Shown here: piece after piece, positions 1 to 64,000 of the stretch | How positions within the stretch are numbered: the first letter of the stretch is position 1 | How the letters are laid out: the number at the start of each line of letters is the position of its first letter | Source: Sorex araneus | Taxonomy: Eukaryota > Chordata > Mammalia > Eulipotyphla > Soricidae | Length of the DNA stretch: 64,000 nt | NCBI RefSeq assembly: GCF_027595985.1 | Contig: NC_073304.1 | Location: 219,984,000-220,047,999 of the forward strand | Reading direction: 5' to 3' | Translations under genes and position numbers: made by a program | The notes under the pieces: generated by a model | The model's input: only the letters and a program-made list of their open reading frames with translations | Told to the model about the DNA's origin: nothing | Databases searched by the model: none

Positions 1-105
1 GCGGAGCCTCTGACTGCTGGGAACCTCTGTGAGAGTCCAGAAGCCCAGACGGACCCTCTCCAGCAGGCCTGAGAGCACCAGGCTGGGTTCTGGGTTCTCT
101 GCACC
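1..105 (+). other. AOC3: AOC3 5' untranslated region (partial)
   Basis: Non-coding sequence directly before the AOC3 start codon. The window begins inside or just upstream of the leader, so the promoter and transcription start cannot be placed. The start codon context is GCACCATGA, with A at -3. Confidence 0.6.
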
Positions 106-1705
106 ATGAACCAGAAGACCACGCTGGTGCTCCTAGCGCTGGCCGTCATCACCATCTTTGCCTTGGTGTGCGTCTTGCTAGCTGGCCGGGGAGGAGATGG
201 GGGTGAACCCAGCCAGCCCCTCCGCTGCCCTGCCACATCTCCCAGTGCCCAGCCCTGGACACACCCTGGCCCGAGCCAGCTGTTTGCAGACCTGAGCCCA
301 GAGGAGCTGGCAGCTGTGGTGAGCTTCCTGACCCGGCAGCTGGGCCCAGGCCTGGTGGATGCGGCCCAGGCCCGGCCCTCGGACAATTGCATCTTCTCCG
401 TGGAGCTGCAGCTGCCCTCCAAGGCGGCCGCGCTGGCCCACCTGGACCGGGGGAGCCCCCCACCTGCCCGGGAGGCGCTGGCCATTGTCTTCTTTGGGGC
501 CCAGCCTCAGCCTAACGTGAGTGAGCTGGTGGTGGGGCCGCTGCCCCGGCCCTCGTACGTGCGGGATGTGACTGTGGAGCGTCATGGGGGCCCCCTGCCC
601 TATCACCGCCGCCCTGTGCTCATGCGCGAGTACCACGACATAGACCAAATGATCTTCCACCGAGAGCTGCCCCACGTGGGTGGGCTCCTACACCACTGTT
701 GCTTCTATGGGCGCCCAGGACACAGCCTGGTGACGCTGATCACGGCCCCCCCGGGTCTGCAGTCCGGGGACCGGGTCACCTGGTTCGGCCTCTACTACAA
801 CACCTCGGGGTCGGGGATTTTCTTGCACCCTGTGGGCTTGGAGCTGCTGGTGGACCACAAGGCCCTGGACCCTTCCCGCTGGACGGTTCGGAAGGTATTT
901 TTCCAAGGCCGCTACTATGAGAACTTGGCACAGCTGGAGGACCAATTCGAGGCTGGCCGGGTCAATGTGGTGCTGATCCCCCACAATGGGACAGGGGGGG
1001 CCTGGTCCCTGAAGTCCCAAGGGCCCCCAGGTCCGGCTCCCCCTCTGCAGTACCTCCCCCAAGGCCCCCGCTTCAGTGTCCAGGGGAGCCAAGTGGCCTC
1101 CTCCCTGTGGACCTTCTCCTTCAGCCTGGGCGCTTTCAGTGGCCCAAGGCTCTTTGACATCCGCTTCCGGGGAGAACGTCTGGCCTATGAGATCAGCCTT
1201 CAGGAGGCCTTGACCGTCTATGGCGGAAATACCCCCGCAGCTCTGCTTACCCGCTATATCGATGGTAGCTTTGGCATAGGAAAGTACATCAGCCCCCTGA
1301 CGAGGGGCGTGGACTGCCCCTACCTGGCCTCCTATGTGGACTGGCACTTCCTGTTGGAGTCCCAAGCTCCCAGGACCATCCGCGATGCCTTGTGTGTGTT
1401 TGAACAGAACCGGGGCCTCCCGCTGAGGCGGCACCACTCAGATTTCTACTCCCCCTACTTTGGGGGCCTGGTGGACACCGTGCTGGTCATCCGCTGCGTG
1501 TCCACCTTGCTCAACTATGACTATGTGTGGGATATGGTCTTCCATCCCAACGGGGCCATCGAAGTCAAATTCCACGCCACGGGCTACATCAGCTCGGCAT
1601 TTCTCTACGGTGCCGCCCGGAGGTACGGGAACCAAGTTGGGGAGCACCTGCTGGGCACGGTGCACACGCACAGCGCCCACTTCAAGGTGGACCTGGATGT
1701 AGGAG
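106..1705 (+). CDS. AOC3: AOC3 exon 1: amine oxidase copper-containing 3 (VAP-1), residues 1-534
   Basis: AOC3 is a type II membrane ectoenzyme that oxidatively deaminates primary amines (for example methylamine) to aldehyde, H2O2 and ammonia, and acts as a leukocyte adhesion protein on endothelium. Exon 1 encodes a short cytoplasmic tail, one membrane segment (about residues 6-27), the N2/N3 domains and much of the catalytic domain. Visible key residues are catalytic Asp386 (GAT 1261-1263), the topaquinone precursor Tyr471 in NYDY (TAT 1516-1518), gate residue Leu469, and copper ligands His520 and His522 (about 1663-1671). N-glycosylation sequons N137, N232 and N294 are kept. Residue numbers match human exactly, and the joined protein is 763 residues, the human length. 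The donor is GTAAGG at 1706 in phase 1. The open frame runs on to 1773, but that part is intron. The start matches the conserved MNQKT N-terminus. AOC2 and AOC4 fit worse. Confidence 0.97.
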
Positions 1706-2328
1706 GTAAGGCCTTCAGGGATGAGGATGCCCAAAGTGGTGCTGCCGAGTCATCTCCATTTGCCTTAGCCTGATGGTATCCAGGACAGGAAGAGTGAAGC
1801 GTGAATGAGTGATGTGGAGTTTCCTAGGTTCTCTTTTGCTGGTTGGGAGAGCTGGCGGCCAAGTCTGGTGTGCACCTTTGCTCCCTGGCTGGGGGCACAG
1901 CTGCCACCTTCCCCTGACTTGACCTCAGGAGAGAATCTCGGGCAAAGCTCAGTGGGGAAGGCAGGACCTGGGTTACCAAGACCCTGTGGCTTCTCCCTCT
2001 CTCGCACCTCTCTGGGCCTGTCTGAAGCTGTTGTGCTGATTTCTCTGTGTCTGGCCCTGGGCGCTGGTGTTTTAGAAAAGCCGTGGGCATTCTGCCAGGT
2101 CCTTGGCACAGCCTGGTCGGAACATGGAATATTCCAAGTTGCACATTTCCTTGGGGAGAGGGACCTTTCTCCTCCCTGTTTTTCTGCCTCGCTCTCTCTG
2201 GGAAATATGCTTAAGTACAAAGGGTAGGATAATTATGTGGAATATTCCAGATCATTCCTGGGGTTGGTGGTCACAAAAGAAAAAAGCCAGGGACACATGC
2301 TATAAAGTCTGCACCTCTCTGGTTTCTG

Positions 2329-2488
2329 TGTGTTTGGTTTTGGTCCACACCTAGCAGTGCTCCAGGCTTCTGTGCTCAGGAGTGACTCCTGGCAGGGCTT
2401 GGGAACCATTTGTGGCGTTGGGGATCAACTGGGTGGGCATCAGACACATGCAAAGGAAGTGCCTTAGCTTGTATACTATCCCTTTAGA
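2329..2488 (-). repeat. SOR-type SINE, old diverged copy
   Basis: The reverse complement of the SINE body (GCTCAGGAGTGACTCCTGGC) is followed by a degraded tRNA-like head. It lies in AOC3 intron 1. Edges are approximate. Confidence 0.7.
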
Positions 2489-2785
2489 CCCAGAGGTCTT
2501 TGCCTTTTCCCTTTCCTCCCCCCAGTGAATTATTTGATCACCAGATATTTTTTTCTGTCCTGACTCTATAATATCTTAAGCTCATGACATGGTCCATATT
2601 CACCCCATTGGGGCCAGCTCTGCTGCTTCCTCGTTAGCTCCCTCAGATCCTACGTCTCAGCTAGGCTACTCCTCTATGGCCCCCACTTTTCCATCTATAG
2701 GACTCGTCCCTGGCACCCGCCGACCTTCTTTGACTTTGCTTCTGTCTGCTTCTGGCCTAGAGAGTGGCTGCCCATGCCATTTCTT

Positions 2786-2946
2786 TTTCTTTTCTTTTTT
2801 TTTTATTTTATTTTAGGGCCACACCCAGTGATGTTCAGGATTTAAACCTGGCAGTTCTCAGGGAACTATATGGGATGCCGGGGATTGAACATGGGTCGGC
2901 AGCATGCAAGGCAAGTGCCTTACCACACTGTACTATCTTTCCAGCC
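2786..2946 (-). repeat. SOR-type SINE
   Basis: A T-rich run (reverse of the A-rich tail) leads into GGGCCACACCCAGTGATG and ends at CTATCTTTCCAGCCC, the reversed 5' head. It lies in AOC3 intron 1. Confidence 0.8.
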
Positions 2947-3413
2947 CCTTGGCCGTGTCATTTCTCCTGGCAACGTCTTCTGAGGCCAGACTAAAGTGTC
3001 TCCCAGGAAGGTCCCTTTGTCTCTCGTGTGTGTGATCCTGGAACTGGATCTTGGTTGTTTTCCTTCTATGAATGCTGACCTGGGCTGGGCCTCTCTGAGT
3101 CCCTGTGAAATCTGGACGCTCAAGATGGGCCTTCCTTCATCCCCAGGGCCCAGCACTGGACTCTCCATCACTGTGCTTGAATGAATTCAATGAAAGAAGA
3201 TGTCAGTTTACAGGCAACAGCCCTGACTGAAAGATTTGGAGTAGGGGGCGGGGTGTGTATTGGGGGTATAAGAAAGACAAGAGTCTTGGCTTTTTTCCTG
3301 ACTCTGAAGTCCAGTGGGGCAGAGTTCAGTGTGGGCCAGGCAGCTGCATAACCAGCTCCCTAACCAACCCCCTATCTCCTCCTCACCCCACCCGCTCCCC
3401 CCAACCCTGGCAG

Positions 3414-3699
3414 GACTGGACAACTGGGTCTGGGCTGAGGACATGGCCTTTGTCCCCACCTCGGTGCCCTGGAGCCCCGAGCACGAGGCTCAGAGGTTGC
3501 AGATAACCAGGAGGCAGCTGGAGACGGAGGCGCAGGCAGCCTTCCCCCTGGGAGCTGCGACCCCTCGATACCTATACCTCGCCAGCAACCACAGCAACAA
3601 GTGGGGTCACCCACGAGGCTACCGCATCCAGGTGTTCAGCTTTGCTGGGGAGCCCCTGCCCCAGAACAGCTCTATGGAGAGAGCCATCAGCTGGGCAAG
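3414..3699 (+). CDS. AOC3: AOC3 exon 2, residues 534-629
   Basis: The acceptor is CTGGCAG at 3413. The first two bases complete the Gly codon split at the exon 1 donor, giving the junction V-G-G-L-D-N-W-V-W, homologous to the human junction. The exon encodes the stretch through [20 protein letters not shown], part of the C-terminal beta-sandwich (D4), with sequons N592 and N618 conserved. The donor GTGAGT at 3700 leaves two bases (AG) of an Arg codon. Confidence 0.97.
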
Positions 3700-4286
3700 G
3701 TGAGTTTTGGTGATGGTGGTGTGAGGGGAGGATGGGGGGGAGCATCCAAGATGCTGGGGGAAGTGAGAAGGAGAGGGGAGCGTTGGCGGGGCCAGCCAAG
3801 AAGCTGGACTGGGGTGAGGGCAGAGCTCTGGCAGGCAGGATTTCCTGCTTATCAAGAGGGACCCTGGTGGGATGGTCCCTACAGGGCTAAACCCAAGGGG
3901 CAGTTTTCTCTTTGGGGGTTAGGGAGGGACCTGGCTTCTCAGTGGCAGGGGAACATGGGGGACCAAGAGCTGGTGGCGACTCAGCCTGGTAGTGTCAGGA
4001 TCACTGTGAGGAGACAGAGGAAAGGGCCGGATCAGTGGTACCGCACGTAGGGCACTTGTCTTGCACTCGGCCAACCCAGGTTCCATCCCTCCCTGGCACC
4101 ACATCTGGTCTCCTGAGCACTGCCAGGAGTGATCCCTGAGCACAGAGCCAGGAGTCAGTCCTGAGCACTGCGAGGCATGGCCCAAAAACGCAAAAGGGAA
4201 AAGAAAGAAGATGGAGATGCTCAGTTCCCATCACCGTGACGAGGCCGGGGGTGGTGGCCATGGAGGCCTGACCGGTGCCGCCCTAG
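3700..4286 (+). other. AOC3: AOC3 intron 2
   Basis: A 587-bp intron running from GTGAGT to CCCTAG. A plus-strand SINE occupies about 4030-4206. The first 330 bp are purine-rich unique sequence. Confidence 0.9.
4030..4206 (+). repeat. SOR-type SINE
   Basis: The head has a B box (GGTTCCATCC), then the body with GCACTGCCAGGAGTGATCCC and an A-rich end. It is moderately diverged. Confidence 0.75.
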
Positions 4287-4416
4287 GTACCAGCTGGCTG
4301 TGACCCAGAGGAAGGAGGAGGAGGCCAGCAGCACCAGCATCTACAACCAGAATGACCCCTGGAGCCCCACCGTGGACTTCTCCAGCTTCATCGACAATGA
4401 GACCATTGCTGGCGAG
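4287..4416 (+). CDS. AOC3: AOC3 exon 3, residues 629-672
   Basis: The acceptor is CCCTAG. The first base G completes the split Arg codon, followed by [12 protein letters not shown] as in human AOC3, and the exon ends at ETIAGE. Sequon N666 (NET) is kept. The donor is GTCAGT at 4417 in phase 0; its +3 C is a mild departure from consensus. The human residue at the end of this exon is Lys; here it is Glu. Confidence 0.95.
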
Positions 4417-4520
4417 GTCAGTGTCTGTGGGAGGGCTGCGGGGGACCCTGGGAGCCATAGCTTCCCCAGGGATGGAGCAACTCCTGGTTTCTGTATTTCC
4501 ATGGGTTGGGTTATTACTTC

Positions 4521-4522
<2 letters not shown>

Positions 4523-4570
<48 letters not shown>
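4523..4570. repeat. (TG)n microsatellite
   Basis: About 24 uninterrupted TG units in AOC3 intron 3, directly beside a minus-strand SINE. Confidence 0.97.
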
Positions 4571-4571
<1 letters not shown>

Positions 4572-4589
4572 CGAGGGGGTTGTGGGTGT

Positions 4590-4758
4590 GTGGTTTTTAG
4601 TCCACACCCAGCAATGCTCAGGGGTTTGTACTCCTGGCTCTGCACTCAGGAATCACTCCTGGTGGTGCTCAGGAGACCTCATGGGATGCTGGGGATCGAA
4701 GCTGGGTGAGTCCCGTGCAAGGCAAACACCCTCCCCTCTGCACTACTGCCTGGGCCCT
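4590..4758 (-). repeat. SOR-type SINE
   Basis: The reversed body (ACACCCAGCAATGCTCAGG, CTGCACTCAGGAATCACTCC) is followed by a diverged head ending CTGGGCCC. Confidence 0.85.
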
Positions 4759-5295
4759 GGATTATTACCTCTTGTATGGGGGGTCTGGGAAAGTGGGTCA
4801 AATCTTGGAGTACTTAGAGAACCAGGCAGTGCCTCGCCCCCCTCACTCAGGGATTCCTTCTCACTCCCCCGAGCTGGGAATTCATGCGTAGACTTTGGCT
4901 GAGTCCCTGACCTGTCCTGAGACATTCCTATTTGAGTCCCAGGACACAGGCTAGAGCCATGATGGGAGGGTTGGGGGCGGGGGGAGGTACAAGAATGCCA
5001 GGAAAGAGCATTTCTCTGGTAGCTGAAGCTCCTCTCATCCCTGGCGTCACACTGGAGGAGGAATTGCTGAATGCTGCACTTGCTGGCCTCCTGCCCTCTG
5101 AGTTTGGAAGCTCCTGGAAAGTTTGGGGGCAAGAGCTGAAGTTGCCCCGGAGGGGAGGGGTGGTGCCAGGTGTCAGCCTTCTCTGAGGGCGATGAGGTGG
5201 GCAGTGACAGAGATAGAGGCTTGGACGGCTTGGTACATGTTGGACTCTCTGTGCCCTGAGTTCCAATGCACTTTTTTAAAAAATATTTTTTCTTG

Positions 5296-5459
5296 GGGCT
5301 GGAGCGATAGCACAGTGGGTAGGGTGTTTGCCTTGCACGCAGCCAACCCGGGTTCGATTCACAGCATTCCATAAGGTCCCCTGAGCAGCGCCAGGGGTAA
5401 TTCCTGAGTGCATGAGCCAGGAGTAACCCCTGTACATTACCAGGTGTGACCCCAAAACT
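5296..5459 (+). repeat. SOR-type SINE, well preserved
   Basis: A near-intact tRNA-like head: GGGGCTGGAGCGATAGCACA with A box, and B box GGTTCGATTC at about 5351. The body then ends GTGTGACCCCAAAAC. Confidence 0.95.
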
Positions 5460-5634
5460 TTTTTTCTTTCTGGGTCACACCTGGCGATGCTCAGGGGTTG
5501 TCCCTGGCTCTGCACTCAGGAATTACTCCTGGTGGTGCTCAGGGGACCATATGGGATGCTGGGGATCAAACCCTCGTGAGCCACATGCAAAGCAAATGCC
5601 CTCCCTGCATGGGTGACCTCCAACCCCACCTAGG
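5460..5634 (-). repeat. SOR-type SINE with degraded head
   Basis: It abuts the preceding plus-strand copy tail to tail, giving an inverted pair that could form a hairpin in AOC3 pre-mRNA. The head portion (5590-5634) is scrambled. Confidence 0.85.
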
Positions 5635-5636
5635 CA

Positions 5637-5800
5637 CTTTTTTGTTTGTTTGTTTTTTGGGTCACACCCAGCGATGCTCAGGGGTTATTCCTGGCTCTGC
5701 ACTCAGGAATTGCTCCTGGCAGTGCTTGGGGGACCTATATGGGATGGTCGGCTGTGTGCAAGGCAAATGCCCTACCCACTGTACTATCTCTCTGGCCCGC
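5637..5800 (-). repeat. SOR-type SINE, internally shortened
   Basis: The T-rich start and reversed body are intact. The B-box part of the head is missing (GGGATGGTCGGCTGTGTGCA), and the copy ends CTCTCTGGCCC. Confidence 0.85.
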
Positions 5801-5939
5801 CCATGCACTCTTAAAGACTGAAATCACTGCGAGGGAACTCGGGCTGGCTAAGTGAGTCCTTCCCTTTGAGGCCACCAAGGGAACCTGCAGTGTCCTCAGC
5901 AAAGCCTGGCTCCTGATCTTCCTCCTCTTCTCCCGCTAG

Positions 5940-6215
5940 GACCTGGTGGCCTGGGTGACGGCTGGTTTCCTGCACATCCCACACTCTGAGGACATTCCCA
6001 ACACGGTGACCGCAGGGAACGGCGTGGGCTTCTGGCTTCGGCCCTACAACTTCTTTGACCAGGATCCCTCCTTTGATTCTGCTGACTCTGTCTACTTCCG
6101 GGGAGACCAGGATGTGGGAGCCTGTGGGGAGAACCCTCTGGCTTGTCTCCCCCAGACTGCGAGCTGTGCCCCTGACCTCCCTGCCTTCTCCCACGGAGGT
6201 TTCTCTCACCACTAG
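5940..6215 (+). CDS. AOC3: AOC3 exon 4 (last), residues 673-763 and stop
   Basis: The acceptor is GCTAG at 5939, phase 0. The exon encodes [15 protein letters not shown], giving copper ligand His684 (CAC 5973-5975). It also carries the surface RGD at residues 726-728 and the cysteines Cys734/Cys741 (an intrachain disulfide in human) and Cys748 (interchain, homodimer). The stop TAG is at 6213-6215. Exons 1-4 total 2,292 bases, which is 763 codons plus stop, with no frameshift or premature stop, so the gene appears intact. Confidence 0.97.
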
Positions 6216-6717
6216 ATGGCCCCTGGCTGGGGATGTGGCCTGGGGCCCCGGAGCCGCGTGCCTGCGGAAGTGGGGGTGACAGTACCAGGAGCCAGGTTCT
6301 CTCTTCTCCTGAGTTCCTTCCTTCCCCTCTGCATCCCTCCCAGCCGCTTCCCTCCCCGCTGGGAACACCCCAAGCTTCAGCTCTGCCCGGGTCTCGGGCC
6401 CAGAGAGGGGCAGCCAGCCAGGGCCCAGATGACAGCCAAGCTTCTCCCACACAGAACTCCCTTTGTTTTATTTTCTGTTTTTCTCTCTGTTGGTTAGATT
6501 TTTCTCAGTTTTTCCCAGGCCATCTCCAGGTCTCTTCTGGCCTTCCCCAGACCTCCCCTGGGAGGTACACTTGGGCTTCTGGACTTGTCCCCTGATATCC
6601 CAGGATAGGGTTCCTGGTGGACCCACACATCCACAGAGAGCTGGAAGGGGGAGGCTGCAAGCCCTCCTCCTCCTTTCATCTCCGCCTGCCTGTCCCTTAC
6701 CCCCACTTCTTTTGTTC

Positions 6718-6870
6718 TTTTTTTTTCTTATTGGATCATGCCTGGCGATGCTCAGGGGTTACTCCTGGCTCATGCACTCAGGAATTACTCCTGGCAGTGC
6801 TTGGGGGACCCTATGGGATGCTGGGAATCGAAGGCAAATGCCCTACCCGCTGTGCTATCACTCTAGCCCT
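6718..6870 (-). repeat. SOR-type SINE in the probable AOC3 3' UTR
   Basis: The reversed body (GCGATGCTCAGGGGTTACTC) is followed by a head with a deletion around the B box, ending TATCACTCTAGCCC. Confidence 0.88.
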
Positions 6871-7661
6871 TACCCCCACTTCTTACCCTATAGCCGGGTG
6901 ACACCCCTAACCCCAGTCTTCGTTTCTCAATCCTGGTCACCTATCTTGGTCCTGAAACCTGTGGAAATTTCAGAAACACAAAGGACTTCTGGTCTGAGCG
7001 GACCGTTCTCCATCTCCATGTGCCTCTCACACAACGGGGAGAGGGGTGCTGTCCCCCAATCCTGTCCTGGGACGGGTGTGTTTCCCCACACTTCTCAGCC
7101 CGTTTGTAATTGCCTGCCTTGAATTCTCTGATGAAGCAAGGCCATAGAGATAGCATGGGGCAAATTTGCATTTTAGGTGGTTTTGTGGGTGCATTGTAAG
7201 CAGGCACATGGGAGGCTGAGTGGGCCTCTAGGGGGCTGTCCAATCACCTACAGCCTCTGCCATTCTGTTTCCTGGGAGGCTGTCATCACCCGCAGCCTCT
7301 GCCATTCTGTTTCCCACCACTATCACCCACAAAACTCTGATGGCTTGCAACCACAGTGGAAGAAATTGTTTTCCCTAGATGATTGGTTAAAGACATTTTG
7401 ATACAACTTCGCAATGTAATAACTACAGCTATAAAATAATTATTTCTTTATATCATAATTGGGAGCAAGCTTCCAGAGAAGAAGGAGAGACTTAAAGCTT
7501 GTAGAGTGCATTTTCTGTTATTTAGAAAGGGGATAAATACAGATATATGTTTGCTTATAGGTGTATATTCAGAAGGAAGGGTAAGACTTGTATCGAGAGG
7601 AACCAGGAGATTAGGGAGAGGGGGAACTTGAAACTATCTACTTACATTTATTTTAAGTAGA

Positions 7662-7821
7662 TCAGAGCTATAGTACAATGGGTAGTGCACCCACCTTAAA
7701 AACCACAGACACAGGCTCAATCCTGGGTACCCCTATGGTCCCCCAGATCCTGCCAGGAGTGTTCCCTAAATGCAAAGCCAGGAGTAAGGCCTGAGCATCT
7801 TAGGGTGTAACCCCAAAACTA
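7662..7821 (+). repeat. SOR-type SINE, old copy
   Basis: GATCAGAGCTATAGTACAAT matches the head with many changes. The body CCAGGAGTGTTCCCTAAATG and the ending CCCCAAAAC are recognisable. Confidence 0.75.
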
Positions 7822-7835
7822 TAACAAAAAATTTT

Positions 7836-7946
7836 GGGGGGTGGGGTGGGTCTTTCCATGGTGCTCGAGAGGTATGGGGGATGGTACTCAGGGCTCCTGC
7901 ATGCAAAGCGCATGCTCCAACCCCTTGAGCCATCTCCCTGCCCCCC
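7836..7946 (-). repeat. Older tRNA-headed SINE fragment
   Basis: It ends CTCCAACCCCTTGAGCCATC, a head variant seen again near 9250, 10850 and 42320. This suggests an older SINE subfamily distinct from the young SOR copies. Confidence 0.55.
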
Positions 7947-8027
7947 AGAACTGTATAGATTTTCTTTTTTGTGCATCCTGAATTTTGACACCCCACCCCA
8001 TGCCTGAATTACCAATTCAAAATTAAT

Positions 8028-8033
8028 AATAAA
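8028..8033 (+). promoter_or_regulatory. AOC3: Candidate AOC3 poly(A) signal AATAAA
   Basis: A canonical hexamer 1.8 kb after the AOC3 stop codon. It is not obviously part of a SINE tail. Confidence 0.35.
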
Positions 8034-8050
8034 TGGTCCCAAACAAGACC

Positions 8051-8685
8051 TGACTTATTTTTCTTTAACTGGAATATCTTTTGAGAAGTGGTGTTGAGAA
8101 GAGAGCCAAAGAGAATCAAGGGATGGGTCCAGGGCTCCCTTGACAGTACGGGTGCATATCCCATGCCCTGCAACATTGTTGCAAGATATCTCCGTGGCAG
8201 AATTACTCAGGAAACAGGACCACATGCCCTGCGCTGTTTCTCTTTGAATACACTTGGCCCCAGACTCTGTGAACAGGGCACGCATCCGTTTGTCCCTGGG
8301 AGACAGAGTCCAACCCAACCCACAGGGGGATTGTTGCACCCCGGGACATGATGAGTCAGCAGAGGTGTGACCCAGAGGCCCTTCAAGGTCAGATGAACTG
8401 TTTTCTGTGCCCAGGCCATGCTCCGCTTCAGTGTGCATTCTAGGGAGACTGGGGCTGGGGTGTGCTATAGACTAGGGGTGAGGAGAGCAGGTGGGAGGAA
8501 GAGGATCAGGAGGAGGCCAATGACCCCCAGGACGTGGGAAGAGATGAGTGTGAGATGTTTCGAGTCAGTGGGACGCGGGCTTAGGTGGCACCGAGGTTTT
8601 CCATTGGGTAACTAGGTAGGTGGTGGGACCTTGCACCAGAAGGACAGAGCCGGGCATGGTGCAACTGATCATGAGCAGGAGTTGG
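8051..8685. other. Unique intergenic DNA
   Basis: No SINE match and no coding pattern. The short open frames here are not homologous to anything I recognise. Confidence 0.6.
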
Positions 8686-8790
8686 AAGCGGTCAGGGATG
8701 GTGCAAAGGGCTCTGCATGCTGGAGTCCTGGGCTCCGCCCCTGGCACCTCACAGTCCCCTGAGCACTGCAACCCCCCAAACCTAAAAGAA
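8686..8790 (+). repeat. Old SINE fragment
   Basis: GTCAGGGATGGTGCAAAGGG to CTGAGCACTGCAACCCCCCA resembles the SINE head plus part of the body, heavily diverged. Confidence 0.5.
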
Positions 8791-9497
8791 AACACCATTG
8801 TCAGAAGCTGGCAGCCAAAGAACATGTTGGGTCATGGTGTGGGATGGGGGTGGGGAAGGAGAGGCACTTTTTATACTACTCAGGGAGCCAGGAAACTGAA
8901 AGGGATGTGGGGAGCACCCCGGGCTGGCAGTTTTGGCTAGGGCCTTCCTTCATTTCTATCTCTGCGGTGGCTGGACAGAGGACTGTCTGGATTTGAAGAC
9001 TGTGGCTAGCAAGCTTCCTTCTGCAGCGAGTTCTCCAACCCCCCTGACCTGGCCCACCAGTCCTGTTCAAGTGATGACACCAGGGGACTTCTGGTTCCTG
9101 AGCTACGTCCCTGTCTCCACAGCCTCCCTTTCAGTCAAGTTGCTCTCAGACCACAGGCTCCCCCTTGTGATACAGCCTTCTTGTGTCTTCCGGAGTTACT
9201 CCCTGCCGTGCTCAGGGAGTAACCAGCCCAGGGTTCCAGCTCCAAGCATGAGCTCCAGCCCTTTGAGCCACCTCCCTGACCGCCCCCACCCCCCAGGCAT
9301 TTGCCTCCAACCTACCTTAGGATGCTGCCAGGAATCTGGATAATTGGGAGAGGGAAGGGAAGCCAGAGGGAAATAAGGAGCAGAGCCTGGAAGGGGGGTC
9401 CTCAAACTGGAGGAAGGATAGAGGGAAATTAGTTGCAGAGCTGGGGCAGGTGAGTCAGGTTTATAGCCTGGGAATGGGATAGAAATGTCCCTCTGGT

Positions 9498-9668
9498 GGG
9501 GCTGGAGTGATAGCACAGCGGGTAGGGTGTTTGCCTTGCACGTGGCCAACCCGGGTTCAATTCCCAGCATCCCATATGGTCCCCTGAGCACCGCCAGGGT
9601 TGATTCCTGAGTGTAGAGCCAGGAGTGACCCCTGTGCATTGCCAGGTCGGACCTAAAAAGCAAAAAAA
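9498..9668 (+). repeat. SOR-type SINE with microsatellite tail
   Basis: Intact head and body. The A-rich tail passes directly into the (GGAA)n repeat that follows. Confidence 0.95.
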
Positions 9669-9763
9669 AGAAAGGAAGGAAGGAAGGAAGGAAGGAAGGA
9701 AGGAAGGAAGGAAGGAAGGAAGGAAGGAAGGAAGGAAGGAAGGAAGGAAGGAAGGAAGGAAGA
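9669..9763. repeat. (GGAA)n microsatellite
   Basis: About 23 GGAA units grown from the A-rich tail of the SINE at 9498. Confidence 0.97.
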
Positions 9764-10779
9764 ACCCACTGGTGAGCAAAGAAAGGGTCCAAGGACTGTG
9801 CTTTCTGCCCCTCCTTCTCACCTCCAGGGATGCTTATCTCTTGGACACGCCTCCCTGCCATTCCCTAGCCCTGACCCTGAGTATTTGATTTGGAACCGGA
9901 GGACAGAGGCTTACGTGGGCCACTGGAAGGGCAGATTCCTGCCTGGACCCCGCCTCCTGAGCCTGGCCCTCGCACCCTCCCTGCTCAGCCTCCACCCAGC
10001 AGCACTGCCCAGAGACCAGGACCCTGCCTGTCTCTCTGTCACCCCCAGGTTGCTCTCTTGATTCAGGGGCTTAGCTAAAAAACAATCCAGAAACTTGAGC
10101 AATGACTCAAGATAAGAGTCTATGGCTGGGGAACAGTCCAGGGGAAGATCTCTGAACTTTTGGTAGTTTTCTTTGAGATTTTTATCACAGCTATTTGTTT
10201 CTGTAGGGACCTCTCTCTGGAAGGTGTCCAGCCTTCTCTGGGCTGCCCTGTACTGGCCTCAGTGAAGGGTCGACTTTCGTGCCACTGGGCTATACTAGGG
10301 CTAGCGACAGAATAACTTGTTTAGTTCACATTTGTTTTCTCCGGCCTCTCAGAACCCACTGCTGGGACCCTCCAATCTGCTGCTTCAATACTGTTTATAA
10401 TGACATAATTCCCTCCCTGAGCACCGAGCTGGGGGCACATTCCTGCTTTCATCCATGGCTGAATTCCAGTCTGTTGTGTAGCGAGTCCACATTCAGTGTA
10501 TCTTGTCATCAGTTGGTGGACATGTGAGCTGTTTCTACGCTGCAGGTGGTTACGGGTGATGCTATGAAGCTGTTTGTTACGTTCTTTGTGGCCTTGCTTC
10601 ATTTTTCTTGGGAGTGCAATGCTGGTCATATGGCAATTCTGTTTTATCTTTGAGAACCTACCAGAATGTTTTCCCAAGTGATTTTTTTTTGAGGGGAGGG
10701 ATAAAACAGAATACAAAAAGTTTATTATTTAACCATTTTTTAATGGGGGAGGAGTGGAAAGGAAGCATCATTTCTAGTG
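9764..10779. other. Unique intergenic DNA
   Basis: About 1 kb of non-repetitive sequence with no gene-like structure that I can support. Confidence 0.6.
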
Positions 10780-10862
10780 GTTCTTAGGGTGCAGAAAGAG
10801 GAACCAACCCAGGATTCATGCATGCAAAGCGCGCTCCAACCCTTTGAGCTATTTTTCCACCC
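10780..10862 (-). repeat. Old SINE head fragment
   Basis: Reads AACCAACCCAGGATTCATGC, then CTCCAACCCTTTGAGC, the older head variant. Confidence 0.5.
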
Positions 10863-11009
10863 CCATTTGACCTTTACTGGGGGAGGGGCACACCTGAAGG
10901 TGCTCGGGCCACATGCAGTGTCCAGATCTGAACCATTATAGTAGCTTCAGTCTGTGTAAAGCAAGCTTTGTACTCTCTGGACTCTTTCTGGTCCACCCAT
11001 TTGACCATT

Positions 11010-11115
11010 TTGGAGGGTGGGGCCACACCTGCTGGTGCTCAGGGATCACTCCTGGCAGTGCTCAGATGCAGTGCCAGGGATCAAACCAGGGTTCTCTACG
11101 TCATTGGACCATTTT
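11010..11115 (-). repeat. SOR-type SINE fragment
   Basis: GGGGCCACACCTGCTGGTGC and CAGGGATCACTCCTGGCAGT match the reversed body. The head is truncated. Confidence 0.7.
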
Positions 11116-12014
11116 TAAGTGAACCTATCAGAGGCATCACATTTCCACCTCTCTGTCCTGGATCTTGACTAGGAAGATGAGGCCTCGCAGACCAGCCGTT
11201 CCCTCTGCCTCCCCATCCAGGGAACCACCAGCCCCTGGCCCAGGCCTTAGGTGGAAGAGACAGCTCTGTCTTGACTCCTGCTTTTCATTCTAGCACATTC
11301 CTTCTCCTCCCTTTCTTTCACCTCCTCTTCTTCCCTTCCTTTTGCTGCCCCTTCTGCTTTCTGCTGTTCCCGTAAGGGCCTGGGGGGTGTCCCTACTGTC
11401 TTGGGATCCAGCACTCCCCTCAATCATCCCTCCATTCTCCTCCTTGGTCCCTGGGCTGGAGAAATGGGGCACTCAGGGGTCTGTCCTGGTATTCTCTTGG
11501 TGGGAGATGGTGTGCATCTGGAACGTCTTCTTCCTCTCGTACACTGTTTCACTGTCCCCACAAAAATGTCCCTGTCATCTTGCCATCTTTTGGCACCGCC
11601 AGTCTTCTGAGTTCCTGCCCTGGACATTGGCTGTGTGAAGTGTGGTCTGGATAGGGGACAGGATGACCAAGTTACAGAAGCAATTCTGGAAGGTTCTGGG
11701 TGAACGGTGGCAGAGTCACCTGTGCCCAGGGTCATGGGTGACCACAACCTTCGTAACACTGAAATTGTCAACATAAGAGAGCAGCATAAGTGGCAGCATC
11801 AAGGATACACGTCATCTGTCACTGGGACATGGTGAGGTCAAGAGGCGCAGGGAAAAAGACCTGGGGCTGCCCTCAGGCTGGGCATGAAAGTGACTGAGAT
11901 GTCCACGGGGGACCAGCCAGCCAGCCAGAGAGTAGTGTCCTGAGCCTCAGTTCCTATTGTGCCAACTGCAGTGTGGTCTTTGAATGAGCACAGATAAGAC
12001 CTGGGGGTTCTCAG
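11116..12014. other. Unique intergenic DNA
   Basis: A 900-bp stretch without SINEs. A pyrimidine-rich segment lies at about 11285-11350. No coding signal. Confidence 0.6.
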
Positions 12015-12185
12015 GGGCTGGCAAGAGAGCACAGTGGGTAGGGCACTTGCTTTGCACATGGATAACCTGGGTTTAATTCCCGGCATCCCATAATAATCCC
12101 CTGAGCACCACCAGGAATGATCCCTGAGTACAGAGCCAGGAGTAAGGTCTGAGCACTACCAGGTGTGGCCTCGCCCCCAAATGAA
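12015..12185 (+). repeat. SOR-type SINE
   Basis: Head GGGGCTGGCAAGAGAGCACA with B box GGTTTAATTCC, then the body to GGTGTGGCC. Its end abuts the next, minus-strand SINE. Confidence 0.88.
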
Positions 12186-12436
12186 TCACTATCACTGTCA
12201 CTGTCATCCTGTTGTTCATCGATTTGCTCAAGTGGGCACCAGTAACTTCTCCATTGTGAGACTAGTTAACTGTTTTTGGCATATCAAATATCCCATGGGT
12301 AGCTTGCCAGGCTCTGCCATGCGGGCAGGATACTCTCAGTAGCTTGCCAGGCTCTCCGAGAGGGATGGAGGAATAGAACCCGGGTTGGCCGCGTGCAAGG
12401 CAAACACACTATCCACTGTGCTATTGCTCCAGTCCC
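12186..12436 (-). repeat. Long-body tRNA-headed SINE without poly(A)
   Basis: In element sense it starts with a SOR-like head (B box at about 12375). The body then reads through CTCTCGGAGAGCC-type sequence and GATATGCCAAAAACAGT-type sequence, and ends in GACAGTGACAGTGATAGTG rather than A. A 7-bp CCAAATG flanks both sides as a possible target duplication. Confidence 0.9.
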
Positions 12437-12850
12437 TCCAAATGTATAAATAAATAAATTTAATTAACTCGAAAAATAAAGACCCAGCTTTCTCAGACAT
12501 CTCGAGGTCAGAGAACTAAGGCGGTGTGTGCAGTCCACACCTTGATCTTGAGAGAACTGCCCACTTCTGGCAGCTTTTTCCAGAGGAGGAGGCTGTGAGT
12601 CAGAAAAAGGGGTGTCCCTCCGCCCCCGGGAGGCACAGACTATGCCCCAGCCCCAGGGGCAGACATGGACTATCTGAAGGGAGTCAGGCGCAGAGACAGC
12701 GTCCAACCCAACCGTCCGTCCCCACAGGGAAAGGCTGACAGGGACTCCGATAAGCTGGAAGCGCTGTGGCTCCCTCAGAAGGCAGCTGCACCCAGATTCT
12801 TCCAAGTGTGCTGGAAAGGGCCTAAATTCTCCTCTCTGCGAGTCACATTC

Positions 12851-13038
12851 TTTTGTTTGTTTGGGGCCCACACCCACTGCTACTCCGGGGCTACTCCCAG
12901 TCTGAGACTCTAAGGGGTCCGCTGCTCTTGGCAGTACTCAGGGGAGCATGTGGTGCTGATGATCAAATCCAGGGCTCCCACACATGTCCCCCACATGCAG
13001 AGCATGCACACTGGCCTCTGAGTTCTGTTCTTGGCCCT
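12851..13038 (-). repeat. Old SINE copy
   Basis: TTTGTTTGTTTGGGGCCCACACCC starts a reversed SINE body that is highly diverged, ending CTTGGCCC. Confidence 0.6.
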
Positions 13039-13057
13039 GGGAGTCACATTCTTGGTG

Positions 13058-13236
13058 ATTTTTTTGTTTGTTTGTTTTTGGGCCATATCCAGAAGGTGCT
13101 CAGGGGTTAATCCTGACTGCACGCAGGGACCACTCCTGGTGGGCTCAGAGGACCACATGGGATGCCAGGGATTGAACTCGAATTGGCCACATGCAAAGCA
13201 AATGCCCTCCCTGCTCTACTATCTCTCCAACCTCAG
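13058..13236 (-). repeat. SOR-type SINE
   Basis: A T-rich lead, GGGCCATATCCAGAAGGTGC, the reversed body, and a head ending CTATCTCTCCAACC. Confidence 0.85.
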
Positions 13237-13272
13237 GGAGTTACATTCTTGGTTTAAGAATATTGCAGGAGG

Positions 13273-13446
13273 GGCTGGAGCAATAGCACAGCGGGTAGGG
13301 CGTTTGCCTTGCACACGACCGACCTGGGTTCCATTCCCAGCATCCCATATGGTCCCCTGAGCACCGCCAGGAGTGATTCCTGAGGGCATGAGTCAGGAGT
13401 AACCCCGTGCATCGCTGGGTGTGACCCAAAAACCAAAAAAAAAAAG
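13273..13446 (+). repeat. SOR-type SINE, young
   Basis: GGGGCTGGAGCAATAGCACA head, B box GGTTCCATTCC, full body, and tail ACCAAAAAAAAAAA. Confidence 0.95.
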
Positions 13447-15025
13447 GAGAAAACAAAAAGAATATCCCAGGAGACCCAGGATATGACTCAGTGGTGCAGC
13501 ACCTGCGCTGTGTGGGGAGGCCCTGAGTTTTCACCACACCGCTTGGGAGCCTCTGGGTGGGGGCAGGAATCCCCCAGCGGGGACAGCTCGGCCGGGAGAA
13601 TTTGACTTGCCGCTGCTGACTCTTGCCATTTGCTTCTGAGTCCAGCGATTTTGCTTCTGTTTTTGGCCTCTCAGCCCAGATAAGTATCAAGTTTGGACTT
13701 TCTGTATTTTCTTGTTTACAGAAAAGGGGAATATGACGGGAGTCCATGCTCTTCTCTTGCACCCCCAGACATTGTCGGGGAGCAGGAATGTCCTTGGCGT
13801 GTCCACCTCTGCTTCTCTGGGAGCAGAAGAGGGCCCGTAGCCACTGGCTGATGTCTTGGGCTCGCTCTGCTGCTGTGACTCAGCTGCTGACCAATGAGTG
13901 ATGTGTGTGTGTGTGGGGGGGTGTCCCATAGGTGTCAGAGAGCACAGCCACAACCACCCCAGCATGGTGTGTGCAGAGAATACTCAGGAGAAGCCCACCC
14001 TGCAACACACAGATAGCCATGGGGGACCAGAGAGAGGCTTCATGTCACAAAAGCAGGCAGAGCTGGAGGAAGGCAGTGAGCGACAGCTGACGGAGCAGAG
14101 TCGAAAGTTCTGGGCGTTTGGGAGACCCAGTGAGAGAGACAGACCCAAGGAATATGAGCAGGGATCAAGCCTCCAGGCCCTATGGGAGGGGCCTTGAATG
14201 CCACCCCGAGCCCCAAATCAGTGAGAGCCTCCTGGCTTGCACCCCTGCTGGCCCCCACCCCGCCCCACTCCAGCACTGGCAACAGCTGGACGTGTTTGCT
14301 GGACGTGTTTGGTTGTACCCTGGCTCTGGGGGTGGCTGCGGTTTCTGGAAACTTCGCCTGCCGGGACCTGGAACTGAAGCTGGGCTTTAATTCATGCGCT
14401 CATCTCCTGCACGCCTGGCCACTTGCTGGGCGCCGGGCAGGGCTAGAGTAATCAGTGTGTCAACCAAATCACCTCCATAGTCTCCTGAGGGAGCGAGGGG
14501 ACCTCGGGGACCTCGAGGCTGTCTGACCCCTGAAGTGCCCACTGCTGAGTCCAGGAGGTGACAATTTCCTGGAGAGACGATCAAAGATGATGGAGGCAAG
14601 CAGATGGGATTGAGGATGTGTGGAGCAGGGGGATCGGGTTGAGACAGAGCAGAGGAGGGATGGGATTAGGGAGGAAATGGAGATGGAACAAGGTGGGCTG
14701 AGGATGGAAGAGGAGGATGAAGGCAAGGAGGGCCCAAAGCACCCTGGCCTCTTCAGGCTGTATACCTTTTTCCAGAAGCCACGGAACCTCATTCAGTCAT
14801 TCATCAAACATTTCTTGGACATTTTTCTTCCTAATGCCAGACTTGTACCGGCACACAAACACGGGTATCCCTAGATCTTTGCCCTCGAAGAACTCAAAGT
14901 CTGCTGTGGGGGAGGTCTCTCTGTAAATAATTAAAATAGCCAGGGATATGTGCTGACAGGCAAAAGGAGCACAGAGCAGGGGCTTAGCCTTGGAGTCCAG
15001 GAGGACTGCGTAGAGGAGGTGATGC

Positions 15026-15026
<1 letters not shown>
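13447..15026. other. Unique intergenic DNA
   Basis: The longest mostly SINE-free block of the intergenic region. It contains a purine-rich tract (about 14575-14735) and a small direct repeat GGACGTGTTT (about 14289-14308). I see no gene. Confidence 0.6.

Positions 15027-15064
<38 letters not shown>
15027..15064. repeat. (TG)n microsatellite
   Basis: About 18 TG units. Confidence 0.95.
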
Positions 15065-15065
<1 letters not shown>

Positions 15066-15340
15066 TGTGTATGCCCGTGCTGTATGTTTTATCTATCTGA
15101 GTAATTCATTTTCATGTTAAAAATTCTGAAGACACAAAGGGATATGTCTGGTGATGGTCACACAACTCCAAAGGCACTAAAAACCATTGAATTGTACACT
15201 TTCAATGGGTGAATAACATGGCATATGACTTTTAGTTCAATGGAGCTTTTTTTTAAGATGGTGGGTGGAGGGATTGATATAGTAGCATAATATAAAGTCA
15301 TGAATCCAAAACTATGATACCTTAATTTAAACAGGTTTTA

Positions 15341-15483
15341 GGTTTTTGTTTGTTTGTTTCCACTTTGGGTGTACATAGGTAAACCCTATGTACACCCAGT
15401 GTACATAGGGTTTACCAGGGGTTGGATCTGGGTTAGCCACATGCAAGGCAAGCACTCTAACCACTAGACTATCTCTCTGGCCC
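15341..15483 (-). repeat. SINE remnant with rearranged body
   Basis: The head end (GTTGGATCTGGGTTAGCCAC to CTATCTCTCTGGCCC) is SINE-like. The body is replaced by a triple inverted repeat at 15367-15416. Confidence 0.65.
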
Positions 15484-15521
15484 AATAAAAATATTTTTCA
15501 TTTAAAAATTTTTTCTAAAAA

Positions 15522-15898
15522 GATAGTACAAGTTGAACACACAAGGCAGGGTATTTGCCTTACACCTGGCCAACCCAGGTTCGATCCCTGGCACCCCATA
15601 TGGTCCCCCAAGCACCACTGAAAGTAATTCCTGAGTACAGAACCAGAAATAACCCCCCAGGGGCTGGAGTGATAGCACAGCGGGTAGGGCGTTTGCCTTG
15701 CAGCAGCTAACCTGGGTTCCCAGCATCCCATACAGTCCCCCGAGCACCACCAGGAGTAATTTCTGAGTGCATGAGCCAGGATTAACCCCTATACATTGCT
15801 GGGTGTGACCCAAAAAGAAAAAAAAAAAAACACCAGAAATAACCCCCGACCATCATTGGGTGTGACTCAAAAGCCAAAAAAAATTTAAAAATAAATAA
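15522..15898 (+). repeat. Older SOR-type SINE split by a younger one
   Basis: The head and body at 15522-15657 continue at 15848-15898 (CATTGGGTGTGACTCAAAAG). The interruption is a complete SINE at 15658-15831. Confidence 0.88.
15658..15831 (+). repeat. Younger SOR-type SINE nested in an older copy
   Basis: Flanked by a perfect 16-bp duplication ACCAGAAATAACCCCC (15642-15657 and 15832-15847). The tail is A-rich. The B-box region carries a small deletion (CTAACCTGGGTTCCCAGC). Confidence 0.93.
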
Positions 15899-15951
15899 AA
15901 AGCATTTTTTTCCTGAAGCCTTAAGCCACAAATAAACAAAAAATGATGGGC

Positions 15952-16100
15952 GGACCGGAGAGATAATTAGTGAACTGAGCACAGGCTATGCACGCAGGGG
16001 ACCAGGTTCCATCCTTGGCACCATATGGTTTGATCCCTTGAGCACTGCTGGGAACAATCCCCAAACTCTGCTGGGTGTGGTCCAAAGGAAAAGAAAAAAA
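15952..16100 (+). repeat. Old SOR-type SINE
   Basis: ACCGGAGAGATAATTAGTGA head and CTCTGCTGGGTGTGGTCCAA body end, with an A-rich tail. Confidence 0.75.
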
Positions 16101-16408
16101 GCCCATGTGGGGGGTATTGGGTGTCCTGGGCACCTCCTGAAGCTAACAGACAGCTTGTGTGTTTCTTGTACATCTGTGCTGTGGGCACTGGAAGTGCTGA
16201 CTGAGTTGGATTCAGGCAAGTACTGAGCCAGAAAACAGAGCATCTGCTCTGTGGCTGAGCCCAAGGACATGAAGGTCACATGAGTATCCCAGAGTTGGAC
16301 ACACGGGGTGGACGTGTGGAACATGAGATGAATGGGGTGAAGACAAGCTGCAGATACACTGATGGCAATGCCCAGGCTGCCGCTTTTTTTCAAGAAAATG
16401 TACTAAAG

Positions 16409-16530
16409 GGACTGGAGGGGTAGGATGCTTACCTAGTATAAGTATCCCCAGTATCCCACGTGGCCTCCCAGTACTACTAGGAGTGAGCAGAGAGCCAGGA
16501 GCAAATCCTGAGCACTTCCTGGGTGTGGCA
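16409..16530 (+). repeat. SINE with microsatellite tail
   Basis: GGGACTGGAGGGGTAGGATG head with the B-box part deleted; body to CCTGGGTGTGGCAG. The tail passes into a GGAA array. Confidence 0.8.
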
Positions 16531-16853
16531 GGGAAGGAAAGGAGGGAGGGAGGAAGGAAAGAAAGAAGGAAGGAAGGAAGGAAGGAAGGAAGGAAGGAAG
16601 GAAGGAAGGAAGGAAGGAAGGAAGGAAGGAAGGAAGGAAGGAAGGAAGGAAGGAAGGAAGGAAGGAAGGAAGGAAGGGAGGGAGGGGAGGGAGGGAGGGG
16701 AGGGAGGGAGGGAGGGAGGGAGGGAAGGAATGAAGGAAGGAAGGAAGAAAGGAAGGAAGGAAGGGAGGGAGGGAGGGAGGGAGGGAGGGAGGGAGGGAGG
16801 GGAGGGAGGGAGGAAGGCAGGCAGGCAGGCAAGCAGGCAAGCAGGAAGGAAGT
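16531..16853. repeat. Compound (GGAA)n / (GGGA)n / (GGCA)n microsatellite
   Basis: More than 300 bp of tetranucleotide repeats. The long open frames on both strands here are artefacts of 4-bp periodicity. Confidence 0.97.
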
Positions 16854-17578
16854 AAAATATCCCAGGTGGAATTTACCGCCAGGTATTATGAGCGGACAGT
16901 CATGACCCACAGCCTGGCTTGGCCCTGGGAAAATGCTGGAAGGAGAAAACTCAGATGACTCTGCCTGGCCTTGGTGAGGGGAACCAGCCCCAGTCCTTAT
17001 ACCTGCCCCTTTTCTTCCTTCCTCCAGGCTCTTCCTTTCTCCCTAGCTGCCGGAGACTGCCACAGAGGCACATGCAAGGCCCAGAGAGAGAGATGCACTT
17101 TCTCAGGGGGCCTGGGGTAATCATGGACCTCAGGCCTGTGGGTCAGACCGGGAAGGCTGGGGGTGGGAGCGGGACTCCTCTTTCTCAAGGCCCCTCAGGC
17201 CACGGGAGGCCTCAGTCTCTCCCACCTCTCCCCCTGCAATGGGACAGACATAGGGTCATGCTGGACCAGCTAATGTCCACACCTGCTCTCATGACTTCCA
17301 ACAACTCTGGGACCCAGTGCAAGCTGCACCCTGCAGAGCTGAGGGGTCCTGGGGTCCAGCATGGGGCATTCTGTGCTCCAGCCGTCCGAGTCATCTCCTC
17401 AGAGAAGCAGAGATTCTCATCTCCATGCTACACATGAGGGAACTCAGGGTCAGGGGGATGAGAGAACTTGGCCCCAAGGGATGGTGGTGGTGGTGGTGGC
17501 TGGGATTGAACCCAGGGCCTCATGAGTTGTCTCTGCCTGCCATCCCTGGCACATGGCTCTTTCCCACTGCCAGGCAGA
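16854..17578. other. Unique intergenic DNA
   Basis: Mainly unique sequence with a short (TGG)n run at about 17483-17499. No supported gene. Confidence 0.6.
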
Positions 17579-17596
17579 CCTGGTTAAAGAATTTTT

Positions 17597-17766
17597 TTGT
17601 TTGTTTTGTTTGGGGCCACACCCCGAGATGCTCAGGAGTTTTTCCTGGCTCTGCACTCAGGAATTACTCCCGGCAGTGCTGCGGGACCATGTGGGATGCC
17701 GGGGATCCACCCCGGTTTGACCGTGTGCAGAGGCAAATGCCCTACCTGCCGTCCTATCGCTCCGAC
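17597..17766 (-). repeat. SOR-type SINE with target duplication
   Basis: Flanked by an 18-bp perfect repeat CCTGGTTAAAGAATTTTT (17579-17596 and 17767-17784). Confidence 0.93.
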
Positions 17767-18209
17767 CCTGGTTAAAGAATTTTTAAAGTTAGTGCTTGAG
17801 AAGCACTTGGCCCCTATCCCATGGTAAGTGACCCTCCAAGAGCAAAACACACACTTGATGGAGCAGAGGAGAATTATGCACAGTTGCCTTCAAGCAAAAG
17901 CATTCAACCTTGACTGCACCTAGCACCCTGGGGAGCCTGTGGCCCCCTACAAACCCCAGCTACAACCAGGAAAGCCAGACTCTCGGGGCACGAGGCTCAC
18001 AATCAACAGCTTTTCAAGGTCTGACAGGTAATTCTAATCTGGAGAGATTAGCTCTAGGGGCTGAGCTAGGCTTTGCAGGCAGGAGGCCTGGGTTCAAGCC
18101 TCAGCCACAGAGAATTTCCAGCAGAGACCTCTGGGTGCTGTCCACCCACAAGGCAGGGTGGGAGAGATAAGTACCCCAGGTGGAGAGCTGGTGGGCACAC
18201 AGCTGTTTC

Positions 18210-18386
18210 TGATTCTTTTTTTTTTCTTTTGGGGTCACATTAGGCAATGCTCAGGGGTTACTCCTGGCTCTGCACTCAGGAATCACTCCTGGCAATGCTC
18301 AGGGGACCATACGAGATGCCGGGGATCAAACCTGGGTCGGATGCATACAAGGCAAATGCCTCCCTGATGGGCTATCACTCCAGCCC
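18210..18386 (-). repeat. SOR-type SINE
   Basis: T-rich lead, reversed body, head ending TATCACTCCAGCCCC. CTGTT(T/C)CTGATTCT flanks both sides as a probable target duplication with one mismatch. Confidence 0.92.
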
Positions 18387-18508
18387 CTGTTCCTGATTCT
18401 ATCTCCAGCACCACGTAGGGTCCTGTGTACACCAGGAGGGGTGAGCCGTGAGAAAGGAAGCACTATCAGGTGTGGCCCTAAAACAAACAAAAAGAATGTG
18501 TCCATTTG

Positions 18509-18757
18509 TCACCGTCACTGTCACTGTCATCCTGTTGTTCATCGATTTGCTCAAGTGGGCACCAATAACATCTCCATTATGAGACTTGTTACTGTTTTTG
18601 GCATATCGAATACGCCACGGGTAGCTTGCCAGGCTCTGCCGTGCGGGTGAGATACTCTCGGTAGCTTGCTGGGCTCTCCAAGAGAGGCGGAGGAATCGAA
18701 CCCGGGTTGACAACGAGCAAGGCGAACGCCTTACCCGCTGCTCTATCACTCCAGCCC
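18509..18757 (-). repeat. Long-body tRNA-headed SINE without poly(A)
   Basis: A full copy. An 11-bp perfect duplication GTGTCCATTTG flanks it (18498-18508 and 18758-18768). In element sense it ends GACAGTGACAGTGACGGTG. Confidence 0.95.
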
Positions 18758-18792
18758 GTGTCCATTTGAAGGTGCAGGAAAGGGCATCTCCC

Positions 18793-19070
18793 CATGCCTA
18801 AAGTAGATAATGGACCAATGATGACCTCTCAGTGTCTGTGTTGCAAGCCATAATGCCCTAAAGTAGAGAGAGAGAGTATGGGGAATATTGTCTGTCATAG
18901 AGGCAGGGGGAGGGTGGGAAAGGGGGGGTATACCTGGGATATTGGTGGTGGGGAATGTGCACTGGTGGAGGGATGGATATTTGATCATTGTGAGATTGTA
19001 ACCCAAACATGAAAGCTTGTAACTATCTCAAGGTGATTCAATAAAATTTAAAAAAAGAAAAAGAAAAAGT
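18793..19070 (+). mobile_element. ~280-bp retroelement with L1-type 3' end
   Basis: Flanked by a perfect 14-bp duplication AAAGGGCATCTCCC (18779-18792 and 19071-19084). It contains a GA-rich stretch, a G-rich stretch, GATATTGGTGGTGGGGAATG, and ends AATAAAATTT plus an A-rich tail. No ORF. It shares this 3' module with the copies at 19370, 21768 and 37532. Confidence 0.88.
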
Positions 19071-19369
19071 AAAGGGCATCTCCCAAACTGACCTGAAAAA
19101 GAACATGATGCCACTGACTCAACCCAGGTAGTGTGGTCTGGGCTGAGAGCTCTGGGGCCTTCTCCGAGTAGGGACTGACAGAGTCCTCTTGCTGCCTGAT
19201 GGCGCAGCAGCCTGCAGCCGCAGCTGACATCCTCGGGCAGAGAAAAGGCCCAGCTCTCATAAACGAACGCCATGCTCCTCGGACAACGACGCTAGAGCAC
19301 CACTGGGAGGTATAAGGATGATCACAAGTTGACTTTTATTGATCTCTTTTTTGTCATTCCATTTCCTTT

Positions 19370-19525
19370 TTGTTGTAACAAACAATATGAAGTAAAATTT
19401 GTGTCTGCTAAGGGGGCTGGGGACATTGGTGGCAGGAAGGTCCCATTGGTGGTGGGGCTGGGGTTGGAATATTGAATACCTGAAACAACTATATTGTGAG
19501 CAACTTTGTAAATCATACTGTTATG
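19370..19525 (+). mobile_element. Diverged copy of the same L1-type 3' module
   Basis: AATATGAAGTAAAATTTGTG, then GGACATTGGTGGCAGGAAGG and GAATATTGAATACCTGAAAC, matching the 18793 copy in order but with many changes. Confidence 0.65.
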
Positions 19526-20535
19526 ATTTTTGAGGAGAGGGGAAGGGAAGGGAGAGGAGAGGAAAGAGCCTCTCTTAGCCTGCCCTGGCAGTGACAGTGG
19601 GGTCTTGTGGGGCTCAGAGTCCAAGGCCAGGACATGACCAGTCCTGGGGGCATATTAGTCACATAGAAACCCCAGGCCCAAACAACCTTTCTCATGACAA
19701 CTGCAAATTCTGATTTGCCCTTGGAATGGTGAGCTTCCAGCCTGGGCTAAATGCTTTGTCTGGGGTAAACGTTTCCCCTGTGTTGGGCAGCAGCCTTGGT
19801 CTGGACACTTCTGGTCCGTGAGGAGGAGCCTGCAGGTGACCCATTGGTGAATGTCCATCTTCCCTGAAAGGATACCCTGGGTGAGGTGGTGAGGAGGTTT
19901 CTGATGCAGGCCCCACCTTGGGCTGTGGTGGCTTCACTAAGAAAGCCCCGTGAGGGGTCGTGACACATCTCCCGGCCTCTCTGGACAGTCCCACAGTGCC
20001 CAGCTCAGTGCTGATGCCTCACTCCTAGCGAGACTCACCGTGTCGCTTCATGCCCACCTCCTGTCTCTGACCCAGGGTCTCCCAGGGGCCCCTAGGGTGC
20101 AGAATGTTCTTCAGAAACTGAATTCAGGGGTCCCCATCATCCTAGTTCCCCACCCAGGTGCTTATCCACCAACGGAACCTTAACCTTCCCCAGTGCTCAG
20201 GCACCCCTCCCCTCCTCTTTCTGCCAATTTCTGCTTCCTTCCTCTTCTTCCTCCCTTCTGCCTCTGGCGATGCCTTGTTCAGCCTCTAAAACCCAGCCCG
20301 AATATCATCCCCTCTGCAAAACGAGTTGTCTTGTTCTTCCTTAGCACGGTGGATGGAACTTGCTGGAATTCCCATCCCTTGTGCTCATGTGCCGGCCCCG
20401 ACTCTCCATCCAAGCACCTGAATTCCTTGGGGTCAAGAACCATGTCCTGTTAGCCTTGGTACCCAGCATGCTGGAACCCTCCTGAGGAGCACTGAAATAG
20501 TTCTTTGTTGAAGCTTGAACAAATAGCTGTAAGCT
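19526..20535. other. Unique intergenic DNA
   Basis: About 1 kb free of SINEs. No exon-like structure recognised. Confidence 0.6.
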
Positions 20536-20803
20536 CTATTGAAGAGGAAGAAGAGGAAGAGGAAGAAAAGAAGGAAGAGGAGGAAGGAGAAGGGAAATGA
20601 GAAAAGGAAGGAGGAGAAGGCAGAGAAGGAGGAGGAGGAAGAAGAAGAAGAGAAAGGAGAAGAAGGCAGAGGAGAAGGAGAAAGAGGAGAAGGAAGAGGA
20701 AGAGAAGAAGGGGAAGGAGAAGAGAAAGAAGAACAAGGAGAAGGAGGAAGAGGAGAAGGAGGAGAGGGAGAAGGAGGTGAAGGAGAAGGAAGAGAATGTC
20801 CCC
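20536..20803. repeat. Purine-rich (GGA/GAA) tract
   Basis: About 270 bp of almost pure A/G on the + strand. The Lys/Glu-rich and Ser/Leu-rich open frames over it are compositional artefacts. Confidence 0.95.
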
Positions 20804-21177
20804 TGGGCAGACAAGGGGTGCTGACAGTAGGCACATGTGAAGTCAGTGACCCTGGAAAGTCTTCTCTGAAAGAGAGCAGAGAGGGCCCAAGCCCGTGGCC
20901 GACCCAAGAGGGCAGGTGAAACCCAGAGGTGGGGCTGGGAGACCCCACATGCTGTGGAACTGGACACAGATATGGGAAAGGGCTTTTCTGAGATAGCAAG
21001 TTCACAAAGACTTCATAGTTCCTACATTCTGGGTAAGTGGAGGCAACACCACATGGGACTCTTGAAGTTTAGGTTCGGTCAGTGTGACCTAGCACCAGTT
21101 CTTTAGCTCTCTGTACCTCACGCGTCTCACTTGTGAGATTGGAGCAGTAGTAAAATCTACCTCCAGATTTTTTATTT
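20804..21177. other. Unique intergenic DNA
   Basis: No repeat or gene recognised. Confidence 0.6.
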
Positions 21178-21341
21178 TTTTAATGTTTTGGCTTTGGGGC
21201 CACATCCAGTGGTGCTCAATGGTTATTTCTGAATCTGTGCTCGAGTGACCCCTGATGGTGTTCAGGGGGTCCTATGTGGTCTTGGAGGTAGAACCCAGGG
21301 TCCAGCACATCTAAGGCAAGTATCTGGGGTTTTTTTTTTTG
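21178..21341 (-). repeat. Old SOR-type SINE
   Basis: GGGGCCACATCCAGTGGTGC and reversed body, with the head truncated at GCAAGTATCTGGGG before a T-run. Confidence 0.75.
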
Positions 21342-21590
21342 GTAGTAGGATTGGAACAAATCACAGCAGGTAGGGCGTTTGCCTTGCACATGGCCAACCC
21401 GGGTTCGATTCCTCCTCCTCTCTCGGAGAACCCGGCAAGCTACCGAGAGTATCCCGCCCACACGGCACAGCCTGGCAAGTTACCTGTGGTGTATTCAATA
21501 TGCCAAAAACAGTAACAACAAGTCTCATGATGGAGACGTTACTGGTGCCTGCTTGAGCAAGTTGATGAACAACAGGACGACAGTGCTATA
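21342..21590 (+). repeat. Long-body tRNA-headed SINE without poly(A)
   Basis: Plus-strand copy: B box GGTTCGATTCC, CTCTCTCGGAGAACCCGGCA, CAATATGCCAAAAACAGTAA, and end GACGACAGTGCTATAG. Confidence 0.92.
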
Positions 21591-21593
21591 GAG

Positions 21594-21752
21594 GAGAAGC
21601 ACACCAAGCGGTGCTCAGGGCTTACTCCAGGCTCTGTGCTCAGGGATCATACCTAGCAGGCTCAGGGGAACCACATAGGGTGCCAAGGATTGAACCCAGG
21701 TTGGCCACGTGCGAGGCAAGTGCCCTACCCGAGGTACTATTGCTCCAGCCCC
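21594..21752 (-). repeat. SOR-type SINE
   Basis: The reversed body starts ACACCAAGCGGTGCTCAGGG and the head ends TATTGCTCCAGCC. Confidence 0.88.
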
Positions 21753-21767
21753 CAGGGCAACAGTCTT

Positions 21768-22636
21768 TTTTTTTCTACTGAAACATATTTATTCCCCCAA
21801 AAAGAATAGCAGCTAAAATTTAAATTGAGATATTTTTAAATGCATTCAATATATAAAACAAGCCATTGAATTTGTTTTATAATGGTTTCAAATATAAAAA
21901 TGTGAAATCGAATTTGAAGATTTCCAAATTAAATTAAACTTATAAGGATGCATCTTATAAAAGAAAACTCAATTATACATTTATTTATTTTTAGAGATTT
22001 TATATTATTATTATTATTATTATTATTTTATCACCATGTGGAAAGTTACAAAGTTCTCAGGTTTATGTCTCAGTTATACCATATTCAAACACCATCCCTT
22101 CACCAGTGCCCATATTCCACCACCAAAATCCCCGGTATACCCCCCGCCCCCCACCCCAACTGTATAACTGATGAATTTCACTTCATTTTCTCTTTACCTT
22201 GATTACGTTCCATATTTCAACACAAAACTCACTATTGTTGTGGGAGTTATACCCCCAAACAATATAACCCTACTAAGGAAGCATTTGATAATTAGTTTTC
22301 CATTAAAAGATTGTCTGTTTTTAGGTTTTAGAAAAGGTCGTGCGGCCACGTTCAGATGTGTCCCAGTCCCGAATCCCGGAGCCGTGTTAGTTGCTGCTCA
22401 GTGTCGCCAGGGCTCCATCTGGAAAAGGTGTGCTGGCTGCACCTCCACCTTCCGGCTCCCTGGTGTTGTTGGCCCCAATTCGGGTCCGGAGCATTTTCCG
22501 GGCCGCGTTGCTCACCAGAATGCCTGCCACTTCTTTGCTGGTTGTGGCAAGATGGCGCCAAGGGTGGGTCGAGGGCGTGACTTCCGGCGGGCCGGGACCA
22601 CTTGGAGTTTGGGCTGACGCTGCCCCACTCCAGTGA
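21768..22636 (-). mobile_element. L1-type non-autonomous retrotransposon with putative 3' transduction
   Basis: The whole block is flanked by a perfect 15-bp duplication CAGGGCAACAGTCTT (21753-21767 and 22637-22651). In element (minus) sense it has four parts: a GC/CpG-rich 5' part of about 300 bp including a CAAGATGGCGCC motif (+ strand, about 22548-22559); a short A/T-rich middle; the same 3' module as at 18793 (about 22230-22028); then (TAA)n. Beyond that are about 230 bp of A/T-rich unique DNA, a canonical AATAAA (reverse of 21788-21793), 13 bp, and a poly(A) of 7-9 (21766-21774). The inferred nick TCTT/AA fits L1 endonuclease preference. No coding capacity. Confidence 0.85.
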
Positions 22637-22651
22637 CAGGGCAACAGTCTT

Positions 22652-22982
22652 AATCCTTGTACTCTCTCCCCACTTATCTAGGGAGTTTTATGTGGATTAA
22701 ATGGGTTCACCTCTATAACTTTTGGCATATAGTAAATGCCTAATAAACATGACCTATAATTGGCTATTTTATTAGCCAGGATTTAATTGAGAGCTGCAGT
22801 AATGTATAACAAACTGTACTGAGAATTCATGGCTTAAGTCAACACGCCAGGGGTGTGTAATTCCTTTTACTTGACCGGAGTCTCTCTGGAGAAGCTTGCC
22901 TTCTCTCTTAGCATATTTTCTTTCCTTTTAGTAAAACTTCTTTACTTCATTAAAACAACCAAACAACAACAAAAGCAGGCCA
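22652..22982. other. Unique intergenic DNA
   Basis: A/T-rich, no gene. It continues the sequence that was interrupted by the 21768-22636 insertion. Confidence 0.6.
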
Positions 22983-23100
22983 GGGCTGGGCAGGTGGTTG
23001 GCTCAAAGGGCTATCGCGTACACTTCTCATGTGGGAGCCCCAGGTTTAATTCCTGGCTCCACAAGATTCCTGGCATACCCCTGGAAGTTCCCGCCCCCAA
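22983..23100 (+). repeat. Old SINE copy
   Basis: GGGCTGGGCAGGTGGTTGGC head, GGTTTAATTCCTGGC B-box region, truncated body. Confidence 0.6.
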
Positions 23101-23139
23101 ACAAATTAATATTGAATTTTTTAAAAACAACCCTGTTTT

Positions 23140-23333
23140 TTTGTTTGGTTTTGTTTTGTTTTGTTTTTTAGGTGTTTGACCATACTCGGTGGTGCTCAGG
23201 TCTAATTCCCAACTTTGTGCTCAGGGTTCACTTCCTGGCAGTGCTCGAGAGACCTTAAGCAATGCTGGGATCGAACCCTGGTCTGCCCCATGCAAGGCAA
23301 GCACCCATCCCACTGTGCTGAGCGGCTGGGTGG
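23140..23333 (-). repeat. Old SOR-type SINE
   Basis: T/G-rich lead, CGGTGGTGCTCAGGTCTAAT, reversed body, head ending CACTGTGCTGAGCGGCTGG. Confidence 0.75.
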
Positions 23334-23798
23334 GGCTCTGCTGAGCCCTTGTGATATGTGGCAGGTGGGCTGGATGCTCTGAGACAGACTGAGATCATTT
23401 CACTCAGGAGCTGGCCGTCATGTGACTTCAGTATCTCCAGCCGGTCAGCCTGGGGGTCTCCCCTGGAGGTCAGGATTCCAATGGCTGCCCCACAGGGCAT
23501 GCCCCAGTGAAGCCGTATTTCAGGCCTCTGCTTCACCCCTGTTGCTGACGCCTCTCTAGCCTAGATGCAATGCCCAGCCCGGAGCCAGAAGACAGCGCCC
23601 ATAACCCTCACGTCCTGATGGGAAGAGACGCAGAGACACAGAGCAAAGCGCCCCGCGGGAGGAAGCTTCTCAGCAAGCTCCCATGCTCGGCCCCAGCTTG
23701 CAAGCGGAGTTCACTCTAGAACTCATTCCTGCAGCCAAGTCTAGGGGTCCAATTTCTTGGCTCTGAATAGTAGGAAAAGGGTTAAGACACAAATGCAG

Positions 23799-23951
23799 GG
23801 GCTGGAGCGATAGGACAGAAGGTAGGGCGTTTGCTTTGCATGCAGCTGACCCAGGTTTGATTCCCAGCATCCCATATGGTTCCCTGAGCACCGCCAGGAG
23901 TAAACCCTGAGCATCACCCATGTGACCCAAAAAGGGGGGAAAAAAAAAGAT
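23799..23951 (+). repeat. SOR-type SINE
   Basis: Clean head (GGGGCTGGAGCGATAGGACA), body slightly shortened, A-rich tail. Confidence 0.92.
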
Positions 23952-23959
23952 ACAATGCA

Positions 23960-24125
23960 AAGCAAGGCCGTAAGTTATACAGTGGGTTGCCTTGCACGAG
24001 GCTGAACTGGGTTCATCTCCAGCACCATATATGGTCACCAAGCTCCACTGAAAGTGATCTTTGAGCACAGAGCCAAGAGTAAACCCTGAAAACAGCTGTA
24101 TGTGACTCAAAACAAAAAATAAAAT
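23960..24125 (+). repeat. Old SOR-type SINE
   Basis: AAGGCCGTAAGTTATACAGT head remnant, body CCACTGAAAGTGATCTTTGA, tail AAAACAAAAAATAAAA. Confidence 0.8.
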
Positions 24126-24169
24126 GACATATATTCAAAGCAACTATAACAGATAGTTTCTACTTGCTA

Positions 24170-24428
24170 GGACTGGAGTGATAGCACAGCGGGTAAGGCA
24201 TTTGCCTTGCATGCGGCCAACTCGGGTTCGATTCCTCTGTCCCTCTGGGAGAGCCCGGCAAGCTACTGAAAGTATCCTGCCTGCATGGCAGAGCCTGGCA
24301 AGTTACCTGTAGCATATTCGATATGCCAAAAACAATAACAACAAGTCTCACAATGGAGATGTTACTGGTGCCCACTCAATCAAATCGATGAACAATGGGA
24401 CTACAGTGCTACAGTGCTACAGTGCTTG
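24170..24428 (+). repeat. Long-body tRNA-headed SINE without poly(A)
   Basis: Complete copy flanked by the 9-bp duplication TACTTGCTA (24161-24169 and 24429-24437). The 3' end is three tandem ACAGTGCT units. Confidence 0.95.
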
Positions 24429-24572
24429 TACTTGCTAAGTGCCCCCAAGATAGGAACAGTTACGTGTCAGGGAAGTTTGGGTGAGAGTGATCTTTTACAG
24501 CTAATGAGAGCCAGTCTCATTCGGAAGGGTTCATGAGCTTGACTGTGTGTATGGTCGGAATCTGGATACATG

Positions 24573-24742
24573 TGGGCCAGAGAGATAGTACAGTGGGAGG
24601 GTTGGGCACTTGCTTGCCTTGCATGAGGCAGTCCCGGGTTCAATCCCAGGCATCCCATATAGTCCCCCCAAGCACCTCCAGGAGTAATTCCTGAGTTCAG
24701 AGCCAGGAGTAACCCCTGAATATCGCCGGGTGAGGCCTCCGA
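24573..24742 (+). repeat. SOR-type SINE
   Basis: GGGCCAGAGAGATAGTACAG head with a small internal duplication, full body, no clear A tail. Confidence 0.85.
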
Positions 24743-24794
24743 ATAAGTGGATGTTCCATTTGCTTCCTCTACCCACGTCTGTGGTATTTTTCAG

Positions 24795-24975
24795 AGTCCC
24801 AAGCAATAGTACAGTGGGTAGAGCACTTGCCTGGCACGAGGTCAACCTAGGTTTGATACTCAGATTCCAAATGGTCCACCGAGCACTGCCAGGAGTAATT
24901 CCTGAGTGCAGAGCCAGGAGTTAGCCCCAAGCACTGCTGGGTGTAGCCCGAAAACCGAGCTAATAAAATAAAACC
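24795..24975 (+). repeat. SOR-type SINE
   Basis: AAGCAATAGTACAGTGGGTA head, body CTGCCAGGAGTAATTCCTGA, tail AATAAAATAAAAC. Confidence 0.85.
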
Positions 24976-26442
24976 AATAATATATATTTTTCAGGTGATA
25001 AAGTGTGGGAAGGAGATGGAGAGCTGGGTGTCACGAGGCAAGGAGGGGTCCAGGGGCCGTGAGCAGGAGGACTGGCAAGGGAGGGGACGGGCAGGTCTGA
25101 CCTGGAAAGGAGGCATGCAGGTGGCTAGGGAGAGGACCCAGGGCAGCTCCGCACACAGCGGGGCCGAGCGTGTCGCAGCTTGTTAACAGCCCAAAGTGGC
25201 CAGCGTGGCCAAAAGCTGAAGAGGGATGAGCTGAGGCCAGCCCGCAGCCCCAGCCACAGGGGAGTCAGGGTGACGCCCCAGTGGGGCAGAGGAGACCCAA
25301 GTCCCCAGGGGTTGAAGAGGGAGTGACAGGCCTCCTGTTCTCTGCAATTCGAGGCTGGAAAGATGCCCTGGACTCAGATGACCCCAGGCTGCCCTCTCTT
25401 CACACCAAACCTACCCCAGTAAGTGAACATTTTACATGAAAAATTAAAAAAATAAAAATAAAAATAATAAAAAAACACTGCGTGTCTTTTCCATCCTACA
25501 GGAGAAAGGGGGTGAGCCGTGCCCTGCCCTGCTCTCCCCCACCTTCCTCGGCCACCCCTCAGGCCCTGTCCAGACTGCGTGTCCGCGGGAGACGGGCGTT
25601 GGCGGCGGACGGCTGTTTACTTCCTCGCAGGCCCTGCTGTTTTTCTAGCTCAGAATAGTCTCTGGCTCTGGCCAGGCCTGGGGGCGCGGGAAACCTCTGT
25701 TTGCTTTCCCGGCAATTCCAAGTCTCACTCTGCCTCATTCTGGGCATCAGTGTCCTCATTTGGGGACTCTCAGAGCGGGGAGAGGGTGGGTTAAGAGGGT
25801 CCAAGATGACTAATTTCCTAAATCTCTCGCCCCACCAGGCTCCAGAGAGAAGTAACAAGGGGCTGTTTTTCATGGATGGGGTTTTGTTGGGGATGAAAAT
25901 CCTGCAACAATTTAAAAAGGGCAAGGTCGGGGTCCCAACAAAGCAGAGGAAAAGATGGGGTGAAGACGTGTCCTGCCCCACTCCCAATCTGGGCCTCAGT
26001 AGCGTGCCAGTCTGCTTTGGGTACTGATGCCCTTTTGATAATTGGGTTGGGGGGGGAGCACAGGGGGGTCTTGCATGCCTCCAGGTGTGCCCCAGGCCTC
26101 AGCCGGATTCTGGCTTGGGAAGGTGCCGAGGTGGGGAGGACGAATAGACGGGAACTGAAATCACACTGGAACTTGGAATTGTTTTTGAATCAGCGGATGA
26201 TTTGACTTTTGAAAATATTTTCACGGAACAGATAGGAACACATTTATCTTTTCCTTCTGGCCATCACTCGTCATTTATGTCTGTGAACTTATTAAAAGGC
26301 AGGCCCCACCTCACCGGAGCCCAAAGGTGCTCAGAGCAGTCAAAGAATTTAAACCCAAGAGGACGGGGAAGGTGGCCACGTCTCAAGAGTAAGCTCAGAG
26401 AACACCAAGGATGCAACCAGGGTCATTGCTGGGCCCTTCACT
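24976..26442. other. Unique intergenic DNA with a small CpG cluster
   Basis: About 1.5 kb without SINEs. A CpG-richer patch lies at about 25560-25640, around GTCCGCGGGAGACGGGCG. It could be a conserved regulatory element, but I cannot show conservation. No gene model is supported. Confidence 0.5.

Positions 26443-26475
<33 letters not shown>
26443..26475. repeat. (TG)n microsatellite
   Basis: About 16 TG units. Confidence 0.95.
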
Positions 26476-26476
<1 letters not shown>

Positions 26477-26549
26477 GTTTTGTTTGGGAGGGAGCTATGT
26501 TCATGGATTGGGACCATTCCTTAACTAGTACTCAGAGAACCAGACCGGA

Positions 26550-26697
26550 TGGTCCAGTGCTTGAGGCCCAGTGGTGCACAGGGCCCCCAGTGCCTCAGCC
26601 AGCGGTGCTCAGGGCATGTGCAGTGCCAGGGATCCAACCCGGGGCTTCCATATGCAAGGCCTGTGTGTCTGGCCCTGTGCTCTCTCCCCAGCACCCA
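26550..26697 (-). repeat. Old SINE copy
   Basis: CGGTGCTCAGGGCATGTGCA and CCAGGGATCCAACCCGGGGC are the reversed body and B box. Confidence 0.6.
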
Positions 26698-26844
26698 CAA
26701 CTCCTGGATCTTTGTGTCATCTCGGTTCATCAGAATCCTGAACTGCAGCCAACGGGGACAGCGGGACCCTTAGTCCATCCCGCCTCCCCCCCTCAGACAC
26801 CGTCTCTGCTCCTGGAGCACAGGCCAGGGAGAGGGTTTCATATA

Positions 26845-27008
26845 TTTGTTCTGGTTTTGTGTGTAGGCCACACCAAGAAGTCCTTGCAGGTCACTCCGAA
26901 CTTGCTGCTTGGTGGTTGCTCTCAGAGCTGCTGAGGGGAGCACGTGATGCCAGAAATCAAACCTAGAGCCTCACAGATGCAAGGCTAGTGCTCTGCCGCT
27001 GCGCCCCA
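26845..27008 (-). repeat. Old SINE copy
   Basis: GGCCACACCAAGAAGTCCTT start, degraded head ending GCTGCGCCCC. Confidence 0.55.
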
Positions 27009-27029
27009 GATGAATTGAGGAGGTTTTTT

Positions 27030-27184
27030 TTCCCCCCCCTTTGGTGTTTGTTTTGCTGGAAGTGCTGGCTCCCTACTCAGGGATCACTCCTGGTGGGGAC
27101 CACGTGTGGTGCTGGGGACTGAACCAGAGTCAGCCACACACAAGGCCCGTGCCTTGACCCATGCATTCTCTCTCTCCAGCTCCC
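27030..27184 (-). repeat. Old SOR-type SINE
   Basis: CTCAGGGATCACTCCTGGTG and GGGACTGAACCAGAGTCAGC are the reversed body and B box. Confidence 0.7.
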
Positions 27185-27197
27185 CAGATGATTTGTT

Positions 27198-27342
27198 ATT
27201 TTTTGGTGGGGGCTTCTTGTGTGTTTTTCATGTCACCTAGCACTGCCTGGGGATGACTCCTAGTAGCACCTGGTGGCTCCTGCCACGCCGTGCTGGGATC
27301 AAACCTGAGTCTCCAGCACTCAAAGCATGCACTCCAGCCCCT
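27198..27342 (-). repeat. Old SINE copy
   Basis: CTAGCACTGCCTGGGGATGA and GGGATCAAACCTGAGTCTCC, ending CACTCCAGCCCC. Confidence 0.6.
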
Positions 27343-27607
27343 GGGGCCGTCTCTGGGAAGCCCCTGGTGGGAAGGCTCCGAGCTGAATGCAGGAAGGTTT
27401 TGTGAACTGCCAGGGGGCTGGGCACTGCCAAAGCGCCGATGGTGAGCGGGAGAGGAAGCTACCGTCTGCCGGGGGTGCTGTGTGAAACAGGATCTTCTGA
27501 TCCACTTCTCCAGAGGGAAGAGCGGTTGGGGTTGTGGGAAGTGATGGGAGAGGGAGAGATTGGTCAGTCCATGCTCCCCGGGAAGCATGAGAGTTATTTG
27601 ATGCCAG

Positions 27608-27845
27608 GGGCTGCAGAGACAGTACACGGCCTAACGCACCTGTGCAGAGCTGACCTGGGTTTGATCCCCAGTCCCAGGAGTTACCCCAGAGCACAGAGCC
27701 AGGAGTAAGCCCTGCACGCTGCCAGATTTGGCTCATTGGCCTTGCACGTAGCCGACTAGGGTCCAATCCTGGTTGCATCCAATGTGGCCCCCCACCAAGC
27801 ACCGCCAGAATGGCTGGGGGCAGAGTCAGGTGAGTTTCCCCCAAA
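27608..27845 (+). repeat. Two old SINE fragments in tandem
   Basis: First copy GGGGCTGCAGAGACAGTACA to about 27735. Second begins GGCCTTGCACGTAGCCGACT and stops at about 27810-27845. Confidence 0.65.
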
Positions 27846-28277
27846 CCTTCCCCCAAAAAAAGAGGCATTTGATGTGGGTCGAGGAGAGACCCAGAGAGAT
27901 GGGAGGGGGCCCGTGAGCGCGGAGTCAGGCCCGACTGCGATAGAGCAGCGCGCTCTGGTATTCTGCAGACGATGCGTGTGGCCCGTGGAGCCCCCAGAAC
28001 ACGCTCCCAGCACCTGGTCAACAGACTCGCAGTTCAAGGTCCCGAAGCTGAACTTTCTCACCACGCCAAGATAAGTCATTTTCACTGGCTGCCAATCATT
28101 AACCTGCCTCTCTCTCCGCCTGCCTCTCACCACAGGTTTTGTGAAAAATTGTGTCTCTCAATGAAAGGGCAACACAGCCACTCTCCCCTGTCTCCCCCCA
28201 GCACTTGTCTGCCTAAGGAAAAAAAAGAAACTTCCCGCACCCCCACCCCCCAAAAAAAAAAGAAGAAATAAAGAGGG
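27846..28277. other. Unique DNA with HNF1-like and HNF4-like motifs
   Basis: Mostly unique. On the minus strand GGTTAATGATTGG (28092-28104) resembles an HNF1 half-palindrome, and AGTTCAAGGTCC near 28031 resembles a nuclear-receptor direct repeat. It lies about 4.3 kb upstream of G6PC1. Function is inferred only. Confidence 0.35.
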
Positions 28278-28650
28278 GTCCAAGAGAGATCTCCCAGGGT
28301 TAGAGTTTACACTTTGCCTGCAGGAGGCCTGGGTTCGATCCCTCACGCTAACCTGGTCACCTGAACACCATCAGGAGTGACCTCTGATGGGGCCCGAGAG
28401 ATAGTACATTTGCGGATATGGCATTTGCCTTGCACACAGCTGACCCGGGTTCAATCCCTGGCATCCTATATGGCCCCCCAAGCACCGCCAGGAGTAATTC
28501 CTGAGTGCAGAACCAGGAGTAACCCCTGAGCATCGCTGGGTGTGGCTCAAAAAGCAAATAAACAACAACAACAAAAGGAGTGACCTCTGAGTGCAGAGCC
28601 AGGAGTAGCCCCTGAGCACTGGCGCATGTGGCCCCCAAACAAAAAAAAGA
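28278..28650 (+). repeat. Older SINE split by a younger one
   Basis: Left part 28278-28387 (head with GGTTCGATCCC) continues at 28591-28650 (CAGAGCCAGGAGTAGCCCC). Confidence 0.85.
28388..28575 (+). repeat. SOR-type SINE nested in an older SINE
   Basis: Flanked by a perfect 15-bp duplication AGGAGTGACCTCTGA (28373-28387 and 28576-28590). The tail is (CAA)n-rich. Confidence 0.93.
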
Positions 28651-30514
28651 AAAGAAAACCCAAGCCTACACCTTGTGCCTCAGGCTGCCCCCCAACTGCT
28701 GCCCGCTACTGAGTCAAGGTGCAACCCAAGAGGGCATGAGATCCCTATGGCACAGGGCACATAGGACCGACCGTGGTTCCAGTGGCCGGACAAAGCCAAG
28801 CGAAGGCTGCTGCTCTCTCTTGAAGAACCCAGAGCGGTGCCCAGAACAGACGATTTGGCTGCAAGCAAAGTCAGAATTTCTTTGAGGCAATAAATATTAT
28901 TTGGGGAGGAGGTGATGGCAAAGGAGGGTTTCTTCTCTCAATTGCTCTCCCGTCAGTAAATAAACTTGGGTAGCGTGAGTCAGCCGAGCTGGGGAGAAGG
29001 AAGGGCAGGAGGCTGGCACCCTCTGCCTCACTCCCCCACCACTTGACTCCCTGGCCCCTCTCCTCTGGGTTCTTCCCAAACCCAGATCCCAAGCTCTGGA
29101 TTTAGTCTTGGAGCAAGTGCCCAACCAGCAAACCTGAGAGAGGGACTGGGACCGTTTTCCCTGTTCGTGGCTTCCCAGAGGCGCCACTGGCCATCCCCAG
29201 AGGCATGTGTAAATCTTGAATCATCCCTGCCGAGGATGGAATAACTGAGAAGCTCACTAATATTTGGGCTTGGGCTTTATTTAGGTGTCAGGATTTCCCA
29301 GTTGACACGGTTTGTTGAATGAATGTCTGTCTGGTCTCTTAGAGCATCCTGCAACCGCCTGGGATTTCACTCTGAGCCCTTCAGAGCCAGGGGTGGTCTT
29401 GGCTAGGGAAATGTTTGTTGAGTTCCACTGGGGAATTTCCTGAGAGGGAAGATGACAGGTTTTAGAGGGAGATGTTAGAATTCGCTCTCTGGAAAGAATT
29501 CCCTCCATGACTGGATTCTCCTCAAGACCTCTCCCAACTCAAACGCTCCATCCACAATATCCTCCTCAGACATCCAGACGTCGGGGACGACTTGAGAATG
29601 GTGTTTCTTCAGTCAGCTGTGTCACAGGCGCCGGCCGCTGGGGGCCTCACCTCTTTCTGCTCATGATAAAAAATCGCTGGAGGAAGCAGGAAGGGTTTGG
29701 AAGGTCGAGGAGGGGAGATGAGCAAATAGTCTCATGATGCAGCGAGATACAATTACTCTGACCAAGAGGCCCCCCCTGCCTACAGGCAGCCTGCCAGGAC
29801 TCCCCCACTGTGCTCTGTGCCCTGGTGTGCTATCAGCTCCATCTTGACTCCTTATCAACACGAGCATTCTTCCTGGAGCTTCCTCCAAAAATCTAGGGCT
29901 CTCCCAGTCTCCCCCAAATGCTTAACCCATGATGGACCCTGCCAGACTCAGAGCCTGGCTCCTCGGGGGCCCAGCGGAGACCTAGAAAGTGGTGTTAGAA
30001 TGTTTGGTCAGAGGATCTGTCCTGTTTGCTCTCGACTCACCTCAGACCACAGAAACCCGGTCCCCAGGGGTCACCATAATAGTTGCTCAATACTTTCGAG
30101 GAAGGCTTATCTGGGAGAGGAGGGAAGGGGCCACCACCTCTTCTCATGGGGCCCACTCTCTGTGGCCTGGCAGTCCTGACGAAGCCTAACACCCTCCCTC
30201 CCACTCACATCCAGGCACCTGGCTTCACTGTGACCTGCCGTGGCTGTACCATCGCCGTGAGAGGGGTGTAAGAGAGGGTGCTTGAGCCAGGAGAGGGAAT
30301 GTTTGCAAGGGCAGCAGGAGTCTGGTCTGGTAGGAGCCCGTGGGGATGTGGGCGAGACTCCCGCTCAGCCCTGTGAAGGGATATCTTAATCATTTCCAGT
30401 CTGGAATGCTGTCAACCTTTGCTACATTCATTTGTGAGCTCAGGTGGCTTGTTTTTATGCCCGACCTGCCCTGCACAACAGACCTAGTGAGGGGAAAAGA
30501 GAGCAGGTTAGTTT
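28651..30514. other. Unique intergenic DNA upstream of G6PC1
   Basis: About 1.9 kb nearly free of SINEs, the largest such block close to G6PC1. A segment at 28973-29020 recurs diverged at 30717-30767. No exon is recognised. Confidence 0.5.
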
Positions 30515-30694
30515 TGGGTTTTTTTTTTTTTTTTAGTTTTTTGTTTGTTTGTTTTCATTTTTGGGCCATACCCAGTGGTGTTTGGGGGTTGTTCCTGGTG
30601 GTGCGCTATGGATCATGTAATGTGGGGGATCGAACCTCGGTGTCCCACATTCAAAACATGTGCTCAGCCCGTTGAAGCTCTCTCTGACCCTCCT
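30515..30694 (-). repeat. SOR-type SINE
   Basis: Long T-run, GGGCCATACCCAGTGGTG, body shortened, B box GGGGGATCGAACCTCGGTG. Confidence 0.82.
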
Positions 30695-30960
30695 GCAGAG
30701 CAGCATATAGACTCACGGTGAGTGAATCAGCCTAGCTGGGGAGAAGAAATGGCAGGAACTTGGCACCAGCGCCTGGTGAGGGGTTGCCAGGTCAAACCCA
30801 GTACATTACGAAGATAAGGAGGCATGTGCTCTATCTGTGAACTACACTACCACTCTGGGAATTAGCTTTTGTTGCTATACAGTACCAGGGATCAAACCCA
30901 GAGTGCCAAAGCAAACCTTGCATTTTAACCCCTTAAGTCATCTCCAAACCCCACCCTGAA

Positions 30961-31140
30961 TTTTTTTTTTTTTTTGCTTTCTGGGTCACACCCAGCGATG
31001 CATAGGGGTTACTGCTGGTTCTGCACTCAGGAATTACTCCAGCTGGTGCTCAGGGGACCATATGGGATGCTGGGATTCGAACCCGGGTTGTCCACGTGCA
31101 AGGTAAATGCCCTACTCACTGTGCTATCGCTCCAGCCCTA
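30961..31140 (-). repeat. SOR-type SINE, young
   Basis: Long T-run, complete reversed body, and intact head ending TATCGCTCCAGCCC. Confidence 0.95.
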
Positions 31141-31183
31141 AATTTTTTTTAATAAAATAAATCTTTTTTAAAAAAATAGATTC

Positions 31184-31333
31184 TAGACTGGTAAGATGAA
31201 TGGAATGCCCAAGTTTTGAATGCAGGAGGTCTGGGTTCAATCCCCAATACCCCATGATCCCCTGAGCACTGCACTGGGAGTAGTCCCCGAGCACCACCCA
31301 ATGTGGTCCCCCAGATAGAGCAAAACAAAACTA
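31184..31333 (+). repeat. Old SINE copy
   Basis: AGACTGGTAAGATGAATGGA head remnant, GGTTCAATCCCC B box, body to GTGGTCCCCCAG. Confidence 0.7.
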
Positions 31334-31347
31334 CATATTCATGATAT

Positions 31348-31517
31348 TGTTGTTGTTGTTTGGGGCCAAATCTGGTGATCTCAGGGGTTACTACTGGCTC
31401 TGCATTCAGGAATCATTCTTAGTCATGCTTGAGGGACCATATGGGATGCCGGGTATTGGACCCGGGTCAGCTGCATTCAAGGCAAGTGCCCTGTTTTCTG
31501 TGTTATCACTCCAGGCC
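31348..31517 (-). repeat. SOR-type SINE
   Basis: (TTG)n lead, GGGGCCAAATCTGGTGATCT, full reversed body, head ending TATCACTCCAGGCC. Confidence 0.88.
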
Positions 31518-31547
31518 TCATCATATTAATGTTGCATGGACATCCTT

Positions 31548-31722
31548 TCTTTTTTTTTTTCTTTTCATTTTGGGTCACACCCGGCAATCAGGCTGCTCCT
31601 GGCTCTACACTCAGGAATTACTCCTTGCAGTGCTCGGGGGACCGTATGGGATGCCGGGAATTGAACCCAGGTTGGTGTCATGCAAGGCAAACACTCTACC
31701 TGCTGTCTACCGTTTCAGCCCC
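31548..31722 (-). repeat. SOR-type SINE
   Basis: TGGACATCC flanks it on both sides (about 31537 and 31723). The body lacks a few bases near GGCAATCAGGCTGCTCC. Confidence 0.9.
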
Positions 31723-32147
31723 TGGACATCCATTCTTCCACTGTTTCCACTTACATGTTAAAACCCCAAGGCTCCTAACTCTTAAGGACACTACATTCAT
31801 TATTTAACCTTCAAATATTTAATATAAGAAAATAATCAGGGCATGGACCTAAGAGATATGGAGTCAACATTGGCAAGAAGGTTTGATTTTTCCAAACCAG
31901 AGGCATTTCCTGGATGCTTAATGTCGTTATGGAAAAACCAGCAAAGGCACAGTTCCAAGACAAAATCGTTTTCTCTACTTAAGAATCAATAAAGTGTGAA
32001 TAGCTGGAACACCATGACATTTCTTGAGCAGACTTAGGATCTTAAGCATCTCTCTAGAATCTCTGTGGATCTTGACTCTGGCCTGTGTCCCTGCCCAGCT
32101 TTCCGAGCCAGCAGGCAGCCCCTTGCACTGTCCAGCAAGTATACCAA

Positions 32148-32683
<536 letters not shown>

Positions 32684-32936
32684 TAAGTAAGAAGTGGATC
32701 GAGAGGAGGGCAGCTGGGAAAGAGTCTGGCATTCCTTTTGCAACGTTGACCCGTTTACTCCCCTTCTGACTTCGAATCTTCTACAAGAAGTGTAGAAGAG
32801 GGGAGATGAAGCAAACCCTGACAGGGAGCTGAAAATAAAGGACAGCTAACTCATACGGATGGAAGGTCAAGGGGCTGACTGAAAAGTCTTTCTTATTGGC
32901 TATAAGCACAGAAATCACTTCATCCCTTTGGAGCAG

Positions 32937-32998
32937 AATGGGGAAGGAGAGAGGGAGAGAAAGAGAGAGAGAGAGGAGTGTGAGAAGAAAGAGAAAAG
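32937..32998. repeat. (GA)n-rich tract
   Basis: GAGAGAAAGAGAGAGAGAGA core within a purine-rich stretch in G6PC1 intron 1. Confidence 0.85.
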
Positions 32999-33014
32999 AG
33001 GAAAAGCTGGAGAC

Positions 33015-33180
33015 ATAGATGCTCAGTGATCTGGCTGAGTGCATTATTTCCTGCAGGACCCAGTACTTCAGGGTCCCCTGAGCACTGCCAGGCACAACCC
33101 CGAAGTTCAGAAAGAGGAGTAGACCCCAAGAGCATCCATGTGTGATCCCCCCACACACACAAACAAACAAAACAAAAAGA
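33015..33180 (+). repeat. Old SINE copy
   Basis: CTCAGTGATCTGGCTGAGTG head remnant, CCCCTGAGCACTGCCAGGCA body. Confidence 0.65.
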
Positions 33181-33238
33181 AGGAAGAAATTAAGTAGGAA
33201 AAAAGGAAGCACATGAGTAATTTAAAAGTCTATTTTGG

Positions 33239-33362
33239 GGGCTGGCACAGTAGGCTAGCAGGTAGGGTGCTTGCTTTGTATGAGGCCGACCTAGGTGCAA
33301 TCCCTGGCACCCCATATGGACCCCCAAGCCCTGTCGGGAGTAATTCCTGATTTAAAAATCAG
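33239..33362 (+). repeat. SOR-type SINE, 3' truncated
   Basis: GGGGCTGGCACAGTAGGCTA head with a short insertion, body ending at AGTAATTCCTGA without a tail. Confidence 0.82.
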
Positions 33363-33459
33363 GCCTTAAGCAATATTTTGGAAGATAAGACCAACTTAAG
33401 GGTTATGAAATGTGTTTTTTGTTGTTCAGTCTTTTTTGTTTTAGGGTGTTGGTTTCTTT

Positions 33460-33641
33460 TTCATTTTTTTTTTGCTTTTTTTTTTTTGTCACACCTGATA
33501 ATGCTCAGGGGTTACTCCTGACTCTGCACTCAGGAATCACTCCTGGCGGTGCTCATATGGGATGCCGGGGATGGAACCTGGTTGGTGACGACGTGCAAGG
33601 CAAGCAAGCGCCTTGCCCACTGTACTATCACTCCAGCCCCC
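33460..33641 (-). repeat. SOR-type SINE
   Basis: Long T-run, GTCACACCTGATAATGCTCA, reversed body, head ending TATCACTCCAGCCCC. Confidence 0.92.
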
Positions 33642-34305
33642 ATTGTCTCATTCTTTAATGGTTTTAAAACCTTGTGCCTAGAAGTTTATTTTGCTTAATT
33701 ATGAACTAGATGTTCACGTTTACCTTTGTGCAAAATATTTGCTCTGTGTAGGTTTTGTTGTTGCTGCTGTTTACTCTCTCAAAAGATCACTATATTTAAA
33801 TTTAAAAATGAAGATCAGCAATAAAAAACAATAATTCCTGAGCACCACCAGGGGTGGCCAAAAATATAAAGCCTGAAGTGGAGGAGACAAGAATCAGGCA
33901 GAGCCCCGGCCCCCAGCCTCATTCGTCCCCTCCCAGTGGGCGAATGTCTTGAGCTCAAGATGTCTTGAGCAAGTCAAGGCATCTCCCAAAGTTTCTTTTT
34001 CACATTTGATACATCGAGGCTCCCTGGGATCTTAGCAATGGTGATAGAAATTTCCGTTTGGCTTATATTATTTTTTATGTATTCGTAAGTTCCACGATGT
34101 CTATATTACCATTTCAGCTACTTTTAATCTACCACTGAGGCAAATTTGTAAAAACCCCAAATATTTGACAGTTCTTAGCCAGTACCAGCTAACACTAATA
34201 CATTGGTGTTTCTTTGTCTAGAAAATGAAGAGGTTGGATGAAGAGACCTCTAAGACATTTACTGTCCCTGAAACTATTTCCACCGTTAGGCCATTCTTCT
34301 CTCTT
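33642..34305. other. Unique intronic DNA (G6PC1 intron 1)
   Basis: A/T-rich. A 22-bp SINE body scrap sits at about 33838-33860. Nothing else recognised. Confidence 0.6.
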
Positions 34306-34496
34306 GTTTTAATTTTTTGTTTGTTTGGTTGTTTGGGGGGGTCAAACCTGGCAGTTCTTGGGGCTTACTCCTGACTCTGCACTAAGGGATCACTCCTGGT
34401 AGGCTTGGGGGACCATATGGGGTGCAAAGGATTGAACCCAGGTCAACTGTGTGCAAGGCAAATGCTTTACATGCTGTACTATCGCTCCAGCTCCTG
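34306..34496 (-). repeat. SOR-type SINE
   Basis: (TTTG)n lead, reversed body, head ending TATCGCTCCAGCTCC. Confidence 0.88.
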
Positions 34497-34499
34497 TTT

Positions 34500-34672
34500 T
34501 AATTTTTTTTGTTTTGGGGCCACACCTGGCAGTGTTCAGGGATTACTCCTGGCTCTATGCTCAGGGATCACTCCTGATGGTGTTGGGTACAATATGTGGT
34601 CTAGGGGATCAAACCTGGGTCTACTCTGTGCAAGGCAACACCTTGCCCACTGTACTATTACTCCAGGCCCTG
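34500..34672 (-). repeat. SOR-type SINE
   Basis: Directly follows the previous copy in the same orientation. GGGGCCACACCTGGCAGTGT start, head ending TATTACTCCAGGCCC. Confidence 0.88.
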
Positions 34673-34863
34673 TCAGGCCATTCTTAAGCTCTCTTGTGGG
34701 GACAGGATGTGGCTTGATGGCAACGCCTTGAGTACATAAAGCCTGGGCTTGGTCCCTGACACCAAAAAAATTTAAAAAAAAAAAGAACAAGCAAACAAAA
34801 ATAACAACTCTTCTAGCTCTAACATTCTTTGGCCATAAACAAACAAGGAAAAAAGAAATGATC

Positions 34864-34990
34864 ATGGGGCCAAGAGATAGCACAGCAGGTAAGGTGCTCA
34901 CCTCACACGTGGCTAATCTGAGTTTGATCCCCAACAAAGAGCCAGGAGCAAGCCCTGAGCATTGCCATGTGTGGCCCCTCAAGCAAAAGA
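34864..34990 (+). repeat. SOR-type SINE with internal deletion
   Basis: GGGGCCAAGAGATAGCACAG head, B box GTTTGATCCCC, then a jump to AGAGCCAGGAGCAAGCCC; about 50 bp of body are missing. Confidence 0.8.
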
Positions 34991-35099
34991 AACCCCCCAA
35001 ATTGGTCATTAATGAGATTCTTCTGTTGGAAAAAATTTATGTCATTTTTTAAATAACACCCCCTATTAAACAGCATGACCCTAAAAAAACCTGCAAGTG

Positions 35100-35274
35100 G
35101 GACTGGAGCGATAGCACAGCAAGTAGGGCATTTGCCTTGCACACGGCCGACCCGGGTTCAATTCCCAGCATCCCATATGGTTCCCCGACCACCACAAGGT
35201 ATGATTCCTAAGTGCATGAGCCATGAATAACCCTTGTGCAACGCCGGGTGTGACCCCAAAAGAAAAAAAAAAAC
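35100..35274 (+). repeat. SOR-type SINE, young
   Basis: GGACTGGAGCGATAGCACAG head. ACCTGCAAG repeats before and after the element as a target duplication. Tail A-rich. Confidence 0.93.
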
Positions 35275-36092
35275 CTGCAAGAATAAGGGCTGGGGACTTC
35301 AGTCAACAGTATATCACGTGCTTTGCCTGTATGAGGCTCTGGATTCACTTCCTCGAACAGAAAAAATATATAGGTAAAGGATTATTCGAACATCTGATCT
35401 CGTTAAAGAACCCTGGATTTTCTGAGTTGGTAGAAAACAGGGTAATGAGAAAACTCTATTCGACCACTGCAAGGAGCAGGAGGCAGTGGGGTGACCCTGA
35501 TGTCTGTTCCCACCCTGGAAACCTTATCTGGTGCTTCCCAGGCCATCTGAGACATGCTCAGCCAAGAGAATTCAGAGCAAGCAGCTGAGGTGGTTTGTCT
35601 GAGCTTCCAGAGTGCAAGTGTGATAGCAAGGGAGGCCCCATCTCCTGCGAGTTGTCCCTGAAGCTGGGGCACATTCTCTGGTCTGTGTTGGAGCAGGTGG
35701 AGGGGGGCGCATACCAGACTCCCCCAGGCCTGAAGTGGCAACACTCAAGTTGCAAAGTTCAGATGGGAAACTCTTCCTGGGGTTGCCAAAGAAGTCACAT
35801 GTTTGCCAGTCATAGGACTTTGGGAACTTGGCCTTGTCCATTATGTTGGAATCAGTTATACATGGGAATAGTCTGAAACCCAACACTTTGCTATAGGCTA
35901 TAGGGAGTGCCCCTCCCCTGCCTCCCCCCAGCCAGCCAGCAACCCCTCTTACCTGCCTTTTGCCATCAAGGATCACACAGGCCTCTTCCTCACAGCTTTT
36001 CCTCTTTTCCTCTCTCTCTCTCTCCTCGAAGGTGCGGGCTTCGTGCCAGAGGGTTCATTCTGTAACTCCAGACACCGTCTGCTTTTCCACAG

Positions 36093-36202
36093 GATTCTCT
36101 TCGGCCAGCGCCCATACTGGTGGGTTCTGGACTCCAACTACTACAGCAAGACTTCCGCTCCCCCGATAAAGCAGTTTCCAGTCACCTGTGAGACGGGGCC
36201 AG
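36093..36202 (+). CDS. G6PC1: G6PC1 exon 2, residues 77-114
   Basis: The acceptor is TTTTCCACAG. The 110-bp exon equals the human one. It encodes ILFGQRPYWW with active-site Arg83 (CGC 36109-36111). Residue 96 is Lys (AAG 36148-36150) where human has the glycosylated Asn96, so the sequon reads K-T-S instead of N-T-S. The reading frame is otherwise intact. The donor is GTGAGA at 36203, phase 1. Confidence 0.97.
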
Positions 36203-36277
36203 GTGAGATTGGCTGAAGCTGCCCCTGAGGGGACGGGAGGACAGCCAAGGCTGCCAGTTTTTGTCATGGTTTTCCAT

Positions 36278-36279
<2 letters not shown>

Positions 36280-36321
<42 letters not shown>
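36280..36321. repeat. (CA)n microsatellite
   Basis: About 20 CA units, 78 bp downstream of the exon 2 donor. Confidence 0.97.
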
Positions 36322-36322
<1 letters not shown>

Positions 36323-36472
36323 TCAGTACATCTACCAGCCCTTTCTGCAGAGCATGTGATGTCATGGAAATCTACCCCCACGTTTCCAGAAACTAAAGTG
36401 CCAATTGAGAGAGACATGCAAAGATCACCTTCACGGGCAAACAACTCATGATAGAATAACTTGACCATGACC

Positions 36473-36656
36473 TCTTTTGTTTTGTTTTGTTTTTGGCTTT
36501 TTGGGTTGCACCCGGTGATACTCAGGGGTTACTCCTGGCTCTGCACTCAGGAATCACTCCTGGTGGTGCTCGGGGGACCATATGGGATGTCGGGGATCGA
36601 ACCCAGGTCGGCTGTGTGCAAGGCAAACACCTCCCCGCTGGACTACTGCTCCAACA
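36473..36656 (-). repeat. SOR-type SINE
   Basis: (TTTTG)n lead, GGGTTGCACCCGGTGATACT, reversed body, head ending ACTACTGCTCCAACACC. Confidence 0.9.
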
Positions 36657-36889
36657 CCAACCATGGCCTTTTGTCCTGGGAAAGGGAAGCAGGAAGGCCT
36701 GAAGCCTTGGATGTGCCTCCCACAGACCTGGACTGAGTGCTCCAAGGTGACTGGCCAATCCCACACCCTACTCACATTGAACTGGTGACTGTCACATAGG
36801 ACCGTCCAGCCAAAGGATAGATTCCATATTTCAACAGCAATGAGAGAACCCAATCCCTTCACTCACTTTGGGTCTCGGTGCTGGAATCT

Positions 36890-37069
36890 TTTTCTTTTTT
36901 TTTTGCTTTTTGGGTCACACCCGGCGATGCACAGGGGTCATTCCTGGCTCTGCACTCAAGAACCACCCCTGGAGGTGCTCAGGGGACCACATGGGATGCT
37001 GGGATTCAAACCCGGGTCGGCCGCATGCAAGGCAAACACCCTACCCCCTGCGCTATCGCTCCAGCCCCA
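36890..37069 (-). repeat. SOR-type SINE, young
   Basis: T-run, TTTTTGGGTCACACCCGGCG, full reversed body, head ending TATCGCTCCAGCCCC. Confidence 0.95.
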
Positions 37070-37373
37070 GTGCAGACATCTTCAGGAATCCTATTCCTGA
37101 CGCCCAAATGCAGCATGACTCTTATTGACTCATTTTCCTATGCCCTTAGTGAGAGTTTATTAACTTAAGCTCATATTCATTCATTCAGATGCTCCTTAGC
37201 AGCATCCACTGGGCCAAACACTAGTCTAGGCACTGCTGGAAGAGCTTAGGGACTAAAAGGCAGATCCCTGGCCCTTGAGAACCAACAGTCACATACATTA
37301 TGGGCGTGCATTATACAAAAAAAAATCATAATATATAGGTAAATACATCAAACACTGGATAATACTTTAGAAG

Positions 37374-37440
37374 AGGAGGAGAAGGAGGAGGAAGCAGGGG
37401 AAAGGGGGAGAGGATAGGAGGGGAGAGAAGGGAAGGTAAT
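37374..37440. repeat. Purine-rich tract
   Basis: GAGGAGGAGAAGGAGGAGGA followed by GGGGAGAGAAGGGAAGG. Confidence 0.8.
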
Positions 37441-37531
37441 GCCAGACATGTTTTGCAGGCTTTGGGGTGGTTGCCTGGAAAACTTTTACAGACTGAGGTT
37501 AGAGTGTAGATTAAAGCACATTTCAGAGCAA

Positions 37532-37815
37532 GTAGACTCAAGGCCGGACACGATGGCCACTCAATTGCCTTTATTGCAAACCACACACCCAAAAGGAGAG
37601 AGAGAACAAAAGGGAATGCCCTGCCACAGAGGCGGGGCGGGGCGGGGGGGATGGGGTGGGGTAGTGGGAGGGATGCTGTGTTCATTGGTAGTGGAGAATG
37701 GGCACTGGTGGAGGGATGGGTACTCGAGCATTGTATGACTGAAACACAAGCACGAAAGTTTGTAAGTCTGTAACTCTATCTCACGTTGATTCACTAATAA
37801 AATTTTTTAAAAAAA
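37532..37815 (+). mobile_element. ~284-bp retroelement with L1-type 3' end
   Basis: Flanked by a perfect 20-bp duplication TAAAGCACATTTCAGAGCAA (37512-37531 and 37816-37835). It aligns along its length with the 18793 copy (TGCAAACCACACACCC, GA-rich run, G-rich run, GGGCACTGGTGGAGGGATGG) and ends AATAAAATTTTTT plus A-run. No ORF. Confidence 0.92.
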
Positions 37816-37862
37816 TAAAGCACATTTCAGAGCAAAGCTTGTGGAAGAAATAGAAGCAATAC

Positions 37863-38036
37863 GCCAGAGTGATAGTACAGTGTATTGGGCTCTTGCCTTG
37901 CATGTGTCTGACCAGAGTTCAATCCCTAATATGGCCCCTTGAGCCAACCAGGAGTGATCCCCATATGCAGAGCTAGGAGTAGGAGTGAGGCCCGAACATA
38001 GCTGGATGTGGCCCCAAAACAAAACAAAGAAATAAA
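37863..38036 (+). repeat. SOR-type SINE
   Basis: GCCAGAGTGATAGTACAGTG head, GAGTTCAATCCC B box, body with a small AGGAGT duplication, tail AAAACAAAACAAAG. Confidence 0.85.
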
Positions 38037-38873
38037 ATGTCCACAGGAGCAGAAGGACATTGACTCCTCCCCAACCACGTGGGGAGCTCTGAAAGGGCAT
38101 GGAGAGGGAAGCTGCCTTTCGGAAAAGGTGCTGTTCTGCGGTGGGTGGAGAGAGCCAGGCGGTGACTGGGTGCCAGGAGCTCTCTTCATTTGACCCAGGA
38201 AGATGCCAGGAGAAGGTTGAGAGCTGACGGGCCCCATCTCAACAATGGGGGGGATAAGCCCTTCCATGCAGCAGGAGAGGGATGTGGGTCGGGCGTCTCA
38301 GGTCCTTCTAGCCCTGAGGATCCAGATGTCAGGAGTGGGAATAGATTGGTATTAAAAAGGATGGTTGGGATAGGACTCATTGAAAAATGGAGATTTGAGA
38401 AAAATCTCAAAGGAAACAAGGGAATTCATTCCGACATTTCTGGGAGAAGAGGGGCCTGGCCAGAAAACTTAAGAATGCAAAGCCTTGAAGGAGGGAATAT
38501 GTTTCAGTGTGCGCATCAAAGCCAACGCAGGAGCATGGAGTGAGCAAGGAAAGGGCGGGAAAGAGGTGACGGAGGGTAGGAGGGTTTGCAAGTATATGTC
38601 CAGTACTCAGGTTCTTTGTGCATCTGTGGACTGCAGGGATCTGAAAGAATTGCAGGATTGCTTTGGTTTTATTCGCCCAGATCCTAGAACAGTTTGGGGC
38701 ATGTAGTAGGAATGCAATAGATGTGAACTAAGTGAAAAACGCCGTGGGTGTGTGAGTGGATGGTGGCTTGGTTGGATGAAAGCACCTAGATAGCTTTGGC
38801 AGCCCCTGGGAAGCCCTCCAGGTGGACTCTTTCCACCTCCATCTCACTCTTTCATCTCTTCCCTGCCCTTCAG

Positions 38874-38979
38874 GAAGTCCCTCCGGCCATGCCATGGGAG
38901 CAGCTGGTGTGTATTATGTGATGGTCACATCTGCCCTCTCTATCTTGAAGGGCAAGAAAAAGTCAACGTACACCTTTAG
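38874..38979 (+). CDS. G6PC1: G6PC1 exon 3, residues 114-149
   Basis: The acceptor is CCCTTCAG. The 106-bp exon carries the PSGH phosphatase motif: GSPSGHAMG with active-site His119 (CAT 38888-38890), which protonates the leaving group in this family. The donor is GTAAGA at 38980. Length equals the human exon. Confidence 0.97.
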
Positions 38980-40171
38980 GTAAGAAGCCAGCACTGGCGG
39001 TTGAGGCAGACAGTGGCTCTCAGCAGCTCACATCCCCTCACCTGCCCTTCACCTGTCCAGCTCCTGGGCTGGTACTGACGGGGGCCGCAGCACTTCTGCT
39101 GAGAATGAACCCAAGAACCACAGAATGTAAGGGCTGAAGGGGACCACAAGTACAACTCCTCCTTCATAGACACAGAAGCCAGGTCCACCAGGAAGAAGAG
39201 TCCCCGTATAGTGAGGAAGTGGCAGGGCTAACACAAAAGCCCATTTCTGTGCCAACCCTAGAGGTGCCCCATCTAGATGAAAACAGAGAGGCTTCTTTCT
39301 TTCCTTCCTTCCTTCCTTCCTTCCTTCCTTCCTTCCTTCCTTCCTTCCTTCCTTCCTTCCTTCCTTCCTTCCTTCCTTCCTTCCTTCCTTCCTTCCTTCT
39401 TCCCTTCGTCCCTCCCTCCCTCTTTCCCTTCCTCTTTCCCTCCCTCCCTCCCTTCCTTCCTTCCTTCCTTCCTTCCTTCCTTCCTTCCTTCCTTCCTTCC
39501 TTCCTTCCTTCCTTCCTTCCTTCCTTCCTTCCTTCCTTCCTTCCTTCCTTCCTCCCTTCCTCCCTTCCTCCCTCCCTTCTTTCCTTCCCTTCCCTTCCTC
39601 CCTCCCTCTCTCCCTCCCTCCCTCCTGCAGAGTACTACACCCCCTGATGTATTGTAGTTAGCTTTAGACAGCAAGGCTTTCTCTGAAGGTTGTCCAATAC
39701 TATTTTTTTAAAAAAAGAAGAAGAGAGAAAGAAAACAGACAGGCTGGAGATGTGGCTGAGTGGTGGCCTCACCTACTCAGGGGCAAGATGTTCTAACGCC
39801 ACAAACCAGAGAAGCACAGGCCGTTCCCACACAGGGAAGGTACCGGGTATGCGAGCTCCGTGTGCATAGACTCCTTTGTTACCACAGGTGAGATCCCGGG
39901 GGTTATGAATTCCCCCACAGGAAGAGGCGTTGCCCTCCCCACCCACCACCCCCAACAATGGTAAAATAATAACGACCAAAATAGTGGAAGCAAAATTTCA
40001 CATATTCAAGGATTTGCCACTTGCCACGAGTACTTGACCTTTTTTTTTGTAGGGGGATCTCAAGTTTGGGTAAATTCCATGGATGCCCCTCAGTTTGCCA
40101 GACTCCCACACACGGTGCTCTCTGCCGAGTCATCTGTCTGGGCTCTGCTGTAACCGCCTCTTCCATTTCAG
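38980..40171 (+). other. G6PC1: G6PC1 intron 3
   Basis: 1,192 bp from GTAAGA to CATTTCAG. About a quarter of it is a TTCC array. The rest is unique apart from an old SINE scrap near 39740-39800. Confidence 0.9.
39294..39625. repeat. (TTCC)n / (TCCC)n microsatellite
   Basis: More than 300 bp of pyrimidine tetranucleotides in two blocks interrupted at about 39397-39450. Long Ser/Phe/Leu/Pro open frames over it are artefacts. Confidence 0.97.
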
Positions 40172-40287
40172 GTGCTTAAGTGTCCTTTTGTGGCTGGGAT
40201 TCTGGGCCGTGCAGCTGAATGTCTGTCTGTCTCGAATCTACCTCGGTGCTCATTTTCCCCACCAGGTTGTCGCTGGAGTCTTGTCAG
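40172..40287 (+). CDS. G6PC1: G6PC1 exon 4, residues 149-188
   Basis: The acceptor is CATTTCAG. The 116-bp exon encodes [20 protein letters not shown], then [13 protein letters not shown]. This gives active-site Arg170 (CGA 40233-40235) and the nucleophile His176 (CAT 40251-40253), which forms the phosphohistidine intermediate. The donor is GTATCC at 40288, weak at positions +4 to +6. Confidence 0.97.
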
Positions 40288-40303
40288 GTATCCACACTCC
40301 CGC

Positions 40304-40348
40304 CTCCTCCCTCCCTCCCTCCCTCCCTCCCTCCCTCCCTCCCTCCCC
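40304..40348. repeat. (CCCT)n microsatellite near the exon 4 donor
   Basis: About ten CCCT units starting 17 bp after the 5' splice site. The opposite strand is (GGGA)n, which could form a G-quadruplex. Confidence 0.95.
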
Positions 40349-40659
40349 GCCCGCCCATCTCACCCCTTCCCTGTCTGGATCTAAGCCCAGCATTCCAACC
40401 CTGTTCTGTGTGTAATCACAGCTGTTAGCCTTGCAGTGGGCTGAAAGACAAGGGTAGATGCCTGGAAATGATTAATTTCTATTAGGACAGCCCAGATCTA
40501 CAATTAGGTGTGTGCTGGGAAAGTGGCAACGCCTCAGCTGAACGTACAGCCATCCGAGCTGGAAATCCCCAAGCTTTTTACTTTCTTGTTTTTTACAGTT
40601 CTTTAGCTGGGAATGACGGCCAGCTTAGTTTCAAAATAATCCACAAAAAATTCAGGGGA

Positions 40660-40818
40660 GGGGGCGGTTTGGGTCACACCCAACAGGGCTCAGGGTTTAG
40701 CTTCTGACTCTGCACTCAGGGATCATTCCTGGTGGTGCTCGGGGACCCTATGGGAATGAACCTGGGTTGGCCACATGCAAGGCAAGCACTCTACCTGCCG
40801 TATTATCACGCTGGCCCC
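40660..40818 (-). repeat. SOR-type SINE
   Basis: GGTTTGGGTCACACCCAACA start, reversed body with a small deletion, head ending TATTATCACGCTGGCCCC. Confidence 0.85.
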
Positions 40819-41057
40819 AAATCTCTCAAATTTAACAAATGAACACCACAATCCTAGAGAACTCTTCATTTCTATAACTGCATTTGTAAACCTAGTAGAT
40901 TCCCACAATTGGTCCTCTTTGTGGATGGGTTCAAGCATTTTGGATATTTGTGTTTTCTTGAATCCAGTTAATAAGGGCCAGAAAGGACCCGGAACATAGC
41001 TCAGCTAATGGCAGAACTGGCCTGGTATGGGCGAGATCTTGGGTTCAATGCCCAATA

Positions 41058-41300
41058 TCACTGTATCACCGTATCACTGTCAGCGTGCACCAGTAACGTC
41101 TCTATTACACTCAGCCCTGAGATATTAGCAGCCTCTCCTTACTCGTCTTTCCCAACGATTGGAAGCTCTTTCAGGGTCAGGGGGATGTGACCTATCGTTA
41201 CTGTTTTTTGGCATATCAAATACGCCACAGGTAGCTTACCAGGCTCTGCCATGCGGGCGGGATACTCTCGGTAGCTTGCCGGGCTTTCTGAGAGGGATGT
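41058..41300 (-). repeat. Long-body SINE with extra internal block, head truncated
   Basis: Shares the GATATGCCAAAAACAG-type and GAGAGTATCCCGCC-type segments of the long-body family. About 90 bp (41107-41196) absent from the other eight copies sit inside the body. The tRNA-like head is missing at 41300. The 3' end (element sense) is GACAGTGATACGGTGATACA. Confidence 0.88.
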
Positions 41301-41380
41301 ATATATATTTTTACTGTATTTGGGATTCTTGGCCCAATACCACACACATGAAAATAATTTAAAATGTATATTTTAAAATA

Positions 41381-41470
41381 GGGGGGCAGAAATATGTCAG
41401 TTAAGTGTAAGAAAGAAAATCTTGGGGGGGGGCAGAAAGATGTCATTTAAGTGTAAGAAAGAAAGTCTTG
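41381..41470. repeat. Tandem duplication, ~44-bp unit x 2
   Basis: Two copies of a unit containing TTAAGTGTAAGAAAGAAA, separated by a G-run, differing at a few positions. Confidence 0.9.
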
Positions 41471-41543
41471 GCTTTGAGGAAGGCACTGGCTTGTCAGCCC
41501 TCATTGGTTTCCTAGCAGCCACAAAAATAACCCCAGAGCGGCC

Positions 41544-41690
41544 TGAGCAGCAACACAGCTTGCACATGGCCAACTCAGGTTCAATCCCTGGCACCCCACA
41601 TGGTCCTCCAAGCCCCACCAGCAGTGAGCCCTGAATGCAGAGCCAAGAGTAAGCTCTGAGCTCTGCCAAATGTGGTCACAGAACAAAAGT
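41544..41690 (+). repeat. SOR-type SINE with shortened head
   Basis: GCGGCCTGAGCAGCAACACA, B box GGTTCAATCCC, body to CAAATGTGGTCAC. Confidence 0.8.
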
Positions 41691-41979
41691 AACCCCACAT
41701 TTCCTCCAAGGTCCTCGGTTGAGGAAGAGGCAATTTGAGGAAGACACAGTTGCCATGTTACTTAAAAGGCCCAAGAATGTTTTGAGTTAGGGAGAATAAC
41801 TATCTTTGCATGTGTTACAGAGATTCTAGATTGTATCTGATTAACTCCTGGGGTAGAGAGTGGGACTGAGACCAACTAAAGGCCATTGAGAGGGATAGAT
41901 TTCAACTCTGCTTAAAGAAGAACATTTTCCTTTCTAGTTTTTGTGTGTATGTGGGGAGGGGGCAGAGCGCGGGGGGGGG

Positions 41980-42345
41980 GGGATGGTGGGCCACACCTAG
42001 CAGAGCCAGAGCGCTATTTCCATCTCTGTTCTCAGGGTCATTCCCATCAGTACTCAGGGGACCATGTGGTGTTGGGGATCAAACCTTAAGCCTCCTGGGG
42101 GCTGGAGCGATAGCACAGCGGGTAGAGCGTTTGCCTTGCACTCAGCCAACCCGGGTTCGATTCCCAGCATACCATATGGTCCCCTGGGCACCACCAGGGG
42201 TAATTCCTGAGTGCAGAGCTAGGAGTGACCCCTGTGCATAGCCAGGTGTGACCCAAAGAGAAACAAAACAAAACAAAACAAAAAACCTTAAGCCTCCAAC
42301 ATGCAAAGCCTGTGCTCCAGCCCGTTCAGCCATCTCCCTTGCCTA
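41980..42345 (-). repeat. Older SINE split by a younger one
   Basis: Reversed body 41980-42095, continuing at 42298 with ATGCAAAGCCTGTGCTCCAG, the older head variant. Confidence 0.8.
42096..42282 (+). repeat. SOR-type SINE nested in an older SINE
   Basis: Flanked by a perfect 15-bp duplication AAACCTTAAGCCTCC (42081-42095 and 42283-42297). Tail (CAAAA)n. Confidence 0.94.
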
Positions 42346-42377
42346 AGGAAGACCCCAATCAAATCCACTCAGAGATG

Positions 42378-42545
42378 AAATGGGGGTGAGGGAGATGGCA
42401 CAGAGGATTGTGGAGGCTTTACATGTAGGAGTCCCCGTGGTCATGCATGCAAAAGGGACTAACCCCCAGCACCAAGGGTCCCCTAGCATCAACCAGAGCA
42501 ACGCCAAACACAGACTAGACTAGCCCCTGAACATCTCCAAACAAC
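42378..42545 (+). repeat. Old SINE copy
   Basis: GAGGGAGATGGCACAGAGGA head, body remnants CACCAAGGGTCCCC and TAGCCCCTGAACATC. Confidence 0.6.
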
Positions 42546-42711
42546 CAAAAGATGAAATAGGTTTCCCAAGTAGAAGTGAAGCCCATGCCCCCGAGGGCAT
42601 TCAAGCAGAGCTGAATATTCCTCTAGCTGGAACCTGGCTTGCGGAGGAAGGTGTCTGAGACATGGATGAAAGAATCCAGAGCTTAAGAAATAAATCCAGA
42701 ATCTGCAAGAT

Positions 42712-42857
42712 GGGGCCAGAGTGATAGTACAGCAGAGAGGGTGTTTGCTTTGCATGCGGCCAAACTGGATTCAATCCCCAGCACATTTGATCCCCTGAGC
42801 CTACCAGAAATGATTGCTGAGCACAACCCCTGAGCACTGCCCCAAACCAAGTAAAAA
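42712..42857 (+). repeat. SOR-type SINE
   Basis: GGGGCCAGAGTGATAGTACA head, B box GATTCAATCCCC, shortened body, tail AAGTAAAAAG. Confidence 0.85.
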
Positions 42858-42872
42858 GAATCTGAAAGATAC

Positions 42873-43047
42873 AGGGGCCGGAGCGATAGCACAGCGGGTA
42901 GGGCGTTTGCCTTGCACGCGGCCGACCTGGGTTCAATCCCCGGCATTCCATATGGTCCCCCAAGCACTGCCAGGAGTAATTCCTGAGTGCAAAGCCAGGA
43001 GTAACCCCTAAGCATCGCTGGGTGTGACCCAAAAAGCAAAAAAAAAA
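42873..43047 (+). repeat. SOR-type SINE, young, with 20-bp target duplication
   Basis: AAAAAGAATCTGAAAGATAC flanks it (42853-42872 and 43048-43067), the first copy overlapping the tail of the preceding SINE. It is close to a family consensus. Confidence 0.95.
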
Positions 43048-43457
43048 AAAAAGAATCTGAAAGATACCGATTGGACTCCGTACGAGACATCCATCGACAC
43101 GGCCCTGCGATTCCGGTCGCTTGGTCACCCACAACCCCTGCCGTCAAAGCCAAGCCTGTGGTAGCAGGAAGCTGCTTCCTGCCCCTTAAGTACCAGGTAA
43201 TTCTCTGGTGCAATACCCAATGTGGCAGGTGAATCTTCCATTCATTTTCACTTCTAAATAAACGATGTAAACTTAAAAAAAAAAATACTGACTGGAATCG
43301 TGGATGGGAAGAAACCAGGCGAGCTTGGCCCCTGGTGTCTGGGACTAAATGCTGTGATGGTTGGAGAGACGATGCATCCCCCCCCCCCAGTTCCCAGCCC
43401 CAGTGAAGCTCGCCCAGACTCTCCCCTCTTCTCACAGTCATTCTTTCCTCCGCTCAG

Positions 43458-43969
43458 GTATCGCTGTGGCCGAGACCTTCCGCTACATCCAGAGCATCTA
43501 CAATGCGAGTCTCAAGAAGTATTTTCTCATCACGCTCTTCCTGTTCAGTTTTGCCATTGGATTCTACCTGCTGCTTAAGGCCCTGGGTGTGGACCTTCTG
43601 TGGACTCTCGCGAAAGCCAAGAAATGGTGTGAGCGGCCGGAGTGGGTGCACATCGATACCACGCCCTTTGCCAGCCTCCTCAAGAACCTGGGGACTCTCT
43701 TTGGCCTGGGCCTGGCTCTCAACTCAGGCCTGTACAAGGAGAGCTGCAAGGGCAAGCTTGGCAAGTGGCTGCCCTTCCGCCTCGGCTGCATCGGGGTCTC
43801 CCTCATCTTCCTGCACATCTTTGACTCCTTGAAACCCCCATCCCACACCGAGCTGGTCTTCTATGTCCTGTCTTTCTGCAAGAGCGCCACCGTGCCGCTG
43901 GCCTCTGTCGGCCTCATCCCCTACTGTCTCTCCCGGGTCCTGGGCCCATCGGACAAGAAGTCTTTGTAA
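43458..43969 (+). CDS. G6PC1: G6PC1 exon 5 (last), residues 188-357 and stop
   Basis: The acceptor is CCGCTCAG. The 512-bp coding part equals human. It encodes the remaining membrane spans and ends SDKKSL, a C-terminal KKXX-type ER retrieval signal. The sequon N203 (NAS, AAT 43502-43504) remains. The position equivalent to human sequon N276 reads N-S-G (AAC 43721-43723) and is no longer a sequon. The open frame extends upstream to 43361, but that part is intron. Stop TAA at 43967-43969. Confidence 0.97.
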
Positions 43970-44033
43970 GGGATGTGGAGAGTTCAGGATTCCGTGTCAA
44001 GGACCATGTCAAGGATGAGGGTGGGGGGGATGG

Positions 44034-44200
44034 GGGCTGGAGCGATAGCACAGCAGGTAGGGCGTTTGCCTTGCTTGTGGCCGACCTGGGTTCGATTCCC
44101 AGCATCCCATATCGTCCCCTGAGCATCACCAGGGGTAATTCCTGAGTGCAGAGCCAGGAGTAACCCCTGTGCATCGCCAGGTGTGACAAAAAAAAAAAAA
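44034..44200 (+). repeat. SOR-type SINE in the G6PC1 3' UTR, young
   Basis: Nearly consensus head and body starting 65 bp after the stop codon, sense orientation, tail A12. GGATGGGGG flanks both sides. Confidence 0.95.
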
Positions 44201-44820
44201 GGATGGGGGTCGGTAGCGTGGGGGAGCTGGACTCTTCTTCCAACCCGGTTGAAACCAGAGGTGCTAGAGTCAGCTTGGATGAGCCTCTTCCACCTTTGTG
44301 GTTCTAATTGCATGAGGTGATGTTTGGTGGGGGAGTGAATTTGTGAAAGAAAAGACTCATTTGCTAGAGGTTGGGCCCACCTGGGTTTCCCTGTGAAGAC
44401 TGGCTTGTTCTTCTATCAGAGTGACAGAAACGAGCTTGTCAGGAAGGACTTGCTCACAGTCCCACACTGGGAAACCCACCGGAGAATTTTTCTCCCCGTG
44501 CCCACCCGAACTGGGAAAAGGAGCAGGAGCGGCGGGGTTGAGAGGCGGGAAAGGGTGGATGGAGGACTCGAGTATCTTTCATCTCATGAAAATTATATGT
44601 CAAGTAATACCTGATTGGCTTTCTATTTGAATCTATAGGTAAGGAACTCTCAAGAGTGGGGACTAACTTAACTGGTGGTTGGTGGAGGAACTCTGTTTCT
44701 GTGGGGTTTCTGGTCTTTCTCTGTGATGCATCCACATTCATTGTATTTCTGAATGCCTGCTGCAACATAAACAATGTCAGGACATTCAGGCCCAGCCAGC
44801 TTCCCCTCCTCCCACTAGAT

Positions 44821-44895
44821 CTCCTATGCATGTGTGCGTGCGTGTGACTGCGTATGTGTGTGTGTGCGTGTATGCCTGTGTGTGTGTGTGCTCAC
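44821..44895. repeat. (TG)-rich degenerate microsatellite
   Basis: GTGTGCGTGCGTGTGACTGC and similar interrupted TG units. Confidence 0.75.
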
Positions 44896-46309
44896 TCGTG
44901 CATGCATAAGGGACCAATCCTAGGCACCAACACATGTCAGACATATGCTCTACCACTGAGCTACGTTCCTACACCCCTAATCTTCCTCTTTATGAGCCCA
45001 GCTCTGCTTTTCTCAAAGCTTTCTATACTCCCCACACTTACCCGGCAGTAACCTCGGTGGCTGAAAAATGATTCCAAGGTGACACTTGTGCATTGATTAA
45101 GCTCTGAAATCTTGGACAAAATGGAAAGAAGAAGCAAAGATTCCTTTCTGCAGAAGGTCACTCCAAATGTTCCCTTTGACTCCTGGGGGATAGATATGTC
45201 TCCTTTCTCTAGCCAAAGCCAACCAAAGACACTTTCTTAGACTAACAGCCAACTCCTTGCCTGTTCTCCAATCTCAACTGATTTGCAGAAATATCCTTTT
45301 TAAAAAGAAGTGAGCCATCTATTTATTTGAAAGTCCTTGTTTTTTGCTACCAATTATATACTATACTGTATATTATCATTTACACCCACCATTCTACTTA
45401 GAACATCTTTGAAAAGAAAAACATATGTGTGCAGTATTTTATTAAACATTTTATTTAAGAATGAAAGCTTGTTGATGACTATATTTCAGATGAAACAGGA
45501 TCTAAAGGTTCTCATTCTGGCTCAATTGCTAGCTCTTTTCAATTTTCCTAAACTCAGCATTTGGTTTCTGGGTCAAAGCTGCCAACTGTCCTGTAAGGTT
45601 TGGGAAATCTATATGGTGTCCACCAGGACACAGCACAGTTGAACACATCCACAGAGGTACAATATGCACAGAACCAGAAAGATACAGTGTCCAAGACCTC
45701 ATGAGCATTAATAGCCTGAGCACAGGTCAGCGTGAGTTACTCTAGACATTCAACTACGACTTGAGAAATGACAAGTAAAGTCATTACCAAACTCAGCAAT
45801 CAGGGTTTGGCATTTATAGCAACAGAACAAGGCTGGGCAAATTCTGGGATCCAATAATCCAGGGTCAGCAAGGTTTGGGGTTATAGTGAAAGGAAGTCCG
45901 AAGAGGGCAAGTCCTAGAAGTGAGAAGTGCTCCCTGGAGTGCTCCCAGGTTTGACTACTTAAGAGTTAGTTCACCTGTCCTACCAGGCTCCACCTCTAAA
46001 GTCCTTGCATCGTTGCATGACCTGGAACTGAGGTCAAGGTCAGCCCATGGACTCCAGGATGTGAATATTTAGGGAAAGCGGAGTCCTCCCACTGAAATGG
46101 ATTTCTTCACAGTCATCTTCAGAGACCCTAATGGGCTCACCAAAGGAGAAGGGAGGGAGAAGGTCTTGTTTCGGAATTGGCCCCCACCCCTGATCCCTTA
46201 TTTGTTCCCTTAAATCTGGGTTCCTGGCACAAGGATTCTAGCAGAAAGGAAAGAATGTCTCTGCCTCTGGCAGTTGATGAGAGTGAAAAGAATGCATAAT
46301 AATAGATTT

Positions 46310-46490
46310 GGCAACAAAGAGAAAGTACAGCAGGTAGGGCATTTGTCTTGCAAGCAGCTGACCAGGTATCCCATATGGCCCTGGGCACTGCCAGGAGTAA
46401 TACCTGAGCACAGAACTAAGAGTAAGCTATGAGCACAGCCAGATGTGGCCCAAAAACAAAAAATAAAATAAAATGAAATAAATAACAGAT
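46310..46490 (+). repeat. SOR-type SINE, B box deleted
   Basis: AAAGAGAAAGTACAGCAGGT head, then a jump to GACCAGGTATCCCATATGGC; tail AAATAAAATAAAATGAAAT. Confidence 0.85.
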
Positions 46491-46802
46491 TTTTCTGAGT
46501 GCTTACTGTGCTCCCCTCCCCTGTCCCAACTCTGTCCGAGGGGTTTTACTCATGGACTTAGCTCATGTTCTCTGTCCTTCCACCATCCGTGTGGTGATGC
46601 AGCTTAATCACATATCATTATATGGAATAGGCCAAAGGGGTGGCATGGGGATTCTTGCAGGAACAGTGGAGCCAGGTGAAGATTCAGAAAGGATGCTTGC
46701 CTCCATCCCTATCCTCCGGATACAGATAAAACCCTTCATTCAGAACAAGGAGAATTTCCCCCTTTCTGTCCCTTTTAACTTAAATTTTATTTAATTTTAT
46801 TT

Positions 46803-46970
46803 TATTGGCTTTTTGGGTCACACCAGGCAACGCTCAGGGGCTACTCCTGGCTCTGCACTCAGGAATTACTCCCGGCAGTATTCGAAGAACCATCTGGGAT
46901 GCTGGGGATTGAAGTCGGTTGGCCGCGTGAAAGGCAAATGCCCTCCCTGCTGGACTATCCTCTGACCCCT
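46803..46970 (-). repeat. SOR-type SINE
   Basis: TTTTTGGGTCACACCAGGCA start, reversed body, head ending GGACTATCCTCTGACCCC. Confidence 0.9.
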
Positions 46971-47084
46971 CTCTCCGTTTTTAACTTTATTTTTAGTGCT
47001 GGGAATCTAATCCAGGGTTCACACATGCAAGGCACACCCTCTACCACTGAGTTGCTTCCTACATCCCTCTTCCATTTTATTTCT

Positions 47085-47243
47085 TTGTTAGACTTTTGGG
47101 TTTGGGACCACATCTGGCAGTGCTCAGGGCTTCCTCCTGGTCACTCCTGGCAGGGTTCAGGGGACCATGTCTGGGGATTAAACCCAAGTTGGCTGCATGC
47201 ATGTAAGGCAGTGCCCTGCCCACCGGACTATCTCTCTGGCCTA
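47085..47243 (-). repeat. Old SOR-type SINE
   Basis: GGGACCACATCTGGCAGTGC start, reversed body, head ending CTATCTCTCTGGCC. Confidence 0.82.
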
Positions 47244-47755
47244 ATCCTTCTTCTGCATACTAGCACCACAAGTAAAATGCATTCTAGCCTATTGAGCTAT
47301 TTCTCCTACCCAGATGATGAGACTTTACATAAAAAGACATCAGCTGGCTCTTGTTGGCGACAGTTCCAGGAGGAAATCCAAGAACATTTCATTTGAAGAC
47401 ACGGTAGAATATTTAAGGGTCCATCCCTAATCAATTGACTGGTTGTTTGTACCCTCTCCAACTTTGCTGACTTGTTTTCTGAAAACCATTATGTTAGCTG
47501 TTGAATTATTAATATTTATGGATTTCTTTCTGTAGTAATTGCCAAACTAGACAGATTTCTTTTAGGCCTATGTGTGTCAATAAAACAGGACAGAGTCACT
47601 TATATCCAAGAGTTTTTCAAGAGACTCTTGAGAATGAAAAACACTCAGGTCAAATAGCTTTCTGATGAACCTGTTAATGAAGGGATTGACTAGAAATAAA
47701 ACTAAGGAGCAGTTACTATCAGTCACTTCCATTAGAGAACCAAGAACCTTGAGAG
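47244..47755. other. Unique DNA downstream of G6PC1
   Basis: A/T-rich. Contains AATAAA at 47579-47584. No gene recognised. Confidence 0.5.
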
Positions 47756-47905
47756 TCAGAGAGATAGTATAGTGGAAAGGAGACTCGCCTTGCACACAAC
47801 CCACCCAGGTTTGATCTCCAGCACCCCATACAGGAGCGATCCCTCAGCACAGAGTCAGGAGTAAGCCCTAGGCACTGCTAGTATGTCCCCTAGCCCTAGT
47901 AAAAG
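47756..47905 (+). repeat. Old SOR-type SINE
   Basis: GTCAGAGAGATAGTATAGTG head, GGTTTGATCTCC B box, body with deletion. Confidence 0.75.
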
Positions 47906-50121
47906 AATCTAATTAGTGTGGAAAAGAAACTACAGTTACAGCAATGGACAATGGAAGCCAAAATCTCCCTTCCTCCCCATCCCACCATATTTTGTTTAAT
48001 GTGTTTGTTTGTTTGTTTGGGGGTTTTGATTTCAGGGATTGAACCCAGGACCTGATCCAAATGAAAGATGGGCTGTACCATTAAGTCATGTCGCAGGCCC
48101 GTGGGCCGCTGCTGCTTAATAACAAGGGAGGAGGTCTATATTTTTTTTTCTGCGTTGGTACCTATTATTTACAAAAAGCTCTCATTCTTGGGCCAGGAGA
48201 TGGCTCAAATGGTAGGAGTGTGTGTTTTGCGTGAGGTAGCCCTGGGACCTCACAGTCACCCGTGCATCTCCAGGTGTGGTCAAAACAAAACAAAACAAAA
48301 CAAAACAGAAAATTATCATTATTCTATGCCAAAAAGTTTTTCATTTCATAGAGACAAAAATCAAGCGCTGGCAAAGGTCAAACAGTCCCTCCAGCTGACA
48401 TGAGTGACCTCCCGTGATCCCCCAAAGAGCCATCTCCCCTTTGCTGTTTGCAGGGTCAGCCTGCAGCTGTTGAAAGGGAAGTGAAAGACCCAAGCAAACA
48501 GTTGGACCAGAGCTTGTCCAACACACAGAAGTCTCCGCTGGACACTCTGTTCCAGGTGGCCTGCTGCTGGTCTGGTTCTGAGCGCCTCTCTTTCTTCCTT
48601 TGCCTTGTGAAGTCTCTCCAGGACAGAAGTGTAGCTACAACAAGAAGCAATCTAGCGTTTTAATGAGTTCCTTTAGCATGCACTTTTCCAGCCAGCAAGT
48701 CTGCAGTACTTCCCTTTGGCTGTTTTCTCATTAGCTGCTTTTTGCCCTTCACATTCCACAGCTTGTGCCTTCTGAACCCACCCAGCTCTCCCCGCCACAC
48801 AAATGACTCCAGGCTGGAGGCTGAACAGGGGGACGCCCCTCATCCCAAGGAACTGTAATCTCCAGCTCTTGTCTGCAATCCCGTCTCTCCAGAGGCAAAA
48901 AATGAAAGTTGAATTTGTTGTCCCACCCACCCTGCCAGCCACTGGGAACCGTGGCCCAGGTGTAACTTCAAGATTTCATCTTCCCGGCTTCCCTAGAACC
49001 TTTACTCTTTTCCTTTCCTTCCCCTTCCCTTTTCCTCTGTTGCGATGACCAAGGGTGGCACCCATGCTCAGTTGTGGGGCTCACACACTTAATTGTGTTG
49101 CTCAAACACTCAGCCATAGTGCTCGTCAGGGTCAAAGCCTTTTAATAATGTGTGTTATTATTAAATAGCACTCCCTGAAGGGTGATATGTAACACACATA
49201 TGCTCATGGGGGTCACTCCGGCCAGTGCGCTGGTGCACCTTTGTTTAGTAGTGCTCAAAGGAGTCAGGCGCTGGGTTGTGCACTGGACGTTTCATCGTCT
49301 GTTGCAGTTTCCACTCAAGCGCATGTGGGCAGCACCAGGGATCAAACTCATGGCCCAATGCTTCCAGAGCCAGTGCTCTCAGGTCTGGAGCCTTGCCCCA
49401 GCATCCTCTAATCACCTTTTTCACTCCCCACCCAACATTATCATTAATCCCCGTTTGATCCACCCTCAAAATGAACTTTTGACAGGTGTCATTTGGCTTC
49501 ATTGATTAGATAGCCCAAGAGCCACCCCTCAACTCTCATTTGTCCTTGTCTTTGGCCTGACAGTCCCTGCCCTTCCCCCATGCGATGCGCACAGGGGAAT
49601 GACTGGGATGTCATCTGTCCCCACAGACCGCAGGGACATGCTGCCCACAAGCCACTAAAGAGCCCCTTTGCTCTGGGAACCCTGGCTGGAGTCCTGGTTC
49701 CTGGGGAGCGACCGAGTGGGTCAGGAAGGAGCAGCCAAAGAGCAGCCACTTTGATGTGGCTTTCGAGCTCCGTCAGCAGCACCGGCCTCTGGGCAGCTGC
49801 CGCGCTATCTCCAGAACTCTGCCCTTCCAACTTCCCACCTGCTCTGCTCTGCCCAGCCATGAGATACACTTCTAGGAACGTCCAAAGGGCAAGTGCCCCC
49901 CAGTAGAGTGACTCTTCGACTCGGTGAGTTCACGCCTCACGAGTTGGGGGTGACGGACTCCAAGCCCTCCAGGAGGCCCCAGACAGGATTCTGCTGACTT
50001 AGGGCTGTTTCACCTCAAAGCATTTGAGGTTTCCTCTTCTCACAGGGAGTTTCGTGTGTTGTTTGTTTTTGGTAGTGGGGACAGGGGACACCGCCAGTTC
50101 TCAGTCCTTGAGGAGAAGTGC
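47906..50121. other. Mostly unique DNA downstream of G6PC1
   Basis: 2.2 kb with few SINEs: old fragments near 48025-48105 (minus) and 48190-48305 (plus). No exon or ORF that I can support. Confidence 0.5.
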
Positions 50122-50353
50122 ACTGTAGCACTGTCATCCCGTTGTTCATCGATTTGCTCGAGCAGGCACAGTAACGTCTCCATTGTGAGACTTGTTGTTA
50201 CTGTTTTTGGAGTATCAAATATGCCATGGGGAGCTTGCCAGGCTCTGCCATGAGGTAGCTTGCCGGGCTCTCCAAGAGGGACGGAGAAATCGAACCCGGG
50301 TCGGCCGCGTGCAAGGCAAACACCCTCCCCGTTGTGCTATCTATCGTTCCAGA
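50122..50353 (-). repeat. Long-body tRNA-headed SINE without poly(A)
   Basis: Element-sense 3' end GACAGTGCTACAGTGC. GAGGAGAA flanks both sides. Missing about 15 bp near CTCTGCCATGAGGTAGCTTG. Confidence 0.92.
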
Positions 50354-50816
50354 CCGAGGAGAAATGAATTCCCGGGAAAGAACTTGAAGAATGAGAAAAT
50401 GCTGGGCCGAGTTCAGCAGTGAGGAAGAGTCAGACATGGAAAGTTTTTCTCCCACAAGTTCCACGTTGGGCTGAGCCCACAGAGACAATGAAGGTGGAAT
50501 GTTCCAGTGTCTTCAACATAGAGGAGAAACTTAATGCTGCTCAAGTGCGACTATTTTCACCCTGAATATGTAAATATTCAATGTGTGTGGGGGGGGGGGC
50601 GCTGTTTGACTACTCAGGTGACATTTGACTGGGCCTGGGACATAGGGTAATGATTATTGGAGGAGCCATTAGGATCTCACGGTCATGGCCAAGTGAACAG
50701 GGTGTGTCCCAATCCCCCCCTTCCACACACACAGAGTAAATAAATATCCTACAATTCAAAGACACCCCCCCAAAAAACATAATGATTCCTGCCTAAGGGT
50801 TCAGAGTGTCAGCATT

Positions 50817-51000
50817 GGGGCTGGGGCGATAGTACAGGGGGTAGGGCACTGCCTTGTTCACAACTGACCTCGGTTCAATCCCTGGCACCTTATAAGGTCC
50901 CCTGAACCCCATCAGGAGTGATCCCTGAGCACAGAGCCAGGAGTGAGCCCTGAGTATTGCCAGGCGTAGCCCCCAAACCCAAAACCAATTTAAAAAAAAA
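50817..51000 (+). repeat. SOR-type SINE
   Basis: GGGGCTGGGGCGATAGTACA head, GGTTCAATCCC B box, complete body, A-rich tail. Confidence 0.92.
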
Positions 51001-51462
51001 GTGTCAGGATAGAGAAACCCTGGAATAAAGCAAAGAGAAGGAGAGACTCACTCACTCCTTTCACTGGGAAAATTTCCCTCCAGGGAATGTTTTCCACTCA
51101 GCCTCAGAACCCTGCATACAAATGGGTCCTTCTCCAGCTCTGCCTGAAGTGGGAGATTGATAGTCTAAATTCTCAACACTTTCCCTCGAACAAGGCGACC
51201 TTGTTCAAGTACTTGCACTTACACCTGGGATGGCATAAGTAAAAACACTCTTGGCTTCAGGCTTTTGGTAGCAACTCTGAAGCTAATATGGGTTTGTTTT
51301 GTTGGCTTGGAAGCCACGTCTGATGGCACTCAGGGGCTGCTCACCTCCTTGAATGCCAAGTATTGCTCCAGACCACAGAGCTATTGCTCCTGCCCTGGAT
51401 ATGGGCTCGTTGTTATTGTTATTCTTTTTAAATCTTATTTATTTATTTATTTATTTATTTGC

Positions 51463-51632
51463 TATTTTGGGTCACACTAGGCGGTGCACAGGGGTTACTC
51501 CTGGCTCTGCACTCAGGAATTACTCCTGGTGGTGCTGAGAGACCATATGGGATGCTGGGAATTGAATCCGGGTCAGCTGCATGCAAAGCAAACACCCTTG
51601 TACAAACCCGCTGTACTATCGCTCAAGCCCCT
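51463..51632 (-). repeat. SOR-type SINE
   Basis: (TTTA)n run, GGGTCACACTAGGCGGTGCA, reversed body, head with a small insertion, ending TATCGCTCAAGCCCC. Confidence 0.92.
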
Positions 51633-52373
51633 ATTATTGTTGTTCTTGTAAGTGGGTTGTGGGGGCCCAGGTGTCAGGAACTGAACCTCATAAGGCTTGA
51701 ACATAGAAGGCTTGTGAGCTACCACTTGAGCCATGTCCCCAGCCCTGTGAAGTTGTTCCGTAACCACAGATGTGGACATCATTAAATGCCAGAGGATGTC
51801 GAAGTGAACTGAGAGAGCTTTAGCCATTCAGGTAATGAAATGTGAGGTCTGGCAGAAAGTCGCCTATTGTAAAACAAACTGTTCCCCAAAGGACCCTGCA
51901 TGGACATTGTTAACTCGCCAGGGAGAAAAATGAATAAAATAACACAGTCTTAAATGAACAAACAGAACAGAGGGAAGCTACCGCCTAACACTGGTTCTTA
52001 ACCCCGTGAGTGTGGAATTGGCTTTTTCAGAAAAAGCACAGGGGAGAAGAAGCTTTGATGTCTTATTCCAATAAAACTCAGTTGCCTAGGACTCTTGATA
52101 TGACTCCCTGTTTTAATTTCTCATCACTGTTTTTTTAAAATTGTAATTTGAGTATGGCTTATGGCCCAAATAAAGGTTGAAAAAGGAAAATAGAAATATC
52201 CCAGGCCAAATAGTTTTTCAATGATAGTTTGAGGTCAGATTTCACTAGGGAAATAAGAAGGTTTTAAACGATACCTAAACTTTAATAATCATGCCAGTGT
52301 ACATATTTTTTGCCTTCTGGCTGTTAAATATTAACTTGTACCCAAGATATATTATTTTTAAAAATGCTCTATG
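51633..52373. other. Unique DNA with one old SINE head
   Basis: An old minus-strand SINE remnant ends near 51745 (CTTGAGCCATGTCCCCAGCC). The rest is unrecognised A/T-rich DNA. Confidence 0.5.
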
Positions 52374-52546
52374 TGGGGCTGGAGCAATTGCACAGCAGGT
52401 AAGGCGTTTGCTTGCACGTGGCCGACCCGGGTTCGATTTCCAGCATCCCATATGGTCCCCTGAGCACCGCCAGGAGTGATTCCTGAGTGCAGAGCCAGGA
52501 ATAACCCCTGTGCATCACCGGGTGTGACCCAAAAAACCAAAAAAAA
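52374..52546 (+). repeat. SOR-type SINE, young
   Basis: GGGGCTGGAGCAATTGCACA head. AAATGCTCTA repeats before and after as target duplication. Confidence 0.95.
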
Positions 52547-52661
52547 ATGCTCTACTTGCCCCTGGAACTTGAAACAATTATCTATCTGTCTCTTTCCTTC
52601 TCTTTATAGTTTCTTGATTTAACGGGCTCTTGGTTTGGTGATCTGACTAAAGAGTTTCCTA

Positions 52662-53097
52662 GTCTTGGAAAGAGAGATAGTACAACTGGTAAGGCATTGA
52701 CTTTGAACACAGCTGATCTAGGTTCAATCCCTGACACTGCATATGGTCCCTAACGATTGCTAGGAGTGACCCCTGAACTTAGAGTCAGGAGTAAGCCCTG
52801 AACACTGCTGGGTATGGCACTGTAGCACTGTAGCACTGTCATCCCATTGTTCATCAATTTGCTCGAATGGGCACCAGTAACCTCTCCATTGTAAGACTTG
52901 TTGTTACTGTTTTTGGCATATCAAATATGCCACAGGTAGCTTGCCAGGCTTTGCAGTGTGGGTGAGATACTCTCAGTAGCTTGCCAGGCTCTCCGAGAGG
53001 GATGGAGGAATTTAACCTGGGTAGGCCGCATGCAAGGCAAAAGCCCTACCTACTGTGCTATCGCTCTAGTTCACTGGGTATGGCAAGAAAAAAAAAT
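52662..53097 (+). repeat. Older SOR-type SINE split by a long-body SINE
   Basis: Left part 52662-52819 ends CTGCTGGGTATGGCA. The right end resumes after 53073 with CTGGGTATGGCAAG and an A-run. Confidence 0.92.
52820..53073 (-). repeat. Long-body SINE nested in an older SOR SINE
   Basis: Flanked by a perfect 12-bp duplication CTGGGTATGGCA (52808-52819 and 53074-53085). Element-sense 3' end has tandem ACAGTGCT units. Confidence 0.96.
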
Positions 53098-53167
53098 TGT
53101 ATTCTGAACTTTTTCTTTTTACTATTTTGAGCTCACTTTTTCCCCCTTTCTCCCCCCCCCCCACCTT

Positions 53168-53310
53168 TTTTTTTTTTGCAAACCCTAGTCTTGCAAATGA
53201 CCAGGCTTGATCCCCAGCATCCCATATGGTCCCAAAGACCTTCAAGGAGTAATTACTGAGTGTTGAGTCAGAAGCATCAAAAACAAAAAGAAAAAACAAA
53301 CAAAAAGTGA
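53168..53310 (+). repeat. SOR-type SINE, 5' truncated
   Basis: GGCTTGATCCCCAGCATCCC B-box/body joint, body to GTTGAGTCAGAAG, A-rich tail. Confidence 0.78.
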
Positions 53311-53313
53311 GAA

Positions 53314-53490
53314 GGGGCCAGAGCATTAGGAGAGTGGGTAAGGGGCTTGCCTTGCTGCATGCAGCCAACCTAGGTTCAATCCCCCAGCACTCTATATGGT
53401 CTCCTGAGTCCCTCCAGGAGTGACCCCTGAATACAGAGCCAGGAGTAAGCCCTGAGCAGTGCTGGGTCTGAACCCAAAAAAAAAAAAAAA
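53314..53490 (+). repeat. SOR-type SINE
   Basis: GGGGCCAGAGCATTAGGAGA head, GGTTCAATCCCC, body, tail of 17 A. Confidence 0.9.
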
Positions 53491-53630
53491 ACACAAAAAA
53501 CTAATTGATGTAACTTTTTTGTAAATGAGTCGTCAATTTATTCTATCTCCTGAAATCTGATTTCTTTCTTATTCCCTCTCTAAAAGAGGGCTTCCTGCCA
53601 CTCACCTGGTGATGGGGAGTCCTTAAGAGG

Positions 53631-53800
53631 GTCTAAGTGATAGCACAGTGGGTAGGGCATTTGCCTTGCATGCGGCCGACCTGGGTTCGATTCCCAGCAT
53701 CCCATATAGACCCCTGAGCACCGCCATGAGTAATTCCTGAGTGCAGAGCCAGGAGTAACCGCTGAGCATCGCCAGGTGTGACCCCCCCCACCAAAAAAAA
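53631..53800 (+). repeat. SOR-type SINE, young
   Basis: GTGATAGCACAGTGGGTAGG head. AGAGGGTCT flanks both sides. Tail C-run then A8. Confidence 0.93.
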
Positions 53801-54555
53801 GAGGGTCTCATGATTATCCGAGGGTCTGTGAACTGACTCCAAATGGACACTAGTGTCCAGCAAAGCATCTCTGCACCTACCAGTCCTTCCCGGTATCTGT
53901 ACTTCTAGAACAAAGGATTCTGCTATTCAAGTTCACATTTTCTCATGTCCTGGCATGGAGCCATGAAAGCCTACTGGTCAAAGTATCCTGATGTGCTCAA
54001 AGAACTGTTTTAAGGTCAAAATGTTCAGTCCCTGGAGTCGATTGCAGTTGATGATGAAATCCACAAGCAACTTTTCACAAGACACCTCTCAACTTGACTC
54101 TAAATCATTTTCCTCTTTTCAAACTTCACCTCCAAACTTTTTTTGGTGCAACATACCCTTTGCATAACTGGAAGCTTTCCACATTGTGTTCTTTGTCCCT
54201 TCAAGCAGTTTTCTCTACACTTTCCTCAAGCTGGCAGGGCTGGGCCATTTGAAACCCTCCCCTGGGGTTCCTTGTCTCTCTATACCATAATTCACTGAAC
54301 TATACCCTTATTTGGCATTTGAACTATTTCCAGTGCTTCCCTCTTATAAATAGCCGACTATGAACATCTTTTGCACAAATCACATTTTTTCCCTTTTGGG
54401 CAATTTCCTTGGGGTATATTTCCAAAACTGGTATTACTAGGTTAAAGGTTGGAAGTTTCATAACTCTGAATATCTCTCACTGCCTGAATGTTCCTCAAAC
54501 AGATTGGAGCATCTCAAATGTTTAACCAGGATTCCGAGTATGTATAAGAATTATT
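53801..54555. other. Unique A/T-rich DNA
   Basis: 750 bp without SINEs. A stretch near 54290-54530 (CTATGAACATCTTTTGCACA, TTGGGGTATATTTCC) reads like an old LINE fragment, but I cannot classify it. Confidence 0.4.
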
Positions 54556-54713
54556 CTTTTTTTTTATTATTTTTGGGTCACACCCAGTGATGCACAGAGG
54601 TTACTCCTGGCTCATGCACTCAGGAATTATTCCTGGTGGTGCTCGGGGGACCATATGGGATACTGGGAATCGAATCTGGGTTGGCTGCATGCAAGGCAAA
54701 TACTCCAGCCCCT
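54556..54713 (-). repeat. SOR-type SINE with partial head
   Basis: T-run, GGGTCACACCCAGTGATGCA, reversed body; the segment between GGCAAATAC and TCCAGCCCC is deleted. Confidence 0.9.
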
Positions 54714-54814
54714 CATCTTTTTTTATTCTTGCAGTAATCTTCTGTGAGGGAGGGAATGAGAAAAAAAAATTTTTAAACAACACAACAATAGAGAAAGGCA
54801 TTCTTTTCCTAAGG

Positions 54815-54965
54815 CCCAAAAGAAACCACAGTTGGTAGGACGCTTGTCTTATCTGAGGCCAACCCAGGTACGATCCCTGGTATCCCATATGCTCAGCACC
54901 CCTCTGAGTGCAGAGCCAGGAGTAACGCCCGAGCAGCACCAGTTGTGACCACACACACAAAAAAA
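54815..54965 (+). repeat. SOR-type SINE
   Basis: AAAGAAACCACAGTTGGTAG head, GGTACGATCCC, shortened body, A tail. Confidence 0.8.
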
Positions 54966-54976
54966 TTTTAAGCAAT

Positions 54977-55152
54977 TTTTTTCTTTTTTTGGGGGGGGTC
55001 ACACCCATCGATGCTCAGGGGTTACTCCTGGCTCTGCACTCAGGAATCACTCCTGGAGGTGCCTGGGGGACCATATGGAGTGCTGGGAATCGAACCCAGG
55101 TCAGCTGCGTGCAAGGCAAACTCCCTACCCGCTGTACTATAGCTCCAGCCCC
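54977..55152 (-). repeat. SOR-type SINE, young
   Basis: T-run, GGGGTCACACCCATCGATGC, full reversed body, head ending TATAGCTCCAGCCCC. Confidence 0.94.
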
Positions 55153-55218
55153 CCACAAAAAAAATTCTAAAGGATTATTTTTCTAGTCAAAGAAAAGTTC
55201 TTTTAAGAAAGCTTGATA

Positions 55219-55395
55219 ATGGGGCTGGAGCAATAGCACAATGGGTAGGGCATTTGCCTTGCATGCAGCCGACCCGGGTTCAATTCCCAGCATCCCATAT
55301 GGTCCCCTGAGCACCGCCAGGGGTGATTCCTGAGTTCAGAGCCAGGATTAACCCCTGTGCATCACCAGGTGTGACCCAAAAAGAAAAAAAAAAAA
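55219..55395 (+). repeat. SOR-type SINE, young
   Basis: GGGGCTGGAGCAATAGCACA head. AAAGCTTGATAA flanks both sides as target duplication. Confidence 0.95.
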
Positions 55396-55885
55396 GCTTG
55401 ATAAAATGCTCCATTGGTCGGTGCTCTGCCATCCAAAAAGACTAGAAAGATACCCAGTGTTCTGAGAACTCTTGTCAAGTACTGAGATCTGCCGTGGAAT
55501 GCTGTAGAGAGACTGCAAAGCTGGCCAGTGATGGTGAGGAGGAAGGTTCAGGAAGGCGGGCGGGGAGACAGGTGGAAACTAAGAGGAAGGGCTTGCACTC
55601 AGGCGTTGCTGCCTTAGGGGTGATGGCAGCTGCCCAGAGAAACTGACCCTTTCCGTGAATTTGGCGTCCAGATTCTCCTTCACCTTTAGGTGTCTTCTAA
55701 GAACAGCGAGTGCCTAAGGATCTTGGTCTCCTTGGTGGAAGAATCTAAACCAAAACAAAACAGAGCAAAAATAACTCCCTGATTCAGCCTTACCATCTGT
55801 TTCCTGGAGCCAAAAATAGCGATGACGGGGTGGGGAGTATGATCACGTGCACTAAACCCTTACTATGTGCCCGTCACTGTTTTAC
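55396..55885. other. Unique DNA
   Basis: No repeat or gene recognised. Confidence 0.5.
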
Positions 55886-56050
55886 GTTTGTTGGGGGTTA
55901 CACCCGGTGATGCTCAGGGGTTACTCTGGTTCTATACTCAGGAATCACTCCTGGCCATGCTCTTGGGACCATGTGGGATCCCGGGGATTGAACTCGAGTT
56001 AGCTACGAACAAGGCAAGTGCCCTACCCACTGAACTATCGCTCCGGCCCC
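55886..56050 (-). repeat. SOR-type SINE
   Basis: GGGGGTTACACCCGGTGATG start, reversed body, head ending TATCGCTCCGGCCCC. Confidence 0.93.
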
Positions 56051-56589
56051 TGTGCCTGTCGCTTTCTTAAGACTTTACTCTAAAACTCATTTCACAATCA
56101 TGACTGTCGCAACACTGCAGATAAAGCAACAGGATTAGAAAGCAGAGATTCTTGCTCTAAGCCCTAAACCCATAAACCTCCTCAAAATCACAAACCCGGG
56201 CAATTGACACCCATGTCTACCCTGCCCACTGCACCACACTGCCTCCCGGATGTACTTGAAAAATGGTTCCATATCAACAGCAGCAGCGACAGAGACAAGT
56301 GTAGAGAGAAAGGATTCCCCAGCACTGCCGGTGGGAAAGTGGATTGCTACAAACATTTCGGAAGTACTATGGAGCTTCCAAAGAAGTTGGAACTAGAGAG
56401 AGTATAGGAGTTAAAACCTTGCCATGACAGTCACCATGTATGATTCCCCCAAAGCCTTGCCTGAGCACAGAGCCTGGAGTTGGTCCTGAGTACTGTAGGG
56501 TGAGGCACAACCCTCTCCATAAACCCCTCCTCCAAAAAACAGCATCAACAAAGGGAGAGGAGGGAATTAAGGTTAAATAAATTTTTTGA

Positions 56590-56775
56590 TTGTTTTTGTT
56601 TTTTGGGGGGCCACACCTAACCACACTCTGGGGTTACTCCTGGTTCTGCACTCAGAAATCACTCCTGGTGATGCTCAGGGGACCATAAGAGGTGCTGGGG
56701 ATCGAACCTAGTCGGCACCATGCAAGGCAAATACTCTATAGCAATGTATTATCTGTATTATCACTCCAGCCCCTA
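56590..56775 (-). repeat. SOR-type SINE
   Basis: T/G-rich lead, GGGGCCACACCTAACCACAC, reversed body, head with a TATTATC duplication, ending CACTCCAGCCCC. Confidence 0.9.
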
Positions 56776-57213
56776 AAAATATTTTTTAAAGCTTAAAAAA
56801 ATACTTCATTATCTTTTAAGGATAACCACAGCAACATGGTTCCTTTTATAATCAAAAAGAACTCCAGCTTAAGAAAAACAAAGGATTAAAAATAAACTAA
56901 GGCAAACTAAATATTTTGTTTCAATACCCTACATTCTGGGCTAAGAGGCCCTCCCCTTGATCCCTGAAGCCCTCCTGCCCTGCCTAATCCTTGTCCACAT
57001 ATCCAGCTGTGACTCTTTTCTATTGGGGAACCTCCCATAAGACACTTGACTCCTTGGCCTCTTTGAGCCTGTTTCATAAAACTGTTCTGAGTGTCTCCCT
57101 AGAAATCTATGCACTTCCTTCCTTCACTAAAATACAAGCTGAGCATTCAAGTAATAGAACCCTTAGGTTGACTATTTAACTCAAGTGTTTAAATTTTATT
57201 TTATTTTATTTTA

Positions 57214-57390
57214 TTGGGGCTGGAGCAATAGAACAGGTTTAAGGCATTTGCATTGTGTGCAGCTGACCTGGGTTCGATTCCTAGCATCCCATATGGTGCC
57301 CTGAGCTGCCAGAAATGATCCCTGAGTACGGAGCCAGGAGTTACCCCAAAGCAGCAGTAGGCATAGCCCAAAAACCAAAAACTAAATAAA
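57214..57390 (+). repeat. SOR-type SINE
   Basis: GGGGCTGGAGCAATAGAACA head after a (TTTTA)n run, B box GGTTCGATTCC, A-rich tail. Confidence 0.92.
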
Positions 57391-57510
57391 ATGTATTTTA
57401 TTACTAAATGGAAATTAAACCACAAAATTTTTGAACTTTTCCCCATAAAATATCTTATTATTTCCACCTAGGTAGAAGAGACCATCTTTTAATTTAATAA
57501 TTTTAACTCT

Positions 57511-57685
57511 AGGGAGATAGTATAGCATGTAGAGTATTTGCCTTGCATGTGGTTGGCCTGGATTTGATCCATGGAACCCTATATGGTCCCCCCAAACCCT
57601 GCCAGGAGTGATTTCTGAGCATAGAACCAGGAGTCAGCTGTTAACAAAGCTAGGTATGCCCCCCCCCAAAAAAAAGACAAAATAA
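57511..57685 (+). repeat. SOR-type SINE
   Basis: AGGGAGATAGTATAGCATGT head, GATTTGATCC B box, body, C-run and A-rich tail. Confidence 0.87.
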
Positions 57686-57789
57686 AATAATTTTCAACTA
57701 TGATACTTTATTCCATGAGCAGCTATTTTTTGGAGCCCCTACAATCCCTTAAATGCTGTTAGGATTTAAATAACTGGCATTTTATTTGT

Positions 57790-57962
57790 TTACTTTTTGT
57801 TTGGGGGCCATACCTGGCTGTATTCAGGACTTACTCCTGACTCTACACTCAGGGATCATTCCTGGCGAGCGTAAGGGACCATACGGAGTCCCGGAAATCC
57901 AACCCAGGTCCACCACATGCAAGGCAAGTGCCCTAACCACGGTAGTGTTGCTCCAGTCCTAA
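57790..57962 (-). repeat. SOR-type SINE
   Basis: GGGGGCCATACCTGGCTGTA start, reversed body, head ending GTGTTGCTCCAGTCC. Confidence 0.88.
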
Positions 57963-58319
57963 TAGCTGGCATTTTAGAGCAATTACTATATCCCAGTGTG
58001 TGTTTCACCTGCTACACCTAACTTGATTCTCATATCTATTCCTTTTCCCATTCTCCAGGTGGGTAAACTGGAAATTGAAGTAATCTGCTCCAGGTCTGCC
58101 TCCACCTGAAATTCTTTGCTCTATGGGTACTCAGGACCATGTTGGGGTATCTTAGCAGCTCAGTCTGTGAAGCTAGTAAGGGCTCTAGCCTTTCTGAGAA
58201 GTAGATTCCTTGTGTATCACTGGACTGGCTTGGTGGGACCCAAAAGGTAGACCTATTGTTCCTGTTTCTGGCTCAGCAGATAAGATAGCCAAAAGCTAGG
58301 AAATCACACCTCTAGGGAC

Positions 58320-58446
58320 TAAGAGGTCGTCCCGTGGGTGGGGCCCTTGCCTTGCACGCCGAGACTGCTGATTCAATCCCCAATACCCCACATGGTCCCC
58401 TGAGCCTGCCAGGCGTGATCCCCGAGCACAGAGCCAGGAGGAAGAT
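58320..58446 (+). repeat. Old SOR-type SINE, 3' truncated
   Basis: AAGAGGTCGTCCCGTGGGTG head, GATTCAATCCCC, body ends at AGAGCCAGGAGGAAG. Confidence 0.75.
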
Positions 58447-58887
58447 AGAAAATAGTGATAGTAATTAATTATTCAACTATGGATATACTAAACATCGATC
58501 AACTATATGCTTTAGATGGATTTATTTTATGGTATGTGCATTACATTTCAATAAGCCTTTTACTAAAAACCAAAAATGAAAAGCCCAGATCTTCAGGCTG
58601 TCTGTTGCATCCAGGCCTCTTCTGCTCGGCCACTTGCCCTCAGTCGGACACAGCAGCTCCTTCCTCTGGCCACTCTCCAGCCAGCTCCTGACAGGGACTC
58701 GGTCCTCTGCATGGAGCACTCACTCCTTCCTCACTTCACAGGGTTGATTCCTCCCCATTCCTGTCACTTTCAAGTGTCAGCCTGCATGTCCCTCATCCTC
58801 AGGCTAGTTCAAGTTCCCTCCACTAGGGCCCTGCTAAGCCCCACTTTCCTTTTCCTCCCTGGCTAGCATCAGTTTGTGATGACTACT
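58447..58887. other. Unique DNA
   Basis: No repeat or gene recognised. Confidence 0.5.
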
Positions 58888-59066
58888 TTGTTTTGTTTTG
58901 TACTGGGGCCACACCCAGCAATGCTCAGGGGTTACTCCTGGCTCTGCAGTCAGGAATCTCTCCTGGCTGCTGCCCGGGAGACCATCTGGGATGCTGGGGA
59001 TGAAACCCAGGTCGGCCATGTGCAAGACAAACACCCTATCCAAAATCACTATCACTCAGGCCCCTT
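58888..59066 (-). repeat. SOR-type SINE
   Basis: GGGGCCACACCCAGCAATGC start, reversed body, head ending ACTATCACTCAGGCCCC. Confidence 0.92.
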
Positions 59067-59335
59067 CCCCCCTAGAGTCTAGCCCCAGCTCTGCGCCTGC
59101 TGTGAGCTTCTGTCCCTAACCTCAGGGCCTAATCCAGGTTCAAACACAGCAAGGAGCCTCTACCCTGCTAATAAATGAAAAATACACTCATTAATTTCAA
59201 CTCCGTGTGCAGCTGAGTTGGATAACCAGCCAACGTCGTGCATTTGAGTAGCTGCAGGCTCCCACAAAGCACCCAGTCAAAAACATCCCTGGGAATCAAT
59301 CCCAGGTCAAAGTCAGAAAGAGGTTAAACCAGGCC

Positions 59336-59500
59336 AAAGAGTTAGGACAGGGATAGGGAGCTTGCTTTATACAGGGCAACCCGGGTTCAATCCCTGGCAT
59401 CCGATACAGTTCCCTGAGCCCCGCCAAGAGTGATCCCTGAGTATAGAGACTGGAGGAAGCCCTGAGCACCGATGAGTGTGGCGGGGGGTGGGGGGAAGGG
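59336..59500 (+). repeat. SOR-type SINE
   Basis: GGCCAAAGAGTTAGGACAGG head, GGTTCAATCCC, body to GATGAGTGTGGCGGGG. Confidence 0.82.
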
Positions 59501-59961
59501 TAAAACCCACAGGCAGGGCAGACTCAAGTCAGCTCCCTGGCCCCTTACTAAGAATTCAGGACTAAGATTTGTTGCTGGGTTTGGTTTGGTTTTATTCAAG
59601 ACAGAGATGGGCTCTCAAGACTCCTGGGGAAAGAGACCAAGAAACCTCAATCTTGCTCAACCCCTGGTGCTTTCAGCGTTAGTCTCAGGGCTTTGCTGGG
59701 GTTCACAAACCTGTCGGTGGTTTAGCCAACAATAACTCCGTGGCCACAAGCCCTGTAATGCTGAATTTCCTGCCACCTTGCTAAGACATCAAACTCCTTA
59801 TGTGGTACGGGGAATGTAGCCAGAGTCCACCACTATCTCTCCAGCAACCTCACCGCAATTTTTATTTTGGTATCTTTATAGGATTGCGGTGATCTTCCAA
59901 ATCAAGGGAAATAAAGAATATCTTTGAGCTGCCAAGGGTTGGTTTAAATGAGACAATCAGG

Positions 59962-60125
59962 GGCTGGAGCAATAGCACAGTGGGTAGGGCGTTTGCCTTG
60001 CACACAGCTGACCCGGGTTCGATTCCCAGCATCCCATATGGTCCCCTGAGCACCGCCAGGAGTGATTCCTGAGTGCAGAGCCTGTGCATCGCCGGGTGTG
60101 ACCCAAAAAGCAAAAAAAATATAAA
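59962..60125 (+). repeat. SOR-type SINE, young
   Basis: Near-consensus. AATGAGACAA(T/C)CAG flanks both sides with one mismatch. A ~17-bp body deletion at CAGAGCCTGTGCATCGCC. Confidence 0.95.
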
Positions 60126-60257
60126 AATAAAAAAAATAAATGAGACAACCAGCATGGGAGAGAAACCGAATTAATGTAAAGATACACAGGAAATCACTAT
60201 ATATTTGAGAATTCACACAGGAGAGCAACTCTGAATAGAAAGTGTGTAAAATTTATT

Positions 60258-60421
60258 GTTTTTATTTGTTGTTTAGAACACACCTGGCAGTTCTCAGGGC
60301 AGACTCCTGGCTCTTGCACTCAGGGATCACTCCTCGTGGGCTCTGGGGTGCCGAGGATCAAGCCAGGTTGGCTGCATGCAAGGCAAATGCCTTCCCCATT
60401 GTACTGTCTCTTTGGTCCCAA
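60258..60421 (-). repeat. SOR-type SINE
   Basis: ACACACCTGGCAGTTCTCAG start, shortened body, head ending CTGTCTCTTTGGTCCC. Confidence 0.82.
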
Positions 60422-60483
60422 GAATATAAAACTTGCCCAGAAGTCAGTTCTCAAACAGACATAATGAAACTCACATTTGAAAT

Positions 60484-60725
60484 CACTGTCACTGTCATCC
60501 CCTTGTTCATCAATTTGCTCGAGCAGGCACCCGTAATGTCTCCATTGTGAGACTTGTTACTGTTTTTGGCATATCGAATATGCCACGGGTAGCTTGCCAG
60601 GCTCTGCCGTGTGGGCAGGATACTCTCGGTAGCTTGCCAGGCTCTCTGAGAGGGGCGGGGGAAATGAACCCGGGTTGGCCACTTGCAAGGCAAATGCCCT
60701 GCCACTGTGCTATCACTCCAGCCCT
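60484..60725 (-). repeat. Long-body tRNA-headed SINE without poly(A)
   Basis: Full copy. TTTGAAAT flanks both sides. Element-sense 3' end GACAGTGACAGTG. Confidence 0.94.
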
Positions 60726-60831
60726 TTTAATTTTGAAATAAAATTTATAAAACTGGGTTTTTTTTCCACACAGTGAAACCAAAGCTCAGCTTTCTCTGCG
60801 GCTACTATTCTGTACTATTCAGTTGCCATTA

Positions 60832-61002
60832 TTTTTTTTTAAGGTTTTGGGGCCATACCCAGTGATGCTCAGGGTCACACCTGGCTCTGCTCCCAGGAAT
60901 CAATCCTGCTGGTAATCAAAGGACCATATGGGATGCTGGGGATTGGACCCAGGTCAGCCATGTGCAAGAACTCTACCTGCTATAGTATGGCTTCAGTCCC
61001 AC
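60832..61002 (-). repeat. SOR-type SINE
   Basis: GGGGCCATACCCAGTGATGC start, reversed body, head partly deleted, ending TGGCTTCAGTCCC. Confidence 0.88.
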
Positions 61003-61134
61003 AATTGCCCTTTCTTACGTGGCACATGGGACTTAACCCTAGTCAGGGAAATGTGAACACAACAATGTACCTGTCTTCCACATGAACACGCATAAAGTGC
61101 CATGAACTCTCCCCTGAGTACTTTTCCCTTTTTT

Positions 61135-61312
61135 TCCTTTTTTTTTTCTGGAGGGGGGGGTCACACCTAGTGATGCTCAGGGATTACTCCTGCCTCTGCA
61201 GTCAGGAATTACTCCTGGCACTGCTCAGGGGACCGTACGGGATGCTGGGAATCAAACCTGGTTGGCCTCATGCAAGACAAATGCCCTCCCCACTGTACTG
61301 TGGTTCCAGCTC
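61135..61312 (-). repeat. SOR-type SINE
   Basis: T-run, GGTCACACCTAGTGATGCTC, reversed body, head ending CTGTGGTTCCAGCTCC. Confidence 0.9.
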
Positions 61313-61534
61313 CTCCCAGAGACGCTTGAGTAACAAGGTGACCAGGGGCTTCCTGAATGCAGAGGATAACTCCACCTGCTGAGCTAGCACTCCAGCTCTA
61401 TTTTCACTCCCAACTTATGGAGTGGTAACTAAAAGTCAGCCACAATAATAAAACTCCAACTTCAGATTGTGAGGTACAAAGGTCTCAGGTTTTCCCTAAT
61501 TGTTTTTCTATTTTGCTTACCATGCTTTGTTTTT

Positions 61535-61605
61535 GTTTTGGGGGATCAAACCTAACTGTGCTCAGGGATCACTCCTGGTGGGGATCAGGGGACCATGTAC
61601 TGATG
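61535..61605 (-). repeat. SINE fragment
   Basis: GGGGGATCAAACCTAACTGT, CAGGGATCACTCCTGGTGGG; only the 3' body is present. Confidence 0.65.
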
Positions 61606-61861
61606 TCGGTGGACCCCATGGGTGGCTCACATGAGTTAGGAGGAAAAGACAGTCACTGTCACTTTCTCACGATCCACCCCTGCCACCCGAGACCCAGAGT
61701 TACTGGGTTCTTGTCTCGCTCACAGAAAAGAATTTCAGAAGTAGACAAGCAGTGAAGTAAAACAAATTTTATTTGGAGGGTTTTTGAAGGAAAGGAGGAA
61801 GAGAAAGTGGGAGAGTAGAGAGTAAGAGAGAGTAACACGCTCAAGAGAGAACTCAGGCTTC

Positions 61862-62053
61862 TTTTTTTTTTTTTTTTTTTTTTTTGCTTTTTGGGTCACA
61901 CCCGGCGATGCACAGGGGTTACTCCTGGCTCCATACTCAGGAATTACCCCTGGCGGTGTTCAGGGGACCATATGGGATGCTGGGAATCGAACCCAGGTCG
62001 GTCGCGTGCAAGGCAAACAAACGCTCTACCCACTGTGCTATCACTCCAGCCCC
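61862..62053 (-). repeat. SOR-type SINE, young, long tail
   Basis: T24 run (reversed tail), complete body and head. GAGAACTC(A/G)GGCTTCTT flanks both sides with one mismatch. Confidence 0.95.
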
Positions 62054-62278
62054 AAGAGAACTCGGGCTTCTTCAAGGGCTAAGAAAGCCCCTACACACAC
62101 CCCAGCATTAGATAGGAAAACATAAAAGTACACGTCTCAAGAGAGATGCTGGCGACACATGTGCTCAGACACTGCATGTACTTGGCCACGTGGGCGCAAG
62201 CAGCACACAGGTTGGGGCAGCATATACGCACCCTTCCTTTGTTCACGGTGGCTTTTATAGGCTCTTTGTGGGTTGTCT

Positions 62279-62526
62279 GGGCTGGAGCGATAGCACAGCG
62301 GGTAGGGCATTTGCCCTGTACGTGGCTGACCCGGGTTGGATTCCTCCATCCCTCTCGGAGAGCCTGACAAAGTACCGAGAGTATCCCACCAGCACAGCAG
62401 AGCCTGGCAAGCTCCCCGTGGCTTATTTGATATGTCAAAAACAGTAACAACAAGTCTCACGCTGGAGACGTTACTGGTGCCCACTTCAGCAAATCGATGA
62501 ACAACGGGACAACAGTGCTACAGTGC
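62279..62526 (+). repeat. Long-body tRNA-headed SINE without poly(A)
   Basis: Complete copy flanked by the 9-bp duplication GGGTTGTCT (62270-62278 and 62527-62535). It ends ACAACAGTGCTACAGTGC directly before the second duplication, with no A-run. Confidence 0.96.
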
Positions 62527-62952
62527 GGGTTGTCTTGATCCGGAAGATCTGGAGTCTTCTCAGGGCTGAATCACTAAAGTTAGTTAATCGGATTAAAGGA
62601 GAGGTCTGAGGATTTTCAAGAGAGGAACTTCATGGGAGGGGTCCAATCTCCTCAGGGTCTGCTGAAGGTCCTATCTGGTCTCTGTTTTCCATATCCACAG
62701 AGTGAATCAATCTTAAAATTTTCCTTCCCAGAAGTTTTGTTGACCTAAGTTTCATTGCTGAGGGCCTTTCTCTGTCTACCTGCCTACATCAGTAGGACGC
62801 AGGGATCGAAACCAGGGTGCAAGACAAGTACCCAACCCATTGCACTATCTTTCCACTACACTTTGTTTGAATTTTAACTAATGTTTCTCCATGAGAAAAA
62901 TGGTTTTCAGGTAGCTAAGCTTTGTTTTTTGCCCCATAAAAATCAGATTTCT
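62527..62952. other. Unique DNA with a SINE head scrap
   Basis: A reversed SINE head remnant lies at about 62795-62860 (GGGATCGAAACCAGGGTGC). Otherwise unrecognised. Confidence 0.5.
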
Positions 62953-63127
62953 GGGCCGGAGTGATAGTACAACAGATAGGGCGTTTGCCTCGTATGTGGC
63001 CAACTCAGGTTTGATCCCCAGTATCCCATGTGGTCCCCTGAGCACTGCCAGGAGTGAATCCTGAGTACAGAGCCAGGAGTAACCCCTGAGCATTTCTGGG
63101 TGCAACCCAAAAAGCAAAAAAAAAAAA
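62953..63127 (+). repeat. SOR-type SINE
   Basis: GGGCCGGAGTGATAGTACAA head. AAAATCA(G/A)ATTTCT flanks both sides with one mismatch. Confidence 0.93.
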
Positions 63128-63164
63128 TCAAATTTCTCTAGTCAGATAATAAAAATCTAATTTT

Positions 63165-63275
63165 TAGATCTGGAAGTAGCTCAGTGGTAGAATATTTGCC
63201 TTGCATGGGTGAGGGGCTGGGTTCAACTCCTGATGCCTCATAGTCACCCTGAGTACCAAGAGGTGTTGCCAAAAA
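63165..63275 (+). repeat. tRNA-like SINE fragment of another type
   Basis: AAGTAGCTCAGTGGTAGAAT and GGGTTCAACTCC give A- and B-box-like segments unlike the SOR head. Body short. Confidence 0.5.
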
Positions 63276-63307
63276 ATTTTTTAAAAATTTATTAATGTTT
63301 GGTTGTG

Positions 63308-63483
63308 GGGCTAGAGTGATAGCACAGCGGGTAGGGCGTTTGCCTTGCATGTGGCTGACCCAGGTTCGACTGCCAGCATCCCATATGGTCCCCTGAGCAC
63401 CGCTAGGGATAATTCCTGAGTACAAAGCCAGGATTAACCCCTGTAGTGCCTCTCCGGGTGTGATGCAAAAAGCAAAAAAAAAG
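63308..63483 (+). repeat. SOR-type SINE, young
   Basis: GGGGCTAGAGTGATAGCACA head, B box GGTTCGACTGCC, full body, A-rich tail. Confidence 0.94.
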
Positions 63484-63785
63484 AATTTAAAAAAATGCTT
63501 GGCTGTAATTTTTAGCTTAAAAAGAGTTTAAGAGCAAAAGAGATACTACTAGGAGTAAAGTAGTAGCTTGCATGCAGCTCAAAGCCTTCTCTTGGGTTTC
63601 TTCTCCGAGAGAAAAGAGAAGGGAAAAGCTGAGATATGAACAGAGTACTAGAACAAATGCACTGGCTGTGCATAGCACCCAGGTGCCCCTTCTGTCTAGA
63701 ATCTTCCATTGGACTCCCCCAGCAAGCAGGGGGCTCCCAGCCCCAAACCCTCCTTGAGTGATGCCATCCTTCAAGTTCAGAGTTC

Positions 63786-63915
63786 AGGGCTGGGGAGACC
63801 ACTCCAAGGGGCTGAGCCCAGGCTTTGCATGTGGGAGCTCCAGGTTTCATCCCCAGCACCACCCTATGCAGTGAACTGGCCCCAGCACTGCCCATTGCAG
63901 GCCAAAATTTAAAAA
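63786..63915 (+). repeat. Old SINE copy
   Basis: GGGCTGGGGAGACCACTCCA head, GGTTTCATCCCC B box, body ending CATTGCAGGCC and A-rich end. Confidence 0.65.
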
Positions 63916-64000
63916 AGAAATCACAGCAACTATTCTACTCCAAAATAATTGTGCAAGGCCAAGTTGTAGTGCGGAGGTCAATCACATGTCTTGAAAGTAG

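Follow-up and report, generated by a model that had tools for sequence, protein, structure and literature searches.

The window, a stretch of 64,000 nucleotides from the genome of Sorex araneus, carries at positions 106–1773 an exon with copper amine oxidase domains (Pfam PF01179, PF02727, and PF02728). At positions 43361–43969 it includes an open frame which, from the way it reads, we take to be the end of glucose-6-phosphatase; no Pfam family was found in this frame at E 0.001. The insertion analysed here lies on the minus strand and is enclosed by a direct repeat of 15 bp, CAGGGCAACAGTCTT, at 21753–21767 and 22637–22651. An initial annotation of this DNA had described the repeat as a perfect duplication, and this was borne out.

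In the sense orientation, the inserted block runs from a GC-rich monomer to a 3' module with a G-rich tract and on to a (TAA)n stretch, followed by an A-rich tail, 210 bp of foreign A/T-rich DNA, and AATAAA. After this hexamer come 14 nt and then a run of nine A residues that continues into the 15-bp repeat. The 5' target-site duplication (22637–22651; this and all following features are on the minus strand) reads AAGACTGTTGCCCTG in the sense direction and is preceded by AGGATT. The target before insertion was AGGATT/AAGACTG, which, judged by its letters, resembles an L1-endonuclease site. One additional base (22636) separates the duplication from a single unit of the monomer (22352–22635), which starts with CACTGG and probably has a promoter role. 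The 3' module (22022–22340) resembles L1 3' UTRs over its final ~160 bp (67–73%). The (TAA)n stretch and interrupted A-rich tail (21984–22032, with approximate edges) end in CTCTAAAAATAAA and are interpreted as the source element's own tail. The segment foreign to the family (21774–21983) is identical to C1:48788973–48789182 (L010, 1499–1708), and its AATAAA lies 14 nt ahead of the cleavage point. It is followed by a poly(A) with no counterpart at the donor (21768–21773) and by the 3' target-site duplication (21753–21767); one A of the nine-residue run is shared with the donor and two with the duplication. The extra DNA had been put at about 230 bp. Such DNA is indeed present, but its proper size is 210 bp, the remainder being element tail.

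A search of the genome with the whole block gave 4146 first-look candidates, 40 of which were scored (the window included), so that the copy number is a lower bound and not a full census. Identity over the family body is 91–95% in the 39 other scored places, and none of these copies carries the 210-bp segment, which is left uncovered save for ~11 bp at its edge. The family unit consists of a GC-rich monomer of ~296 bp and an L1-like 3' end; in multi-unit copies, the match coordinates give a monomer period of ~296 bp. Additional upstream monomer sequence is present in 25 of the 40 copies and absent in 15. Among the latter, 13 of 15 start within ~3 nt of one base (CACTGG), and 11 of the 25 copies with extra monomer begin 84–101 nt farther upstream, as if transcription started at set positions of the monomer. 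A search with the monomer only listed 40 scored candidates, and all six new monomer-only matches that were inspected continue into the same 3' module. The monomer is thus joined directly to the 3' module in the 40 scored copies and at six further places, and the ORF1 and ORF2 that stand between the 5' and 3' regions of a standard L1 are absent. Two young L1 loci have 3' UTRs that share ~68% identity with the final ~160 bp of the module. Because of this direct joining and the L1-like 3' end, we regard the family as a non-coding, apparently L1-dependent composite, for which we coined the label mini-L1. The insertion had been designated L1-type; its 3' end and its target site are L1-like, but what was inserted is a short composite without coding regions rather than a standard L1. 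Its L1-endonuclease-like target, duplication, and A-rich tail are those of an L1-dependent non-autonomous element. Usable hand-checked duplications were obtained for 36 of the 40 copies (L007, L023, L029, and L042 were left out); these sites were listed by hand after a mismatch-tolerant duplication search, and some boundaries are ambiguous.

Two other places in the window, at 18793 and 37532, had been named as further copies of the 3' module. They share only its last stretch, with identities of 73% over 159 bp and, depending on the scoring, 67% over 166 bp or 73% over 115 bp, respectively, and do not belong to the family; both look like ordinary, remote L1 3' ends. The genome carries L1 ORF1 frames of 351 amino acids without stops, and L1 proteins of this kind would be expected to mobilise the composite in trans. 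The idea that the monomer is the 5' UTR of the resident L1 was rejected too, since none of the 20 loci examined, out of 150 matches listed, has it upstream of ORF1. At one locus (L055, 3024–3288; G000:C10 near 2814700), monomer sequence at 85–88% lies downstream of an L1 ORF1 frame. Two of the ORF1 loci examined, L058 and L063, contain short matches to the 3' module. A full-text literature search returned no description of the composite family in the portions of text covered; we make no claim that the family is new to the literature.

The extra DNA was expected in the initial annotation to name its source locus, and it does so. With positions 21776–21990 as the query, the 2.4-Gb genome yielded two matches, the window itself and C1:48788975–48789182, and the stretch common to the two places is identical at 210 of 210 positions. 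When 711 bp of C1 served as the query, the only full-length match in the assembly was the C1 locus; other matches were to the 210-bp segment and to SINE-like repeats within the first ~150 bp. At C1 the element is absent and the sequence runs straight on at both sides, with no poly(A) at the cleavage point and no flanking duplication. Beyond the cleavage point the donor continues as AGTGCTGC, and the sequence downstream reads AGTGCTGCTTCT, which is GT-rich, as the region following a poly(A) site should be. Donor and copy diverge at the opposite end, at GGATATATT/TAAATG and ...CTCTAAAAATAAA/TAAATG, respectively, and the donor junction would fit cleavage by an L1 endonuclease. Since C1 thus looks like unremarkable flanking DNA (GT-rich past the cleavage point, lacking poly(A), and joined at an L1-endonuclease-like site), the sequence moved from C1 to C3, and the direction is clear.

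In an L1-type 3' transduction, a single target-site duplication encloses the element together with extra DNA that is unique flank and not part of the family, the insertion terminates in a tail that follows a poly(A) signal and is absent from the donor, and the source element lies directly upstream at the donor. The window insertion has the single duplication (15 bp, perfect), the unique flank, and the terminal tail. A full-length element directly upstream at the second locus had been named as the confirming check; C1 has none in this assembly, and that test fails. For this reason we file the insertion as one that works like a 3' transduction, its source being unproven. An old L1 3' end ~115 bp upstream of the C1 segment was considered as the source and rejected (75% identity over 69 bp, with the intervening sequence missing from the copy). 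The proposal of read-through past the element end with mobilisation of unique flank is nevertheless supported by the single donor and by the non-family status of the segment among the 40 scored places; its occurrence at the 3' end of many copies, which would have told against the proposal, was seen in none of the 39 others.

The event is recent, given the lack of any difference in 210 bp, from which we calculate a divergence bound of ~1.4% (95%). Compared with the majority sequence, the body of the window element has 13 differences in 547 non-CpG sites, and several of these recur in a subset of copies; its nearest relative among the 39 other scored copies is L024 (1.6%). Four substitutions in the body were seen in none of those 39 copies, against zero in the 210 bp, a contrast that gives at most a weak indication of the source's age.

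Extra DNA of ~50 bp or more ahead of the duplication was found in five of the 40 copies (the window, L006, L027, L033, and L039), that is, in 4/39 when the window is excluded. Shorter extras may exist in L004 and L035 (~20–30 bp) and in L041 (~17 bp); an exact genome search with the extra-tail pattern of L004 matched only itself. The donors are C1:378269947–378270293 for L027 (6 mismatches and 3 gap positions), C1:212941754–212942003 for L039 (4 mismatches in 253), C4:62906326–62906370 for L033 (1 mismatch), and C5:140737496–140737751 for L006 (95%), the last being less sure as the exact donor because related copies on C7 match at 86–89%. On C7, the interval ~3.0–13.3 Mb has at least 13 full-length matches to the extra segment of L006 at these identities, which look like a repeated or duplicated block. 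At all five donors read, that of the window included, no element adjoins the segment. In L027, L033, and the window, the extra DNA ends after AATAAA, and the donors have no long A run there; it ends with a truncated element end in L039 and with an older L1 3' end in L006. The L039 insertion (~2001–3010; G000:C3:75277542 onward) is tripartite within one duplication, with a full element, 253 bp from C1:212941754–212942003, and a 5'-truncated end of the same family, and its inner joint carries a small duplication, ATTGTCAAG. The two bases before the donor join are TT in the window and in L039, CT in L006, CC in L027, and GC in L033. The donors of L027 (CC before an A run) and L033 (GC) show no clear endonuclease motif.

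The available text of PMC4862182 quotes a figure of ~10% for human L1 and SVA elements with 3' transductions, to which 4/39 is near, and describes donor L1 as almost never seen at source loci in non-human primates. According to the accessible parts of three further papers, 84% of SVA transductions were traced, the rest being ascribed to lost or rare sources (PMC12593883); reference elements can carry flanking DNA from a source that the reference lacks and are termed 'proxy elements' (PMC13009371); and, pointing the other way, in one human map the source is in the reference for most transductions (L1, 217/268; SVA, 154/162), although by a method that needs a known source (PMC9311842). As far as the passages seen of PMC4862182 and PMC13009371 go, the window insertion resembles primate L1 3' transductions in its duplication, element, unique flank, and unique donor, as well as in its second poly(A) signal and tail, and the donor element in primates is likewise often absent from the reference. 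Unlike in primates, the element mobilised here is a short non-coding composite, known from one assembly. Set against the familiar structure of SVA, it is unrelated in sequence and host, and a monomer of ~296 bp with an L1-like 3' end replaces the SVA parts. Like SVA, as portrayed in the excerpts of PMC12593883, it is a non-coding composite moved by L1 that makes 3' transductions, and some SVA sources too are lost or rare.

We consider it probable (roughly 78%) that the insertion arose by 3' transduction by a short non-coding, L1-dependent element from a source at C1 that is polymorphic or lost; on that reading it adds a new instance of an established process. The source would have stood, or would still stand in other animals or on another haplotype, in minus orientation beside C1 48789182/48789183. 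Its transcript, presumably begun in its own monomer, would have read past the tail and been cleaved 14 nt after the AATAAA of the flank, and target-primed reverse transcription by the L1 machinery, probably acting in trans, would have placed a copy of this RNA in C3. The source missing from the assembly may be polymorphic or have been lost, and a large, short-generation population would, we infer, make lost sources likelier. Against this reading, five empty donors out of five would be expected in ~3% of cases if sources were neutral polymorphisms, on the rough assumption of one half each. The empty C1 donor together with the four empty sister donors keeps template switching alive as a rival: an ordinary transcript of C1 would have been the first template, with reverse transcription at C3 beginning at its poly(A) and proceeding for 210 nt before switching to the tail of an independent element RNA, so that C1 never held an element. 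We regard this as unlikely, although all five junctions begin at an A-rich donor stretch that would let the cDNA pair with a poly(A) tail (the L033 donor itself has A8 at the junction), the tripartite L039 with its inner duplication fits, and double template switching is discussed in the portion of PMC4476161 available. The element tail at the window junction is interrupted and A/T-rich (CTCTAAAAATAAA), with no pure A run, which favours transduction. The TT before the donor join in the window and L039 also speaks for it, as TT precedes 13 of the 36 hand-listed sites of the family against a 6.8% background, but this comparison covers five cases with hand-set boundaries and is weak evidence. The L1 chimeras attributed to template switching or RNA joining (PMC4476161 and PMC13174262, as excerpted) likewise fuse two RNAs within one duplication, but there the foreign RNA is 5' of L1, and here it is 3' of the element. 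Transcription at C1 was assessed via open frames in 9.5 kb.

That the family at large gains unique 3' DNA mainly in this manner, by reverse transcription starting on another transcript and then jumping to element RNA, seems to us unlikely; it would explain the five empty donors and the tripartite L039, and, if true, acquisition by jumping would imitate transduction. It is very improbable that the source is present at C1 in the sequenced individual and was dropped by haplotype choice or collapse, or that it was later deleted between its duplications. The assembly holds a single copy of the C1 locus, which leaves the other haplotype unseen, and the haplotype part is a sub-case of the preferred transduction from an absent source; a deletion is unneeded and must be exact, and C1 bears no visible scar. 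Least probable is that the 210 bp are family sequence or unrelated host DNA beside the insertion: nothing was found in favour, and the segment, missing from the other scored copies, lies inside the duplication and ahead of the poly(A) and matches C1 without a difference.

With transduction from an absent source as the preferred reading, a recently active source is to be expected at the single position that the segment singles out, C1:48789183. Whether a non-coding, L1-dependent family has lately been active in a non-model mammal can thereby be tested, and the five empty donors offer a test between two ideas, namely that sources of such elements do not last long in the population or that additional 3' DNA may be gained through template jumping.
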